From: Parvularcula mediterranea
Lineage (GTDB): Bacteria; Pseudomonadota; Alphaproteobacteria; Caulobacterales; Parvularculaceae
DNA: 64,000 nt
Direction of reading: 5' to 3'
Assembly (NCBI RefSeq): GCF_013085255.1
Contig: NZ_JABFCX010000003.1
Span: 939,288-1,003,287 of the forward strand
Positions within the stretch are counted from its first letter, which is position 1. Each line of letters begins with the position of its first letter. Below are positions 1 through 64,000 of the stretch, piece by piece. The notes under the pieces were generated by a model. It was not told the origin of the DNA, did not search any database, and saw only the letters and a program-made list of their open reading frames with translations. A program made the translations under genes and the position numbers.

Positions 1-179
1 GAGCGTAAACCCCTACGCATTGCGCGATTTTATTCCAAAATGTTGCGGAAAAAGCTCATTTTAGCGAAATCTGTTCGCTGATGCGAAAATCGCGCGCGAT
101 TCACATCATGTCATTCTTGTGAAGTTCCGAACCCCATGATTAACCTTGGAGGCTCTTAGGCGTCCAACGGAGAATTTTC
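1..179 (+). promoter_or_regulatory. Upstream region of the TonB-dependent receptor gene
   Basis: This 179-bp stretch holds no convincing gene. It is more AT-rich than the surrounding coding DNA, as expected for a promoter and leader. A GGAG Shine-Dalgarno sequence (about 169-172) lies 7 bases before the ATG at 180 and fixes that start. I could not assign -35/-10 elements or an operator with confidence. Confidence 0.5.
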
Positions 180-3100
180 ATGAGGACCGAACTCAAGCTC
201 TCGTTGCTTGCAGCCACCGCGCTCGCAAGCACACTCCCTGCCCACGCGCAGGAAGCCCCGGTAAGCGACAGTGACGTGATCACGGTCACCGGCTCGCGCA
301 TTGCCCGCGACCCCAACCTGATCTCGTCAACTCCGGTCCAGTCCCTCCAGGCTGAAGACATCCAGCTGTCGGGTGAGATCAACCTCGCCGACATCGTCAA
401 CGACATCCCGGCCCTCGTGTCCTCGCTGACCGGCGAGAACTCGGCGACCGGTGCAAACCAGCTGAACCTTCGCGGTCTCGGCGGTGAGCGGACCCTGACC
501 CTCGTCAACGGCCGTCGTCACGTCGCCAGCTTCCGCGGCACCCAGGCCGTCGACGTCGGCTCGATCCCGCGCGCGCTCGTTGAAAGCGTTGAAGTCACCA
601 CCGGTGGCGCCTCGGCTATCTACGGTGCGGACGCTGTCACGGGTGTTGTGAACTTCATCCTCAAAGACGACTTCGAAGGCTTCCAGCTCGATGTTCGCGG
701 CGGCATCTCCGGCGAAGGCGACGCTGGCAACTTCGTTGTCGACGCCATCTACGGCAAGAACTTCGCTGACGGTCGCGGCAACGCTGTCCTGACCCTCACC
801 TATGAAGACGACGAGCAGATCACTCAGGCCGACCGTGACTGGTCGCGCGGCACGGGCATCGCGACGACCACGTCGAACCCGCTCCGCCGCATCCAGCCGG
901 GTGATTTCTCTGGCGACCTGCCGAACTTTGGCAGCCTCGGCATCGGTGACCTGATTCCGACCGACAATGCCGGCCTCACGCTTTCCGCAGACGAGCAGGC
1001 GCTCGTTGCTCGCGCTCAGGGCGCGTCATCGCGGACTGTCCTCGAAGACCCGCGCTTCTGGCTCACCTCGCAAGAGGGCTCGATCGCTCCGACCTTCGGC
1101 GGCCGCAGCGTCACTTACGTGGACATCAACGGTAACGGCATCGCCGACTGTCAGGAGTCGCGTGCTGGCCAAACTGGCTTCCTCGCAGGCTGCTGGTTCG
1201 TCGATGGTGCAGGCCAGGTTCAGGTCTTCCAGGACGGGCTGATCGCAACCGGTGGCCTCACCGGTGCTGGCGGTAACGGTGGTCGCCTCTCGACCGACCG
1301 TGACACGCTCTTCCCGGAGACGGATCGCTTCGTCGCCAACTTCAACACGACGTACGACGTCACGGACAACTTTCGTCTCTTCTACGAGAGCAAGTACGTC
1401 CTGTCGGAATCCTCGACCTTCGCGGAAATCGACACGTTCTACGACACGCTGTTCATTCCTTCGGACAACCCGTTCATTCCGACGGCGCTCGACCCTGTCG
1501 TTGACGTCACCGGCGGTCTTCTCCTGACCCAGGACCCTGTCGGCTTCTCGGACGACAATCCGACGGTCAACGAGCGCGAGACCATCCGTCTCGTCGGTGG
1601 TTTCCAGTGGGACTACGCTGACAACCACTCGCTCGAATTCTCGGCGAACTGGGGCCAGTTCAAGAACACCCAGGAAACGACCGGTCTTTACCTCGACCGC
1701 GTTTTCGCAGCGATCGATGCTGTTGAAGACACCAATGGTGAGATCGTCTGTCGTTCGGACCTCGACCCGAACGCGTTCTACGAGATCGACTACTTCACCG
1801 CGGGTAACGGTTACGCGAACGGAGGCTTCGCTTCGAACCGCTACTACTCGTTCACCCCGGGCGATGGTCAGTGCCAGCCGTTCAACCCGTTCGGCGCCTA
1901 CGCTGCTAGCGACGCGGCTCGTAACTTCATCACCTCGCAACTCGAGAACGAGCTGACCCTGACCCAAACGGTGATCGACATCATCGCGACCGGTCTTCTC
2001 GACTACGAGATCCTCGACACCTTCCTTGACGGCCCGATCGGCTACGCCGCTGGCTTCGAGTATCGTGACGAGTTCTCGAGCAACAAGCTCGATCCGCTGA
2101 CCCTCGGCACCCTGCCGGTTGGCACGCCGTTCACGGCCGGCGACAACGTCAACGACGTTGACGACTTCCTCTTCTCGTTCACGAGCATCGACAACACGCA
2201 GCAGTTCAACAGCGGCGGCGAGTTCGACGTGATGGAAGTCTTCGGCGAAGTTCAGTTCCCGATCTTCCGTGACCGTCCGTTCGCCAAAGAGCTGACGATC
2301 GACGCCGCAATTCGTGTTGCTGACTATTCGACGATCGGCTCCGCAACCACCTGGAAGGTCGGTGGCAGCTGGGCACCGTTCGAGGACCTCAGCTTCCGCG
2401 CTACGGTTTCCGAAGCTGTTCGTGCACCGAACATCCAGGAGCTCTTCGACCCGGCTCTCCCGATCACGGTCAACCAGGACCGCGATCCTTGTGACCCGAA
2501 CAACGTCGCAGACGGCACGCAGTTCCGCGAGGCGAACTGTATCGCTGGCCTGAACGCCGCCATCACGGACGGCACTACGGTCACCGACGGCAGCGGCAAC
2601 CTGATCTGGCAGAACCCGCTGACGGCCCGTTTCTCGGGCGTCTCGGGCGGTAACCCGAACCTTCAGGAAGAGACTTCGGAATCGCTCACGATCGGTGCTG
2701 TGTACCAGCCGAGCTTCATCGACGGCCTGTCCGTCACGCTCGACTACTGGAGCATCGAGATTTCGGACGCTATCGACGCTGTTGCGGCCGACGACATCCT
2801 CCGGGGCTGCTACGACTCTGCAGACTTCCCGAACGTGCCGTTCTGTTCGCAGTTCACCCGTCGTGGTGACGGTGGCCTGAACTTCCTGAACTCGGGTCAG
2901 ACCAACTTCGCTCAGCTCGAAGCATCGGGTTACGACGTTGCTGCGAACTACCGCTTCGACGTTGGTGAGAACCGGTTCGGCGTCGCGCTTGTGGGTACCT
3001 ACCAAGAGACCCTCGATCGCTTCTTCAACCCGCTCGACCTGACCGAGGTGAACCCGGAAGTCGGTGAGATCCAGATCCCGGAATACTCCGGTAACGTCAC

Positions 3101-3380
3101 CCTCTCCTGGAACCGTGGCCCGCTGAGCACCCGTGCTCAGGTCACCTACCAGGACCGTCAGTCGGTGGACGAAATCGAAGACATCGGTCTCTATGACATG
3201 CCGTTCTTCGACGAGACCTACATCCTCGACGTGAACGCTTCCTACGAGCTCAGCGACAAGCTGAACGTCTATGGCGGCATCAACAACGTCTTCGACGAAG
3301 AGCCCTTCTCGACCCAGACCGCATGGCCGGTCGGTCCGCGTGGCCGCTACTTCTTTGTAGGCCTGACCTACACGCACTAA
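180..3380 (+). CDS. TonB-dependent outer-membrane receptor
   Basis: This 1066-residue protein should be an energised outer-membrane importer. A signal peptide (residues 1 to about 23, ending AHA before QE) is followed by a plug domain with VITVTGSRI near residue 37 and an NLRGLGGERTLTLVNGRR segment near residue 95, typical of the plug in large alphaproteobacterial TonB receptors. The rest is beta-barrel-like with long loops. One predicted loop has DINGNGIADC at 315-324, which resembles a calcium-binding loop, and several cysteine pairs. The C-terminus is an aromatic-rich barrel strand ending in His. A GGAG site 7 bases upstream supports the start, and a strong terminator follows, so the gene is probably monocistronic. 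The substrate cannot be told from sequence; the sulfotransferase downstream is the only clue. Confidence 0.93.
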   Translation: MRTELKLSLLAATALASTLPAHAQEAPVSDSDVITVTGSRIARDPNLISSTPVQSLQAEDIQLSGEINLADIVNDIPALVSSLTGENSATGANQLNLRGLGGERTLTLVNGRRHVASFRGTQAVDVGSIPRALVESVEVTTGGASAIYGADAVTGVVNFILKDDFEGFQLDVRGGISGEGDAGNFVVDAIYGKNFADGRGNAVLTLTYEDDEQITQADRDWSRGTGIATTTSNPLRRIQPGDFSGDLPNFGSLGIGDLIPTDNAGLTLSADEQALVARAQGASSRTVLEDPRFWLTSQEGSIAPTFGGRSVTYVDINGNGIADCQESRAGQTGFLAGCWFVDGAGQVQVFQDGLIATGGLTGAGGNGGRLSTDRDTLFPETDRFVANFNTTYDVTDNFRLFYESKYVLSESSTFAEIDTFYDTLFIPSDNPFIPTALDPVVDVTGGLLLTQDPVGFSDDNPTVNERETIRLVGGFQWDYADNHSLEFSANWGQFKNTQETTGLYLDRVFAAIDAVEDTNGEIVCRSDLDPNAFYEIDYFTAGNGYANGGFASNRYYSFTPGDGQCQPFNPFGAYAASDAARNFITSQLENELTLTQTVIDIIATGLLDYEILDTFLDGPIGYAAGFEYRDEFSSNKLDPLTLGTLPVGTPFTAGDNVNDVDDFLFSFTSIDNTQQFNSGGEFDVMEVFGEVQFPIFRDRPFAKELTIDAAIRVADYSTIGSATTWKVGGSWAPFEDLSFRATVSEAVRAPNIQELFDPALPITVNQDRDPCDPNNVADGTQFREANCIAGLNAAITDGTTVTDGSGNLIWQNPLTARFSGVSGGNPNLQEETSESLTIGAVYQPSFIDGLSVTLDYWSIEISDAIDAVAADDILRGCYDSADFPNVPFCSQFTRRGDGGLNFLNSGQTNFAQLEASGYDVAANYRFDVGENRFGVALVGTYQETLDRFFNPLDLTEVNPEVGEIQIPEYSGNVTLSWNRGPLSTRAQVTYQDRQSVDEIEDIGLYDMPFFDETYILDVNASYELSDKLNVYGGINNVFDEEPFSTQTAWPVGPRGRYFFVGLTYTH

Positions 3381-3413
3381 GGATCTCGCTCCTTTTCGAA
3401 GGAACGAGTTGCG

Positions 3414-3441
3414 AATGCGGAGGCGAAAGCCTCCGCATTTT
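3414..3441 (+). terminator. Rho-independent terminator after the TonB receptor
   Basis: An 11-bp perfect stem (3414-3424 with 3429-3439, arm AATGCGGAGGC) closes a GAAA tetraloop and ends in a short T run. It starts 33 bases after the receptor stop codon. It also shows that any start for the next gene upstream of 3457 would lie inside the terminator. Confidence 0.9.
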
Positions 3442-3456
3442 GCTATCTGGGACAGC

Positions 3457-6353
<2,897 letters not shown>

Positions 6354-6367
6354 CCTCGCGGCTCATC

Positions 6368-6760
6368 ATGGCCGATCAGTTCTACACCTGCCTGATGTTC
6401 GAGGGCGACGCAGAAGACGCCCTCGAATTCTACCTCTCGGTCTTTGAAGACAGCTCCGTCATCACGTCCCAACGGTTCCGCCAGACCGAGCCCATGGCTG
6501 GGGCGCTCAAGCTTGCGCAGCTGAGGCTGGGTGAGCACCGGATCATCCTGACCAACACGCCCAACGAGCACGATTTCACTTTCACGCCGTCGGCCTCGAT
6601 CTTCGTCAGCTGCCGCAGCGGTCGAGAGCTTAATGCGTATGCGGAGAAGCTGGCCAAGGGTGGCCGTTACATCATGCCCGCGGCGACCTATGCTTTCTCA
6701 AGGCGCTATGCCTGGGTCGAAGACCGCTTCGGCGTCTCTTGGCAGCTGAACCTACCCTAG
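6368..6760 (+). CDS. VOC (glyoxalase/PhnB-like) family protein
   Basis: This 130-residue protein resembles the PhnB-like branch of the vicinal oxygen chelate superfamily (often mislabelled 3-demethylubiquinone methyltransferase). Typical features are the N-terminal CLMFEGDAEDALEFYLSVF segment, the central KLAQLRLGEHRIILTN strand-turn-strand, and a C-terminal YAWVEDRFGVSWQLN segment that carries the usual aromatic-Gly-Val-Ser-Trp pattern. No reaction can be assigned; these proteins often have unknown substrates. It sits 14 bases after trxB and may be co-transcribed. Its stop codon overlaps that of the convergent GNAT gene through the tetranucleotide CTAG (6757-6760). Confidence 0.82.
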   Translation: MADQFYTCLMFEGDAEDALEFYLSVFEDSSVITSQRFRQTEPMAGALKLAQLRLGEHRIILTNTPNEHDFTFTPSASIFVSCRSGRELNAYAEKLAKGGRYIMPAATYAFSRRYAWVEDRFGVSWQLNLP

Positions 6761-7269
6761 GCAGAGCGCCACGGCCGCGGGTCGTCGTCGATCAAGGCGT
6801 AGAGACAGGTGTCCCGCACCCCGAGATGGGTCACCCATTCCTTGCGCAGGACGCCTTCCAGCTTGAACCCGAGCCGTTCGAAGAGCGCGATGGAGCCTGC
6901 ATTGTCAGGATCAATATCCGCGATGATCCGGCGTGGCTTCGATGCAGCATCGACTCGGTCGATCGCCTCCTGACAGCCCGCGACAGCTATGCCCCGCCCT
7001 CGCGTCTTGGGCGTGACCATGATGCCGATCTCCCAGACGCCATTGGGCTTCTCATAGATCGTCACCCGCCCGACGACATCGCCTTCAAACACGATCGCCC
7101 AGTCGCTCTGCGGCGCACCATTCACCCACTCGCTCAGCTTGCTGACCGTCTCCTCAACCGTCGCGAAGTGCGGATCAGGCAGGTAGCGGCAGCTCTCCGC
7201 ATCGCCGTAGATGCGGTGAAGCGCTTCCGCGTCTCCCTGCGGATCGGTCTTTCTCAGGATGACACTCAT
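6757..7269 (-). CDS. GNAT family N-acetyltransferase (RimJ/RimL-like)
   Basis: The 170-residue protein is a GCN5-related acetyltransferase. The acetyl-CoA pyrophosphate loop is seen around residues 90-95 (RGRGIA), preceded by the strand WEIGIMVTP, and the C-terminal NAGSIALFERLGFKLEGVLRKE stretch is typical of RimJ/RimL-like enzymes that acetylate protein N-termini or small amines. The substrate is not known. The start ATG lies four bases beyond the surE stop codon, so the two genes almost certainly share one transcript. The frame ends by sharing CTAG with the convergent VOC gene. Confidence 0.85.
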   Translation of the reverse strand: MSVILRKTDPQGDAEALHRIYGDAESCRYLPDPHFATVEETVSKLSEWVNGAPQSDWAIVFEGDVVGRVTIYEKPNGVWEIGIMVTPKTRGRGIAVAGCQEAIDRVDAASKPRRIIADIDPDNAGSIALFERLGFKLEGVLRKEWVTHLGVRDTCLYALIDDDPRPWRSA

Positions 7270-7273
7270 GGGA

Positions 7274-8026
7274 TCAGAACGCGTCTTTCAGGCTGTCGAT
7301 CGTAGCGTCATCCGTCAGCTGAAGATGAAGCGGCGTAACCGACACTTTCTTGTTCCAGAGAGCATGGATATCCGTCCCCTCCTTAGGCTGTCCCGGCTTG
7401 CCGGAGAAGCCAAACCAGTAATAGCGCCGCTGGCGCATATCCATCCGCTCTTCGACAAAGAGTTCGAGGTTATCCCGGCTCCCCTGACGGGTCAGGACAA
7501 CCCCTTCAACCTCATCCGGCTCGCACATGGGGAAGTTGAGGTTCATGACCACATTGTCCGCCCACCCCTTATCAAGGAGCTTGCGGAGGATCCCCGGCGC
7601 GTGGGCCTCGGCCGTGTGAAACGGCGGCTTGTTCCTGTCCTGGCGCACCTGGCTCAGCGCGACCGAAGGGATGCCGATCGTCATGCCTTGGAACGCAGCG
7701 GCAATGGTGCCGGACATCGTGACGTCTTCTGCCACGTTCGCGCCATTGTTGATGCCGGACAGGATCAGGTCAGGCTTGTGATCCTTGAGAAGGTGCTCAA
7801 CGCCAAGCTGGACACAGTCGGTCGGTGTTCCGTCTACGGCATAGCGCTGGGGCTCCGTCTTCCGGATACGCAAGGGGCGGGTCAGGGTGATCGACCTGGC
7901 CATGCCGGACTGGTCGACCTCGGGCGCTACAGTCCAGACATCGTCGGAGAGCTGCCGCGCGATCCGCTCGAGCGTCTCGAGGCCGCCCGCGTTGATCCCG
8001 TCATCATTGCTGCACAAAATCCGCAT
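7274..8026 (-). CDS. surE: 5'/3'-nucleotidase SurE
   Basis: SurE is a metal-dependent cytoplasmic nucleoside monophosphate phosphatase linked to stationary-phase survival. The 250-residue protein opens with MRILCSNDDGINAGG, which contains the metal-binding pair D8-D9, and has the conserved SGINNGANVAEDVTMSGTI segment with further metal and phosphate ligands. Length matches the family. I chose the ATG at 8026 because a GAGG site lies five bases upstream and because homologues start at the first strand; a longer in-frame start at 8062 adds a non-conserved tail. It leads a two-gene operon with the acetyltransferase. In many proteobacteria surE lies beside pcm or serS; here serS is nearby but separated by a small gene. 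Confidence 0.94.
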   Translation of the reverse strand: MRILCSNDDGINAGGLETLERIARQLSDDVWTVAPEVDQSGMARSITLTRPLRIRKTEPQRYAVDGTPTDCVQLGVEHLLKDHKPDLILSGINNGANVAEDVTMSGTIAAAFQGMTIGIPSVALSQVRQDRNKPPFHTAEAHAPGILRKLLDKGWADNVVMNLNFPMCEPDEVEGVVLTRQGSRDNLELFVEERMDMRQRRYYWFGFSGKPGQPKEGTDIHALWNKKVSVTPLHLQLTDDATIDSLKDAF

Positions 8027-8172
8027 GGAGGCCTCACCATCTGTTCGCCCCCCGTTAACCACTGGCCGACCACGCTGCGCAAGTGACGAGATGATGCCTT
8101 GTTCACGCCAAAAGTCGGCCTTGCGCTTATGGCAGGGTCAGGCGCAAGATCAGGGTCTTCTAAGGAGCCGCC

Positions 8173-8451
8173 ATGGTGTTCGACGACAAAGCGCTGGAAG
8201 ACATGATGCTGACAAGCCTCGTGATTTCCAATCGCGTCTGGCGTTTCTCCACCGGTCAGGGCAGCCCTGAGGAGATGGAGCGCATGGTCTCCGAGAAGGT
8301 TCAGGCCGCAACGGACGGCTACTGGGCCCTCGCCACCGGCCTGATAACCGGCGACAAGGCGAGCTGGGAAGACCCTGCCGCCAAGTTCGCCGAGCCAGGC
8401 CGGAAGACCCTCAGGAAGAACGCCAAGCGCTTGGCGGGATATCGGGGTTAA
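8173..8451 (+). CDS. Small conserved-type protein of unknown function
   Basis: This 92-residue acidic-then-basic protein starts at an ATG preceded by a good AAGGAG site six bases upstream, which supports it as real. The sequence looks mainly helical, with FSTGQGSPEEMERMVSEKVQAATDGYWALATGL in the middle and a lysine-rich tail (KTLRKNAKRLAGYR). The pattern is loosely reminiscent of small phasin-like or poly-beta-hydroxyalkanoate-associated proteins, but I do not recognise a family with confidence. No signal peptide or membrane segment is present. It lies between two minus-strand genes and so has its own promoter. Confidence 0.65.
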   Translation: MVFDDKALEDMMLTSLVISNRVWRFSTGQGSPEEMERMVSEKVQAATDGYWALATGLITGDKASWEDPAAKFAEPGRKTLRKNAKRLAGYRG

Positions 8452-8478
8452 AGGTCTCTAGCGAGTCGCTGCGCCTTA

Positions 8479-8665
8479 TCTTTCCCTCCGGGAGAGATCG
8501 ACATCTGCGATGTCGAGTGAGGGCTTCGTAGCTGGTCGCCGAAGGCGGATCGAAGGGTCCGGGGGACCTTTCGAAAGCGAAGAAGGCCACGGTAGTGGCG
8601 GAAGGGCACGCACCGCCTGCCCTCACCCCAAGTCTATAGATTTGGACCTCTCCCAGAGGGAGAGG
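8479..8665. repeat. Hairpin-rich intergenic element
   Basis: Almost every base here belongs to a palindrome. In order: a hairpin 8479-8497 (stem TCTTTCCC/GGGAGAGA); a perfect 8-bp hairpin 8498-8516 (TCGACATC, 3-base loop); an 8-bp stem 8517-8524 that pairs with 8619-8626; inside it an 11-bp hairpin 8550-8574 with a GGG loop and a small one at 8586-8599; then an 18-bp near-palindrome 8628-8645 and a perfect 8-bp hairpin 8647-8665 (CCTCTCCC, loop AGA). The last one could end serS transcription, although it has no T run. The design resembles dispersed palindromic intergenic repeats of alphaproteobacteria, or a structured RNA. Confidence 0.6.
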
Positions 8666-8675
8666 TTGGCCGCCC

Positions 8676-9950
8676 CTACTCCCGGCCGATCACGTCCTTG
8701 CCCATGAAGGGCTTTAGAACGTCCGGCACGGCGATCGAGCCGTCGGGCTGTTGATAGTTCTCGAGGATCGCCACCATCGTCCGGCCGATCGCGAGGCCTG
8801 AGCCGTTCAGCGTGTGAACGAAGTCAGGCTTCTTCTGCCCCTCGCGGCGGAAGCGGGCGTTCATCCGCCGGGCCTGGAAACCGCGGGTGTTCGAGCAGGA
8901 GCTGATTTCGCGATAGGTGCCTTGCGACGGCAGCCACACTTCAAGGTCATAAGTTTTCGCCGCGCCGAAGCCGATATCGCCTGAGCAAAGAAGCATCGTC
9001 CTGAACGGCAAATCGAGGCGTTTGAGGACTTCCTCGGCGCAATGCGTCATCCGCTCATGCTCCTCGTCGGAAGCCTCAGGCGTCGTTACTGACACAAGCT
9101 CGACCTTCGAGAACTGGTGCATACGGATGAGCCCGCGCGTGTCCCGGCCAGCCGACCCGGCTTCTGCGCGGAAGCACTGGGTCCACGCCGTCATCCGCTT
9201 GGGCAGCTCTACTTCGGACAGGATCGCGTCGGCGACGAGGCTCGTGAGGGTCACTTCGGCCGTCGGGATCAGGTAGTGGTCACCGGTCGTCTTGAAGAGG
9301 TCTTCCTCGAACTTCGGGAGCTTGTCCGTGCCCTCAAGAGGTTCGGCGTGGACGAGTACAGGCGTCTGAACCTCTTCATAGCCAAACTCCTCCGTGTGCA
9401 TCTGAAGCATGAAGTTGGCGAGCGCCCGCTCGAGCTTGGCGAGGTCACGCTTAAGGACAACGAAGCGCGAGCCCGAGAGCTTGGCCGCAGCCTCGAAGTC
9501 CATCATGCCAAGGGCTTCACCGAGGTCCACATGGTCCTTGGCGTTCTCGATCGTCTTCGGCTCGCCCCAGCTGCGCAGCTCGATATTGTCGCTCTCGTCC
9601 GCGCCTTCGGGGACGTCTTCGTCCATGATGTTCGGGATCGGGAGCAGCTCTTCGCGGAGTTTGGCCGCAAGCTGGCGCTCCTCCTCCTCCAGCTCCTTGA
9701 CCCGGTTCTTCAGTGCACCGACTTCTGCCATGGCCGCCTGAGCCGCAGCCTCGTCGCCCTGGCCCTTGGCCGCGCCGATCTTCTTCGAGACCTGCTTCTG
9801 CTCGGCTTGCGCGTCGTTCATCGCCTTGACGGTGGAGGCCCGCTTCTCGTCGATCGCGATGAGGTCAGCGGCGCGCGCATCATCGCCGCGGCGGACCATT
9901 GCGCGGTCAAACAGTTCGGGGTTGTCCTTGATCCAGCGAATATCGTGCAT
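8676..9950 (-). CDS. serS: Seryl-tRNA synthetase
   Basis: SerS charges tRNA-Ser with serine. The 424-residue product has the N-terminal antiparallel coiled-coil arm (about residues 27-100, rich in Glu/Lys/Ala) that grips the long variable arm of tRNA-Ser, followed by the class II catalytic core: motif 2 around AGSAGRDTRGLIRMHQF and motif 3 around GSGLAIGRTMVAILENYQ. Length is normal for bacteria. The start at 9950 (MHDIRWIKDNPE) matches the family; a GTG-type extension of seven codons is possible but not conserved. The folK gene lies about 50 bases upstream on the same strand, so both may be co-transcribed. Confidence 0.97.
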   Translation of the reverse strand: MHDIRWIKDNPELFDRAMVRRGDDARAADLIAIDEKRASTVKAMNDAQAEQKQVSKKIGAAKGQGDEAAAQAAMAEVGALKNRVKELEEEERQLAAKLREELLPIPNIMDEDVPEGADESDNIELRSWGEPKTIENAKDHVDLGEALGMMDFEAAAKLSGSRFVVLKRDLAKLERALANFMLQMHTEEFGYEEVQTPVLVHAEPLEGTDKLPKFEEDLFKTTGDHYLIPTAEVTLTSLVADAILSEVELPKRMTAWTQCFRAEAGSAGRDTRGLIRMHQFSKVELVSVTTPEASDEEHERMTHCAEEVLKRLDLPFRTMLLCSGDIGFGAAKTYDLEVWLPSQGTYREISSCSNTRGFQARRMNARFRREGQKKPDFVHTLNGSGLAIGRTMVAILENYQQPDGSIAVPDVLKPFMGKDVIGRE

Positions 9951-10001
9951 GGTGCTCTCCGTTGGCGGCACAATAGGGATGGTTGCTCGCGGGGCAACCG
10001 C

Positions 10002-10514
10002 CTAGGTGGCGAGGCTCGCCCCGATCTTGGGCAGGGCGTTGATCATCTCGCTAGCGGTTCTCTTCGTCACAGGATGCCGCCACTCCGGCGCCACGTCCTT
10101 CAGCGGCAGAAGCACGAAGTCCCGCTCGGCGATCCTCGGGTGAGGCAGCGTCAGCCTTCCCGTGTCGCGCATCTCATCACCGACTGCGAGGAGATCGAGG
10201 TCCAGCGTCCTCGGCGCATAACGCAAGGCCGGATCATCCGAGCGCGTCCGCCCGAAGGCCGCCTCGGTGGCGAGAAGCGCTCCGAGCAGCGCCTCCGGCG
10301 CCAGTGCGCTTTCCAGCCTCAGAACAGCGTTCCGGTACTCAGGCCCAGATGGATCCGGCCATGCCGAGCTGCGGTAGAGAGGCGAGAGCAGAGCCTCACC
10401 CCCCAGCTTCTTGAGGGCCTCCGCGGCGGCCAAAACGGTCTCCCCCGGGCCCTTTCCGAGCCAGGGCTTGTTCGCGCCGAGACCAATAAGTGTAATTTTA
10501 ACTGTATTTGTCAC
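10002..10514 (-). CDS. folK: HPPK (6-hydroxymethyl-7,8-dihydropterin pyrophosphokinase)
   Basis: FolK transfers pyrophosphate from ATP to 6-hydroxymethyl-7,8-dihydropterin, the step before dihydropteroate synthase in folate synthesis. The 170-residue protein has the start strand LIGLGAN, the YRSSAW segment, the signature RYAPRTLDLDLLAVGD with the magnesium-binding DLD aspartates, and PHPRIAERDFVLLPL that follows in all family members. Its pathway partner folP lies at 15259-16050 in a different transcript. The promoter must sit in the 52-bp gap shared with the divergent NYN gene. Confidence 0.94.
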   Translation of the reverse strand: MTNTVKITLIGLGANKPWLGKGPGETVLAAAEALKKLGGEALLSPLYRSSAWPDPSGPEYRNAVLRLESALAPEALLGALLATEAAFGRTRSDDPALRYAPRTLDLDLLAVGDEMRDTGRLTLPHPRIAERDFVLLPLKDVAPEWRHPVTKRTASEMINALPKIGASLAT

Positions 10515-10566
10515 AAGCTAGAAACCTTGGTAGTCCCGCGAATATATTGATCGTTTCGGAGCTAAT

Positions 10567-11154
10567 ATGAGTGAGTGGATGGGTCTCGACCCCGATGACA
10601 AGACCGCCGTCTTCATCGATGGCGCTAATCTCTACAAGACTGCGAAGACGCTCGGTTTCGACATTGATTACCGCAATCTCCTCGCGCGGCTGAAGCGCGA
10701 GACGCGGTTGGTCCGCGCGCACTATTACACCGCGATGCAGGAGGACAAGGACGCCGATTACTCGCCCCTTCGGCCCCTCGTCGATTGGCTCGACTATAAT
10801 GGCTTCACGATGGTCACGAAGCCTGCGCGTGAGTTCGTGGGTCAGGACGGGCGCAAGCGCTATCGCGGCAATACGGACATCGAGCTCGCGGTGGACATGG
10901 TCCTCATGGCACCAAAGCTCGACTGCCTCGTCCTCTTCACCGGCAATGGTGACTTCCGCCATGCGGTCAAGCGCGTGCAGGAGCAAGGCTGCCGCGTCGT
11001 TTGCGTTTCCACTGTGAAGAGCCAGCCGCCCATGGCCTCGGACGATATCCGTCGGCAGGCAGATGAATTCATCGATTTGACCGACCTCGAAGGCGTGATA
11101 GCGAGAAAGGGCAATGCGCCCAAGCGCGACGACGACACTGACGAGGACGAGTGA
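10567..11154 (+). CDS. NYN/LabA-like (DUF88) domain protein
   Basis: The 195-residue protein belongs to the NYN (PIN-like) nuclease fold, LabA/DUF88 branch. The acidic residues expected in the active site are visible: FIDGANLYKT near residues 15-24, GNTDIELAVDMVLMA around 102-116, and LFTGNGDFRHAVK around 122-134. Such domains are usually RNases or nucleic-acid binding proteins; no specific target is known. It ends in a charged tail with five acidic residues in a row region (DDDTDEDE). A GGAG site five bases before the ATG supports the start. It overlaps the downstream uracil-DNA glycosylase gene by four bases (GTGA), which implies translational coupling. Confidence 0.88.
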   Translation: MSEWMGLDPDDKTAVFIDGANLYKTAKTLGFDIDYRNLLARLKRETRLVRAHYYTAMQEDKDADYSPLRPLVDWLDYNGFTMVTKPAREFVGQDGRKRYRGNTDIELAVDMVLMAPKLDCLVLFTGNGDFRHAVKRVQEQGCRVVCVSTVKSQPPMASDDIRRQADEFIDLTDLEGVIARKGNAPKRDDDTDEDE

Positions 11155-11813
11155 CCGCCATTCCCCCTGAGGCGCCGAGGGACTGCCCCCTCTGCCCGCG
11201 CCTCGTTGCCTTCAGAGAGGCTTGCGCTGAAGAAGAACCCTCATGGTTTAACGGTGCCGTACCGAGCTTCGCCCCCGTTGGCGGAGATGATGCCGTCCGT
11301 CTGCTGATCGTAGGGCTTGCGCCGGGGAAGACCGGAGCCAACCGGACGGGCCGTCCCTTCACCGGGGACTGGGCCGGGGACCTTCTTTACAGCTCTCTCC
11401 TGAAGGCGGGCCTTGCGCGCGGGACCTATGACAAGCGGCCCGATGACGGGCTCGAGCTTGTCGGCACGATGATCACCAATGCAGTCCGGTGTGTCCCGCC
11501 AGAGAACAAGCCGGTCGGAGCCGAGGTCAACAATTGCCGTCCTTTCCTCCGCTCACGGATCCTGAGTCTGCCAAACCTTGAGACGATCCTGTGTCTCGGC
11601 AAGATCAGCCATGACGCTGTCCTGCGGTCGTTTGGCGAGCGGGTGGCAGGCAAGCCCTTCGGTCATGACACGGACTATCAGATCGATGTCGACAGCCGTA
11701 CCGTACGCCTGCGCTCAAGCTACCATTGCAGCCGCTACAACACGTCGACCAAGCGCCTGACCGAAGCGATGTTTGACGAAGTCATCGGCAAGTGCGCGGA
11801 GGATTGCGCCTAG
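11151..11813 (+). CDS. Uracil-DNA glycosylase family protein (type 5-like)
   Basis: The 220-residue protein matches the iron-sulfur uracil-DNA glycosylases, best the type 5 (UDGb) branch, which removes uracil and other deaminated bases from DNA. Motif 1 reads GLAPGKTGANRTGRPFTGD (about residues 55-73) with Ala where other UDG types have Asn or Asp, and motif 2 is SSYHCSRYNT near residue 190. The cysteines expected for a 4Fe-4S cluster are present: an early C-x2-C (DCPLCPRL) and later single cysteines in AVRCVPP and NNCRPF. The start codon is GTG and overlaps the NYN gene stop. The stop overlaps the convergent gene through CTAG (11810-11813). Confidence 0.9.
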   Translation: MTAIPPEAPRDCPLCPRLVAFREACAEEEPSWFNGAVPSFAPVGGDDAVRLLIVGLAPGKTGANRTGRPFTGDWAGDLLYSSLLKAGLARGTYDKRPDDGLELVGTMITNAVRCVPPENKPVGAEVNNCRPFLRSRILSLPNLETILCLGKISHDAVLRSFGERVAGKPFGHDTDYQIDVDSRTVRLRSSYHCSRYNTSTKRLTEAMFDEVIGKCAEDCA

Positions 11814-12505
11814 CGGGCAACCTCTTCTTCCGGGCAATCGGGATAGTCGTAGGTCATGTTGAATGCCATCTCCTGCGGCTTGCCCATGATGCTGATCGAC
11901 GCCTTCATCGCTTCGCTCACGGTACGCGGTGCGCCCTCGAAGAGCTCGAAACTCGCCTCGCGTTCGTAAGCCTTGATCCGTGCAACGACTTTCATCCTGA
12001 CGGGCTTTAGGAGTGTTTCGCGATAGGCCGCGAGGTAAGGCATATCGCCACCCTCAGCGACGGTCAGCTCGATCTGGGAACGGTTCGACAGATCCTTCTC
12101 CGCCAGCTCCACGGTCCCATTGGGCAGATCGTTGAGGGTGAAGGTCACCAAGCCATCAGCCTCCCCTGTCCTCTCGAACGGGAGCGCAAAGAGCGAACGC
12201 AGTTCTTCATACTTGATGGCACCCATCGAGACCGACTGGCCGTCATCCTCTCCCTCATCCCGAGGCTCAGGCTCCTCCGTAGACTGCTCATCTCCTTCAG
12301 GCCCCTCAACCGGATTTCCGTCCTCGTCGATGACCACGGCCTTCCCATCCGCAGGATCAATGAGCAGCCGGGTGCTCTCATTTTCCTCGCCGGAAGCGAA
12401 GACCATGTCGACCGTGAAGGGGCAGCGCGGACCCTCCGTATAAGGAGCTTCCTGAAGGCGTGCGAGCACAGGGTCGGCGGTGGTGAGAAGCAGGAGCGCG
12501 ATCAT
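11810..12505 (-). CDS. Exported protein of unknown function
   Basis: I do not recognise this 231-residue protein. From the ATG at 12505 it begins with a short hydrophobic signal-like stretch (MIALLLLTTADPVLA) and continues as a soluble, acidic protein with a low-complexity Glu/Asp/Pro/Ser segment around residues 70-100 and two cysteines, one near each end, that could form a disulfide in the periplasm. The frame stays open upstream to 12595 but the extension is unlike a gene start and runs toward thiD. It lies 31 bases after the thiD stop on the same strand and may be the last gene of the folP-glmM-thiD run. Confidence 0.6.
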   Translation of the reverse strand: MIALLLLTTADPVLARLQEAPYTEGPRCPFTVDMVFASGEENESTRLLIDPADGKAVVIDEDGNPVEGPEGDEQSTEEPEPRDEGEDDGQSVSMGAIKYEELRSLFALPFERTGEADGLVTFTLNDLPNGTVELAEKDLSNRSQIELTVAEGGDMPYLAAYRETLLKPVRMKVVARIKAYEREASFELFEGAPRTVSEAMKASISIMGKPQEMAFNMTYDYPDCPEEEVAR

Positions 12506-12536
12506 GGAACCATTAGGACGAGGCGCGGCCAGACCG

Positions 12537-13331
12537 TCAATCGCGTTTCCATGACGACATCGCAAGATGACCAATGGGCCCGTGTCCCTGACCAAGCCCG
12601 GGCGCAGCGGCGATCGCGGCGTGAACAGCCGCCACTGCCCGCTCGCACGCCTCGGGCAGCGTCAGCCCCTGCGCAATCCCCGTCGCCAGCGCGCTTGCAA
12701 GGCTGCACCCCGTGCCGTGGGTGTGCCGCGTTTCGATGCGCGGGTTCTCGTAGCGATAGACCTGCTCGGCGGTCACGAGCTGGTCGAGGAGGAGATCACC
12801 CTCGCCGTGTCCGCCCTTCGCCAGCACCGCCTTCGCGCCCATGCCGATCAGGGACCGAGCAGCTCCAACCGGGTCCTGCATCGCGTTCTGGCCGGTCAGC
12901 GCCTCAAGCTCAGGCAGGTTCGGCGTGACCACCGAAGCGCGACCAAGAAACTCTGTACGCAGAAGCTCGGCCACATCGCTATCGCCCAAACTGTCGCCGC
13001 TCGTGGCGACGAGCACCGGGTCGAGCACTAGGGGGATATCCGGCCAGGGCTTGAGCGCATTGAGGATGGCCCTACCCGAGCCTGCACTGCCGATCATCCC
13101 GATCTTGATGCAGTCAGCGCCAATATCCTCCAGAACGACCCTGATCTGCTCCCTGATGATCTCATCAGGAACAGGATGCACGGCATGAACGCCTTTGGTA
13201 TCCTGCACCGTGATCGCCGTGACCGCCGTCGCAGCGTAGCCGCCGAGCGCTGTCACCGTCTTGATGTCCGCCTGAATCCCCGCGCCGCCGCCGGAGTCAG
13301 ACCCTGCGATGATCAGGACACGGCCTTTCAT
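12537..13331 (-). CDS. thiD: Hydroxymethylpyrimidine/phosphomethylpyrimidine kinase
   Basis: ThiD phosphorylates HMP and then HMP-phosphate to give the pyrimidine half of thiamine. The 264-residue protein is a ribokinase-fold enzyme with the N-terminal IIAGSDSGGGAGIQADIKT substrate loop, a central VLDPVLVATSGD segment and the C-terminal anion hole THGTGCSLASALATG. Length is normal. The start at 13331 overlaps the stop of the upstream membrane-protein gene as ATGA, which decides it over longer in-frame alternatives. No TPP riboswitch is possible directly upstream, because the leader is coding; the gene is probably read from the glmM transcript. Confidence 0.95.
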   Translation of the reverse strand: MKGRVLIIAGSDSGGGAGIQADIKTVTALGGYAATAVTAITVQDTKGVHAVHPVPDEIIREQIRVVLEDIGADCIKIGMIGSAGSGRAILNALKPWPDIPLVLDPVLVATSGDSLGDSDVAELLRTEFLGRASVVTPNLPELEALTGQNAMQDPVGAARSLIGMGAKAVLAKGGHGEGDLLLDQLVTAEQVYRYENPRIETRHTHGTGCSLASALATGIAQGLTLPEACERAVAAVHAAIAAAPGLGQGHGPIGHLAMSSWKRD

Positions 13332-13816
13332 TTCAGTCGCCATGCCACAACCAGAAGAATGGCTCCAACGAGCAACTCTCCTGCGTCCTGAAGGTAATGA
13401 TGATAGTTCGGCATCTCGCGAAGGCCGTGGTACTTCGCCATGAACGACATCCACCTGAACGTCTCGCCCAGCAGGATCACGACACCCGATGCCCCCTTGA
13501 CCAGGAGGCTGACCCCTCCAACCACGAAGGCAGCACGGGTGATCGTCGGCAGATCGAACGAAACGGCAGCCAGCGGCTTATCGGGAACGATCAGCACAGC
13601 GATTTTGCGGGCGTAGAGAAAGATCAGCACAGGGATTGCAACCCCGATGATCGCTACGGTAAAGCTGGCGCTCCAGTAATAGGCGGCATCTTTAGCAAAG
13701 CCCTCGGTAAAGTAGAGCGGGCTCGAGACGATCATGGTCAAAAGGCCGGGCAGCGCAACCATGCCTATGAAAGCCGCTGCGAGAACCCTCAGGAGCGCAA
13801 ACGCAAGGTCGCGCAT
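13328..13816 (-). CDS. Membrane protein of unknown function
   Basis: This 162-residue protein has four likely membrane helices (about residues 8-28, 47-68, 92-114 and 140-159) and no domain I can name. The loop between helices 3 and 4 has a conserved-looking FRWMSFMAKYHGL and PNYHHYLQDAGELL, with several His that could bind a ligand. It is tightly packed: its ATG overlaps the glmM stop by one base and its stop overlaps the thiD start (ATGA), so it is translated within one operon. The packing supports it as a real gene. Confidence 0.75.
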   Translation of the reverse strand: MRDLAFALLRVLAAAFIGMVALPGLLTMIVSSPLYFTEGFAKDAAYYWSASFTVAIIGVAIPVLIFLYARKIAVLIVPDKPLAAVSFDLPTITRAAFVVGGVSLLVKGASGVVILLGETFRWMSFMAKYHGLREMPNYHHYLQDAGELLVGAILLVVAWRLK

Positions 13817-15180
13817 CAGACCGCTTTCTTCACCGCTTCGCAGATGTCATCGACCACGCCCGTCACGAGCGCCTCGTCTTCACCTTCGGCCATGACCCGG
13901 ATGAGGGGTTCGGTGCCAGACTTGCGGATCACTGTGCGCCCGGCATTGCCGAGCTTTTCCTTACCGGCCTCGATCGCCTTCTTGACGCTATCCGTGTCGA
14001 GAGGATTACCGCCTTTGTAGCGGACATTCTTGAGGATAGACGGGAACGGATCGTAATTGTCGCAGACTTCGGAGACAGGACGCCCCTGCTCGGCAACGAC
14101 CCTCAGGATATTCAGTGCCGTGACGAGTCCATCACCCGTGGTCGAGAAATCCGAAAGTACGACGTGCCCTGAGGGTTCGCCGCCGACATTCATGCCGCGC
14201 TCCCGCATCGCCTCGACGACGTAGCGGTCGCCGACTTTGGTGCGGATCAGGCTCATGCCGTGGCCGTCAAGGAACCGCTCAAACCCCATATTGGCCATCA
14301 CGGTCCCGACGACGCCTTCACCGGTCAGCTTGCCTGCGCGCTGGAGCGAGCAAGCGATGGTCGCAAGGATCTGGTCGCCATCGACAAGGTTGCCCTTCTC
14401 ATCGGATATGATGACCCGGTCCGCGTCACCGTCGAGAGCGATGCCGATGTCGGCGCGCACTTCGCGCACCTTCTCCTGCATCTTCTCGGGATGCGTTGAT
14501 CCGCACCCGTCATTGATATTGAAGCCATTGGGTTTGTCACCGAGCGTGATGACTTCCGCGCCAAGCTCCCAGAGGACCACCGGCGCCACCTTGTAGGCTG
14601 CACCATTAGCGCAATCGAGAACGACCCGGACGCCTTCTAGATTGAGCCGCCTTGGCAGGGTCGCCTTGGCAAATTCGATGTAGCGGGGCCCTGCGTCATC
14701 AACCCGCTTGGCCCGGCCTAGGTTCGATGCGTCCGCAAGCCCGACCGATGCACCATCTTCCATCAGCGCTTCGATCTCGAGCTCGGTCTCGTCCGAAAGC
14801 TTGAACCCGTCAGGCCCGAAGAATTTGAGGCCATTGTCATGGAACGGATTGTGCGAGGCCGAGATCATCACGCCGAGATCGGCGCGCATCGAACGGGTGA
14901 GCATCGCCATCGCAGGCGTCGGGATCGGGCCGAGGAGGAGGACATCCATGCCCGCCGCGATGAAACCTGCGGTCAGCGCTGGCTCGATCATGTAGCCCGA
15001 GAGCCGCGTGTCCTTGCCGATCACCACCCTGTGCCGATGCTCGCCGCGACGGAAAAATCGGCCTGCTGCCGTGCCGAGGCGCAGGACGCCTTCAGGGGTC
15101 AGGTGCCCCTCATTCGACATGCCGCGCACACCATCGGTGCCGAAGACCTTGCGTTCTCTGGGATTATCGTCGCCGCGCAT
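13816..15180 (-). CDS. glmM: Phosphoglucosamine mutase
   Basis: GlmM interconverts glucosamine-6-phosphate and glucosamine-1-phosphate on the way to UDP-GlcNAc for peptidoglycan and lipid A. The 454-residue protein has the N-terminal FGTDGVRG, the active-site loop [11 protein letters not shown] with the phosphoserine at S109, the metal-binding DGDADR segment, the sugar-binding GGEPSGH and the phosphate-binding [12 protein letters not shown] near the C-terminus. The ATG at 15180 has GGAGG five bases upstream, better than the GTG two codons earlier. It follows folP by 78 bases and precedes the membrane-protein gene with a one-base overlap. In alphaproteobacteria glmM usually follows ftsH and folP, as it does here. 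Confidence 0.97.
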
Positions 15181-15258
15181 GGGCACCTCCGTCTTGCGGG
15201 CCGCTTAGCTCATAGCCGGTGAGGATAGGAAGAAGAGAAGAAGAGGTTGTGAAAACCG

Positions 15259-16050
15259 TCAGGTTGCTGCGATGGCTCTGGCCACCGCGAGGGCCTGCCG
15301 GGTTGCCTCAACGTCATGGACGCGGACCCAGTGCCAGCCTGCCGCTTGCGCCCTGAGGGCGGCAGCAATACTCCCGCCGACGCGGGCGTCAGCATCGCCC
15401 TGACGATCCAGCGCCGCGATGAACCGCTTGCGGCTCGCGCCCATCATCAGATCGCAGCCAAGCTGCCGAAAGCTTTCGAGGTTCTGGAGCAGTGCCAGAT
15501 TATGCTCGAGGGCTTTCCCGAAACCGATGCCGGGATCGAGGATGATCTTCCCGCGAGAGATCCCCGCTGTCTCGCAGGTCTCGATCCGCTCCTTGAGAAA
15601 CGATTGCACCTCCGAAACGACATCGGCGTAACGGGGCTCCTGCTGCATGGTACCGGGCTCGCCCTGCATGTGCATCAGGACAAGGTCGCAGCCGAGATCC
15701 GCGGCTGCGCCCACGCTCTCCTGAGAGAAGCGCAGCGCCGTGACGTCGTTCCAGATGGAAGCGCCAGCCTCCACGGCCGCGCGCGCCACTTCGGGCTTTC
15801 GGGTATCGATGGAGATGCGGGCATCCGATCGACTTGAGAGCCCCTCGATCACGGGAAGGACCCGGTCGAGCTCCTCCTCGACGCTGACGGGCACGGCGCC
15901 GGGCCGGGTGCTCTCTCCGCCAATGTCCAAGACGTCGGCGCCCTCTTCTACGAGGCGCAAGCCGTGGTCGATGGCTGCCTCGCAGCGGGCGAAGCGGCCT
16001 CCATCAGAGAAGCTGTCAGGGGTTACGTTGACGATGCCGAAGATCTTCAT
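15259..16050 (-). CDS. folP: Dihydropteroate synthase
   Basis: FolP condenses 6-hydroxymethyl-7,8-dihydropterin pyrophosphate with p-aminobenzoate. The 263-residue TIM-barrel protein has the signatures GIVNVTPDSFSDGG (residues 5-18) and GGESTRPGA, the DPGIGFGK segment that contacts pterin, and GASRKRFI near the C-terminus. Length is normal. A GTG two codons upstream (16056) is an alternative start; I kept the ATG at 16050. The upstream membrane-protein gene ends 23 bases before it, which suggests co-transcription, and glmM follows. Confidence 0.96.
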   Translation of the reverse strand: MKIFGIVNVTPDSFSDGGRFARCEAAIDHGLRLVEEGADVLDIGGESTRPGAVPVSVEEELDRVLPVIEGLSSRSDARISIDTRKPEVARAAVEAGASIWNDVTALRFSQESVGAAADLGCDLVLMHMQGEPGTMQQEPRYADVVSEVQSFLKERIETCETAGISRGKIILDPGIGFGKALEHNLALLQNLESFRQLGCDLMMGASRKRFIAALDRQGDADARVGGSIAAALRAQAAGWHWVRVHDVEATRQALAVARAIAAT

Positions 16051-16073
16051 CGGCACCGCCTAGCGCCAGCGGC

Positions 16074-17246
16074 CTAGCGGCGGAAGCGGTTCCGCACGAA
16101 CATGATCGAGTTCTTGGGAAGGTCGTCCGTCGGGCGCTGCCAAGGCGAGCTCTCCTCTGCGGGAGCGGTGTCAGCAGCACGGCGCACCATCGGCTGAGGC
16201 TCGACGAAGGAACGGCGCTCATCACCGGCGAAGTCGCGGGGAAGGGTCTCTTCCGCCGTCTCGACAGTCTCAGGCGCCTCCGCCACATCGTCGGCAAACG
16301 TCTCGCCATCATCGCTGAAGTCGTCGTCACCGCCGAAACCGTCGTCGGCGGCGGCAGCTGCTTCGCCGCCCTCAGGATCGAAACCCATGAGCTCGCCCGT
16401 GACGCGGCCGAAAATGCCGGCCATCGCAACGATCGCATAGACGTAGAAGAGACCGTAGATCAGGAGCGCAACGGCGCCTTGGCCCATCGAGAACAGCGCG
16501 AGCTGCAGAAGCGACACGGCGAATGCCATGACACCGTGCACGACAATAGCTGCGAGGATCAGGAGCCCAAGGAACTTCCAGAAGCGGCCACCGGTGAGGT
16601 TGAAGCCCTCCATGAAGGCGATCCGGCCGCTGAGCGCCGAGTGGATCGGGATAAGCTGGGCGCGGACCGGGAACCAGACCACGGCTGCGACCGCCAGAAG
16701 GCCGCCAAGGAAAATGAGGATCGGCTGGCTCTGCTGTACGCCAAAGATGATCAGGCCAATCACCGGCAATGAGGCAACGCCCATATAGAAGAGAGTTGCA
16801 AAGAAGAGGATGATCACCGCAGCGAACAGCGCCCACTCCGCATTGCCGAAACCAGGAAGGAACCCGGGACGCTCCTCCAGCCCAGCAGCCTTGCGGTAGA
16901 GATCGACCAGGGCCGGGATGAACATGATCGTCGCCGCGAGCTGCGCGAAGGTGATGAAGAACCACGCGCCCATGAAGTCGCCGAACTCCTCATTGGCGAA
17001 GATCATCTCGTCGTCCATGTCCTCGAGCCCCTCGAAGAACTCCTCGAGCTGGGTGGTGTCGGCATTCCAGCCGCCGAGCATGAGCTCGAGCACGCCGGTC
17101 TCGCTGAGGGCCGAATAGCCCGCGCCAAGCGCTGCGATGACGATGATGAGGGACAACCAACCGCGGCGGAGCGCAGCAGGGATGGCCGTAAAGCCGAATT
17201 GGAGACCGTAGGTGAGTGCGCCGATGGCGTGGAAATTCGGCTTCAT
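16074..17246 (-). CDS. Multi-pass membrane protein with acidic C-terminal tail
   Basis: The 390-residue protein has a first helix at about 28-48, a hydrophilic acidic loop (to about residue 92) rich in Glu/Asp, then five or so further membrane helices (about 95-115, 137-158, 160-185, 188-205, 235-285). After residue 295 it becomes a disordered tail of Asp, Glu, Ala and Pro with a basic end (SIMFVRNRFRR). The build recalls uncharacterised alphaproteobacterial inner-membrane proteins with a glycerophosphodiesterase-type membrane domain, but I cannot name it. It sits between ftsH and folP, 23 bases upstream of folP, with the ftsH terminator ending transcription before it. Confidence 0.78.
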   Translation of the reverse strand: MKPNFHAIGALTYGLQFGFTAIPAALRRGWLSLIIVIAALGAGYSALSETGVLELMLGGWNADTTQLEEFFEGLEDMDDEMIFANEEFGDFMGAWFFITFAQLAATIMFIPALVDLYRKAAGLEERPGFLPGFGNAEWALFAAVIILFFATLFYMGVASLPVIGLIIFGVQQSQPILIFLGGLLAVAAVVWFPVRAQLIPIHSALSGRIAFMEGFNLTGGRFWKFLGLLILAAIVVHGVMAFAVSLLQLALFSMGQGAVALLIYGLFYVYAIVAMAGIFGRVTGELMGFDPEGGEAAAAADDGFGGDDDFSDDGETFADDVAEAPETVETAEETLPRDFAGDERRSFVEPQPMVRRAADTAPAEESSPWQRPTDDLPKNSIMFVRNRFRR

Positions 17247-17340
17247 GTGGCCCCCTGCCCTGGAGAAAACTTCTAACGCTCCGTTAACATCTAAGGTCGC
17301 GGTTGGGAACCGGAAGACCCGAAATCCCTAACGCGCATAA

Positions 17341-17372
17341 GAAAAAAGCCGGGCGCTGGGCCCGGCTTTCTT
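17341..17372 (-). terminator. Rho-independent terminator of ftsH
   Basis: Read on the minus strand, a GC-rich 8-bp stem (17361-17368 with 17346-17353, arm AAGCCGGG) is followed by a run of six T residues. It lies 17 bases after the ftsH stop codon, so the downstream membrane-protein gene must have its own promoter in the about 95 bp that follow. Confidence 0.88.
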
Positions 17373-17388
17373 AAAATTCGAAGGATCG

Positions 17389-19293
<1,905 letters not shown>

Positions 19294-19336
19294 GAGAAGT
19301 CCTTTCCAAGCGGGCCTTGAGATAAGCGCCCGCCGC

Positions 19337-20722
19337 TTAATATCTGATCACGTCACCGACGAAACGCTCCGATAACAGCGAGCGTGCCTGAAACGTGCCT
19401 TCTAGGTGAGATAAGAAAGCGTCACCCTGCTTCCAACCCGCAAGCGCCTGCGTCACGGCGTCTTGGGCCTGTTCGGGCAGATAGCGCAGAAGGTCACCCT
19501 CCGCGAGGCACGGCAGCGTCGCAATCCGCTGCCGCGCGCGGGTCGAGGTGGCAATGTCCCGCGGCATGAGTTGACCTAGCGGGCGGAGATCGAGGCTGGC
19601 GCGGGCCTGTACCGGAACCGTAACGATAAAGCGCCGGTCGTAGAGATGCTTGGAACCGGAAGGCGCCGGGACGGGCGTGAAGCCGGGGGTGCCGTCAGCG
19701 CGGCCCAGGAGCGCGGCAGGTTCGCGGAGGATCACAATCGGCGCCCAATAGTCTTCCTCCGCGTCACGCCAGTCAATCACGACGCCTGCGAACGTGGTGC
19801 GGCTACAAGGCTGAAGCTCGGGGATAGGCCGATCAGTGCAGTCGTCACCGATGGCCGATGCAAAAGCCCGGACCAGCTCATAATCCCAATCCTCAATGGC
19901 TCCGCCATGCTCTGGCACGAGCTCAGCATCGAAGAGGAATTTAGGAATGCCATCCCTATCAGCCGGGAAAACGCCCTGATCATCGCTCTGGCGCCCCAGC
20001 AAATACGAGATGTCACCGGTTGAATGCTCGAAACCGCTTGAAATTGCCTCTTGGATTGCTGCCGCCCGAGCCGAGGTCCCGCAAAGCGCCTCCACCGTCA
20101 GCAATCCCTGCTGCTCCAGCGCGGCGAGGAGTGCGCGGACCCGCACCCGCTCATACTTCTCATCATCATTGGACGGATCATCGACGAAGGGCACGCCTTG
20201 TGCCTCGGCGTAGGCGCGCGCGGCCTCTCTCCGTAGACCGAGCATCGGGCGGTGGAGGGTGATGAGCGCTCCCGGCCCTGCGGCGATCTTTCGCTCCGAA
20301 GGCATTCCGGCGAGACCCCGGCCTGCGCCCCGGCGGAGGCGCATGAAGACGGTCTCGGCCTGGTCATCGGCCGTGTGCGCGGTGAGGAGATGTTCGATCC
20401 CCATCCGCTCGCAAGCCTGGCAGAGGAGGCGGTAGCGCGCCTCGCGGGCGGCAGCCTGGATGCCGGTTGATGGTTTCTCACCGCGCCAGATCAGCGTCTC
20501 GTGGGCAATGTTCCGCTCACTGCAGAACGTCCTGACAGCCTGGGCCTCCTCCGCCGACCCTTCGCGGAGCTGATGATCCACGGTCAGCGCAACGATCGGG
20601 TGTCCCGCCTTCCACGCCCAGTGGAGGAGCGCGAAACTGTCAGCACCCCCCGAAACGGCAATGGCCGCGGCCTCACCGGGAGGCAGCGGCCATGGGATTT
20701 GGAGATCGGTGGTCAATGGCAC
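19337..20722 (-). CDS. tilS: tRNA(Ile)-lysidine synthase
   Basis: TilS modifies C34 of the CAU-anticodon tRNA-Ile to lysidine so that it reads AUA. The 461-residue protein carries the N-type ATP pyrophosphatase loop AVSGGADS (residues 22-29) and the following [15 protein letters not shown] and [22 protein letters not shown] segments typical of the family. The start is uncertain: the first in-frame codon is GTG at 20722, while a TTG two codons later (20716) has GGAG five bases upstream and may be the true start. It lies between cpoB and ftsH. The gap to cpoB holds a palindromic repeat pair. Confidence 0.94.
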
Positions 20723-20728
20723 TCCGCT

Positions 20729-20847
20729 TTCCCGGAAGCCCAGCGGGCTATCCGGGACCCATGGAGAAAGCCGTCTTCGCTTCGTCCACGGGAAAGGTCA
20801 GCCCATGGATCCCGAATAAGCGCTCATGCGCTTTCCGGGAAGACGGG
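20729..20847. repeat. Inverted pair of palindromic intergenic repeats
   Basis: Two copies of a roughly 36-bp element lie head to head in the cpoB-tilS gap: 20729-20763 on the minus strand and 20802-20838 on the plus strand. Each copy reads CCATGG-(A/G)TCCCG-(A/G)ATA, an inner GC hairpin, then TTTCCGGGA, so each folds alone (TCCCGGA 20730-20736 with TCCGGGA 20751-20757) and the two also pair with each other. The form is that of a dispersed palindromic repeat rather than a terminator, as there is no T run. Confidence 0.7.
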
Positions 20848-20851
20848 ATGG

Positions 20852-21718
20852 CTACGAACAGGTTGCCTCGCGCATTTGGCTCATGCGTGTACGGAGGTTC
20901 TCGTTCATGTCAGGATATTCCTGAAGGCCACGCTGCCAGACGCGGCAGGCTTCGCGAGTCTTCTCGGCACGGGCAAAGGCCTGGCCAAGCTTGAGGTGCG
21001 CTTCGGCCGCGCGCTCATGCTCTGGATACTGACGGATAAAATCGAGCAGCACCCGTGCAGCCGCGCCGAGGTCGCCCTGCGCAAGGTAGGTCTCGCCGAG
21101 ATAGTAGGTGGCATCGCCCGCGCGGTCGCTATCAGAAAAATTCTCCGTGATCGCAAGGAACGCCCGCTCGGCATCGTCGTAGCGCGCTTCAAGAAGCGCC
21201 GAACGGCCAGCGCGGTAGGCAGCTTCCGCATCGGAGAACTCAGGCAGTGCGTCCGAAGCATCGCCGCCGGAGACGAGGTCCACAGGACCGCCGCCCGTAA
21301 TGCCGTCCGAAGCCCGCGCTTCGACCGGACCCGAGGAGAACTCACCTTCGAGCTCTGGGTAGGCGAGAGAGATCAGCCTGCTGAGCTTGTCGTCCTGCTG
21401 GCGCATCATGAAGGAGAGGCGCTCGACCTCGCCATTGATCCGCTGGAGCTCGGACTCGATCGTCCCGATGCGGAGCATCAGGTCAGCATTGGCACCGCCA
21501 GCCTGCACAGGGGCGGTGCCGTCGGGGTTTGCGCCCTGGAAGCGCACCGGCGCGCCTTCGCGGTCCTCGCCAAAGACTGCGCCTTGCAGGTCAGTCAGCT
21601 GGCGCTCGATCTCCTCGAGACGGTCGCGCGTCTTGCGGTTCTGCGCTTCGGCATCGGTGGCCAGCCCCCCGGCCACGAACAGGAGGGCACTGAGGCCCCC
21701 GACAAAAGCTTTCATCAT
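20852..21718 (-). CDS. cpoB: Tol-Pal system protein CpoB (YbgF)
   Basis: CpoB is a periplasmic TPR protein that links the Tol-Pal envelope machinery to peptidoglycan synthesis at division. The 288-residue product has a signal peptide (about residues 1-25, ending AEA before Q), two short coiled-coil helices (about 30-50 and 80-110) that would make the trimerisation stalk, a Gly/Ser/Pro linker and a C-terminal three-repeat TPR domain (from about residue 165, YRAGRSALLEARYDDAERAF onward). I chose the first of two adjacent ATGs (21718). The frame stays open upstream but that part is not conserved-looking. Usually tolB and pal lie directly upstream; here an unrelated outer-membrane protein gene does. 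Confidence 0.92.
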   Translation of the reverse strand: MMKAFVGGLSALLFVAGGLATDAEAQNRKTRDRLEEIERQLTDLQGAVFGEDREGAPVRFQGANPDGTAPVQAGGANADLMLRIGTIESELQRINGEVERLSFMMRQQDDKLSRLISLAYPELEGEFSSGPVEARASDGITGGGPVDLVSGGDASDALPEFSDAEAAYRAGRSALLEARYDDAERAFLAITENFSDSDRAGDATYYLGETYLAQGDLGAAARVLLDFIRQYPEHERAAEAHLKLGQAFARAEKTREACRVWQRGLQEYPDMNENLRTRMSQMREATCS

Positions 21719-21803
21719 TTCGCCCTTTGAGACAGGTAACGGGCGATCGCTAACACAGGGCGGGAACGCTTTGTAGTTGAAAGCTGCCCAGATTCGCCCC
21801 GGA

Positions 21804-22430
21804 TCAGAGATCCCGGGCCAGGGACAGGAGCAGGGCCTGCCCATCCGCCTCGAATGTGAAGCCCTGATAGAGCTCAGCCTCGGGGGCACCGAGATAGCGG
21901 TACTGGGCGCCGAGCCGCATCTTGTCACCGACGCGCCAGTCAATACCGCCCTTGGCCTGCCAGCCGAAGCCGAAGGCAATGTCTGAGTTCACGTCATCGG
22001 TGGCAGAGACCATCAGGCCCATGCCGATCCCGCCATAGGGTCTCACGACCCGGCGGGTGTTGCCGGATACGATGAGGTTGCCCATCAGCGCCGTCGTACC
22101 GATTCGCCTGTTTTCACAGTCAAAAGTCGTATCGCAGAAGGCGAAGACCTGGTTTCCGCCATTGGAGTTCCACCGGGCATGGAAGACACCGATCTCGCCC
22201 TCGACCCACACATTCTTCCGCTTTGGCGCGCCATAGGCGGCGAAGAAGGCCGAGCCTGCGCTGGTGGCGATCTCCGCCTCGGCCGTCTCGAAACCCGTGG
22301 GATAGGTGATGCTCTCACCGGACAGGGTGAAACCGCCCGCGCTCAATGCGAGGTAGCGCTTGGGTTCTGCGGCTTCGGCGGCTGACAAGGTGGCAAGCAC
22401 CGCGATGGCGGCCTTGAGGAGGTGTCGCAT
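21804..22430 (-). CDS. Outer-membrane beta-barrel protein
   Basis: The 208-residue protein starts with a clear signal peptide (MRHLLKAAIAVLATLSAAEA, then AEPKRYL) and continues with alternating hydrophobic strands and Gly/Tyr/Arg-rich turns, e.g. VVRPYGGIGMGLMVSATDD and MRLGAQYRYLGAPEAELYQGF, a pattern of small eight-stranded OmpA-like or OprF-like barrels (porin family surface proteins). One likely disulfide joins two cysteines in CDTTFDCEN. An AGGA site six bases before the ATG at 22430 supports that start over the longer frame. The role is unknown. It reads toward cpoB, and the gap to the divergent ClC gene holds its promoter. Confidence 0.75.
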   Translation of the reverse strand: MRHLLKAAIAVLATLSAAEAAEPKRYLALSAGGFTLSGESITYPTGFETAEAEIATSAGSAFFAAYGAPKRKNVWVEGEIGVFHARWNSNGGNQVFAFCDTTFDCENRRIGTTALMGNLIVSGNTRRVVRPYGGIGMGLMVSATDDVNSDIAFGFGWQAKGGIDWRVGDKMRLGAQYRYLGAPEAELYQGFTFEADGQALLLSLARDL

Positions 22431-22587
22431 GGAGGTTCCTGATCGCTTCCCGATGGATGAGGGTGCCGATTGCGGCTTAAGGGGGTTCTGACGCGATTGA
22501 TCAAACCTTGCGCTTTTCTTTTGCGTAAGTGCCCATCCGATTGACCGCTGACAGCCCAGCCGAAGGGTGATAGCGGCGCTTCCAGAC

Positions 22588-24228
22588 ATGAACCTTGCGC
22601 CGACCCTTAGAGTTCAGACCTGGCTCAGGCACTCCGCCGAGAGGGCCGCGACCCTGACCGACATCAAGGTCTGGCTCCTCGCCGCGGTGACGGGTGTCCT
22701 CACCACCTACGGCGTTATCGGCTTCATCCTTGCGATCGAATGGATCACTGAGTGGGCCTATGGCGAGCCGGCCGAAATGCTGGCCGAGGGCGCGAGGGCA
22801 CTCGCACCCTGGCGGGCGTTCGTCGTGCCGGTGGCCGGGGGCGTGATCGTCGGTTTCCTCCTCTGGTGGTCACGCAGGTCAGGCTGGATCTCCGATTTCC
22901 GGTGTCAGGGCGTGGCGGAAGTGATCGAAGCCCGCGCCCGCCCTCCGGGAGCGATCACCATGCGCGGCGGCCTCATCAACACCGCCGTCTGCGCGATTGC
23001 GCTGGGTTCAGGATCGAGCGCAGGTCGCGAGGGGCCTGCTGTTCTCCTAGGCGGAGCGTTCTCCGTTCTGGTCTCCAAGCGGTTTGGCCTCTCCGCGCGG
23101 GACAGCCGGACCTTGCTCGGCTGCGCAGCGGCTGCCGCGGTGTCGGCGGCCTTCAATGCGCCTATCGCAGGGGTCCTCTTCGCCCTCGAAGTGGTTCTGT
23201 CGAACTACGCCCTGTCGATCTTTGCGCCCATCGCTCTTTCCTCGATCATCGCGACACTGATCGCCCGGTATCACCTTGGCGATCTCCACCGCTTCGTGAT
23301 CCCCGAATATGGCGGCGCTGCGCCCCTCGACCTCGCCCTCGGAGGCAGCCTCGGGCTGATCGCAGGGGCGGTGTCGATCCTGTTTCTCGTTGCCGCTGCT
23401 TGGGGGCGGTCGGCCTCGCGTTGGTCGGTCTCGAGGCTGAGACTGCCCCAGCCCCTCCTCCCCGTGATTGCCGGGGTCGGCATGGGCGCGGTGGGCATCG
23501 TGCTGCCCGAGGCCCTCGGCTATGGCTACCAGGCGACAACGGAAGCGCTGGCGGGGAATTATACGCTCGGCCTACTGACGATCCTTCTCCTCGCGAAGGT
23601 TTTCACGACAGTCCTTTGCCTTTCGTGCCGCTTCGGCACCGGCGTCTTCTCAGGCGGCATCTTCCTTGGCGCCATGTCAGGGGCGGCGTTCGGCATCGTC
23701 ATGAACATGATCTTCGGACCGTTCATCGCCTCGCCGACCTTCTTCGCCATGATCGGCATGGGCGCCGTCTCAGGCGCCATCATCGGTGCGCCGATTTCGA
23801 CGACGCTGATCGTTTTCGAACTGACCGGCGACTACACGATGACAGCAGCGCTGATGATCGCGGTCGGCATCGCAACCGTCCTGACACAGATCTTCTTCGG
23901 CACGAGCTGGTTCCACTTCCAGCTGAACCAGCGGGGCTACGACCTCTCCGAAGGCCCGCAGGGCGTCATCCTCCAGACCATCCGTGTGCGCGACGTCATG
24001 CGCCCGGTCCCCGACAGCGCCGCGCCGCTGGAGGACGACACGCCGCGCCTCTCAGCCAACCAGACCCTGGGCGATGCCCTTGCGGAGATGTCCAAGCTGA
24101 AGCTCGACGCCATGCCCGTGACCACCGCCAAGGATCAGAACAAACTCCTCGGCACCATCACCCAGATCCGGGCCCTCAGGACCTACAACAAAGCCCTCGT
24201 CGACAGCCACATCGAGCACCACCGCTAG
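22588..24228 (+). CDS. ClC-family chloride channel/antiporter with a CBS region
   Basis: This 546-residue membrane protein has the ClC signatures: GSGSSAGREGPAVLLGG (about residues 138-154) containing the gating glutamate in GREGP, and CRFGTGVFSGGIFLGAMSGAAFG (about 346-368) matching the second anion-binding loop. About 10-11 hydrophobic segments span residues 28-450. The C-terminal part (from VRDVMRPVPDS, about residue 470) resembles one CBS domain. ClC proteins exchange chloride for protons or conduct chloride. The E. coli external gate glutamate is conserved, while the Ser of the usual GSGIP is kept within GSGSS. A GTG at 22567 is an alternative start; neither has a good Shine-Dalgarno site. 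Confidence 0.92.
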   Translation: MNLAPTLRVQTWLRHSAERAATLTDIKVWLLAAVTGVLTTYGVIGFILAIEWITEWAYGEPAEMLAEGARALAPWRAFVVPVAGGVIVGFLLWWSRRSGWISDFRCQGVAEVIEARARPPGAITMRGGLINTAVCAIALGSGSSAGREGPAVLLGGAFSVLVSKRFGLSARDSRTLLGCAAAAAVSAAFNAPIAGVLFALEVVLSNYALSIFAPIALSSIIATLIARYHLGDLHRFVIPEYGGAAPLDLALGGSLGLIAGAVSILFLVAAAWGRSASRWSVSRLRLPQPLLPVIAGVGMGAVGIVLPEALGYGYQATTEALAGNYTLGLLTILLLAKVFTTVLCLSCRFGTGVFSGGIFLGAMSGAAFGIVMNMIFGPFIASPTFFAMIGMGAVSGAIIGAPISTTLIVFELTGDYTMTAALMIAVGIATVLTQIFFGTSWFHFQLNQRGYDLSEGPQGVILQTIRVRDVMRPVPDSAAPLEDDTPRLSANQTLGDALAEMSKLKLDAMPVTTAKDQNKLLGTITQIRALRTYNKALVDSHIEHHR

Positions 24229-24234
24229 GGCTGG

Positions 24235-24254
24235 AGTCCGGCGTAATCCGGACT
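24235..24254. terminator. Hairpin between convergent genes
   Basis: A perfect 7-bp stem (AGTCCGG 24235-24241 with CCGGACT 24248-24254) closes a 6-base loop directly after the ClC stop codon and at the stop of the opposite gene. It could slow transcription from both sides, but there is no T run on either strand. Confidence 0.4.
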
Positions 24255-24945
24255 AACGCCGCAGTCGCCTGAGGCCCCCGGCGCCCATCAGAACGGTCAG
24301 CATGAGCAGACCGCCCGCGGGTAATGGAACCACAAACTCGGCAGAGGCGCCGAGGCCATTGATCTCGAATGACTGACCGCTCGACAGGAACAGCGCCTCG
24401 CTGCAATCGGACGCATCGCAGAACCAGAACGCCTTTCCCACAGCAGGGGTGATTGTCGCAAGGATCCCGAGGGGCAGGCGCCCATCGGTCTCAAAAAGCG
24501 CGTCAGGGATCGGTGTGCTGAAGGTCGGCGTCAGCGTGTCGGAGGTGAAAGTGAATCCACCAACCGTCCAATCGTAGGAGACGTCGAGATCATCGGCATT
24601 GAGGAGACCGACATCATCGCCGGTTGCGGAGCCTTCGAAAGCCAGAAGGTCCCCCGCTACGAACCGGTAGAAATCCGCTACCGAGCAGCGATCCTCAGGC
24701 AGGGCCGAGAGCTCGATATCCCGAAAGGCCGGGATTAATGTGCCCGGGGTGCCGCTGCCGTCCTCGTTGAACACGGCAAGCTGCAACGTGCCCCCGCCGC
24801 CCCCCCCGCTGCCATCTGTATTGCAGACGCCGCCAGACCCATCGCTGGACCCGCCGGAACGCACCAACCGTGCATCCGCTGTTGTCGCGCACAGGAAAAC
24901 CGCTAGCCCGAAGGCCGCCCAATCTCTTACCGTCACCATCCGCAC
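24253..24945 (-). CDS. Exported protein with a VPLPA-type C-terminal sorting signal
   Basis: The 230-residue protein has an N-terminal signal peptide (hydrophobic residues about 9-23, ending TADA), a Gly/Ser-rich linker (about 30-50), a beta-rich middle with three cysteine-containing spots, and a C-terminus that reads VPLPAGG, a hydrophobic helix, then RRLRR. That tripartite tail matches the VPLPA-CTERM class of exosortase-type sorting signals, which hold a protein in the membrane until a dedicated transpeptidase-like enzyme cleaves it. No exosortase gene lies in the window. The start is the GTG at 24945 with GGGGGA six bases upstream, better than the ATG at 24939. Its biological role is unknown; a Wzy-like gene lies nearby. 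Confidence 0.72.
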   Translation of the reverse strand: MRMVTVRDWAAFGLAVFLCATTADARLVRSGGSSDGSGGVCNTDGSGGGGGGTLQLAVFNEDGSGTPGTLIPAFRDIELSALPEDRCSVADFYRFVAGDLLAFEGSATGDDVGLLNADDLDVSYDWTVGGFTFTSDTLTPTFSTPIPDALFETDGRLPLGILATITPAVGKAFWFCDASDCSEALFLSSGQSFEINGLGASAEFVVPLPAGGLLMLTVLMGAGGLRRLRR

Positions 24946-25057
24946 CGCAGATCCCCCAAGAGCAATTGTTAACGTGCATTAAGACACAGGCAATGACCGG
25001 GCGCAAACCGGCCTTTCCCGAATTGCCCGTCGCCCCATGCCGCGCTAGCCCATCGTG

Positions 25058-25726
25058 ATGACCCAACAGCCTCCGTTCCAAGTCCAGATCGTCCCCGTCA
25101 CGCCCTTCCAGCAGAACTGCTCGATTATCCGCGCGGCCAATGGCGATGCGGCGGTGATCGACCCGGGCGGCGAGGTCGACAAGCTTCTCGCTGCCGCCGA
25201 GGCGATGAAGGCGGATATCAAGAAGATCTGGCTCACCCACGGCCATCTCGACCATGCGTCGGGAGCCATGGAGCTGAAGAAGCGGACCGGCGCGACCATC
25301 GAAGGCGCCCATCAGGAGGAGGTCTTCTGGTTATCCCAGATCGCTGAGCAGTCCCTGCGCTTCGGTGTCGATGCGCAGGGCGAGAACGTGGTGCCTGACC
25401 GCTGGCTCGATGATGGTGACACGGTGGAGATCGGGGGCGTCGTGTTCGACGTCTACTTCACCCCAGGTCACACGCCGGGGCATGTCGTCTTCCACCAAAA
25501 AGATGCCAGGCTCGCCTTTGTCGGTGACGTCCTCTTCAAGGGCTCGATCGGCAGAACGGACTTCCCGCGCGGCGATCACCAGACGCTCCTCAACTCGATC
25601 ACCGAAAAGCTCTGGCCGCTCGGCAACGATACGAGGTTTGTATCAGGGCACGGACCGATCTCGACGTTCGGCGAGGAGCGCCGCTCCAACGCCTTCGTCG
25701 CCGATCACGTCCTCGCCGGGAACTAG
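25058..25726 (+). CDS. MBL-fold metallohydrolase (glyoxalase II-like)
   Basis: The 222-residue protein is a metallo-beta-lactamase fold hydrolase of the glyoxalase II/YcbL-like branch. The metal-binding motif is H61-G-H63-L-D65-H66, followed by the third ligand in TPGHTPGHVVF and the bridging Asp in AFVGDVLFKGSIGRTDFPRGD, then the final His in RFVSGHGP. That full ligand set argues for an active enzyme. The substrate may be S-lactoylglutathione or another thioester; length (shorter than GloB) favours the YcbL-type group. A GTG directly before the ATG at 25058 is a possible start. It has no signal peptide. Confidence 0.9.
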   Translation: MTQQPPFQVQIVPVTPFQQNCSIIRAANGDAAVIDPGGEVDKLLAAAEAMKADIKKIWLTHGHLDHASGAMELKKRTGATIEGAHQEEVFWLSQIAEQSLRFGVDAQGENVVPDRWLDDGDTVEIGGVVFDVYFTPGHTPGHVVFHQKDARLAFVGDVLFKGSIGRTDFPRGDHQTLLNSITEKLWPLGNDTRFVSGHGPISTFGEERRSNAFVADHVLAGN

Positions 25727-25729
25727 GGT

Positions 25730-27244
25730 CTACTCCGCAGGCTGCGGATAGGCGCCCGGTAAGCTCTGTTTTGCTTCGGAAGGCACCTCTTCCCGCGCCA
25801 GCTCACGCGCCACGGCCGTGACGTAAGCTCGGCAGAGCGCCACCTGCACCACGGCGAACTCGAAGGTGAAGCTGATGAAGCTCGACGTCAGCCCCATCAT
25901 CATGATGCCGATGCCGTAAATCGCCAGAAGCTCGCCGTAGACGACCATCTCCTTTGATCGCTCATCCTCTCGAGCACGCAGTTTCTGTGCGTTACCCATG
26001 GCCATCCGTATGCCCAAGATATGCGAGCCGGTCCATAGACTTACGCCGATGATGCCGGAGCCGAGGGCAATCTGAAGGTAGGAGTTGGTGAAGTCGACAA
26101 ACCCTTCGCCGGTGACGAGGTCATCGAAAATCGGATCGAAGTAGTAGTATGAATCGCCAAAGAGCGGGTTCTGCCCCAGTTTCTGCATCGCAGTCTCAAA
26201 GAGCCGCTGGCGATAGTCGAAGGAATTATACCCTTCCATCGAACCAAAGTCGTAGTTGAGCGCGATCGGGAACAGGACAAAGACTGCGACGATCGCACCG
26301 AACATCACAAACTTCCGCAGGCCGAGACTTGGCAAACGGAAATAGATCAGCATGCCGAACATGGCGACGAACAGCAGGTATGCCGTCCGCGCTTTCGTGT
26401 CCTGAGCGAGGAAAAGCGCCAGGAGAACGCCAGCAAATACAGCAAGCTTCGGAAGCGTCAGCCACCTTCTGAGGCAGTAGAGCGTCACGCCGAGAGTGAG
26501 CATCATGTAGCTCAGGAAGAACGGGTCGAACTGAAGGGAGAGCCGGATACCGCCGTGCCTGATCAGGGCGAGGTAGTTGAACTCGGTGATCTCACCGTAG
26601 AAGTGCCAGTTTCTTGCCGACGAAAGAACCGCCAGCGCGCCGAGGCACAAGAGGAACACGAAGAAGGCCGTGAAGTAGGCCCGCATCCCCTCGTAGGATC
26701 CGAGCCACTTTCTCAGCACGAGATAGACGACCACCGTCTCGAGCACGTGCAGGACCTGAACCCTCAGCGCCGATGTGAACGTCTCGGGCGACCTGAGCAG
26801 CATCATAGCCCAGAAGACCGCGAACCCCAGGAACAGGATGTCGAGCAGCGCCCCGCCATCCTTGACCTTCTTCCGGCTCATCAGAAGCAGCGGGAGACCC
26901 ATGAAGACCTGGAACAGGATGTCCGACCGCAGGATGACGAGGTAATTGATCCCCGGGAAAGGGACGTAATACGGAAACCGTTCCGGGATGATCAGGATGA
27001 GCATGACGAAGAGCGCCGCGCGCTTTTCGGGATCCTTGGGACTGATCAGCAGCCCTGCCACTAGGAGCAGGACGTATTTCAGAGGTGGGCTTCCAAAGAC
27101 GAAGAGGATGCTCGTCAGGACGATGTAGGCGAGGAAGGTCGCCCGCCTGGTCTCGGCGTCACCCCACTTGGTCCAGGGCAGCCACATGGCTGCGCCCAGG
27201 ATAGGCAGGAAAAACACCAGGTATTTGGCGGTGCTGGAAAGCAA
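25730..27244 (-). CDS. O-antigen ligase/polymerase-like membrane protein
   Basis: The 504-residue protein has about 11-12 predicted membrane helices with a large loop between late helices (about residues 325-400, containing FDYRQRLFETAMQKLGQNPLFGDS), the arrangement of Wzy polymerases and WaaL ligases that act on lipid-linked sugars on the periplasmic face. The RQRLF and NPLFG motif style in the loop fits the O-antigen ligase family. A short charged cytoplasmic tail follows. It is divergent from a Wzx-like flippase gene, which supports a polysaccharide role, but no glycosyltransferase lies nearby. Which polymer it serves cannot be told. Confidence 0.75.
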   Translation of the reverse strand: MLSSTAKYLVFFLPILGAAMWLPWTKWGDAETRRATFLAYIVLTSILFVFGSPPLKYVLLLVAGLLISPKDPEKRAALFVMLILIIPERFPYYVPFPGINYLVILRSDILFQVFMGLPLLLMSRKKVKDGGALLDILFLGFAVFWAMMLLRSPETFTSALRVQVLHVLETVVVYLVLRKWLGSYEGMRAYFTAFFVFLLCLGALAVLSSARNWHFYGEITEFNYLALIRHGGIRLSLQFDPFFLSYMMLTLGVTLYCLRRWLTLPKLAVFAGVLLALFLAQDTKARTAYLLFVAMFGMLIYFRLPSLGLRKFVMFGAIVAVFVLFPIALNYDFGSMEGYNSFDYRQRLFETAMQKLGQNPLFGDSYYYFDPIFDDLVTGEGFVDFTNSYLQIALGSGIIGVSLWTGSHILGIRMAMGNAQKLRAREDERSKEMVVYGELLAIYGIGIMMMGLTSSFISFTFEFAVVQVALCRAYVTAVARELAREEVPSEAKQSLPGAYPQPAE

Positions 27245-27441
27245 GAGGCCTTGCTCCTCGATACGTCAGGACTGTCTTCCGACAAGAAAGTTAGCAGACG
27301 CGAAAAACCCGGCCGTTCACGAAAGCGTTTCCGTCTTGCCAGCCAGCACGCTACGCGCAACCTCTTGCCAACCTGCCCACGCTATATCCATCCTTGAGGG
27401 ACAGTGACTGCCCCTCCCGACGTCACGCAAGGCCACGCCCC

Positions 27442-28821
27442 ATGATTGAAGCCGTCCGCATGAGAGCCGGCAGGCTGCGCGACCTTCTTCTGCCTTCGCA
27501 GACCATGCGTGCGGCCGGCTCTGTGGCGGGCCTGACCTTCCTCGAGCTTTCCACCACCACGGTGATGAAGCTTGCGTCGAACCTCATCCTCGCGCGCCTC
27601 GTCGTCCCTGAAGCCTTCGGCCTGATCGCCGTTGCCATGACCATCAACGTCGCTATGACGATGATGTCGGACATCGGCCTCAGGAGCTCGGTCATCCGCT
27701 CCCCGAATGGCGCAGAGCCTGACTTCCTCAGGACTGTCTGGACGCTTAACGCGATCAAGGGCTTCCTGCTGTCAGCCTTTGTGGTCGGCCTTGCCTATGC
27801 CCTGACCCTCGACGGACCGCGGAGTCTCATTCCCGAAGCCTCGATCCTCGCCGATCCGGCGGCGCCTGCGGTCATCACTGTCACAGGCATCACGCTCTTC
27901 TTCGGCAATCTGAAATCCGCCAACGACCTGCGGCTCGAGCGTCACCAGAACGTGCTGCGCAATGTTCTCCTGGCCATCGCGGTTCAGGTCGCGGCGACCG
28001 TGACCACCCTCGTTGCAGCGTTTCAGGGCCTTGATGTCTGGGCCTTCGTGCTCGGTGTCGTGGTGGGCTCCAGTTGCCAGACGATCCTCAGCCACATCGT
28101 CCTTCCGGGCCCGCGCATGGGTTTCCACCTCGATATGGCCCATGTGAAGGAGATCATTTCGTTCGGGAAATGGCTCTTCCTCTCCACATTCCTTTTGCTG
28201 ATCCTCCAGCGCGGCGACATTTTCTTCTTCGCCGGCACCTTCGATGCCCAGACCTTCGCCCTCTATTCGGTGGCCATCATCTGGTCGAAGGCCGCTTTCA
28301 ACGTCTTCAGCCGCCTTCTGAACAAGGCCTGCTTCCCGGCCTTCAGCGCGGCATCGCGGGTTTCCCATGAGGAGATGCGCAAGACCTATCGGAAGCTGCG
28401 CCTGATCGTCGACGCCGTGATCGTTGCGACGGTTATCGGGGTCTTTTTCTGCGCCGAGTTCGCCTTCGAGATCATGTATCCGGAGAAGTTCCATCCGGCG
28501 GGCGGCTACCTGAAGATCCTCATCCTCGGCTTCCTCTTCCTGCCCTTCAACCTCATCCAGATGTGCGAGCTCGCCATGGGCAAGAGCCGCAAGCTCTTCA
28601 TCGTGCAGCTCGCAGGCGCGACCTACACGGTCGTCGCGCTGCCCATTGCCTATGCTTTGGGCGGTCCGCTCGCGACCATGGCAGCTTTCGCAGGTCGTTT
28701 CGGCGTCAACGCGATCATCGCCGTCTGGCGCGCGAGCCCTGTCATCGGCATCCGCTGGCAGGATGAGATCCGTCTCCCCATCCTTTTCGCAGTGTTTCTG
28801 CTGTTCGCATTCACGAGCTGA
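27442..28821 (+). CDS. Wzx-like polysaccharide flippase (MOP superfamily)
   Basis: The 459-residue protein has about 12-14 hydrophobic helices and the start typical of lipid-linked oligosaccharide flippases: GLTFLELSTTTVMKLASNLILARLVVPEAFGLIAVA, where a multi-pass bundle begins with the 'ARLVxPExFGLIAVA' pattern, then SDIGLRSSVIRSP in the second part of the N-lobe. Such proteins flip undecaprenyl-linked repeat units across the inner membrane for Wzy to polymerise. I chose the ATG at 27442; a TTG at 27394 only adds an arginine/proline-rich tail. The promoter must lie in the about 200-bp gap shared with the Wzy-like gene. Confidence 0.82.
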   Translation: MIEAVRMRAGRLRDLLLPSQTMRAAGSVAGLTFLELSTTTVMKLASNLILARLVVPEAFGLIAVAMTINVAMTMMSDIGLRSSVIRSPNGAEPDFLRTVWTLNAIKGFLLSAFVVGLAYALTLDGPRSLIPEASILADPAAPAVITVTGITLFFGNLKSANDLRLERHQNVLRNVLLAIAVQVAATVTTLVAAFQGLDVWAFVLGVVVGSSCQTILSHIVLPGPRMGFHLDMAHVKEIISFGKWLFLSTFLLLILQRGDIFFFAGTFDAQTFALYSVAIIWSKAAFNVFSRLLNKACFPAFSAASRVSHEEMRKTYRKLRLIVDAVIVATVIGVFFCAEFAFEIMYPEKFHPAGGYLKILILGFLFLPFNLIQMCELAMGKSRKLFIVQLAGATYTVVALPIAYALGGPLATMAAFAGRFGVNAIIAVWRASPVIGIRWQDEIRLPILFAVFLLFAFTS

Positions 28822-28869
28822 GCCGCGAGCGCTGCGATAGGCAAAATCTAGTGTTGCGTTGACCGCTGG

Positions 28870-28900
28870 CGCGCATTAACGGCTCAGCCGTTTACGCGCG
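28870..28900 (+). promoter_or_regulatory. Inverted repeat in the carB leader
   Basis: Two 14-base arms (28870-28883 and 28887-28900) match at 12 of 14 positions around a TCA loop, with the core AACGGC-TCA-GCCGTT. The repeat lies about 75 bases before the carB start and after the flippase stop. It could be an operator, the flippase terminator, or an attenuator; no T run follows it. Confidence 0.4.
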
Positions 28901-28974
28901 GTTTGCCTAAATTCGGGTCCCCCTATCTCGGACAGTGAGCCGCCGATCAAAAGCGCCTAGCCGGAGGAACCAGC

Positions 28975-31900
28975 ATGCCCAGACGCACCGATATCGAGAG
29001 CATTCTCATCATCGGGGCGGGCCCGATCATTATCGGCCAGGCCTGCGAATTCGACTATTCCGGCGTCCAGGCCGTGAAAGCGCTGAAGGAAGAGGGCTAC
29101 CGGGTGATCCTGGTGAACTCGAACCCGGCGACGATCATGACGGACCCTGAGTTCGCCGATGCCACCTACATCGAGCCGATCACTCCCGAGTTCGTTGCCA
29201 AGGTCATCGAGAAGGAGCGCCCCGACGCTCTCCTGCCGACCATGGGCGGCCAGACCGCGCTCAACTGCGCCCTCGCCCTCGAAGAAGACGGCACGCTTGA
29301 GAAGTTCGGCGTCGAAATGATCGGCGCCCGCGCCGACGCCATCGACAAGGCCGAGGACCGGGAGAAGTTCCGGGTCGCGATGGAGAAGATCGGCCTTGAG
29401 AACCCCCGCTCCGCCATCGCCTCCTCGCCTGAGATCCGCGACGAGAACGGCAAGCTGACGGGCTATGACCGGATCCAGGGCTATGCTCAGGCGATGAAGG
29501 CCCTCGACGAAATCGGCCTTCCCGCCATCATCCGCCCCGCCTTTACCCTTGGCGGCACCGGCGGCGGCATTGCCTACAACAAGGACGAGTATGCCGAGAT
29601 CGTCCGTGCAGGGATCGAAGCCTCGCCGGTCGGGCAGGTCCTGATCGACGAGTCGCTCCTCGGTTGGAAAGAGTATGAGATGGAGGTGGTCCGCGACCGC
29701 GCGGATAACTGCATCATCGTCTGCTCCATCGAGAACGTCGACGCGATGGGCGTTCACACAGGCGACTCGATCACCGTGGCACCCGCCATGACGCTTACGG
29801 ACAAAGAGTATCAGAAGATGCGCTCCGCCTCGATTGCGGTCCTGCGCGAGATCGGCGTCGAGACCGGCGGCTCGAACGTTCAGTGGGCGGTCAATCCTGA
29901 AGATGGCCGCCTCGTCGTCATCGAGATGAACCCGCGGGTCTCGCGCTCGTCAGCGCTTGCCTCGAAGGCCACGGGTTTCCCGATTGCCCGGGTCGCGGCC
30001 AAGCTTGCCGTCGGCTATACCCTCGATGAGCTGAGGAACGACATCACGGGCGGTGTGATCCCTTCGTCCTTCGAGCCGTCGATCGACTATGTGGTCACCA
30101 AGATCCCGCGCTTTGCCTTCGAGAAGTTCCCCGGCACCAAGCCTAATCTCTCCACCGCCATGAAGTCCGTAGGCGAAGTGATGGCCATCGGCCGGACATT
30201 CCAGGAGAGCCTGCAGAAGGCCCTGCGCGGTCTTGAGACCGGCCTTTGCGGCCTCGACCCGATTGCGGTCCCCGGCATTGGTGGTGACGATGATATCGCG
30301 GCGCTTCGCAAGGCCCTCAGCGCGCCAACGCCTGAACGCCTCCGTGTCGCGGCCCAGGCCATGCGCATGGGCCTGCCTGCCGAACAGATCCGTATGGTGA
30401 CGGCTTACGATCCCTGGTTCATCGAGCAAATGCAGGGGATCATCGAGGCCGAGAAAGAGATCGAGCGCGCAGGGCTTCCTGCCGACTCAGCTGGCCTTCA
30501 CAAACTCAAATCGATGGGCTTCTCCGACGAACGCCTCGCCCAGCTGGCCGAAGGCACGGCCGACGAAGTGCGCGAGCTCCGCGAAGAGCTCCGTGTGCTG
30601 CCGACCTTCAAGCGGATCGACAGCTGCGCAGGCGAATTCAAGGCGGCGACCCCTTACCTCTACTCGACCTATGAGCCCCACGGCGAAGACGAGGCCGATG
30701 TCTCGGACCGCAAGAAGGTCGTCATCCTCGGCGGTGGCCCGAACCGGATCGGCCAGGGGATCGAGTTCGACTATTGCTGTGTCCACGCAGCCTTTGCCCT
30801 CGCCGATGCAGACATCGAATCGGTCATGGTCAACTGCAACCCCGAAACGGTGTCCACGGACTATGACACGTCAGACCGTCTCTATTTCGAGCCCCTGACG
30901 GCCGAGGACACCTACGCCCTCATCAAGCGCGAGATGGAGAAGGGTGAACTGCTCGGTGTCATCGTCCAGTATGGCGGCCAGACCCCGCTCAACCTCGCGC
31001 GGCCCCTTGCCGACCTCGGCGTTCCGATCCTCGGCACCCCGGTCGAAGCGATCGAGCGCGCCGAGGACCGTCAGCAGTTCATCGACCTCGTCAACAAGCT
31101 CGATCTGAAACAGCCGCCGGGCGCCACCGCCGCGACCCGCGAAGAGGTCTTCCTCGCCGCCGAGAAAGTCGGCTACCCGCTGGTCACCCGCCCAAGCTTT
31201 GTCCTTGGCGGCCGGGCCATGGAGATCGTCCGCGACGAGCCTTCGCTTGCCAACTATCTCAACAACTCGAACGTTCAGTTCTCGGAGAGTGCGCCACTCC
31301 TCCTCGACCACTATCTCGACAACGCCACCGAGTGCGATGTCGATGCGATCTGTGACGGCGAGGATGTCTACATCGCAGGCATCCTCGAACACATCGAAGA
31401 GGCAGGCGTCCACTCAGGCGACAGCGCCTGCTCCCTCCCCGCCTATTCCCTCAGCCATGAGCTGCGTGAGGAAATGGCCCGCCAGACAAAGGCCCTCGCG
31501 CTGGAGCTCGGCGTGCGCGGCCTGATGAATGTTCAGTACGCGATCAAGGATGGCACCGTCTACCTGATCGAGGTCAACCCGCGCGCCTCGCGCAGTGCCC
31601 CCTTCGTCGCCAAGGCCACGGGCGTTCCGGTCGCAAGGATCGGTGCACGGATCATGGCGGGCGCGAAGCTTTCGGACTTCAACCTCAAGCCCTACCACCT
31701 CACCCACACAGCGGTGAAAGAAGTCGTCTTCCCGTTCAGCCGCTTCCCCGGCGTCGACACGGTGCTCGGCCCGGAGATGCGCTCGACCGGCGAGGTGATG
31801 GGCATCGACGAAGACTTCGACAAGGCCCGCGCCAAGTCGCTGATCGGCGCTGGCGTCACCGTGCCTCTCGAAGGCTGCGTCTTCATTTCGGTGAAGGACG

Positions 31901-32265
31901 GCGACAAGGAAGGCATCACCCGCGCCGCCCGGCGCCTCGTGGACATGGGCTTCTCCCTGATCGCCACGGGCGGCACGGCGCAGCACCTTGATGACGAAGG
32001 CCTGCCGGTCCGGAAGATCAACAAGGTCCTCGAAGGCCAGCCGCACATTGTCGATGAACTCATCAACGGCACGGTGCAGATGATCTTCAACACCACCGAA
32101 ACGGCCCAGTCGATTCTGGACTCCCGGTCGATCAGGACCACGGCTCTCCAGCGCAAGATCCCCTGCATCACGACCCTCAACGGAGCCCATGCAGCGGTGC
32201 GCGCCATCGAGGCATTGCGCAGGGGCGGCCTTGAAGTCAGGCCTCTGCAGTCTTACAACCGCTGA
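28975..32265 (+). CDS. carB: Carbamoyl-phosphate synthase large subunit
   Basis: CarB makes carbamoyl phosphate for arginine and pyrimidine synthesis with ammonia supplied by CarA. The 1096-residue protein has the duplicated ATP-grasp build: the first half starts with [23 protein letters not shown] and the second with [22 protein letters not shown] (about residue 582), each with the NPRx[15 protein letters not shown] metal-binding loop. The C-terminal allosteric domain (from about residue 960) has [14 protein letters not shown], where UMP and ornithine act in other species. A GGAGG site seven bases upstream supports the start. carA is not next to it, so the two subunits are encoded apart. Confidence 0.98.
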
Positions 32266-32319
32266 TCCACTACACCGCAGACGCAACACGGCTCTGCTCC
32301 TTCGCGGAAAGGCGATGAC

Positions 32320-32793
32320 ATGGACAAGTTTCCGATGACCAAGGCTGGCTTTGACAAGCTGGAGGCGGACATCAAGCACCTCAAAAGCGTCGAGCGCCCG
32401 GCTATCATCCAGGCGATTGCCGAGGCGCGTGCCCATGGCGACCTGTCCGAAAACGCCGAGTACCATGCCGCGAAAGAGCGCCAGTCCTGGATCGAAGGCC
32501 AGGTCCTCGACCTCGAGGACAAGCACTCCCGCGCGCAGGTCGTGGACATCTCCTCCCTCGAAGGCCCGACCGTCCGCTTCGGCGCGACCGTCACGCTGAT
32601 TGATGAGGATACGGAAGAAGAGAAGCGCTACCAGATCGTCGGTGAGCTGGAAGCAGACCTGAAGGTCGGCCGTATCTCCATCGGCTCGCCCATCGCCCGC
32701 GCCCTCATCAACAAGGAAGAGGGCGATAGCGTCGAGGTCGCAGCCCCCGGCGGCAGCCGCGTCTACGAGATCGAGAAGGTCGAGTACCTCTGA
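32320..32793 (+). CDS. greA: Transcription elongation factor GreA
   Basis: GreA rescues backtracked RNA polymerase by stimulating transcript cleavage. The 157-residue protein has the N-terminal coiled-coil (residues about 8-75) with the tip acidic pair in [17 protein letters not shown], where the Asp and Glu that place magnesium in the polymerase channel are kept, and a C-terminal globular domain with [20 protein letters not shown] and [14 protein letters not shown]. Length and motifs are typical. A GGAAAGG site seven bases before the ATG supports the start. It lies 54 bases after carB, a frequent neighbour in alphaproteobacteria, and may be co-transcribed. Confidence 0.97.
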
Positions 32794-32868
32794 TCAGGCG
32801 AACGCTGAGGGTTAACCAGCCTTGAAGCTTTACATCCTAAGGTGGCGGGAGCCCTTGGAGCTCTCGCC

Positions 32869-33612
32869 ATGATCAGCACCGTCCTCGCCACTGAGCTCCT
32901 GAACCGCCGCCTCGTGCAGGCCGAGACGCAGGCGCCGCCCCCGCAGGTTCGGAGGGAGACGGACTATTTCCGCGCGAACATCGGCGAGGTGGAGACGCCT
33001 GAAGACCTGCTCGCCGACTTTCGCCTCTACCGCTACGTGATGACCGCCTACGATCTAGAGGGTGCGCTCGACGCCAAGGCAATCATCGGGCGTGTTCTGG
33101 AGGAGGGGAGCGATGACCGCTCCGATCTCGCGAACCGCCTCAACGACGCGAAATACCGTGAGCTGACGGATGCCTTGGGCTTCAGTGTTGCCGGCAATCT
33201 CAAGCTTCAGCTGCCGGACTTCCTCGATAAGGTCGCGAGCCGCTACCAGCGGGTGCAGCTCGAAATCGAAGCCGGTGAGACGAACAATGGCGCACGCCTG
33301 TCCGCCTATTTCGACCGCAAGATCGGGGAGGTGTCCTCATGGTTCGAGGTCCTTGCCGATCCGCCGTTGCGTGATGTCATGTTCACGGCGCTCAGCCTTC
33401 CACAAGAACTTCAGGGTGCTGACATAGACAAGCTTGCCGAGCGGTTCGAGAAGGCGATTCCTCTGCAGGACTTGAAAGACGAGGCGAGGCGCGAGCAATT
33501 CCTCTATCGTTTCGCCATCAATAACGACATCGTCCAGACGCAGGTCGCGAGCGGTAGCGCCGCCGTCAGGCTCCTCGCGGCATCTGCGCCCCAGACCAAC
33601 CTCACCCTCTGA
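32869..33612 (+). CDS. DUF1217 domain protein (flagellum-associated family)
   Basis: The 247-residue, mostly helical protein matches the DUF1217 family by its opening VRRETDYFRANIGEVETPEDLLADFRLYRYVMTAYDLE and the repeated ALDAKAIIGRVLEEGSDDRSDLANRLND pattern. Members in Rhizobiales and Rhodobacterales often lie in flagellar loci, but no flagellar gene is seen here. The GTG at 32842 is an alternative start; the ATG at 32869 with GGAG eight bases upstream keeps the residues typical of family members. No enzyme activity is known for this domain. It is followed by a strong hairpin. Confidence 0.8.
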   Translation: MISTVLATELLNRRLVQAETQAPPPQVRRETDYFRANIGEVETPEDLLADFRLYRYVMTAYDLEGALDAKAIIGRVLEEGSDDRSDLANRLNDAKYRELTDALGFSVAGNLKLQLPDFLDKVASRYQRVQLEIEAGETNNGARLSAYFDRKIGEVSSWFEVLADPPLRDVMFTALSLPQELQGADIDKLAERFEKAIPLQDLKDEARREQFLYRFAINNDIVQTQVASGSAAVRLLAASAPQTNLTL

Positions 33613-33622
33613 AACCACGAAC

Positions 33623-33649
33623 GCCCCCGACCTTAAAAAGGCCGGGGGC
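33623..33649. terminator. GC-rich hairpin after the DUF1217 gene
   Basis: Arms 33623-33634 and 33638-33649 pair as GCCCCCG with CGGGGGC plus an inner CCTT/AAGG stem around an AAA loop. It lies 11 bases after the DUF1217 stop and before the convergent YHS gene. There is no T run on the plus strand, so it may act as a bidirectional transcript end or stability element. Confidence 0.6.
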
Positions 33650-33729
33650 GCCGCTGGTTCTGAACCAGGGTTCGGGGAGAGGAAGCAGGCCTTCCCTTGA
33701 GGGGACAGTGCGGGAAGAGCCTTGGGATC

Positions 33730-34179
33730 CTAGTTCAGAATTTCAGGCCATTCGGCATCGGCTTTGGTGATGAAGCCGTCGATATCGGCGAGCCATTTCT
33801 TCTCGATGCCGTCATTGTAGTTCAGGTAGAGCTTGCCATCGACGATGTTGGCGTTCTTTGGGTTGCCCCAAGCGAGCTTGCCGTTGGCGACGGCCCATGC
33901 ACAGTACCCACCATATTGCGGCGCATAGGCGTCAGGATCGGCGACGAACGTGGCGAGACTCTCGGCTGAGGCGAAGTGGAACTCCGCACCCTGATAGGTG
34001 GTGGAGAAGTCCGCCGACCCTTCGACGCCCTCGCCGGAGAAGAAGCTCACGACGTCATAGCCGCCAGCGGCGACGTTGTTGAACCGGCCGGTGGAGACCG
34101 GGTCAGCGGCATAAGCGGCGGCGGGGATGGCGGTGGCTGCTGCGATACCGAAGATCGCTGCGGTGATGATTTTCTTCAT
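33730..34179 (-). CDS. Exported YHS-domain protein
   Basis: The 149-residue protein has a signal peptide (MKKIITAAIFGIAAATAIPAA, then AYA before ADP) and a YHS-type domain: GGYDVVSFF near residue 38, TYQGAEFHFASAESLATFVADPDAYAPQYGGYCAWAV in the middle, with one cysteine, and LYLNYNDGIEKKWLADIDGFITKADAEWP at the end. YHS domains are thought to bind metals (they occur in copper and mercury proteins), so a periplasmic metal-sensing or metal-handling role is plausible but not shown. The ATG at 34179 is chosen because the signal peptide starts there. The gene is monocistronic by spacing. Confidence 0.85.
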   Translation of the reverse strand: MKKIITAAIFGIAAATAIPAAAYAADPVSTGRFNNVAAGGYDVVSFFSGEGVEGSADFSTTYQGAEFHFASAESLATFVADPDAYAPQYGGYCAWAVANGKLAWGNPKNANIVDGKLYLNYNDGIEKKWLADIDGFITKADAEWPEILN

Positions 34180-34246
34180 GAGGGGTCGTCCTCGTGGCTG
34201 CATGACCTCTTGTTCGCGCTCCTCCGAAAAGGGTTACGCAGATCTT

Positions 34247-34636
34247 TCAGAGGGCCGGACGCCAGAACCAGGCAACCGCTAGGCCCAGAAGAATTGCGCC
34301 AAGGCTATAGGGCCGCATAAACCGTTCCAGAGGTGGAACGACCATGGCGGCAAAGCGCTTGTGGAGTGGGTACAAGAGCCCGATCGCCAAAGCGCTCAGC
34401 GCAAGGAAAGCCCCTGCGATCATCGCCCAATCCGGCTTCGGGAAGCTCTCGCGATCGACGATGACAGCAACGCCGATCAGAAAACGTAAGCAGGCTTCGA
34501 GACTGTTCGCCCACAGGCTGGAGCCGAAACCCCGCCAGAACCGGAACGCTGCTGACGGCGCCACGAGGCCGATGCCGCCGATCACCACGAGGAACCCGAT
34601 GGCCCCCGCAATGATGATCTGCGCAGCGAGGATCAT
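34247..34636 (-). CDS. Small membrane protein of unknown function
   Basis: This 129-residue protein has four likely membrane helices (about 5-28, 45-60, 70-90 and 107-125) with a single Cys and few charged residues in the helices; the RFWRGFGSSLWANSLEACLRFLIGVA segment is the most conserved-looking. I do not recognise the family. It starts three bases after the nadE stop, so it is probably co-transcribed with nadE and the oxidoreductase gene upstream. The following YHS gene is separated by 67 bases. Confidence 0.7.
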   Translation of the reverse strand: MILAAQIIIAGAIGFLVVIGGIGLVAPSAAFRFWRGFGSSLWANSLEACLRFLIGVAVIVDRESFPKPDWAMIAGAFLALSALAIGLLYPLHKRFAAMVVPPLERFMRPYSLGAILLGLAVAWFWRPAL

Positions 34637-34639
34637 GGC

Positions 34640-36283
34640 CTAGCCCCGCCAACCATTGATGATGGGGTAGCGCCGGTCCCTGCCAAACGACCGTGTCGTC
34701 ACCTTGGCGCCGGGAGGGGACTGGTTGCGCTTGAACTCCGCGCGGAAAAGGAGTCCCTCGATCCGGCGGACGAGGTCGATGTCGTGACCTTCTTCGGCCA
34801 GTTCTTCGGGGCCGAGGTCGCGCTCGATCAGTCCCTGCAGCACCGCATCAAGGGTGTCATAGGGCGGCAGGCTGTCCTCGTCCTTCTGGTCCTCGCGAAG
34901 CTCCGCTGACGGAGGTTTGGTGATGATTGCTTCAGGGATCACCTCGCCATCGGGCCCCAGCGCCCAGGACGGCTTCGCCCCGTTGCGCCAGCGCGCAAGG
35001 CGGAAGACTTCGGTCTTGTAAACGTCCTTGAGCGGATTGAACCCGCCATTCATGTCGCCATAGAGCGTGGCATAGCCGACCGCCATTTCCGACTTATTGC
35101 CAGTAGTCAGCATCATCGAGCCGAGCTTATTCGAGATCGCCATGAGGACGGTCCCGCGCAGCCGCGACTGAAGGTTCTCTTCGGTGAGATCAGGCGTGCT
35201 GCCCTCGAAGACTTCTGACAGCATCCCTGTCATCGCCTCAACACCGGGCTCGATAGCGATCGTATCCATCCGCACACCGAGCGCCTTCGCGCATGCTTCG
35301 GCATCGGCCATGGAAGGCCCAGAGGTGTAGCGCGAGGGCAGCCTGACGCAGTGCACATGCTCCGGACCCAGCGCATCAACGGCGATCGCGGCGACGAGGG
35401 CCGAATCGATGCCGCCGGACAGGCCGAGTACCACGTCCCTGAACCCTGACTTGCGCACATAGTCCCGCGTGCCCGTGACCACTGCCTCGTATAGCAGGCC
35501 CTCATCGGCTACCCATTCAGCAGGCTCAGGCCCGATGACCTTGCCGCCGCGCGCTATCAGCGCACGGAGGATGCCCTCCTCGAAGAGGCCCGATGACGTG
35601 ACGATGCCGCCCGCGTCAGCGATGAACGCGCCGCCGTCGAAGACGAGCTCATCCTGCCCGCCGACCTGATTGACGAAGATCATGGGCAGGCCAGTTTCCT
35701 CGGCCCGCCCTCGTGCGCAGGCCAGGCGTTCCTGCTTCACGCCCTTGCGGAACGGGGAGCCGTGGGGTGCTATCAGCACCTCAGCGCCCTTGTCCTTCAG
35801 CATACGGCTGACGTGCGGGAACCACATGTCCTCGCAGATCTGAAGACCCAGCTTCCAGCCGCGGCACGTGATCGGCTCAGGCGCATCATGGGCCGCGAAG
35901 GTGCGCGGCTCGTCGAAGGGGCCATAGTTCGGCAGGTGCACCTTGCGCGCAACACCCGCCACCTCGCCGCCGTCGAGCACGACACAGGCATTGTAGGGAT
36001 AGTCAGCCTCAGGATCATCGCGCCAGGGCGTGCCGACGATGATAGCGGGCCCGCCCTTGGTATCTTCAGCGAGCTGACGAACAGCCGCCATGCACGCCGT
36101 GACATAGCTCCTGCGGTGAATGAGGTCCTCAGGCGGATAGCCAGAAATCGACAGCTCAGGCGTCACCACGAGGTCGACATCGCCAGCGTCGCGGACCGCA
36201 TCCCGTATCCGCGCGCAATTGCCCTCAAGATCGCCCACCCGCTGGTTGAGCTGGGCAAGGGCAACCCGGAGCACGTCAGCCAC
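34640..36283 (-). CDS. nadE: Glutamine-dependent NAD+ synthetase
   Basis: NadE amidates nicotinic acid adenine dinucleotide to NAD+, taking ammonia from glutamine. The 547-residue protein joins an N-terminal nitrilase-fold glutaminase to a C-terminal synthetase. In the first half the catalytic Glu lies in VVTPELSISGYPP, the Lys in ARKVHLPNYGPF and the Cys in LGLQICEDMWFP. In the second, GLSGGIDSALVAAIAVDALG is the ATP pyrophosphatase loop and GDMNGGFNPLKDVYKTEVF follows. The start at 36283 is a GTG with GAGG six bases upstream, overlapping the oxidoreductase stop; a GTG at 36274 is also possible. The two genes overlap, so translation is probably coupled. Confidence 0.96.
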   Translation of the reverse strand: MADVLRVALAQLNQRVGDLEGNCARIRDAVRDAGDVDLVVTPELSISGYPPEDLIHRRSYVTACMAAVRQLAEDTKGGPAIIVGTPWRDDPEADYPYNACVVLDGGEVAGVARKVHLPNYGPFDEPRTFAAHDAPEPITCRGWKLGLQICEDMWFPHVSRMLKDKGAEVLIAPHGSPFRKGVKQERLACARGRAEETGLPMIFVNQVGGQDELVFDGGAFIADAGGIVTSSGLFEEGILRALIARGGKVIGPEPAEWVADEGLLYEAVVTGTRDYVRKSGFRDVVLGLSGGIDSALVAAIAVDALGPEHVHCVRLPSRYTSGPSMADAEACAKALGVRMDTIAIEPGVEAMTGMLSEVFEGSTPDLTEENLQSRLRGTVLMAISNKLGSMMLTTGNKSEMAVGYATLYGDMNGGFNPLKDVYKTEVFRLARWRNGAKPSWALGPDGEVIPEAIITKPPSAELREDQKDEDSLPPYDTLDAVLQGLIERDLGPEELAEEGHDIDLVRRIEGLLFRAEFKRNQSPPGAKVTTRSFGRDRRYPIINGWRG

Positions 36284-37196
36284 CGATCGCCTCTTCAATG
36301 GTCAGCGCCATGGCCAGCGCACGGCGGCCAGCCTGACCCGGCACCACCGGGCTCACCCCCGAACGGACAGCGGCAAGGAAGCTCTGCGTCCCGAATGCCA
36401 GCGGATCTTTCAGCGCGAGCGGCAGGTCAGCCGAATTGAAATCCGCCGCGACAGGCTCAGGCGTGGTGTTCGCCACCGAACGGTCGAGGAAATCGAGGTG
36501 GATCTGCCCATCGGGATAGACGAGCTTCAGGTCCCGCGTCGGGTCCGTCTCAAGTCGCGAGGCGATGAGCTGCGCTTCCACGCCGCCCACATCGAGGGTC
36601 ACGTCCACATAATCGGCGTGGATGCCCTTCTCCTTCTTAGCCTCGATCGACAGGACCTTGGCCTCGGCCCGGCCGGTGAGCTGGGCCAGGAGGTCGAGAT
36701 CGTGGATCATCAGGTCGAGCACCACCGACACATCGCCCGCGCGGGGGCTGTAACGGTTCATGCGGCGCGACCGCACCGACTGGGGCACTTCCCGGTCAAA
36801 AAGGCCGAAGGCGGCAGCGACGTAGCGCTCCTGATGGCCGACCTGGATGAAGACGCCCTTCTCGGCCGCCTGGTCGATCAGCGCATCGGCCTCAGGGGTG
36901 GTCATGGCGATCGGCTTCTCGACCAGCACATGCTTGCCCGCGGCGATCGCCTGCGAGGCGAGCTCGGCGTGGGTGGTCGCCGGGGTAGCGATGGTCAGGA
37001 CGTCGATCTCTTCGAGAAACGCCGCGAAGTCATCAAATCCCCGTGCGCCGTGGCCCTTGGCCCGTTCCTCGGCGCGCTCCCAGTCGAGATCGTAGATCGC
37101 TGTGAGCTCAGCCCCTTCGGCTTCGACATATTTGTTGGCGTGGTAGCCGCCGAACACCCCTGCGCCCGCGACTCCTGCTTTGAGAATGCTGTCCAT
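36276..37196 (-). CDS. Gfo/Idh/MocA family oxidoreductase
   Basis: The 306-residue protein has the N-terminal Rossmann dinucleotide loop GVAGAGVFGGYHANKY (about residues 8-23) and the EKPIAMT motif near residue 95, where the catalytic Lys of this family lies; HDLDLLAQLTG further on fits the substrate-binding half. Members reduce or oxidise sugars or related molecules with NAD(P). The substrate is unknown. In other bacteria a similar gene beside lipid A or glycan genes makes UDP-sugar derivatives, but no such neighbour is here. Its stop overlaps the nadE start region, so they share a transcript. Confidence 0.9.
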   Translation of the reverse strand: MDSILKAGVAGAGVFGGYHANKYVEAEGAELTAIYDLDWERAEERAKGHGARGFDDFAAFLEEIDVLTIATPATTHAELASQAIAAGKHVLVEKPIAMTTPEADALIDQAAEKGVFIQVGHQERYVAAAFGLFDREVPQSVRSRRMNRYSPRAGDVSVVLDLMIHDLDLLAQLTGRAEAKVLSIEAKKEKGIHADYVDVTLDVGGVEAQLIASRLETDPTRDLKLVYPDGQIHLDFLDRSVANTTPEPVAADFNSADLPLALKDPLAFGTQSFLAAVRSGVSPVVPGQAGRRALAMALTIEEAIGG

Positions 37197-37651
37197 GCTG
37201 CCTCGGTCTTCCTTGGTTCAGCGATAGCGTTGAGCGGGCACCTCTGAAAAGGTGTGAGCCCTGTGGCAAGCCCCCCGGCGGTAAACATCGGGCAAGTTTG
37301 CCTTGAAATGGCCCCATTGCAGAAATCTGCTCGCCGCAAATCCCCTCTAGGCCTGCTGGTGGTGGTAATTGGTGGAGGTGAGATGCGCGTTCCGTTCGCA
37401 GCTAACCGCTTTTGTGAAGACGCCTTGAATGAGGCGCTCGAGGGCCTGCGGGCGACCCTGAGAGGGTCGGTCCCCGTAACCCATAAGATCAACCCGTTCG
37501 CGAGGGCCATGCCCTGCCCCATGGGCGATATGACGCGAACAGCGAAGGTGCTCCGCATCTTCTGATCAATCCCGCGCGGTATCAGGGGTTTCCCTGTCTT
37601 GGGCCGGGGGCAAAGTTCCGCTAGTCACCGGAAAAAGACCGGAGACCGGCC
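37197..37651. other. 455-bp gap with no confident gene
   Basis: This gap separates the divergent oxidoreductase and phhA genes and must hold both promoters. I see no hairpin with a T run, no tRNA and no recognisable riboswitch. A short GACCC/GGGTC hairpin lies at about 37454-37468. Apart from the doubtful small reading frame listed separately, nothing in it is recognisable. Confidence 0.5.
37383..37565 (+). CDS. Possible 60-residue small protein
   Basis: A 60-codon frame opens with an ATG at 37383 that has a strong GGAGG site four bases upstream, the only real argument for a gene. The product would be basic (MRVPFAANRFCEDALNEALE at the start) with two cysteines and a TRTAKVLRIF end; I recognise no family. 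It sits in the otherwise empty gap before phhA and could also be a leader peptide or chance. The opposite strand also has an open frame here, which is common in this GC-rich DNA. Confidence 0.25.
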   Translation: MRVPFAANRFCEDALNEALEGLRATLRGSVPVTHKINPFARAMPCPMGDMTRTAKVLRIF

Positions 37652-38545
37652 ATGACGGACACCCCTGCCTTTCACCGCGCAAGCCAGGCGCCTGCGGATG
37701 ACTACACCATCCCGCAGGACTGGGAGAGCTATACCGAGGAAGAGCACAACACCTGGGATGTGCTCTACAAGCGCCTGATGAAGGTGCTTCCGGGCCGTGC
37801 CGATCAGGCCTTCATCGACGGTCTGAAGGCCCTCGACCTCGGCAAGGGCGGGATCCCTCATTTCGAGCGCATGTCCGACGAGCTCGAAGCCCTCACCGGC
37901 TGGCGGGTCGTCGCCGTACCGGGGCTGGTGCCGGACGAGGTTTTCTTCGACCATCTCGCAAACAGGCGTTTCCCGGCGGGCAACTTCATCCGGAAGCCCG
38001 ACCAGCTCGACTATATCCAGGAGCCCGACGTCTTCCACGATGTCTTCGGCCACGTGCCGATGCTCTCGAACCCGGTCTTTGCCGATTACATGCAGGCCTA
38101 TGGTCAGGGCGGGCTCAAGAGCCTGAACTCAGGCTGCCTCAAGAACCTCGCTGCGCTTTATTGGTACACGGTGGAATTCGGCCTGATCCAGACGGACGAA
38201 GGCATGCGCATCTACGGCGCTGGCATCGTCTCCTCTCCTGCAGAGAGTGTTTTCAGCCTCGAAAGCGACAGCCCCAACCGCATCGGCTTCGACGTCGAGC
38301 GGCTGATGAAGACCGCCTACAGGATCGACGACTTCCAGCAGACCTACTTCGTCATCGACAGCTACGAAGACCTCCTCGAGAAAACCCTGCGCACGGAGTT
38401 CGCCCCGCTCTACGAACGGCTGAGAGAAGAAGGCTGCGCCAGCGAATACCGCCAAACGCCTGCAGACATTCTGGAGACGGACAAAGTCTTCACAGAAGGC
38501 GACCAGGCCTATGCCAACAGAGGCGGCCGCTTTGCTGCGGAGTAG
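37652..38545 (+). CDS. phhA: Phenylalanine 4-monooxygenase
   Basis: PhhA hydroxylates phenylalanine to tyrosine using iron, oxygen and a pterin cofactor. The 297-residue bacterial-type enzyme has the iron ligands in FHDVFGHVPM (H129 and H134) and the third ligand Glu further on in the LIQTDEGMRIYGAGIVSSP stretch, which also holds the conserved YGAG turn. Length is right for monomeric bacterial enzymes that lack the regulatory domain. A GGAG site seven bases upstream supports the start. The stop lies three bases from the stop of the convergent DAHP synthase, so a phenylalanine catabolism gene faces an aromatic biosynthesis gene. Confidence 0.97.
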   Translation: MTDTPAFHRASQAPADDYTIPQDWESYTEEEHNTWDVLYKRLMKVLPGRADQAFIDGLKALDLGKGGIPHFERMSDELEALTGWRVVAVPGLVPDEVFFDHLANRRFPAGNFIRKPDQLDYIQEPDVFHDVFGHVPMLSNPVFADYMQAYGQGGLKSLNSGCLKNLAALYWYTVEFGLIQTDEGMRIYGAGIVSSPAESVFSLESDSPNRIGFDVERLMKTAYRIDDFQQTYFVIDSYEDLLEKTLRTEFAPLYERLREEGCASEYRQTPADILETDKVFTEGDQAYANRGGRFAAE

Positions 38546-38548
38546 GCC

Positions 38549-39904
38549 TTAGGCCGCCGCCCGTTCCCTGACCGCCTTCAGCTCTTCAGCCAGCGTAAAC
38601 GCCAGCTCCAGCGCTTGGTTGGCGTTGAGCCTTGGGTCGCAGTGGGTGTGGTAGCGTTCGGAGAGGTCGTCTTCGGTGATGGTCTGGAGGCCGCCGAGGC
38701 ATTCGGTGACGTCCTGGCCGGTCATCTCGAAGTGGACACCGCCGGGATAGGCGCCTTCGGCCCTGACGAGGTCGAAGAACTGCTCGACCTCTCCGAGGAC
38801 GGAGGAAACCTTCCGGGTCTTATAGCCATTGTCCGCCTTGATTGTATTGCCGTGCATGGGGTCCGAGGACCAGACGACCGTGCGGCCTTCCTGCTGCACC
38901 CGGCGCACAAGGGCGGGGAGGTGCTGCGCGATCTTCTCCGTCCCGAAACGGGCAATGAGGACGATGCGCCCGGCTTCATTGTCAGGGTTCAGAACATCGA
39001 GAAGCTTGATCAGCTCATCAGGCTCGAGCGTCGGCCCGCACTTCATGCCGATCGGGTTCTTGATGCCCCGGCAGAACTCGATATGCGCGCCATCGAGCTG
39101 CCGGGTCCGGTCACCGATCCAGACCATGTGACCCGACGTGTCGTAGTAGTCGCCGGAGGTGGAATCCGTCCGGGTCATCGCCTGCTCATAGCCGAGGAGC
39201 AGTGCCTCGTGGCTCGTGTAGAACTCGACCTCGTTGAGCTGGCGGGAGTTGAAGCCAGAAAGTCCGCATGCGTCCATGAACGCCATGGCGTCGGAGATGC
39301 GGTCCGCGATCTCCATGTAACGCTCGTTTTGAGGGCCACTTGCAAACTCAAGGTTCCAACGGTGCACATTGCGAAGCGACGCGTACCCCCCTTTCGCAAA
39401 TGCACGGATAAGGTTCAGCGTCGACGCCGATTGTCCGTAGGCCTTCAGAAGCCTCTCAGGATCAGGGATCCGCGCCTCTTCAGTGAACTCCATCCCATTG
39501 ATGTTGTCGCCGCGGTAGCTCGGCAGGGTGATGTCGCCCTGCGTCTCAATCGGTGAGGAGCGCGGCTTGCCGAACTGGCCTGCAATGCGCCCGACCTTCA
39601 CCACGGGCATCGCTGCGCCATAGGTCAGCGCGACCGCCATCTGCAGCAGCACACGGAACGTGTCCCGGATTTTGTCCGCAGAGAACTCGGCAAAGCTCTC
39701 GGCACAATCGCCGCCTTGCAAAAGGAAAGCCTCTCCTGCGGAAACTCTCGCCAGGCGTTCCTTCAGGGTACGGACCTCACCGGCGAAGACCAGGGGCGGA
39801 TAGGCGGCAAGCGTCCGCTCGACCTCGGCCAGGGCAGCCTGGTCGGGATAGTCGTCGGGGATGTGCTTCGCGGGTTTCGCGCGCCAGCTCTCGGGGCTCC
39901 ACAT
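38549..39904 (-). CDS. Class II DAHP synthase
   Basis: This 451-residue enzyme condenses phosphoenolpyruvate and erythrose-4-phosphate into DAHP, the first step of the shikimate pathway. Class II (plant/mycobacterial type) markers are [21 protein letters not shown] near residue 55, which holds the metal-binding Cys, [16 protein letters not shown], and [24 protein letters not shown]; the final metal ligands lie in SDPMHGNT and [18 protein letters not shown]. It is commonly annotated aroG or aroF-type; I leave the symbol blank. An AAGGAG site eight bases before the ATG supports the start. It has a short upstream gap (160 bp) shared with the divergent serine hydrolase. Confidence 0.96.
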
Positions 39905-40065
39905 GGTCCTGTCTCCTTAAGGAACGAGGACGCTAGAAAAGGCGGGGCGCTGTTGCAACGCCGAAGACCGAAAAGCTTACCGGCAGCGAAAAAGCAGCCC
40001 TTCGTCGCGGGCGCGCTTGATGTCGCGCCCGCCCGGGGAAAGACTAACCGCTGGGGAGAGCAGCC

Positions 40066-41463
40066 ATGATCATCCGCCTTATCGCAGCGCTTGGTGCGCT
40101 CATTGCCTCGGCATCCGCCAATGGCCTGACGGAAGAGAACCGCGCCTTCATCGAGGAAGCCATGGCCGACCTCGGGATGGTCGGCTTCGGGATCGCCTAT
40201 ATCGGCCCCGACGGCGCAAGAGAGGCTGAGGGCTACGGCGTCGCCTACGAAGGCGGGCCAGCGATCACCCCCGACACACCCTTCGAGCTCGGCTCGGTCA
40301 GCAAGAACTTCTCCGCCCTCGTCATGCTGCAGCTCGCAGACGAAGGCTTCGCATCCCTCGATGACCCGGTGAGGAAGTACCTCCCGTCCTTCACGCTCAA
40401 AGGCGGCAAGGGCGGCGACATCACCATCCGCCAACTCATCACCCATCGTTCAGGTATCAGCACCCTCGACGGCAACAGGGACCACGCGATCACCCGCCGG
40501 GATCAAGGGGTGACCGCTGAACTCGTGGCAGGTCTCAGCAAGGTCATGCCCGTGGCGGAGCCAGGGGAAGTCCTTCAGTACTCGAACGCCAACTACATGA
40601 CGCTGCAGCTCGTCATCGAAACCCTCACGGGCAACCCGCTTGAAGAGGAGCTCGAAGCCCGGATCTTTGCTCCCCTCGGCATGGGGAATAGCGGCACGGT
40701 GGTCACGCCGCCTGAGGGCAAAGCGAAGCCCCACCGGGACTTTTTCGGCAGCGTTCGAGAGAGCGATCTCGACATGGGCCGGCAGGGCATCGCCAAGGGC
40801 GGCGTCGTCGCCTCGGCCAACGACCTCGCCACCTATGTGCAGGCCGTGGCTTCGGGCGACCCACGCATTGTGCCGCGGAGCATGAAGGCTGAACTCGTCT
40901 CCCCCTACGGCGGAGGAGAAGTCGGCTACGCGATGGGCTGGTTCGTCGGCCCGCATGAAGGGCGCCTGCTTGTCGGCCATGATGGCCTCAACCCCGGCTT
41001 CCAGGCGATTGCGTATGTCTTCCCCGACACAGGCGAGCTGGTCGTCGGCGCGGTGAACCATTCGGGCAGCGGCAGCGAAGCGTTCCTCAGAGCCGTCGCC
41101 TTCCGCGTCATCGGCAGAGGGGAGCCAGACCATCGGCCTGACCTCTTCCGGAAGGCGCAGCTTTGGGTGCCGAGCCTTGCGGCTCTTCTCGTCACTTCAG
41201 GCTTCTTCCTCTGGGCGTGGCGGGCCGTGACAGCACCTAAGGAAGCCGGTCCCCTGGGCCTCATCCTTCCCACCCTCGTGCTCGGCGGTCTCGCCTATGG
41301 AGCGGTCGTCACGATCCCCGCGATCGGCGGGGCATCCTTCAGCGCAGCGGCAGCCTTCTACCCGGATCTCGGCCTCGCCCTCATGATGATCGCCAGCGTG
41401 AGCCTCCTCTGGGCGGCGCTGCGCCTTGGCCAGCAGCTGCTCTTGCGCATCAAGTCAGGCTGA
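40066..41463 (+). CDS. Serine hydrolase (beta-lactamase/PBP-like) with C-terminal membrane segments
   Basis: The 465-residue protein has a signal peptide (about residues 1-20), then a class C beta-lactamase-like domain with the catalytic S77-x-x-K80 (in GSVSKNF), Y172-S-N174 as the second motif, and a VGHDGLNPGF segment as the third-motif site. The order and spacing suit penicillin-binding or esterase-type hydrolases; substrate is unknown. After residue about 365 come three membrane helices (about 365-385, 395-415 and 435-455) that would anchor the C-terminus in the inner membrane with the active domain outside. The next gene, an alcohol dehydrogenase, starts 51 bases later and may share the transcript. 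Confidence 0.88.
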   Translation: MIIRLIAALGALIASASANGLTEENRAFIEEAMADLGMVGFGIAYIGPDGAREAEGYGVAYEGGPAITPDTPFELGSVSKNFSALVMLQLADEGFASLDDPVRKYLPSFTLKGGKGGDITIRQLITHRSGISTLDGNRDHAITRRDQGVTAELVAGLSKVMPVAEPGEVLQYSNANYMTLQLVIETLTGNPLEEELEARIFAPLGMGNSGTVVTPPEGKAKPHRDFFGSVRESDLDMGRQGIAKGGVVASANDLATYVQAVASGDPRIVPRSMKAELVSPYGGGEVGYAMGWFVGPHEGRLLVGHDGLNPGFQAIAYVFPDTGELVVGAVNHSGSGSEAFLRAVAFRVIGRGEPDHRPDLFRKAQLWVPSLAALLVTSGFFLWAWRAVTAPKEAGPLGLILPTLVLGGLAYGAVVTIPAIGGASFSAAAAFYPDLGLALMMIASVSLLWAALRLGQQLLLRIKSG

Positions 41464-41514
41464 CTTCCCCGCGAAGGGGTCTAAGTGGCGATCATCGACA
41501 AAGGGAGCGCCGCC

Positions 41515-42522
41515 ATGACCGTCAACGCCTACGCCGCCATGGAGCAGGGCGGAAAGCTCGAAGAGTTCACCTACGAATTCGATGACCTCAAGCCGGGCGA
41601 AGTCGAGCTCGAAATCGAGAGCTGCGGTATCTGCCACTCGGACATGTCGATGATCGACAATGAGTGGGGCATGTCCCGCTACCCCCTCGTCCCGGGCCAT
41701 GAGGTCGTCGGCAAGATCACCAAGCTGGGGGAAGGCGTCCGCCGCCTGAAGGAAGGCCAGCGGGTCGGCCTCGGCTGGTTCGCGGACAGCTGCCAGACCT
41801 GCCGACCCTGCCTGTCGGGCCACCACAATCTCTGCTCCAACGCCACGGGCCTGATCGTCGGCAGGCATGGCGGCTTCGCGGACAAGATCAGGGCCTCCGA
41901 GCTCTGGTGCATCCCGATCCCTGACGAAGTCGACGCGATCACCGCAGGCCCCCTCTTCTGTGGCGGCGCCACCGTCTTCAATCCGCTGGTCCAGTATGAT
42001 CTCAGCCCGATGGACCGCATCGGCATCATCGGCATTGGCGGTCTCGGCCACCTGGCACTGCAGTTCGCCAACGCCTGGGGCTGCGAAGTGACGGCCTTCA
42101 CCACCTCCGACGACAAGGCCGAGGAGGCCAAGAACCTCGGCGCCCACCGGGTCGAGAACACCCGCGACGGCGACACGCTGAAAAAGCTTCGCGGCACCTA
42201 CGACCTCATCGTCAACACGACCGCGGCTGAGCTTCCCTGGAGCGGTTACATGACCGCTCTTTGCGCCAAGGGCCGGTTCGTCACCGTCGGCGGATTCGTC
42301 GACGCACCGCTCAAGGCTGGCGCCTTCGACCTCATCGGCGGAGAGAAGAAGATGGGCGGCTCGTCGCTCGCGCCGCCGGTCATCATGCAGCGCATGCTCG
42401 AATTCTGCGGCCGCCACGGCATCGCCCCCATGACCGAGACCTTCTCGATGAAGGACTGCAATGACGGGATGGATCACTTAAGGGACGGAAAAGCGCGCTA
42501 CCGGGTCGTTCTCACGCGCTAG
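41515..42522 (+). CDS. Zinc-dependent alcohol dehydrogenase
   Basis: The 335-residue protein is a medium-chain dehydrogenase of the cinnamyl-alcohol/YahK-like group. Catalytic zinc ligands are C37 (in ESCGICHSDM), H62 and E63 (in GHEVVG), with a fourth Cys later; the structural zinc lobe is seen as C-x2-C-x2-C-x7-C (CQTCRPCLSGHHNLC, about residues 89-103). The coenzyme loop is GIGGLGHLALQFANAWG, about 170-186. NADPH is likely for this group. The ATG at 41515 has GGGAG seven bases upstream, better than the ORF start 30 bases earlier. Confidence 0.93.
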   Translation: MTVNAYAAMEQGGKLEEFTYEFDDLKPGEVELEIESCGICHSDMSMIDNEWGMSRYPLVPGHEVVGKITKLGEGVRRLKEGQRVGLGWFADSCQTCRPCLSGHHNLCSNATGLIVGRHGGFADKIRASELWCIPIPDEVDAITAGPLFCGGATVFNPLVQYDLSPMDRIGIIGIGGLGHLALQFANAWGCEVTAFTTSDDKAEEAKNLGAHRVENTRDGDTLKKLRGTYDLIVNTTAAELPWSGYMTALCAKGRFVTVGGFVDAPLKAGAFDLIGGEKKMGGSSLAPPVIMQRMLEFCGRHGIAPMTETFSMKDCNDGMDHLRDGKARYRVVLTR

Positions 42523-42766
42523 CCTCAACTTATGTCGTTGCATTATCGCAACGGCTGCACTTCCTCTCGGAAAGCTCACGCACGCGGTCTTTACAGGCCG
42601 CGGCACGCTCTCTAGTGCCCACGACTTGCGCGGGTGCAGCCTTCCTTGAAGGACAAAGTCAGACACCCTGCTGCAGACGACTTGGCGTCTTGCTTGCTGG
42701 TTCGGCTCGTTAGGCGCTCATCACAGACCTCAACCGACCCGAAACGAAGCAACACGCGACCAAGGC
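42523..42766 (+). promoter_or_regulatory. Structured leader region of the DEAD-box helicase gene
   Basis: A 244-bp gap precedes the helicase gene. It opens with a 6-bp hairpin (CGTTGC 42536-42541 with GCAACG 42548-42553) just after the dehydrogenase stop, then has several weaker stems. Long leaders are common for DEAD-box helicase genes that respond to cold or to RNA feedback, but nothing here proves regulation. No tRNA or known riboswitch is recognised. Confidence 0.4.
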
Positions 42767-44269
42767 ATGACAGAAGAAAACGACGTCCCCCAGACGGACG
42801 CCGACCCCCAAGAGACGACCAACGAAGAGACCGCTGCTCCTGAAACAAAGTTAGCGGAGGACGATGGCGTGATCGCCGCGGACGCGCCGGTCGATGTGAA
42901 GTTCGCCGACCTCGGCCTCGACGAGAAGCTCCTCAAGGGCATCCTCGACGCAGGCTACGAGACGCCGACCCCCATTCAGGCGAAAGCCATCCCTGAAGCG
43001 ATCAAGGGCCGCGACGTGCTCGGCATCGCCCAGACGGGTACCGGTAAGACCGCCGCTTTCACCATCCCCATGATCCACCGCCTGTCGCGCGGCAGGGCCC
43101 GGGCACGCATGCCGCGCAGCCTCGTGCTCGCGCCGACCCGGGAGCTCGCGGCACAGGTGGCTGAAAGCTTCGAAAAGTACGGCAAGCACCACAAGCTCTC
43201 GATGGCGCTCCTCATCGGCGGTGTCAGCTTCAAGGACCAGGAGATCGCCCTCACCCGCGGTGTCGACGTCCTGATCGCAACGCCCGGTCGCCTGCTTGAC
43301 CATTTCGAGCGCGGCAAGCTCCTCCTCACCGGCCTGGAAGTCATGGTCGTCGACGAGGCCGACCGGATGCTCGACATGGGCTTCATTCCGGACATTGAGC
43401 GCATCTTCAACCTGACGCCGTTCACGCGCCAGACGCTCTTCTTCTCGGCCACCATGCCGCCGGAGATCACCCGCCTGACGCAAGCCTTCCTCTCCGCGCC
43501 CGCGCGGGTCGAGGTCTCGCGGCCCGCTCAGACGGCGGAGACGATCACCCAGCTGATCGTCAAGCTGCCCAAGAACGACGACCGCCTGAAGCGCGCAACG
43601 CTCCGCAAGCTGATTGACGACGCCGAAGGTCTTCAGAACGGCATCATCTTCTGTAACCGGAAGAAAAACGTCGATATCGTCGCCAAGAGCCTCCAGAAAT
43701 ACGGCTACAATGCGCGTCCGATCCACGGCGATCTTGCGCAATCCTTCCGTATGGAGACCTTGCAGAAGTTCCGCGATGGCGAGCTGAAGCTCCTTGTCGC
43801 TTCGGACGTTGCGGCCCGTGGCCTCGACATTCCCGAGGTCAGCCACGTCTTCAACTTCGCCGTGCCTGTAAACTCCGACGACTATGTCCACCGCATCGGC
43901 CGGACCGGCCGTGCAGGCCGCAAGGGTACTGCGGTCATGATGGTCACCCCGGGCGACGACAAGTCCTACGACGCTGTCCTCAAGACCACCGAAATGGTCG
44001 GTATCGAGGAAGTCGACCTTTCGGAGTTCTTCTCCGAATGGAAAGACGATGACAGCGGCAAGGGTGGGCGCGGCAAAGGCCGTGGTGACCGCGACCGCAG
44101 CGAGCGCTCCGACCGGGGCGAACGCTCTGAGAGATCCGACCGCTCGGAACGTTCAGACCGCGGAGGACGTGGCCGCAGGAACCGTCACAACGACGTCCCT
44201 GCCATGGATCACGCGGACAACGTCAAAGGCTTTGGCGATCACGTTCCCGACTTCATGAAGGTCGCTTAG
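42767..44269 (+). CDS. DEAD-box RNA helicase (RhlE-like)
   Basis: The 500-residue protein unwinds RNA with ATP. After an acidic N-terminal tail (1-40) come the Q motif (FADLGL and PTPIQAKAIP), motif I AQTGTGKT (88-95), motif Ib, the DEAD box at residues 196-199 (VVDEADRMLDMGF), SAT in FFSATMPPE, and the second lobe ending in HRIGRTGRAGRKG. After about residue 430 is a basic tail of Gly/Arg and degenerate RSER(S/D) repeats that can bind RNA. RhlE-like enzymes act in ribosome assembly and mRNA decay. A strong terminator follows the stop. Confidence 0.95.
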   Translation: MTEENDVPQTDADPQETTNEETAAPETKLAEDDGVIAADAPVDVKFADLGLDEKLLKGILDAGYETPTPIQAKAIPEAIKGRDVLGIAQTGTGKTAAFTIPMIHRLSRGRARARMPRSLVLAPTRELAAQVAESFEKYGKHHKLSMALLIGGVSFKDQEIALTRGVDVLIATPGRLLDHFERGKLLLTGLEVMVVDEADRMLDMGFIPDIERIFNLTPFTRQTLFFSATMPPEITRLTQAFLSAPARVEVSRPAQTAETITQLIVKLPKNDDRLKRATLRKLIDDAEGLQNGIIFCNRKKNVDIVAKSLQKYGYNARPIHGDLAQSFRMETLQKFRDGELKLLVASDVAARGLDIPEVSHVFNFAVPVNSDDYVHRIGRTGRAGRKGTAVMMVTPGDDKSYDAVLKTTEMVGIEEVDLSEFFSEWKDDDSGKGGRGKGRGDRDRSERSDRGERSERSDRSERSDRGGRGRRNRHNDVPAMDHADNVKGFGDHVPDFMKVA

Positions 44270-44312
44270 GCGGCCACATCCGCCCCTGTGGGGAGTCTGT
44301 CGCGAAGCAACT

Positions 44313-44335
44313 AAGGGGGCAAACGCCCCCTTTTT
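44313..44335 (+). terminator. Rho-independent terminator of the helicase gene
   Basis: A perfect 8-bp stem (AAGGGGGC 44313-44320 with GCCCCCTT 44325-44332) around an AAAC loop ends in five T residues at 44331-44335. It lies 44 bases after the helicase stop. Confidence 0.92.
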
Positions 44336-44357
44336 CATTTGCTCACTGACGTTCGCG

Positions 44358-44440
44358 ATGGGTTCTGGATCAAGTCCAGAATGACGCGTTGAGGCGTGAT
44401 CTCACAATTGTCGTCATCTTGGACTAGATCCAGGACCCAT
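44358..44440. repeat. Long inverted intergenic repeat
   Basis: Two 29-base arms (44358-44386 and 44412-44440) match as an inverted repeat at 25 of 29 positions; the core reads CTGGATC(A/T)AGTCCA, itself near-palindromic. It lies between the helicase terminator and the peroxiredoxin gene and carries no T run at its ends. It resembles the dispersed palindromic repeats of alphaproteobacterial genomes. Confidence 0.68.
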
Positions 44441-44465
44441 CAAAAGAAAAAGCCGCGAAGCGACC

Positions 44466-44984
44466 TCAACCCTTCGTCTTCGCAGCTTCCAGAATCGTAT
44501 CGACAGCAGGACGATTGCGATAGCTCTTGGAGTTTGTGGCAAAGTCCTCCTCGTAGAGGCGCGCCTTCACGACGCCGTCGCGGTCCACCACGAAAACCGC
44601 CGGGTGCGGAATGCCGTAGACGCGGCTGCCGGGCTGGTGGCTGGTGTTCAGGATACCGAACGCCTTGATGAGGGCTGAGCCTTCGTCCGCGATGAAGGTC
44701 TCTTCGATCTTGAGACGTTCAGCAAAGCTCTCCTGCTTGGCCGCATCATCGTAGCTGATGAAGATCAGCGGACGGCCCGCTGCATCGAAGGCCTCCGAAG
44801 CGTCAGCGAGCTCTTTGACCTGGCGCTTGCAGAACGGGCACCAGTCGACCGAGCGGACAAAGACGATCGTCGCGCCGCGGTCACCCATCGCGTCTTCGAA
44901 TTGCGCAGGCTCAGGAACCTTCGTTCCGATATCGGGGCCAAGGCCCTGCTGCATGAAGAGGCTGAGAAGAAGTGCGATGACCAT
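44466..44984 (-). CDS. Exported peroxiredoxin-like (AhpC/TSA) thiol protein
   Basis: The 172-residue protein begins with a short hydrophobic signal-like segment and then an AhpC/TSA-type thioredoxin fold. The redox centre is C49-P-F-C52 (in SVDWCPFCKRQ), a C-x-x-C as in thioredoxins rather than the single peroxidatic Cys of typical peroxiredoxins. A later proline-rich loop (VYGIPHPAVFVVDRDGVV) holds the cis-Pro region. It probably acts in the periplasm as a thiol-disulfide or peroxide-reducing enzyme, with an unknown partner. It lies 56 bases before the miaA stop region. Confidence 0.82.
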   Translation of the reverse strand: MVIALLLSLFMQQGLGPDIGTKVPEPAQFEDAMGDRGATIVFVRSVDWCPFCKRQVKELADASEAFDAAGRPLIFISYDDAAKQESFAERLKIEETFIADEGSALIKAFGILNTSHQPGSRVYGIPHPAVFVVDRDGVVKARLYEEDFATNSKSYRNRPAVDTILEAAKTKG

Positions 44985-45040
44985 GATGAACCCCGATCAG
45001 ATTTGATGTCGGGGCTATCTTCGCGCGCGGGAGGCAGAGG

Positions 45041-45952
45041 TTACAGCTTCGTCTGCAGATATTCGACCAAGGCCTCTGGCGTTTCAAAACTCGGCCAGTC
45101 GGTCTGGTTCCGGAACCAGGTCATTTGCCGCTTGGCAAAGCGCCGAGTCTCCTGCTTCGCCTTCTCCACTGCCTCTTCCATCGTCACCTCCCCCCTGACG
45201 AAGGCTGCGATCTCAGGCACCCCGAGGGCCTTCATCGCAGGCAGGTCTTCGGGCAGCTCCCGGGCGAGGAGCTGGCGGACCTCTTCGGTGGCGCCCTCCT
45301 CGATCATCCGGTCGAACCGCGCCTCGATCCGCGCGTAGAGCGCCTCCCGTTCCGGGAGGAGAACCGCGCAAACCGCGGGAACGGTCAGGGCTGGCTGGGG
45401 CGGAATGGCCTGCCAGTCAGAAAGCGACTTGCCCGTCTGGCGATGCACCGAAAGCGCACGGATGTGCCGCTGGCGGTCAGAGGGCTCGAGGCGCTCCATC
45501 GCCGGGTCGACCTCAAGGAGTTCGGCCCGCGCCTGCCGAGGGTCAGCCTCCCACCGCGCGGTCACATCCTCCACGGTCCCTGCTTCGATCTCTGGCACAG
45601 GCGAAAGGCCTTCGAGGAGTGCCTTGAGATACATGCCGGTCCCGCCACAAAGCACAGGAACGCTGCCTCCGGCCCTGATCCCTTCGACGAGAGGAGCCGC
45701 TTCGGCAACGAAACGACCCGCGGAGAACCTGTCCGCTGCGTCGATATGGCCATAGAGGTGGTGGGGTGCCCGGCGCTGTTCTTCAGGGCCGGGACGCGCC
45801 GAGACCACGCGCAGGTCGCGATAGACCTGCATCGAGTCCGCGTTGATCACGTGGCCGCCATGCATGCTCGCGAGGATCGTAGCGGCCGCTGACTTCCCCG
45901 AAGCCGTCGGCCCCGCGACGACAAGAAGAGGCGGGCCATCTTGCGAGGTCAT
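45041..45952 (-). CDS. miaA: tRNA dimethylallyltransferase
   Basis: MiaA adds the dimethylallyl group to A37 of tRNAs that read codons starting with U. The 303-residue protein has the P-loop GPTASGKS at residues 14-21, the DSMQVYRDL segment that binds the base, and the family GGTGMYLKALLEGL; QRHIRALSVHRQTGKS also fits. The long frame upstream to 46069 would run into grxD and is not conserved-looking; the ATG at 45952 gives the usual start. It is divergent from grxD, with only 36 bases between. Confidence 0.96.
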   Translation of the reverse strand: MTSQDGPPLLVVAGPTASGKSAAATILASMHGGHVINADSMQVYRDLRVVSARPGPEEQRRAPHHLYGHIDAADRFSAGRFVAEAAPLVEGIRAGGSVPVLCGGTGMYLKALLEGLSPVPEIEAGTVEDVTARWEADPRQARAELLEVDPAMERLEPSDRQRHIRALSVHRQTGKSLSDWQAIPPQPALTVPAVCAVLLPEREALYARIEARFDRMIEEGATEEVRQLLARELPEDLPAMKALGVPEIAAFVRGEVTMEEAVEKAKQETRRFAKRQMTWFRNQTDWPSFETPEALVEYLQTKL

Positions 45953-45988
45953 GGAAGCGTCTCTAGCTGATGCGAAACGGAGATAGCC

Positions 45989-46321
45989 ATGACCGACCAG
46001 GCCCACGATACCATCAAGAGCGAAATCGACAGCAACGACGTCATGCTCTTCATGAAAGGCACCCCCCAATTCCCGCAGTGCGGCTTTTCATCGGCCGTCG
46101 TGCAGATCCTCAATTACCTTGAGGTTGAATTCGGGTCGATGAACGTCCTGCAGTCGGACGAGCTTCGCCAGGGCATCAAGTCTTTCTCGGACTGGCCGAC
46201 GATCCCTCAGCTCTACGTGAAGGGCGAGTTCATCGGCGGCTGCGACATCATCCGCCAGATGTTCGAAGCCGGCGAGCTCCGCCCCTTCCTCGTCGAAAAG
46301 GGCGTGCTCGAAGCCGCCTGA
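45989..46321 (+). CDS. grxD: Monothiol glutaredoxin (Grx4 type)
   Basis: The 110-residue protein holds the monothiol CGFS active site at residues 31-34 ([11 protein letters not shown]) after GTPQ, with the [15 protein letters not shown] glutathione- and partner-binding loop near residue 75. Monothiol Grx4 proteins carry and deliver 2Fe-2S clusters, usually with BolA. In many alphaproteobacteria bolA lies upstream of grxD; it is not here. Length is normal. The promoter must lie in the short gap to miaA. Confidence 0.94.
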
Positions 46322-46327
46322 GCGGGC

Positions 46328-47827
46328 TCACTCCCTGCCCGCGATGATGCCGAGGAGCTTCTCGAGGGCCACGTCCTCGGTCGCGAAGGGCGGGATCTCG
46401 ATTGCAATGTCAGGGATGACCCCGACTGGCGCAGGGTCGCCCGAAGGACGGACGATCCTCGCCTTGGGGAAACCCACGACAAGCCCTGAGTTCGGCAGCG
46501 TGAAGGTCTCCATCGCCCCGTAGGTCGAGGCGAGATCGGACGTTTCTTCGCCAACGATGAGACCAAAGCCGTAGTCCTGAATGATGGCCGCGACCGTTAC
46601 GGCATTTGAATAGCTGTAGCGGTCCACGAGCACATAGACTTCGCCCTCGAACCGCTTGCCCCTTAACGGCCTGACGAAGGGAAGGTCGAAGGTGAAGGTC
46701 TCACCATAGGGCGTCTCGGCGAAGCTCTCCGCATACCGCCGGGAGACCTCATTGTCGCTCTCCCCGGCGAGGGCGAGGCGCGCTTCGTTCGAAGCTTCCG
46801 CTTCGGGGCTCGAACGGACCTCGAACGAGGAATAGAACCGGAAGGGCTCATCGGCGAACCACTGGATGATGGGGTCCGAGAAGGAGTTCGTACCCCCCGG
46901 GTTCTGTCGGATATCGAGGATCAGCGCCGCCGCGCCCTCCCTTTGGAAGGTCTCGAAGCTCTCATCGATGAAGGCTTTGAAGCCCTCGGTCTGCCAGGGG
47001 TTCTCAGGGGTTTCGTAGCTGAAGAACGGGCCGGGCCGCAGGTAAGCCGCCCCGCCTTCGAGCATCTTCGCGTCACGATCACCGAAGCCGAGGGTGAAGA
47101 CCTCACCCGCTGACGTCAGCTCCGCAGCTGCCAGTTCCTCGCTCGTCAGAAGCCGCACGTTTTCATCGCGCAGCCTGCCATCGAGGCCCCTCAGCGTCAG
47201 GACGACCTCGTCAGGTGCACCCGCCTCGGCCCAGAACTCCACCGAGAACGTCCGCTCAAGGAGCGTGCCGCAGATGTAAGGATTGTCGCAGGACACGGTT
47301 TGGGAGAGCCGCTCCAGCCAATCAGACGAAGCCGCCCCATTGATCGCCACGATCTCCTCGCCCTGCATGACCCGCGGCGCATAGCTCTCGGAGACGAAGA
47401 TGCGCCCGTCCCTGATGGCGGGGAAGACCGGCAAAGCCCTGCCGCCTGCCGCGCGATAGCGCCCCCAAACGTCATAGACGCCCTCCACCCGCGCATGGGC
47501 GATGTCCCCGAAGGCGGCGAAGCGCTGGAAGATGAAAAGCGCTTCTGAAGGATGAAGCGGCTGATCGAGGCCCGCCTCCATATCGGCGAAGAGCGCGTCA
47601 TAGGCCTCCTCGCTCCGGTTCACGAACAGATCGAAGTGGCCTGACTTGAGCCCGGCATAGAGCGCCGCGAAATCCTCCCGCAGCTCCTCCGGAGACAGAG
47701 GACGCTCACCTTCAGCGAGGGCTTCGGCAGGGATCTGAGGGGTTTTGAGAAACGGATGCTCCTCAACCTTCTGCGCGGCACAGGCGCTGAGGGCTGAGAA
47801 CACAAGGACGGACAGGAACGGGCGCAT
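46328..47827 (-). CDS. S41 family C-terminal processing-like peptidase, lipoprotein
   Basis: The 499-residue protein has a lipoprotein signal peptide with lipobox L-S-A-C (residues 12-15), so it should be attached to a membrane facing the periplasm. The catalytic part near residues 390-450 has VLVDRYSYSNAVTVAAIIQDYGFG, the S41 serine region (SYSNAV), and GEETSDLASTYG after it; LILDIRQNPGGTNSFSDP near residue 305 is the conserved strand before. It lacks an obvious PDZ domain. The ATG at 47827 with GGAG six bases upstream fixes the start. It diverges from a winged-helix regulator gene, which may control it. Confidence 0.87.
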   Translation of the reverse strand: MRPFLSVLVFSALSACAAQKVEEHPFLKTPQIPAEALAEGERPLSPEELREDFAALYAGLKSGHFDLFVNRSEEAYDALFADMEAGLDQPLHPSEALFIFQRFAAFGDIAHARVEGVYDVWGRYRAAGGRALPVFPAIRDGRIFVSESYAPRVMQGEEIVAINGAASSDWLERLSQTVSCDNPYICGTLLERTFSVEFWAEAGAPDEVVLTLRGLDGRLRDENVRLLTSEELAAAELTSAGEVFTLGFGDRDAKMLEGGAAYLRPGPFFSYETPENPWQTEGFKAFIDESFETFQREGAAALILDIRQNPGGTNSFSDPIIQWFADEPFRFYSSFEVRSSPEAEASNEARLALAGESDNEVSRRYAESFAETPYGETFTFDLPFVRPLRGKRFEGEVYVLVDRYSYSNAVTVAAIIQDYGFGLIVGEETSDLASTYGAMETFTLPNSGLVVGFPKARIVRPSGDPAPVGVIPDIAIEIPPFATEDVALEKLLGIIAGRE

Positions 47828-47981
47828 GTGGGACTCCTCGAAGATGAAGCGCAGAGGTCGGCGCCCAATCAGCTGGAGCACCGCTCACGCGGCGATGGAG
47901 GCCGTCTCCAGAAGTCCTGACGAAAAGCTGACGGCCCTGAATTCCCTATCAATCCAAGGGCGGCGCCCCTAAATTCGCCCC

Positions 47982-49187
47982 ATGGCATCACCGCGCGAAA
48001 ATCCTGCGCCACGGCTTGGCCGATGGCGGCCTGACCTTGCGTCGAGCCGGCTGATCGGCCCCGATGGCGAGGAGCGGAGGCTGGAGCCCAAGGTCGCCGA
48101 CCTTCTGGGCGCGCTTCTGGATGCGAACGGCGCCACTCTTTCCCGCGAGGATCTGTTCAGCGCTGTCTGGCCCGGCGTCACCGTCGGTGAGGACACGCTG
48201 AGCCGCGCGGTCTCGAAGCTCCGCAAGGCTCTCGATGACGATCCCAAAGCTTCTTCGCTAGTCATAACGGTTCCGAAACGAGGCTATCGGCTGGTCGCTT
48301 CTGAGGCCGCTCCCACTCCGCGTGCCCGGTGGCTCTGGCCGTCGGCCGCCCTTGCCAGCCTTTTGCTGCTGGCAGGGGTCGCCATCAACGCGACCAACCG
48401 GCCCGCGCCCGAACCATCGCCGACAGTCGAACGCGCCACGGACCGCTACATGGAATTCACCCGGGCCGGGAACGAAGCAGCGATCGAGCTCTACGCCCGC
48501 GCCCTCAGGGAGACAGGCTCCGATCCCAAAGCCGAGGCTGGCATGGCCGCCGCGCTCGTCCAAAGGGTGATCCGCTGGCCCGAAGCGGTCGGCCTCGATG
48601 AAGACGGCGCCACCTCCCTCGAAGCCGCGCTCGCCGCAGGGCTCACCGACAGCGCCGAGGCCAAGGCCGTTCTCGCCCAAGCGAGGAGCCTCGCAGAGAA
48701 ATCCGTGCGGCAGGACCCGCGCAACAGCGATGCGCTTCGGATCCTTGGCCTTGTGCGGACAGCGCAGCGCGATCTCGACGGAGCCTTCGAGGCCTATGAG
48801 AAGGCCCTCGACGCCGAGCCCGGAAACTGGGCGGTGCTGATCAACCTTTCTGAGATCCAGGCGATGCGCGGCAACAAAGCTGAGAGCTACCGGACGCTGA
48901 CCAAGGCCTATAACGCCATCGGCAATGCCTCGGGCCCTGAAGCCCAGCGTGCGGCACCGTGGCGGGCGCCCCTTGGGGTCCTGCTGGCGGAGCGGGACCT
49001 CGACGCGGGAAGGAACGAGGCCGCCGAGAGTTGGTACAAGCGGGTTCTCGAGGATGATCCCTTCGACCGAGGCGCAACCGAAGGTTTGGCGAGCTTGCTA
49101 CTCAGGTCAGGACGGGCATCCGAAGCGCGTGCGCTCTGCGCCGCGTACACTGAACGGACTGGAGACAGCCTGCCCTGCAGCCCCTAG
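47982..49187 (+). CDS. Winged-helix/TPR transmembrane regulator (CadC-like)
   Basis: The 401-residue protein has an OmpR/CadC-type winged-helix DNA-binding domain (about residues 9-108; KVADLLGALLDANGATLSREDLFSAVWPG near 30-58 and YRLV at the end), one membrane helix (about 116-132), then a periplasmic TPR-like domain (about 150-395, with EAYEKALDAEPGNWAVLINLSEIQAMRG). Such proteins sense outside signals and act directly on promoters. Its neighbour on the other strand, 154 bases away, is an S41 peptidase, a plausible target. It has no clear Shine-Dalgarno site and may be leaderless. Its stop overlaps the ThuA gene stop through CTAG (49184-49187). Confidence 0.85.
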   Translation: MASPRENPAPRLGRWRPDLASSRLIGPDGEERRLEPKVADLLGALLDANGATLSREDLFSAVWPGVTVGEDTLSRAVSKLRKALDDDPKASSLVITVPKRGYRLVASEAAPTPRARWLWPSAALASLLLLAGVAINATNRPAPEPSPTVERATDRYMEFTRAGNEAAIELYARALRETGSDPKAEAGMAAALVQRVIRWPEAVGLDEDGATSLEAALAAGLTDSAEAKAVLAQARSLAEKSVRQDPRNSDALRILGLVRTAQRDLDGAFEAYEKALDAEPGNWAVLINLSEIQAMRGNKAESYRTLTKAYNAIGNASGPEAQRAAPWRAPLGVLLAERDLDAGRNEAAESWYKRVLEDDPFDRGATEGLASLLLRSGRASEARALCAAYTERTGDSLPCSP

Positions 49188-50014
49188 CGGGCCGGGCAGC
49201 CGCCGCTTTCCTCGTCCGCCGTCACCCATGCGAGGGCATTCGTCAGAAGCCGCTTATGCTCCTCTGCCTCGAACGCTTGAGGCTGATGGCCGAGGGCTGA
49301 GAAGACGGTGCGACCCTTGCCGATGCAGCGGGTCCAGGCGACCGGGTGGTCCTTGGCTTCAGGGCCCATCACGAGGTCCTCGTCAGGCCAGACGCCACCC
49401 GCCACCTGTTTGTAGCTTCCTTCCACGACACCAATCAGCGGGGTGAAGTCCTCCCCCGGAGGCGCGGCAAAGGAGTACCACTCGTCATTGTGGACGAAGC
49501 TCTCTGGCAGTCCTTCCGTGACCGGGTGGTCAGAGAGCGTCTGCACCTCCGCATCCTGGAATTGCGGACCGATCGGGTGCCCTGAGAAGACCGCGCCGAT
49601 CACGTTCTCACGGTACCAGGGCCAGCTCTCTTGAGAGCCATCCCCCGCCCCGTGAAGGGCGATCAGCCCGCCGCCAGCCTCGAGCCAGTCCTGAAGCGCC
49701 ATCTCTTCGGCATCGGTCAGGACGTCTCCCGTCATGCTGTTGAGGACCACCACCTGAAAACGCGCAAGGTTCTCCGCCGTGAAGACCCTGCTGTCCTCGG
49801 TCGAGTGCACCGAAAAGCCCTCTTCCTCACCGAGACGGTTGAAGAACAGCATCGCCGCAGGAATGCCCGCCTCGTGCCGCCAGCCCTTCGTTTCGGAGAA
49901 CACCAGCACCGCCCGCTCGGACATGTACTCAGCGCTCCGCGGCCATTCATAGGCCCCGGCTTCGGGGTTGGTCTGGAAGGCAAGGGCTGCGAGCAGGAGA
50001 TGCGGAACGATCAT
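49184..50014 (-). CDS. ThuA-like domain protein, exported
   Basis: The 276-residue protein starts with a signal-like hydrophobic stretch (residues 1-13) and then matches the ThuA family, a class I glutamine amidotransferase-like fold. Typical signs are LVFSETKGWRHEAGI at the start, VLNSMTGDVLTDAEEMALQDWLEAGGGLIALHGAGDG in the middle and WTRCIGKGRTVFSALGHQPQAF near the end. ThuA occurs in trehalose and other sugar-use loci; its biochemical role is not settled. A Cys near the C-terminus could pair with the Cys in WTRC. Export suggests a periplasmic sugar role. Confidence 0.85.
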   Translation of the reverse strand: MIVPHLLLAALAFQTNPEAGAYEWPRSAEYMSERAVLVFSETKGWRHEAGIPAAMLFFNRLGEEEGFSVHSTEDSRVFTAENLARFQVVVLNSMTGDVLTDAEEMALQDWLEAGGGLIALHGAGDGSQESWPWYRENVIGAVFSGHPIGPQFQDAEVQTLSDHPVTEGLPESFVHNDEWYSFAAPPGEDFTPLIGVVEGSYKQVAGGVWPDEDLVMGPEAKDHPVAWTRCIGKGRTVFSALGHQPQAFEAEEHKRLLTNALAWVTADEESGGCPAR

Positions 50015-50050
50015 CCCCGCAGCGTCTCACGGACCCCGTCGCCTGCCAAC

Positions 50051-50077
50051 AAAAAGCCCGGCACGATGGCCGGGCTT
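50051..50077 (-). terminator. Rho-independent terminator of rpsD
   Basis: Read leftward, a perfect 9-bp stem (50069-50077 with 50054-50062, arm AAGCCCGGC) closes a 6-base loop and is followed by five T residues. It lies 26 bases after the rpsD stop codon. Confidence 0.92.
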
Positions 50078-50103
50078 CTGCAGTTCCTGTTTCGCTGCCG
50101 AAA

Positions 50104-50721
50104 TTACGAAGCGTAATACTCGACGACGAGGTTCGGTTCCATGGTGGCCGCGTAGGGCACTTCCGCGAACTCAGGGGTGCGGATGTAGGTCGCGGTCATC
50201 TTCTTCGGATCGACGTCGACATAGTCGGGGATGTCGCGCTCTGCGAGCTGCAGGGCTTCGAGGACGAGGGCCATGTTCTTGGACTTCTCGCGGATTTCGA
50301 CGACATCGCCGGGCTTCAGCCGGTAGGAAGGGATGTTGGTCCGGCGACCGTTGACCATGACATGGCCGTGGTTGACGAACTGACGCGCCGCGAAAACGGT
50401 CGGCACGAACTTGGCGCGGTAGACAATGGCGTCGAGACGGCTCTCGAGGAGGCCGATCAGGTTCTCTGCCGTGTTGCCCTTGCTCTTCGCAGCTTCGGTG
50501 TAGAGGCGCTCGAAGTGCTTCTCGGAGATGTTGCCGTAGTAGCCCTTGAGCTTCTGCTTCGCCATCAGCTGCTGACCGAAGTCAGAGACTTTACCGGCGC
50601 GGCGCTGGCCGTGCATGCCGGGCTTGTAGTCGCGCTTGTTGATGGGAGACTTGGGGCGACCCCAGATATTTTCACCGACGCGGCGGTCGATTTTGTACTT
50701 GGCGGAGATCCGCTTCGACAT
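50104..50721 (-). CDS. rpsD: 30S ribosomal protein S4
   Basis: S4 binds the 5' domain of 16S rRNA early in 30S assembly. The 205-residue protein starts [21 protein letters not shown], has the [16 protein letters not shown] segment and the S4 RNA-binding domain (about 95-160) with [31 protein letters not shown], and ends in [24 protein letters not shown]. The length is normal. It stands alone here rather than in the alpha operon (rpsM-rpsK-rpsD-rpoA-rplQ), which is usual in alphaproteobacteria. A perfect hairpin in its leader may be involved in control. Confidence 0.99.
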
Positions 50722-50747
50722 TTTTCACTCTCTTAGGCCCGGATCCG

Positions 50748-50770
50748 GTCTGCCGCCCCATGCGGCAGAC
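50748..50770 (-). promoter_or_regulatory. Perfect hairpin in the rpsD leader
   Basis: A 9-bp perfect stem (GTCTGCCGC 50748-50756 with GCGGCAGAC 50762-50770) closes a 5-base loop about 27 bases before the rpsD start, in a 139-bp gap shared with the amidase gene. S4 represses its own mRNA in other bacteria through leader structures, so this could be such a site; the sequence alone does not prove it. Confidence 0.45.
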
Positions 50771-50860
50771 GATCACAACGGCGGTTTCCCGGACGTCCCG
50801 TCTTGAAGCGCGGGTCAGTAGCAGTTCAGAAGGAGGGGTCAAGTCAAAGGAGACCTGAGG

Positions 50861-52498
50861 ATGAGGGCTTTGTGGATCGGTGTCGCTGCGGCGGCTCTTC
50901 TGGCAGCATGCGGCGAAGGACCGACGGGCGAAAGCTCCCCGGCGCCGACCCAGCAATCGGCACGCCAGGACTTCGCGGCAGCCCCTGACACGGCCTCCCT
51001 GCCCCAGCGCCTGAAAGATGGCGAGGTGAAGCCCGGCCAGGTCGTCGGCACCTACCTCCAGCGGATCGAGCTGATCGACCAGAGCGGGCCAACCCTGCAG
51101 TCTGTCATCGCCGTGAACCCCGAAGCCGTGGCCCAGGCCCGGGCGCTTGAGGAAGCCGTCGCCAGCGGCGAGGAGCCAGGCGCCCTTTACGGCCTGCCCA
51201 TCCTCGTGAAGGACAATATCGAGACCTTCGAGCTTCCCACCACCGCAGGCTCCCTCGCGCTCAAGGACAATAATACCGGCCGCGATGCCCCGGTCATCGC
51301 AAGGCTGCGGGACGCGGGCGCGATCATCCTTGGCAAAACGAACCTCTCCGAATGGGCCAACTTCCGCTCGTCACAATCGGTGAGCGGCTGGTCAGGCGTT
51401 GGCGGGCTCAGCCGTAACCCCCACGACCTCTCCCGCAACACCTGCGGCAGCTCGGCAGGCTCGGGCGCTGCCGTAGCGGCAGGCCTCGCATGGGGTGCTC
51501 TCGGTACCGAAACCAACGGCTCCGTGATCTGTCCCTCCGCCTCGAACGGTATTGTCGGGTTCAAGCCGACCGTCGGCCTCGTTTCGCGCTCTCTCGTCGT
51601 GCCCATCTCCCCGAGCCAGGACACGATCGGCCCGATGACCACCAGCGTCCGTGACGCCGCGATGATCCTGACCGCCATTGCAGGCACCGATGAACGCGAT
51701 GCCGCAACGGCAGAGGCTGATGATCGGAAGACGGATTATGTCGCCGGCCTCGAAGGGGCGAGCCTTGAGGGCATCCGCATCGGCGTCCTGCGCTGGGCCC
51801 AGTCCGACGACCCCCGCGAGCAGGCGGTCTTCGACGAGGCCCTCGCCCGCGCAGAGGCCGCAGGAGCGATCCTTGTCGACATCGACGAAGCCAATCTGAA
51901 CCTCTCGGGCGGCGATGCCTTCACCGTCCTGAAGGCCGAATTCAAGGAGAGCCTCAACGCCTATCTCGCCGAGGCCGCGCCTGAAGTTCAGACCCGCACC
52001 CTTGCCGACGTCATCGCGTTCAATGAGGCGAACGAGAAGGAAATGTCCGTGTTCGGACAGGACATCCTCATCGATTCAGAAGCGATGCCGGGCCTTGATG
52101 ACGAGGGCTATCGTACCGCTCTCTCCAATGCCCAGTCGGCCACTCGCGAGGGCGGCGTCGACCGGTTCCTCGAAGAGAACGACGTTCAGTTCCTCATTGC
52201 ACCAAGCTTTGGTCCTGCCTTCAAGATCGACCTCGTACGTGGAGACATCATCGCCAATTCGGCGGGCGCAGGTTGGGTCGCAGCCATTGCGGGCTACCCG
52301 CACCTGACCCTGCCCATGGGTGACGTCAGCGGCCTGCCGCTCGGCCTTTCCATCATGTCGGGCAAATGGATGGACGCGGAGGTTCTCGCCGTCGGCCAGG
52401 CGTTTGAGGAAATCCTCCCCCCACGTCTCATCCCGACGTTCCGCGCAAGCGAGATCGAGGCCGAAGGCTTCGCCGAAGCTGCAAGCCCGGCGCGCTGA
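50861..52498 (+). CDS. Amidase signature enzyme, lipoprotein
   Basis: The 545-residue protein has a lipoprotein signal with lipobox L-A-A-C (residues 14-17), then an amidase signature domain. The catalytic Lys lies in LPILVKDNIETF (about residue 112), the cis-Ser in GSSAGSGAAVAAG and the nucleophile Ser in TNGSVICPSASNG, about residues 197-235. These are the Ser-cisSer-Lys triad of the family that includes glutamyl-tRNA amidotransferase A, but the lipoprotein signal places it outside the cytoplasm, so it likely hydrolyses a small amide there. A GGAG site eight bases upstream supports the start. It reads toward the photolyase-like gene four bases later. Confidence 0.92.
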   Translation: MRALWIGVAAAALLAACGEGPTGESSPAPTQQSARQDFAAAPDTASLPQRLKDGEVKPGQVVGTYLQRIELIDQSGPTLQSVIAVNPEAVAQARALEEAVASGEEPGALYGLPILVKDNIETFELPTTAGSLALKDNNTGRDAPVIARLRDAGAIILGKTNLSEWANFRSSQSVSGWSGVGGLSRNPHDLSRNTCGSSAGSGAAVAAGLAWGALGTETNGSVICPSASNGIVGFKPTVGLVSRSLVVPISPSQDTIGPMTTSVRDAAMILTAIAGTDERDAATAEADDRKTDYVAGLEGASLEGIRIGVLRWAQSDDPREQAVFDEALARAEAAGAILVDIDEANLNLSGGDAFTVLKAEFKESLNAYLAEAAPEVQTRTLADVIAFNEANEKEMSVFGQDILIDSEAMPGLDDEGYRTALSNAQSATREGGVDRFLEENDVQFLIAPSFGPAFKIDLVRGDIIANSAGAGWVAAIAGYPHLTLPMGDVSGLPLGLSIMSGKWMDAEVLAVGQAFEEILPPRLIPTFRASEIEAEGFAEAASPAR

Positions 52499-52502
52499 TC
52501 CG

Positions 52503-53720
52503 ATGAGCAACGAGGACCTTGCCACACCCGAATTCTTCCCCGCGACACGGGAGACGGCGCTTCACCGCATGAACGCCTTCACCCAGAATATGGGAAAGAC
52601 CTATGCTTCCAAGCGCAACACGGATTTCGGACCAGAGAACCGCTTCAACGTCTCGTGTCTGTCTCCCTATCTCAGCCATCGCCTCCTCCTTGAGAAGGAT
52701 GTGGCCGAGGCGGCCATAGAAGCCCACGGTCTTCAAACTGCGGAGAAATTCGTTCAGGAAGTCTTCTGGCGGACCTACTTCAAAGGATGGCTTGAGCTCA
52801 GGCCTCACGTCTGGTCTCGCTATACCACAACAGCGAAGTCTGCGATCGAGGGTCTCTCCGGTGGACAGAAGGTAGCGTTCGAAGAAGCCACGGGTGGCAA
52901 GACAGGCATCGACTGTTTCGATCAGTGGACGCATGAACTGGTAGAGACCGGCTACCTGCATAATCATGCGCGCATGTGGTATGCCTCGATCTGGATCTTC
53001 ACCCTCAAACTGCCTTGGGTCCTTGGAGCAGATTTCTTCTACCGTCATCTGCTCGACGGCGATGCCGCATCGAACACCCTGTCATGGCGCTGGGTCGCGG
53101 GGCTTCACACCAAGGGCAAGAATTACGTCGCCCGCGCCGATAATATCGAGAAGCATACGGACGGCCGCTTCAATCCCGAAGGCAAGCTGGCCGAGGATCC
53201 TGCGCCCCTCGACGATGACTGGAACGGCGAAGCGGGACCTGCACCAACGATCACGCCCCTCGACAAAAGCCGCAAGGCGCTTCTCCTCCTGCACGAGGAT
53301 GATCTGGGTTTCGACAGCCTAGATCTCGGCGGGCTCGACGTCAGGGGTATCGCGGCCATCACCGTGACCGACAGCCGTTCCCCCTACGGAGCGTCGGAGC
53401 CCGTGAAGCAGTTCACGATCGAAGCCGTGGAAGATGCACTCAATCGCGCTGACGACGCGATGGATGCCGATGCCGTCAAGCTGCCAAGTCCCGAAGCGAT
53501 CCTTCAGCATGCGAAGGATATCGGCGCTGAACAGGTCGTCATGCCCTACATCCCGCAAGGGCCCGTCCGTGACAGGATCAACCAGGCCGCTTCAAGCTGG
53601 GAAAGTGAAGGCGTCAAGCGCGCAGAGATCCTGCGCCCTGAGGACAGCGCCGCATGGCCTCACTGCGCCAAGGGTTTCTTCAAGCTGAAGGAAAAGATCC
53701 CTTCACTGATCAAAGGCTAG
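52503..53720 (+). CDS. Photolyase-like FAD-binding protein with reversed domain order
   Basis: The 405-residue protein starts directly with the helical FAD-binding domain of the photolyase/cryptochrome family: RFNVSCLSPYLSHRLL near residue 42, FVQEVFWRTYFKGWLEL near 85, then LHNHARMWYASIWIFTLKLP and LLDGDAASNTLSWRWVAGL near 155-200. There is no N-terminal alpha/beta antenna domain; instead an alpha/beta-like region of about 140 residues follows (from LLLLHEDDLGF). It may therefore use FAD alone, and could be a permuted photolyase. DNA repair or light sensing is likely, not shown. The ATG lies four bases after the amidase stop, so they may share a transcript. Its stop overlaps the convergent flavoprotein gene through CTAG. 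Confidence 0.82.
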   Translation: MSNEDLATPEFFPATRETALHRMNAFTQNMGKTYASKRNTDFGPENRFNVSCLSPYLSHRLLLEKDVAEAAIEAHGLQTAEKFVQEVFWRTYFKGWLELRPHVWSRYTTTAKSAIEGLSGGQKVAFEEATGGKTGIDCFDQWTHELVETGYLHNHARMWYASIWIFTLKLPWVLGADFFYRHLLDGDAASNTLSWRWVAGLHTKGKNYVARADNIEKHTDGRFNPEGKLAEDPAPLDDDWNGEAGPAPTITPLDKSRKALLLLHEDDLGFDSLDLGGLDVRGIAAITVTDSRSPYGASEPVKQFTIEAVEDALNRADDAMDADAVKLPSPEAILQHAKDIGAEQVVMPYIPQGPVRDRINQAASSWESEGVKRAEILRPEDSAAWPHCAKGFFKLKEKIPSLIKG

Positions 53721-54691
53721 AGCTCCCTAGCGAGCTTTCTGCCAAGACGGTGGCCGCTGAGCCAGGCGGCTTCGATCCTCGGTGCGATATGCCAGTCGCC
53801 ACAGGTCGCGAACCCATCATCGAGGTCGAGCCCGAAATCGCCGGGCGCGGCCTCGGCCACCCGCGCATAGCGCCAGCGGTGGACCATGGTCAGCTCCGCA
53901 AGGCGTGGAAGACCCGGCACCATGGTGTGAAGCTCCTTCAGCAGCAAGTCGCTGACATCGTCGGGATCCGCCTCGAGATTTTCCCGCGAGAATGACGGCG
54001 ATCCATGAAGGACAAATCGGCTGCCTGGCTCCCTGCCAGGCCGACCGGCCTGCCAGACGAGCATGTCAGCGGGTCCTTCGCTCTTCATGTGAGCGTCGAA
54101 GCCCGGGTCATGCTCTCCGTTGAAGGCTGCAAGCAGCGTCCAGCACGGGTCGAAAGAAGCAGCAGCAGCTCCCGTCCTCAGGCCGCTGTCATCGGGAAGG
54201 AGCGCCAATGCCTGGGGCGCAGGCACAGCAAGGACCACGAAATCCGCGTCGGCGACCTGATGGCCACCCTTGGTGCTCAGGTCGAAGCGGCCGTCGCGCC
54301 CTTCTCCGGGCGTTCCGATCTCGACCCCGAACTCAGCCGAGAGCGCCTCGGCCTCATGGCGGACGAAGGCGTTCATGCCCGGCGTTCCGACGTACCAGGG
54401 CTCGCCGGGATCATGGCGCTCGCCATCCTTGAAAAACCGCCCGTCCCATGGAGCCACGCAACCCGCCGCCTGCCATCCTTCGACAGCCCCACGGAAAGCT
54501 TCGTCTCGCGCTGTGAAGTAAACCGCTCCGTGGTCGAACCTTCCGGGCGCTGTCCTGCGGGAGGAGCACCGTCCGCCAGGCCCACGGCCCTTGTCGATGA
54601 TCCGAACCTCGAAGCCGGCCTCGGATAGGACTCTTCCGCAGGCGAGGCCCGCGACCCCTGCTCCGATGATGGCAACGACTGATCCGGGCAT
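53717..54691 (-). CDS. NAD(P)/FAD-dependent amine oxidase-like (renalase-like) protein
   Basis: The 324-residue protein has an N-terminal FAD-binding loop AIIGAGVAGLACGRVL followed by the RIIDKGRGPGGRCSSRR segment (second acidic/Arg stretch) and FDHGAVYFTARDEAF, the pattern of renalase-like flavoproteins. The C-terminal GDWHIAPRIEAAWLSGHRLGRKL is the family's FAD-contacting end. Function is not known; such proteins occur near photolyase genes in several bacteria, and this one is convergent with a photolyase-like gene. The 3' ends overlap by four bases through CTAG (53717-53720). Confidence 0.86.
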   Translation of the reverse strand: MPGSVVAIIGAGVAGLACGRVLSEAGFEVRIIDKGRGPGGRCSSRRTAPGRFDHGAVYFTARDEAFRGAVEGWQAAGCVAPWDGRFFKDGERHDPGEPWYVGTPGMNAFVRHEAEALSAEFGVEIGTPGEGRDGRFDLSTKGGHQVADADFVVLAVPAPQALALLPDDSGLRTGAAAASFDPCWTLLAAFNGEHDPGFDAHMKSEGPADMLVWQAGRPGREPGSRFVLHGSPSFSRENLEADPDDVSDLLLKELHTMVPGLPRLAELTMVHRWRYARVAEAAPGDFGLDLDDGFATCGDWHIAPRIEAAWLSGHRLGRKLAREL

Positions 54692-54751
54692 GCGGCCTCC
54701 TTGGAAGAAGACCTAGCCCGATTTGCAAAGCTTGCGAGGAAAGAGGCTGCC

Positions 54752-55597
54752 CTAGAAGCGGTAAGGATGCCGCAAGCGCTGGACCAGAAGCGGAGTGTTC
54801 GAAGGCTGCATGTTAACGTTCCAGATCGGGTTCGGCCCGACCTGCGCCTCGAAGCGCTCTTCGGTAATCTTGTAGCCGTTGGCCTCGACGAGGATCCAGA
54901 GCTCCGACTCCGGCTCGATCGCGTCCACGGTCGTGACGATCCGCAGCTTGTTGTCGCGATAGCTGATCTCGGCACCGGAGTTGCGGAAGATGTTGTACCG
55001 GGTGTTGGTGTCCGGATTCCAAAGCTTGCCGACCAGCCGATTGCGCTTGACCATGCCCTGCAAGTTGCCCTCGAGACCGTTCGGGAAGTTGACCTGGATG
55101 CGGAGCTGATACTCCTGCTGGCCCGAGCGCTGAACCGCCACGGGGACGATCTGGTAGCTCATCTCCCCGCCCGAAAGGCTCGCAGGCTCGAACATGGAGT
55201 CGAACGCCTCGTCGGATTCGCGCATCTCCTGCGCCGGAGCCTGCAGCGGCGTGCCGAGATCCGAAGGCACAGCCGTCACGAGGGCCGACAGGACCAAGAA
55301 GCCCTGCGTAAACGCTCCGCGATAGGAGACGGGCTCGGTCACGAAAATGGAAAGCGCCCCGGCACCCATCAGAAGCAGCATTACACCGTAAAGCGGGATC
55401 GCATTGATACCCAAGAGGGTCGTCGCTTCTAGGAGCAGTCGATTGATGACATAGAGCGAGGAAGCTTCCTGCTGCTGCACGAGATCGACGATCACCGCGG
55501 AGCCGATGCCGATCGCCGAAGCGAGACCGAAACCCGTGATGTTCATCAGGCCGAAGTCGCGCGCGACCTGACTGCGCTTGCCGTCACCGTAGGACAT
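54752..55597 (-). CDS. Membrane-anchored protein of unknown function
   Basis: The 281-residue protein has three likely membrane helices in the first 110 residues (about 20-40, 50-75 and 85-105) and then a soluble, mainly beta-rich domain of about 160 residues with NIFRNSGAEISYRDNKLRIVTTVDAIEPESELWILVEANGYKI, ending in RLRHPYRF. I recognise no family. The ATG at 55597 follows a weak GGGA site; a TTG at 55612 is possible. It lies 69 bases after the SbcC-like gene on the same strand and might be read from that transcript, or from its own promoter. Confidence 0.65.
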   Translation of the reverse strand: MSYGDGKRSQVARDFGLMNITGFGLASAIGIGSAVIVDLVQQQEASSLYVINRLLLEATTLLGINAIPLYGVMLLLMGAGALSIFVTEPVSYRGAFTQGFLVLSALVTAVPSDLGTPLQAPAQEMRESDEAFDSMFEPASLSGGEMSYQIVPVAVQRSGQQEYQLRIQVNFPNGLEGNLQGMVKRNRLVGKLWNPDTNTRYNIFRNSGAEISYRDNKLRIVTTVDAIEPESELWILVEANGYKITEERFEAQVGPNPIWNVNMQPSNTPLLVQRLRHPYRF

Positions 55598-55666
55598 GTC
55601 CGAATTTCCCAACTACCCTTACCGAGAGCTTAACACAGAAGCGTGGGCAGACAATCGCCAAGCGAA

Positions 55667-58255
55667 TCAGTTTTCGGGAAAGGCCTCTGTTTCAAGGCGG
55701 TGCGCCCCGAGCTCATCGAAGACCTGCTCGTGACAGGAGAAAATGATGATCTGGGTCTCCTGCGCAAGCTCGTGGAGAAGGTCGAAGCTCACCTTGATCC
55801 GGTCATCGTCGGCGTAGCTCAGCGGGTCGTCGAGGATCAGGGGCATCGGCTCCCCCTGGCTTGCCGCAAGTTTCGCAAAACCGATCCGGGTCAGAAGCGC
55901 GAGCTGTTCTCGTGTCCCGCCTGACAGCTGGGCGTCGCCGAGAGCGAGCCCCTGTCGGTCAACGGCTTCCGGCCTCCATTCGCTATCGAAACGAAGAGCT
56001 TCGGCCCCCAGGAGACGTGCCGCCATCGGTCTGATGGTCGCCATCACTGGCTCGACCACCCGGTCGCGGCGCTGGGCTTCCTCGTCATCGATCAGGGTAA
56101 GCAGCATCCGCAGCGCCTTGCGCCGTTCTTCGAGCTGCTCCGCCCGCTGGGACGCAGCTTCGAGGAGTTCCACGGCCGCCGCTAACTGTTCTTCCGCCCC
56201 GTCAGCATCGAGAGCCCTCAGCTGACCGCGCTTCTGGGCCAGGTTTTCGCGCAAGGACGAAAGCTCCTGGCCGAGCTTCCGTTCGACCTCCTCGAGCCGT
56301 TTGAGCCTCGTGGTGGCCGCTTGGCCGGCGGCGACGTTCTTCTCGAGGGCTTCAAGCTCCGACGCCCGCGCACCGCGGGCTCGCTCGCCAGCGAGGACGG
56401 CGTCTTCCGCCGCGGCAAGCTTCCCAGCCCGCGCTGCCTCATCTCCAAGCTGACTGAGCAGCCGCTCGCAGTCTTTCTCGTTGGTGGCAGCGGCAAACTT
56501 CGCTTCGAGGGCCTTATCGCTCGCAGCCTTATGGAAAGCTTGCGCGCGTCGTTCATCGGCTGAGGCAGCGTCGAGAGCCGTCTTTGCTTCATCCAAAAGC
56601 GGTTCGATATCTTCTAGTCGCCGTAGGTCGCCTGCGGGCTGCTCGGCAGCCGCGAGCGTTTCCAGACGCGCCTCGATAGCCCCCAAGCCATCAGGCGCGA
56701 GGCGCTTCCTTTCGGCATCAAGACGTTTGAGGTCCGCTTCTGCCGCCTTGCGGGATCGCTCGATCTCAGCGGCGTCTTCAGCGTTCTTGGCCCCGGCCGC
56801 CGAAAGGAAGGCTGCAAGTTCCCCTTCGGCGGTTGCCCGGCTCCTGGCGAGATTTCCGCGGTCGGGAACGTCGACCGTAAGCCTCGTTCCCCCGATCTCG
56901 ATCGCTGCGCTGCCCGAGAGGGTCTGCCCCTCACCAGCCCTCAAATCCTCACCGTTCAGCGTTGCCGGACCGCCCTCCTCCAAGGTCAGGACCGGCGCTT
57001 CTGCCTCCTCCGCCGCTTTCGCACGGAGCACTGCAGTTTCGAGCTTTGCGAGCTGCGCCAAGTCGATGGCGGGAGCCTTCAAAACCTCCCGGAGGCGCTG
57101 CGCGTCCTTCATCACTGTATCGACGCGTTCCTTCGTCTCTCTCAGCCGCTCCGCTTCGGCCTGCTCCCGCTCCAAAGCTTCATTTCGGCGTGCCTCCGCG
57201 AACTCTCGGGAGAGCGTGTCGTGACGGGCCTGTTCCCCCTCACGCTTCTCGCTCGCAGCCTTCAGCGCAGCCTCGGTATGGCCAAGGTCATCCTGCACTG
57301 CTGTGAGCGCAGCCGCGGCCATACCCCGCGCTTTTTCCTTGCTTTCCAGCTCTTTCAGGCTCGCCTGCAGTTCAGTCTGCTTGTCCCGGGCCGTCTGGAG
57401 CGCGGCTTCGGCTGCGGCCAGCTGCTCGCGGGTATGGCTGGCTTTCTGGAGGTCGAGTTCGGCCTCTTTTGCGGCGAGACGGGCCTCGCGCAGCTCCTCG
57501 CGGCGGCGCTCCGTCTCCTTCGGCTCCGACAGGCGTGCCTCGCGCTTGGACAGACCTTCGACCTCGCTTCTGAGGTCGGAGCTGAGGCGCACCTTCTGTT
57601 CGAGCTCGGCGACGTCACTCTCCAAAGTGGAGACCGTCTTGAGAGCCGTCGCCATCTCGCCCGTCGCCTTCCCGGTCTTGAGGGTTTCCAGCTTCTGCAG
57701 CTCGGCTTCCGTCCGGCTGCGCACCCGTCCCACGTCACCGCCCATCGCGGCTTCGGTGACTTCCGACGAGAGAAGCCCGTCAGCGGTTTTGCGCTGCTCG
57801 CCTGAGAGGCCAGGAGCAAACCCTTCGCCCTGGGCCAGCCAGAGAAGACCGGGTGTCCCCTCAGTAGGAGACGCCGCGCCGAGCATCTCGGCGATCTTCG
57901 CAATCGCCGCGTCTTCCCGCGCGAGCTCGCGCAGCGTCGGCCGTTCGAGAAGCTGGGTCCCCGACCCCTTGCGGGAGCCCATGAAGTGCTTGCGAACCCG
58001 AAACGATCCCTGCTGGGAGGAAAGATCGATCTCGACCAACGGATCGCCACCCGCTTCGGGTTTCAGCGCCCGGGTCTCCCTGTTGTTGGCGGTCGGCTTG
58101 AAGAACAGACCCGCCCTCAAGGCATCGAAGAGCGCGCTCTTCCCGAACTCGTTGGGCCGGGCGAGGAGGTTGATGCCCGGCGCGAAATTCTCGATCGCGA
58201 GCCCTTTGGCACCGAACTTACGCAGATTGCGAACGCGGAGCGCTTCGATCTTCAT
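55667..58255 (-). CDS. SbcC/YhaN-like AAA ATPase
   Basis: The 862-residue protein is an ABC-type ATPase of the Rad50/SbcC/YhaN group. The N-terminal P-loop reads RPNEFGKS (about residues 34-41), with Arg where the first Gly or Ala of Walker A is usual. Two long coiled coils (about 180-400 and 480-740) flank a short mid-part without the C-x-x-C zinc hook of Rad50. The C-terminal end has the signature LSGGTREQ, Walker B with PLILDDPLSYADDDR and a His switch (IIFSCHE). With a metallophosphoesterase partner it should form a DNA end-processing complex. Its ATG lies three bases after the phosphoesterase stop, so the two are translated together. Confidence 0.86.
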   Translation of the reverse strand: MKIEALRVRNLRKFGAKGLAIENFAPGINLLARPNEFGKSALFDALRAGLFFKPTANNRETRALKPEAGGDPLVEIDLSSQQGSFRVRKHFMGSRKGSGTQLLERPTLRELAREDAAIAKIAEMLGAASPTEGTPGLLWLAQGEGFAPGLSGEQRKTADGLLSSEVTEAAMGGDVGRVRSRTEAELQKLETLKTGKATGEMATALKTVSTLESDVAELEQKVRLSSDLRSEVEGLSKREARLSEPKETERRREELREARLAAKEAELDLQKASHTREQLAAAEAALQTARDKQTELQASLKELESKEKARGMAAAALTAVQDDLGHTEAALKAASEKREGEQARHDTLSREFAEARRNEALEREQAEAERLRETKERVDTVMKDAQRLREVLKAPAIDLAQLAKLETAVLRAKAAEEAEAPVLTLEEGGPATLNGEDLRAGEGQTLSGSAAIEIGGTRLTVDVPDRGNLARSRATAEGELAAFLSAAGAKNAEDAAEIERSRKAAEADLKRLDAERKRLAPDGLGAIEARLETLAAAEQPAGDLRRLEDIEPLLDEAKTALDAASADERRAQAFHKAASDKALEAKFAAATNEKDCERLLSQLGDEAARAGKLAAAEDAVLAGERARGARASELEALEKNVAAGQAATTRLKRLEEVERKLGQELSSLRENLAQKRGQLRALDADGAEEQLAAAVELLEAASQRAEQLEERRKALRMLLTLIDDEEAQRRDRVVEPVMATIRPMAARLLGAEALRFDSEWRPEAVDRQGLALGDAQLSGGTREQLALLTRIGFAKLAASQGEPMPLILDDPLSYADDDRIKVSFDLLHELAQETQIIIFSCHEQVFDELGAHRLETEAFPEN

Positions 58256-58258
58256 CGG

Positions 58259-59344
58259 CTAGCTCCGCGCAAAGCTGTCGAGATAGCGCAGCGCCAGGGA
58301 TGCCTCGCTCTCCGGGCTGGCCGCGAGCCGCTCCGCGACATTGCGCAGGAGCCCGTCGCCCAAGAGCTCATCAAGGTCGCGCGCATCAGTCTCCACCGAC
58401 AATCCCTGATCTTTGAGACGCAGATAAGCCACCCGTGCCCTTTGCTCTTCGAGGAACCTGGTCAGAGCGCCGCTTTCTGAAAGGGAGAGGACACCGGAGA
58501 TCTCGAGCCGGACCAGTGTTCTGTCGAGGGCAGCATCAGCGGGGAAGATATCAGCCAGCTTCTGGACCGGGTCGTCACCTGGGAGGAAGGCAGCTTCCGC
58601 CATGCGCCAGCGGAACTGCGCCGTCGCGTGGCGCTGGGGAGCGTCGGGCTGGTCTGTGTCGACGATAAGCGCGTAGCCTTGGTTATTGTTTCGGAACCGG
58701 TCCGGTTCGGGCGTGCCGGAATAGAAGGTCCGCTCCCCTGCCCTTTTCATCCCGTGCCAGTCGCCGAGCGCGAGGTAACGGAGCCCCGCACGATCCGCGC
58801 GGTCCGGCGCGATCAGCATAGCGCTCTCAGCGTTTTCCTTGATGTCCTCGGTCCCGGCATGGGCGAGGCCGATACGAAGAGCCCCTTCCGGGGTCTCCAT
58901 CCTGTCGAGATCGGCACTCAGGTCACGGCCAGGCCTCTTCGTCGGCCAGGGCGCGGGGAGGACGAAGACGCCCTCCTCCAGCTGGTGCGGTCTCGCCTCA
59001 AGAAGAAGGTGTACATTTTCCGGCACGCCCATCTCCTGAAGGCGCTGCCACAGTCCCTCGGCGCCAGCAGGGTCGTGGTTCCCCGGCATGAGCCAGAACT
59101 GGAGGTCACTCGCCGCCCGCATCCGGTCGAGGGGTCGTCGCAGGCTCTGATCGGACGGCGCCATCTGGTCCCAGACGTCACCGGCGACGAGCACATGCGT
59201 GACGCCTTCCTCCCGCGCCAAAGCCGCCAGTGTCTCGATGATCGACAGCCGCGCATCCTTCAGCTGGCCCCTCAGTTCGGCATCGAAACGAGCGAAGGGG
59301 CGCCCCAGCTGCCAGTCAGCCGTATGGAGGAACCGGAAGCCCAT
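58259..59344 (-). CDS. SbcD/YhaO-like metallophosphoesterase
   Basis: The 361-residue protein has the calcineurin-like phosphoesterase order: FLHTADWQLGRPF (motif I, Gln where SbcD has the metal-binding His), VAGDVWDQ (motif II), MPGNHDPAG (motif III), a GLAHAGTED strand and ALGDWHGMKRAG (with Asp where SbcD has His in GHxH). These swaps are, from memory, typical of a bacterial DNA-repair exonuclease subfamily, so it may still be active. YSGTPEPDRF follows. The longer frame upstream is inside repA; the ATG at 59344 overlaps the repA stop by one base (TGATG) and is thus the likely start. Confidence 0.87.
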   Translation of the reverse strand: MGFRFLHTADWQLGRPFARFDAELRGQLKDARLSIIETLAALAREEGVTHVLVAGDVWDQMAPSDQSLRRPLDRMRAASDLQFWLMPGNHDPAGAEGLWQRLQEMGVPENVHLLLEARPHQLEEGVFVLPAPWPTKRPGRDLSADLDRMETPEGALRIGLAHAGTEDIKENAESAMLIAPDRADRAGLRYLALGDWHGMKRAGERTFYSGTPEPDRFRNNNQGYALIVDTDQPDAPQRHATAQFRWRMAEAAFLPGDDPVQKLADIFPADAALDRTLVRLEISGVLSLSESGALTRFLEEQRARVAYLRLKDQGLSVETDARDLDELLGDGLLRNVAERLAASPESEASLALRYLDSFARS

Positions 59345-60480
59345 CAGTTGGGCAGCGGGTTCCGCTTGGCGTAGGTGGAGAAGAAAGCGAGAAACGCAGC
59401 ATCGGGCCGACGTGGAGCTTCCTTGCCTTCGGCCCAGCGCTTCCACTCCTCGAGGACACCGTACTTGTCGTAGCCGGGGAAGAGCCGGCTCGCCTGCTCA
59501 AGTGCGTAAGAACTCACTTCGAGATCCGCGATCTCGGCAGGCTCCGCCACGGGCAGTGCCTTGGGCTGGGATGTCTGATCGGCAGGGAGCTTCACCTCCA
59601 CCCGCCGAGCGCTCGCCCGCGGCCTGCCCTTGGGCCGGAAGAGCACCATAGGATTGCGCTTCGAGATGGCTGAGCCAAACCCTGCGCTCGAAATCATCCG
59701 CGCGCCGTCAGAATGGGGATCATCGACCACCACCAGGTCATATTCAGGAATAGGCTGGCGCACTTCGATTTCGCGAAGGGCCGATTTGAACTTCGCCATG
59801 CGGTCTTCTGAGCCCACCTTCTTCTGGAGCTTCGCGAGCCCAATGTGGAAAAACCGCTGTTGCCCGCAATGCACCCGCGCCAACTCGTAGAGCCTGCGCT
59901 CAATCGGCGAAAGCTGAAAATAATTCGAGTCATAGGTCAGAATCTTCTGATCCTTGATAAGCGCGCGATAGAGCCAGTCGCATAAGCGGACTTTCACCCG
60001 GTTGAGACGTTTTCCACCGTCAGCCGTCTTCGTGTAGCTCATCTTGGCTTCCGAGACCCACGAGAAGAAGCCGTCCTCGCCCTCTCCGCCTGCCTCTATG
60101 TTTGTCTTGATCTGCGTGCCCTGCAGACGCTCGAGCGCGCCGTGGATCCGCTGGTAGCTGCGGGCTGAGCGGTTGCCGCCGATCACCCGGAGGAAGTCGT
60201 GGGCAGTGAAGCTATATTCCTGGCTCGGGGTCTGCTGGCTCTTCATCTGGCTGACGAGAAGGCTCGCGATATAGAGGAGGATCTCCTTGTCGTAGATCGT
60301 GGCGACCCCGGTCTGGCTGGGACGAACTTCGATCGAGACATAGTCGTCGGCGTAGGTGATGGGCTGCATGCGCCGGCCCTTCGAGAGCGCGAAGAACGGA
60401 AACGCCATCACTGAGCGCTCACCCTTCACCTGTCCGTGGAGGGGGCTATCGAGTTCCGCCAGTGTCATCTGCTCGGCCAT
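59344..60480 (-). CDS. repA: Replication initiator protein A (plasmid-type RepA)
   Basis: The 378-residue protein matches the RepA/'replication initiator protein A' family found on alphaproteobacterial plasmids. Typical parts are GERSVMAFPFFALSKG, YADDYVSIEVRPSQTGVATIYDKEILLYIASLL (residues about 45-76), GGNRSARSYQRIHGALERLQGTQIKT (a winged-helix like block) and LCDWLYRALIKDQKILTYDSNYFQLSPIERRLYELARVHCG. It should bind iterons in the non-coding region upstream. An AGGA site four bases before the ATG supports the start. It ends in a one-base overlap with the SbcD-like gene. Confidence 0.86.
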   Translation of the reverse strand: MAEQMTLAELDSPLHGQVKGERSVMAFPFFALSKGRRMQPITYADDYVSIEVRPSQTGVATIYDKEILLYIASLLVSQMKSQQTPSQEYSFTAHDFLRVIGGNRSARSYQRIHGALERLQGTQIKTNIEAGGEGEDGFFSWVSEAKMSYTKTADGGKRLNRVKVRLCDWLYRALIKDQKILTYDSNYFQLSPIERRLYELARVHCGQQRFFHIGLAKLQKKVGSEDRMAKFKSALREIEVRQPIPEYDLVVVDDPHSDGARMISSAGFGSAISKRNPMVLFRPKGRPRASARRVEVKLPADQTSQPKALPVAEPAEIADLEVSSYALEQASRLFPGYDKYGVLEEWKRWAEGKEAPRRPDAAFLAFFSTYAKRNPLPN

Positions 60481-61103
60481 CGCGTCCTGTCTCTTCTACC
60501 GCTCAAAGGTCTGGCATTCGCGCCAGCGCTCACAAGAGAGTCCACGATTCGCATTCGTGCCATCGGGGATTCATCCCCAATAGCACGAGGATTCTGCCCA
60601 AGGCCGAGGTGGGGACTCGGCGCAAGCCCGCAGAATGACTGGACTTCATGCTTTCAGGGACGGTCCATGGCCAGTGTTCGTGCTTTCAGGGTCGAATCGG
60701 CGGGTTTGTCCTCGTAAGCACGAAGCTACGAAAGCGGTCTCGATTCGTACTCCTGCGAATCGTCAGCTGCGTGCTGCTGCGGAATTTTGCCTGATTGACC
60801 AAAAACCCCAGCAAACCTCTGATTAGATGGGTTAGTAGTGTTTAAAGGGTTACTGTCGGTGTAAGCGATTGAAAAGGCACGGAAGAAACCGGTATCGCTT
60901 CCGTGAAAACACGACTCTCCGTCCCCAAAGTCACGATATCCTTGTCCGTGATGACACGAGCATGATGGTGCGAAAACACGAGTCCCACGAAGCAGACTGT
61001 CCCTGAAGACACGAGGAGACTCTGCGTCTCGAATCGTGTCCCTTGCGCCCGCTGCAGTTTCTGGCACTGTCCGGTAAAATCTGCAGCGCAGCGAGGTCAC
61101 CGA
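60481..61103. other. Predicted iteron-type origin of replication
   Basis: This 623-bp non-coding region between divergent repA and parA holds about ten degenerate 16-bp repeats with consensus GTCCCTGAARRCACGA. Plus-strand copies: 60573, 60708, 60899, 60921, 60944, 60966 (3' half only) and 60999 (perfect match). Minus-strand copies end at 60570, 60661 and 60693 (60646-60661 and 60678-60693 have one mismatch each). The copies at 60899-60999 start 22, 23, 22 and 33 bases apart, about two or three helical turns. Between the clusters, 60781-60860 is clearly AT-rich and could be the unwinding element. RepA is the likely binder. An 8-bp inverted repeat (61050-61057 with 61081-61088) lies in the parA leader. 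Confidence 0.72.
60555..60588. repeat. Palindromic iteron pair near repA
   Basis: The two outermost repeats of the origin region face each other (60555-60570 inverted, 60573-60588 direct) and form a 34-bp near-perfect palindrome with a 2-base centre. Outer bases are TCGTGC and GCACGA. It lies 74 bases upstream of the repA start, in the right place for autoregulation by a RepA dimer. Confidence 0.65.
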
Positions 61104-62294
61104 ATGGAACAACCGAAAGCACCGGGTGCCGCCACCTTGGAGACGATTAGCCACTTGGTGACCACCGCTGACGGCATTATCGGCTCGATGCGCGATGTCG
61201 CCGATGACCGGGTGGCCGAGACGGGCCCGCGGCGTTACCGGCTGACAGAGGCCGCGCAGCTGGTCGGACGGTCGGTTGATGCGATCCGCAGGGCAGAAGC
61301 GGCTGGCGACCTGCCCAAACCAACGCTTCGTTCCTCAGGTCAACGTGCTGGCTACAGCCTCGCGGAAGTGAACCGCATGCGTGACCATTTCGGAACGAGA
61401 CCCCAGCGGGCGCCTGACGATCCGCCCGTCATTCTTGCCGTCCAGAACTTCAAGGGCGGCGTTGGTAAGAGCACCATCTCCGCACATGCGGCGCAGTATT
61501 TCGCGGAGAAGGGCTATAGGGTCCTCATCGTTGACACGGACAGCCAGGCTTCGACGACGACGCTCTTTGGCTTCAACCCTGACGTTGATATCGAGACCGA
61601 GACCACGCTCCTGCCCTATCTTATTGCCGACCGGTCGGATGGCATTGGCTACGCCGTCAGGCCCACGAGGTGGGACGGTCTGGACCTCATTCCTGCCAAC
61701 CTCGGCCTTTACTCGGCGGAGTACATTCTCTCCCAGCAGGTGAAGGGTGACGTCTCGCGGCTTTCGCGGCTTAAGACCGGCCTCCTCGAGGCGGCTGCGA
61801 GCTACGATATCGTCGTGATCGATCCACCCCCTGCCCTAGGCATGATCTCGCTTTCGGTGCTTCAGGCTGCGAGTGCCATCCTCATTCCGACACCGCCGAG
61901 CTCAATCGATTTCGCTTCCACGGCTGCCTATCTCGCCATGCTCGAGGAGGTCGTCGAGGCGCTGAACACCCAGACCCAGTCACCTGTCGAGTACAGCTTC
62001 GTCACCCTGCTTGCCACCAAGGTCGTGGAGCAGAAAGGCGCTCACGAGGTCATGCGCGATGTTATGGGACGCGCCTTCTCGGGCTCTATCCTTCCGACGG
62101 CCCTCCTCGATTCCGCTGAGTTTGACACGGCGTCTGTTGAGATGCGTACCGTCTTCGAAGCTTCTGGCGGTCAGTCGCGCACAGCCCGTCGCTGCCGGAA
62201 CAATCTCCTTGCCGTCATGGGGGATCTTGAACGCAAAGTCCGTGAGACCTGGCCAAGCCACCGGACAAAATTGCGCGCGGAGGGAATCGCGTAA
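61104..62294 (+). CDS. parA: ParA partition ATPase (type Ia)
   Basis: ParA moves replicons apart by ATP-dependent patterning on the nucleoid. The 396-residue protein has a helix-turn-helix N-terminal region (about residues 40-95, YRLTEAAQLVGRSVDAIRRAEAAGDLPKPT), which marks type Ia plasmid ParA proteins that repress their own operon, followed by the deviant Walker A KGGVGKST (117-124), IVDTDSQAS, and a VVIDPPPALGMISLSVLQ segment. A GAGG site seven bases upstream supports the start. It is divergent from repA and followed by parB after 68 bases. Confidence 0.94.
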   Translation: MEQPKAPGAATLETISHLVTTADGIIGSMRDVADDRVAETGPRRYRLTEAAQLVGRSVDAIRRAEAAGDLPKPTLRSSGQRAGYSLAEVNRMRDHFGTRPQRAPDDPPVILAVQNFKGGVGKSTISAHAAQYFAEKGYRVLIVDTDSQASTTTLFGFNPDVDIETETTLLPYLIADRSDGIGYAVRPTRWDGLDLIPANLGLYSAEYILSQQVKGDVSRLSRLKTGLLEAAASYDIVVIDPPPALGMISLSVLQAASAILIPTPPSSIDFASTAAYLAMLEEVVEALNTQTQSPVEYSFVTLLATKVVEQKGAHEVMRDVMGRAFSGSILPTALLDSAEFDTASVEMRTVFEASGGQSRTARRCRNNLLAVMGDLERKVRETWPSHRTKLRAEGIA

Positions 62295-62299
62295 TCACT

Positions 62300-62346
62300 G
62301 TGCACATGTGCACGGACCCATTTTGACCAAGCGTGCACATGTGCAC
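62300..62346. promoter_or_regulatory. Twin 14-bp palindromes, candidate parS or operator
   Basis: Two identical perfect palindromes, GTGCACATGTGCAC, lie at 62300-62313 and 62333-62346, with starts 33 bp apart (about three helical turns), in the 68-bp parA-parB gap. They differ from the TGTTTCACGTGAAACA parS of chromosomal ParB and from the alphaproteobacterial RepABC parS. They are the clearest centromere candidates; ParA or ParB binding as an operator is also possible. Confidence 0.62.
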
Positions 62347-62362
62347 GATGTGGAGATAGATC

Positions 62363-63313
62363 ATGGCCCGTAAACGCGCCCGCATTCTCGCCGACGCCAT
62401 CAATGCCCGCCTCGAAAACACGGAAAAGCCCGAGGCTCCAAGACGCGAATACACTGCTGAGCGCGAGAGCCTAATCTCCGAAGCGTCGGACGGCCGGCTC
62501 AAGAACGGGAAGCTCAGGCTCGTTGATCCCAAAGAGTGCCGGATGTGGGAGGGCCACAACCGTCTCTATGATCTCCTGACGCCGGAAAGCTGCTCTGACC
62601 TCATCAAATCCATCAAGGCGGTGGGCCGTCAGGAGATGCCTGCGATTGTCCGGCCGGTGCAGGGAGAAAGCTACCAGTACGAAGTGATCTGCGGCGCGCG
62701 ACGACACTTCGCGATCAGCCACCTCCGCGAAGCCGAGCACCGCACCGACATTCTCTACCTTGTCGATATTCGTGACATCACGGACGAAGAGGCCTTCAGA
62801 CTATCCGATCTCGAGAACCGGGAGAGGGAAGACATCTCCGATTTCGAGCGGAGCAGGGACTATGGACGTGCGCTGACTGCCTACTATGACGACAACAAGG
62901 CACTCATGGCGGAGCGCATTGGCGTCGAACGGACTTGGCTCAGCCGCTACCTGCGGATCGGGGAGCTGCCTGCGGCGATCCTCGATGCCTATGGCGATGT
63001 ACGCGGTATTGGCATCCGCCATGCCGCTGAATTGTCTCCGCTTTTGGCATCCGATGCGCGATCTGCCGTTCTTGCTGAGGCGTCCCGAATTGCGGAGGAG
63101 GGCGGCGAAAGAAGTCCTGCTAAAGTGCTCGCGGCTCTCAAAGGCGCTGCGAAGGCGCCCAAGGAGAAGGACGTTCAGACCTTCTTCGATGGTGAGGGCA
63201 GGACGCTCCTTTCGTCTGAGACCCGCGCCCGGACGAAAGTGCTGACCATACCCCGGGCGAAGCTCAAGGACCGCGAGGCGCTCCTCAAAGCAATCGAAGA
63301 AGCGCTCTTCTAA
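62363..63313 (+). CDS. parB: ParB partition protein
   Basis: ParB binds parS and spreads along DNA. The 316-residue protein has the ParB/Srx nuclease-like fold start (RLYDLLTPESCSDLIKSIKAVGRQEMPAIVRP), the CTP-binding box GARRHFAI (in place of the usual GERRxRA), a helix-turn-helix region (about 175-230, MAERIGVERTWLSRYLRIGELPAAILDAYG) and a C-terminal part ending KLKDREALLKAIEEALF. It lies 68 bases after parA, with the palindrome pair in between. Its stop overlaps the stop of the convergent winged-helix gene by four bases. Confidence 0.92.
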   Translation: MARKRARILADAINARLENTEKPEAPRREYTAERESLISEASDGRLKNGKLRLVDPKECRMWEGHNRLYDLLTPESCSDLIKSIKAVGRQEMPAIVRPVQGESYQYEVICGARRHFAISHLREAEHRTDILYLVDIRDITDEEAFRLSDLENREREDISDFERSRDYGRALTAYYDDNKALMAERIGVERTWLSRYLRIGELPAAILDAYGDVRGIGIRHAAELSPLLASDARSAVLAEASRIAEEGGERSPAKVLAALKGAAKAPKEKDVQTFFDGEGRTLLSSETRARTKVLTIPRAKLKDREALLKAIEEALF

Positions 63314-63993
63314 GCGTCGTCCAGCCGAGCGGTCTTGTCGAGGGCGGCGTAAGCGTTCTCCAAGACCCGATCGATTTCCGACATATCCACAAGCTCTCGC
63401 GCCGGTTCGTTCTTCGTGATTTCGGGGACAACCGGCGCAGGCACATTTGCGGCGAGGTAGATCAGCCAGCGCTGCCGCGCCGTTGCGCGCTTCACAATCC
63501 CAAGGCTCTCGAGGCGCTTCAGGAGGCGCGCTGAGGCCTGGCGTGTCAGTCCTAAAGCATCACCGACATAGCGAGGGGTCAGCGCATGAGCCGTCCCTAA
63601 AAGCACGACCGCATCCCCAAGCCGGCTGTCTGAGCGGGCAGGGGGAAGTAGCGACCGCCATCTTCCAAAGTCCCGCTCGATGGACCTGAGGCGCTCATGA
63701 GCGCCCTCAAGCTCCTCGATAAGAGCAGGAACGAAGGCCATCTCCCAGCTTTCATGCCCCTCAGGCGGTAGCGCCAGCGCGGCAGAGGGCAGGGGCCAGA
63801 GGCTTGCGGCAGCGAGCCTAAGCGGTGTCTCAAGGGCGAGGTCTCCAGGAGGAAGGCCCTCCTCGGAGAGATGCCGGAGGCGATTCGTGATTTCGGGGAC
63901 AGTTGCCGATGGCTCCATCGCCACCCGCGGCGACCAGAGCCGAAGCGCCTGGGTCCAGAAGCGCCTCGCTGCTGCCTCTTCGACCGACGGCAT
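63310..63993 (-). CDS. Winged-helix (DUF1612-like) protein, possibly partial
   Basis: The 227-residue protein has an N-terminal part that is helical and Leu/Ala-rich, and a C-terminal winged-helix domain (about residues 130-180: TAHALTPRYVGDALGLTRQASARLLKRLESLGIVKRATARQRWLIY). It resembles the plasmid-associated DUF1612/RHE_PE00001-type proteins, but I am not certain. The first ATG is at 63993; only two complete codons of frame lie further up in this window, so the true start could lie beyond its end. It is convergent with parB and overlaps it by four bases. A role in copy control or partition is a guess from position. Confidence 0.6.
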   Translation of the reverse strand: MPSVEEAAARRFWTQALRLWSPRVAMEPSATVPEITNRLRHLSEEGLPPGDLALETPLRLAAASLWPLPSAALALPPEGHESWEMAFVPALIEELEGAHERLRSIERDFGRWRSLLPPARSDSRLGDAVVLLGTAHALTPRYVGDALGLTRQASARLLKRLESLGIVKRATARQRWLIYLAANVPAPVVPEITKNEPARELVDMSEIDRVLENAYAALDKTARLDDA

Positions 63994-64000
63994 GTCTCCC

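Follow-up and report, generated by a model that had tools for sequence, protein, structure and literature searches.

The genome of Parvularcula mediterranea probably includes a second chromosome, a chromid, which carries essential genes and has its origin at the repA–parA locus. Our preferred reading, which we consider reasonably likely, is that a chromid of about 1.36 Mb is replicated and partitioned from this locus, and that the sbcDC genes behind repA encode the only detectable Mre11–Rad50-like complex, acting probably genome-wide. The features on which this reading builds lie in the analyzed window (64,000 nucleotides) as follows.

50104..50721, minus strand: rpsD, 30S ribosomal protein S4; the genome's single match, marking the conserved setting
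54752..55612, minus strand: conserved gene with no Pfam match, directly downstream of sbcC
55667..58255, minus strand: sbcC/rad50-like ABC ATPase, 862 aa, no CxxC hook
58259..59344, minus strand: sbcD-like metallophosphoesterase of 361 aa, whose start codon shares a base with the repA stop
59344..60480, minus strand: repA, plasmid-type replication initiator, 378 aa (Pfam RPA, PF10134)
60481..61103: probable replication origin, with iterons and 12 GANTC sites
60553..60725, both strands: repA-proximal iteron-like sites at 60553, 60572, 60644, 60676 and 60707
60898..61016, plus strand: main direct iteron array, with sites at 60898, 60920, 60943, 60965 (weak) and 60998
61104..62294, plus strand: parA of the replicon
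62363..63313, plus strand: parB of the replicon
62768..63901: dispersed iteron-like sites in parB and the next gene, at 62768, 63412, 63592 and 63883
63310..63993, minus strand: conserved neighbor of parB that matches MarR/DUF1403 weakly

The repA–parA locus and its replicon

RepA gives a full match to the Pfam RPA model PF10134 (E value of 3.9e-65; 220 bits against a cut-off of 27), and its orthologs in five other genomes of the genus are 74–88% identical. The iterons in 60481..61103 have a consensus of about TCCCTGAAAGCACGA, with a spacing partly in 22-base steps and additional inverted copies. An iteron matrix built without this genome identified 14 sites of at least 18 bits inside 4.6 kb and none at that score among 857,445 bases sampled elsewhere in the genome; two further iteron-like sites lie outside the window, at 64258 and 65123. 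The 12 GANTC sites fall in 623 bases, the highest count of 834 windows compared, and a CcrM-type RAMA-domain match is encoded on contig C1 (see below) of this genome. A GANTC count on RPA plasmids left out one region, in which repA lies at the record's start.

The contig with the locus (C2) is about 1.36 Mb long, and its end repeats its own start over 5,756 bases with 100% identity. The end repeat of the other contig (C1) likewise matches its own start, and no match was found between the ends of C1 and C2. The overlapping ends fall in repeats, a 3,468-base duplication in C2 and a 144-base tandem in C1, which makes the circularity of both contigs a presumption; the contig-end overlaps compared in G051, G052, G054 and G055 gave no clear sign of circularity. 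Integration of a plasmid into a single chromosome is less likely, because the contig ends match only themselves. C2 carries dnaA–dnaN, the genome's only rpsD match and the one close carB match, and C1 carries rho–mnmE–mnmG–rsmG, a parA-like gene and parB. In two related genomes, G050 and G057, dnaA, rpsD and carB are located on a single contig. The GC content of the two contigs, as sampled, is 62.3% for C2 and 62.9% for C1. Plasmid-type replication and partition genes, core genes that are chromosomal elsewhere and a similar base composition, three of the features by which a chromid is recognized, are present on C2. A synteny sample of G057 (24 mapped rows) has C1- and C2-type genes interleaved on a single contig, but the gene order is too heavily rearranged to distinguish a split from a fusion. 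A search of this genome for rRNA genes gave none.

Strand skew offers an additional view of the origin. Over 713 kb of C2, GC skew places the best origin at 995 kb, next to the repA–parA locus at 1,000 kb (permutation p of 0.0008 at this site, 0.0125 across all sites and 0.0024 without the nearest 100 kb). The skew is weak: in 50-kb bins, the best site is at 1,010 kb (p of 0.135). Gene orientation peaks at 755 kb and third-position skew at 160 kb, both derived from crude gene calls and both in disagreement with repA. On C1, the best site is at 760 kb (p of 0.16), and the parAB region falls within the 90% zone. The 9-kb origin flanks have the expected sign flip in two of six genomes (G056 and the genome studied here, G000), and it is absent in G052, G054, G051 and G055; in 20-kb stretches at the relatives' repA, G054 and G055 have the expected sign, whereas G052 and G051 have a mixed one. 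The skew at the relatives' repA is weak overall.

RepABC chromids of the Alphaproteobacteria, such as Agrobacterium Ch2, are described (PMC6090056 and PMC11514494) as large replicons with core genes, a plasmid-type origin, adjacent partition genes and a GANTC-rich origin region. The locus studied here is similar in all these respects, with a plasmid-type origin, adjoining par genes, core genes and GANTC richness. It differs in that RepABC replicons use RepC, with the origin inside its gene, whereas an RPA-type initiator with iterons outside the gene is found here; their partition genes belong to the initiator's operon, whereas parAB here diverge from repA; and only here does sbcDC follow repA. 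Chromosome 2 of Vibrio cholerae, with its initiator RctB, and P1-like iteron plasmids provide a possible parallel, each combining an iteron array, extra dispersed sites and origin methylation sites. Their initiator belongs to another family, however, their methylase site is GATC rather than GANTC, and the dispersed sites of our locus sit in parB and beyond. Among RPA-type plasmids, RepA is at most 58% identical in the 40 matches listed (mostly from sphingomonads) of 1,190 records, and one of the 1,190 falls in the 60–80% identity band; of the 40 listed, 39 measure 33–355 kb and one 1.18 Mb. By title or abstract opening in the open-access literature, we found no chromid or second chromosome in Parvularcula or Parvularculaceae, and the accessible text of PMC7179689 and PMC3927591 likewise reports none for Parvularcula.

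The gene trio repA–sbcD–sbcC

The three genes are open reading frames arranged head to tail on the minus strand. The repA stop codon TGA (59346-59344) shares its last base with the sbcD ATG (59344-59342), forming TGATG, and the sbcC ATG (58255-58253) follows the sbcD end at 58259 after a gap of three bases; both junctions described in the earlier note are thus confirmed by the coordinates. A 4-base gene overlap is by itself frequent in bacterial operons. Judged from the sequences, the retention of order and close spacing in all four rpsD-linked genomes is beyond chance, and the trio would be expressed as a single transcript. No sigma-70-like promoter was found in a scan of 55400-61200, a result that is weakly informative for such an organism.

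The phosphoesterase matches the Pfam Metallophos family and scores 52.4 bits against the NCBIfam sbcd model TIGR00619, under the cut-off of 77.65, which SbcD reached in none of ten genus genomes. For the ATPase, SMC_N falls below its cut-off, AAA_23 is marginally above and Rad50 models are weak. Sequence searches of the PDB with SbcD and with RepA returned no matches. An AlphaFold model of SbcD (mean pLDDT of 87.6) resembles Mre11/SbcD structures, and its best Foldseek matches are Mre11–Rad50 and Escherichia coli SbcCD entries (E value of about 1e-12; TM score of about 0.57), so SbcD is predicted to adopt the Mre11/SbcD fold. The pair shares with SbcCD and Mre11–Rad50 this predicted fold and the GDxxD, GNHD, Walker A/B and signature motifs, but the canonical DxH and GHxH of Mre11/SbcD are replaced by DxQ and GDWH. 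Both substitutions occur in all six SbcD proteins of the genus and in 79 of 79 others, a count biased by search patterns that contained these motifs. The CxxC zinc hook is absent from all six SbcC/Rad50-like proteins of the genus and present in 1 of 82 overall, after 3 of 85 rows were dropped as short.

Distribution of the pair and alternative readings

The trio is present in four of ten genus genomes (G000, G052, G054 and G056). The repA/sbcD junction is TGATG in all but G056, which has a 5-base gap, and the 3-base gap between sbcD and sbcC recurs in all but G054, where the genes overlap. The gene at 63310..63993 is kept in all four, and the one at 54752..55612 adjoins rpsD in three genomes without this repA (G050, G053 and G057). 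Iterons and parAB, whose co-occurrence was raised in the earlier note, do accompany repA.

Two further genomes, G051 and G055, have an orthologous repA–parAB without an adjoining pair (RepA and ParA about 74% identical); their SbcCD pair is located on another contig, the one with the chromosomal parA region. This location indicates that the pair can serve in trans. The earlier note had proposed that the pair is coupled to repA and had itself named, as the counterexample, related genomes with this repA but no SbcCD neighbor; G051 and G055 are such genomes and rule out strict coupling, and what stands of the proposal is the tight order kept in four species. A looser association is present across the genus, an SbcD-like gene being detected in six of six genomes with this repA and in none of four without it, a pattern that may reflect one or two evolutionary events. 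In the species tree (CarB, RpsD and DnaA), the question of whether the six repA genomes form one clade gave a p-AU of 0.060. The four genomes without this repA include G058, which has high contamination and four RPA matches of another subtype, and which, being broken, was not used in the CarB and joint trees. Two family members that have no RPA match, G035 and G020, nevertheless have SbcD-like genes.

According to the earlier note, the pair may help this replicon with origin firing, the repair of forks or the control of copy number. Nothing that we examined ties the pair to these processes beyond the looser link in presence, and we consider a role in cis, with co-expression of RepA on that account, improbable. 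Such a role would fit the tracking of this repA by SbcD across the genus and a tight layout kept in four of four rpsD-linked genomes while SbcC dropped to only about 35% identity. However, G051 and G055 retain repA, parAB, iterons and the GANTC cluster with the pair elsewhere, and cis coupling is therefore not required. No repA of this kind is detectable near any of 79 other nearest SbcD loci, within the flanks retrieved, which are truncated for at least 16, and SbcD or SbcC is found in none of eight RPA plasmid regions (4-kb flanks, one ending at the record's start). In the open-access literature, no title or abstract opening reports SbcCD with RepA or iterons.

Equally doubtful is the idea that a common alphaproteobacterial accessory pair was rearranged behind repA and kept as harmless or weakly useful, with no functional link. 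The pair is widespread in the absence of such a repA, plasmid records with an SbcD match number 132, and a Croceibacterium plasmid carries the pair at a distance of 1.7 kb from an oppositely oriented RPA repA. The divergence of sbcDC also far exceeds that of its neighboring genes (the SbcD tree holds 42 of 85 rows after thinning). Yet the linkage has outlasted long divergence, and in each of the six genus genomes the pair retains intact reading frames, its ATPase motifs and most of its nuclease motifs.

Quite improbable, finally, is an SMC-like nuclease system carried by the replicon for self-protection against foreign plasmids and phages: the ATPase matches part of the PADLOC LmuB profile (5e-17) of Lamassu, described in PMC10586767 as an SMC-like system against plasmids and phages, the pair's rapid divergence fits an arms race, and the pair neighbors RecB-like nuclease, HEPN, DUF3883 and WYL genes on two sphingomonad plasmids that share a replicon type and Fic and SIR2 genes on a Methylocystis plasmid, but Lamassu has an LmuA effector where an Mre11-like partner is found here, PADLOC scans of the pair and seven neighbors gave weak partial matches and no LmuA-type partner, SbcD has no PADLOC match and a predicted Mre11/SbcD fold, and five of the eight plasmid settings read have no such cassette, one of these five having a ParDE toxin–antitoxin pair.

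A probable second chromosome and the SbcCD-like complex

In our preferred reading, that of a chromid whose genome has one Mre11–Rad50-like complex, RepA would bind the iterons between repA and parA, open the origin and start replication. The dispersed iterons, together with CcrM methylation of the clustered GANTC sites, would probably restrict firing to once per cycle, and ParAB would segregate the second chromosome. The sbcDC pair would have moved behind repA in the ancestor of the four trio species; because it lies there, its dose now probably follows that of the initiator. We infer the pair's function in all respects: it most likely acts genome-wide on DNA ends, hairpins and replication leftovers rather than in initiation, and the need for it was plausibly raised by a second origin and terminus. 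A chromid-specific or a defense role is possible.

A bolder proposal, which we regard as rather unlikely, holds that the RepA origin runs ~40% of the genome, including dnaA–dnaN, that a dedicated Mre11–Rad50-like complex made in step with the initiator keeps the second chromosome intact, and that the genus retains an SbcCD-like complex only alongside this replicon. If our preferred reading is right, the initiator gene of the main chromosome would reside on a replicon whose own firing relies on a plasmid initiator, and each chromosome would therefore depend on the other. The single-contig sister species without this repA would then be a natural comparison for genome split or fusion, and the repA–sbcDC operon provides a testable case of whether more end-processing capacity is needed with two chromosomes.

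Conservation of the repA–SbcCD-like trio in the genus

The tight repA–sbcD–sbcC arrangement described in the earlier note is borne out: all three genes lie on the minus strand, with TGATG at the repA/sbcD junction and a 3-base gap between sbcD and sbcC. A 623-base gap separates repA from the divergent parA. The assembly of the source genome (Parvularcula mediterranea, G000) has three contigs, C1–C3, with the window at C2:939288–1003287.

55667–58255, minus strand: sbcC/rad50-like ATPase
58259–59344, minus strand: sbcD-like phosphoesterase
59344–60480, minus strand: repA (Pfam RPA, E 3.9e-65)
61104–62294, plus strand, opposite to repA: parA
62363–63313, plus strand, opposite to repA: parB

To the earlier note, this coupling suggested that the pair helps origin firing, fork repair or copy control of the same replicon. 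Across the ten genus genomes, the coupling is kept in four (G000, G052, G054 and G056), which share an identical order, rpsD - ... - sbcC - sbcD - repA / parA - parB - MarR-like, and is absent from G051 and G055 despite their related repA–parA. Within the four, identity to G000 is 82.5–87.7% for RepA, 88–92% for ParA, 48–53% for SbcD and about 35% for SbcC. In G051 and G055, RepA and ParA are about 74% identical to those of G000, and the pair does not adjoin repA, being located on other contigs. G050, G053, G057 and G058 lack both this repA–parA and any SbcD match at E 0.001; G058 does have RPA genes, but of another subtype. From this distribution, the pair tracks the replicon (SbcD matches in 6/6 genomes with it versus 0/4 without), a pattern that, by the species tree, leaves either one or two evolutionary events. 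A CarB+RpsD tree gave p-AU 0.060 against a single clade of the six repA genomes; these formed one group with CarB+RpsD+DnaA (support 57/41) and with DnaA only (support 76). The pair may have a specific role at the C2 replicon, or it may be a passenger.

The proteins of the pair and their occurrence elsewhere

SbcD has a predicted Mre11/SbcD-like fold (mean pLDDT 87.6), and the top structure matches of the model are the Mre11:Rad50 entry 3qg5 and E. coli SbcCD 7yzo (TM about 0.57). Of the phosphoesterase motifs (GDxxD, GNHD, DxH, GHxH), all 85 homologues retain GDxxD, GNHD and the fourth-motif histidine, with DxQ replacing DxH and GDWH replacing GHxH; the 79 non-genus homologues were retrieved with patterns containing these same motifs, so the unbiased count is that of the six genus proteins. 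In SbcC, which matches Rad50 structures, the Walker A lysine-serine, signature and Walker B residues are conserved in 82/82 proteins, and no CxxC hook was found in the genus SbcC proteins. Because fold and motifs are kept but DxQ, GDWH and the missing hook set it apart, the pair is SbcCD-like, of a distinct subfamily. An SbcD tree of 42 rows after thinning places the genus proteins in a single group (support 96) with long branches.

Of the 62 genomes of the wider family, 11 match SbcD at E 0.001 or better. Five of the 11 lie outside the genus, and the match is strong in two of the five (G035 and G020), neither of which has an RPA hit. The G020 relative is divided over two adjoining pieces (C8:102973–104027), perhaps a broken gene. 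Among the 80 nearest SbcD loci in named genomes, repA lies in the flanks of one, a Parvularculaceae metagenome contig (L047); it was not detected in those of the other 79, at least 16 of which are incomplete. Of 72,556 plasmid records, 132 have SbcD matches and 1,190 RepA matches. Of eight SbcD plasmid regions examined, the one from Croceibacterium atlanticum carries an RPA repA at a distance of 1.7 kb, in opposite orientation and 28% identical to G000 RepA. Neither SbcD nor SbcC was found in the 4-kb flanks of eight RPA plasmid regions (one truncated by the start of its record). In two of the eight SbcD regions, from sphingomonad plasmids of one replicon type (L290 and L295), a TM0106 RecB-like nuclease gene precedes the pair and HEPN, DUF3883 and WYL genes are nearby, forming a defence-like cassette; a defence role may also apply to the Parvularcula pair.

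A candidate origin in the repA–parA gap

Iterons are common to the six repA genomes (consensus about TCCCTGAAAGCACGA), with a matching main-array spacing of about 22 bases. With a matrix built without G000, scanning G000 gave 14 sites of at least 18 bits within 60553–65123 versus 0 in 857,445 other sampled genome bases, and 15 versus 3 at 16 bits. Of the 14, six are on the far side of parA, in parB or farther out. Strong iteron-like sites at 62768–63901 and L002:258 and 1123 fall within parB and the MarR-like gene and farther out, and are also present in G052, G054 and G056; RepA may be titrated or handcuffed by these sites.

The CcrM site GANTC is found 12 times in the gap, the highest count among 834 windows, and peaks at the candidate origin in each of the other five repA loci (9–16 per 623 bases). 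A RAMA-domain, CcrM-type gene lies on C1. Seven RPA plasmid loci have 6, 5, 8, 1, 2, 0 and 1 GANTC sites in the 650 bases upstream of repA. Passages in PMC6090056 and PMC11514494 describe RepABC origins as GANTC-rich and, in Agrobacterium, initiation at ori2 as affected by CcrM levels. In Indioceanicola profundi (L282, NZ_CP030127.1 45356–54129), a 1.18-Mb record carries an RPA repA, and GANTC peaks at 12 per 623 bases no more than about 1 kb upstream of it; this record is possibly another RPA-type chromid.

Strand asymmetry is mixed. In 4-kb steps, GC skew is negative ahead of the gap, with one exception of 16, and positive beyond it; over 713,426 sampled C2 bases the best-fitting origin position is 995 kb, versus repA–parA at 1,000 kb. 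Counting against an origin here are GC skew in 50-kb bins (p 0.135), gene orientation and third-position skew on C2, and GC skew in the repA flanks of relatives.

C2 as a probable second chromosome

The last 5,756 bases of C2 (1,367,241 bases) are identical to its start, and C1 (1,726,715 bases) ends in a 144-base tandem repeat matching its own start; no match was found between the ends of C1 and those of C2. Two separate circles are likely, not proven, because both end overlaps fall in repeats. A 3,468-base direct duplication spans the C2 ends (L127 and L003); together with the C1 repeat, it may account for the assembly break points.

C2 carries dnaA, dnaN, rpsD and carB. C1 carries rho, mnmE, mnmG, rsmG, a parA-like gene and parB, and this C1 arrangement is retained in G051 and G055. 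In G052, the repA contig (1,080,651 bases) likewise carries dnaA, and a further contig measures 1,695,218 bases; in the more broken assemblies G054 and G056, dnaA and repA fall on separate contigs; and in G051, dnaA shares a contig with chromosomal parA. G000 DnaA (L006, C2:1253131–1254567) is 59–60% identical to that of G051 and G055 and 37–44% to that of G050, G053, G057 and G058, far under CarB's 77–78%, and its 293.8 bits fall short of the NCBIfam DnaA cut-off of 343.9. The 120-kb C3, on which no RPA hit was found, encodes a ParA (L005, 3705–4862) 57% identical to that of C2, with similar paralogues in G051, G052, G054 and G056.

We think that the trio reflects operon capture at the origin of a second chromosome and that the pair acts genome-wide.
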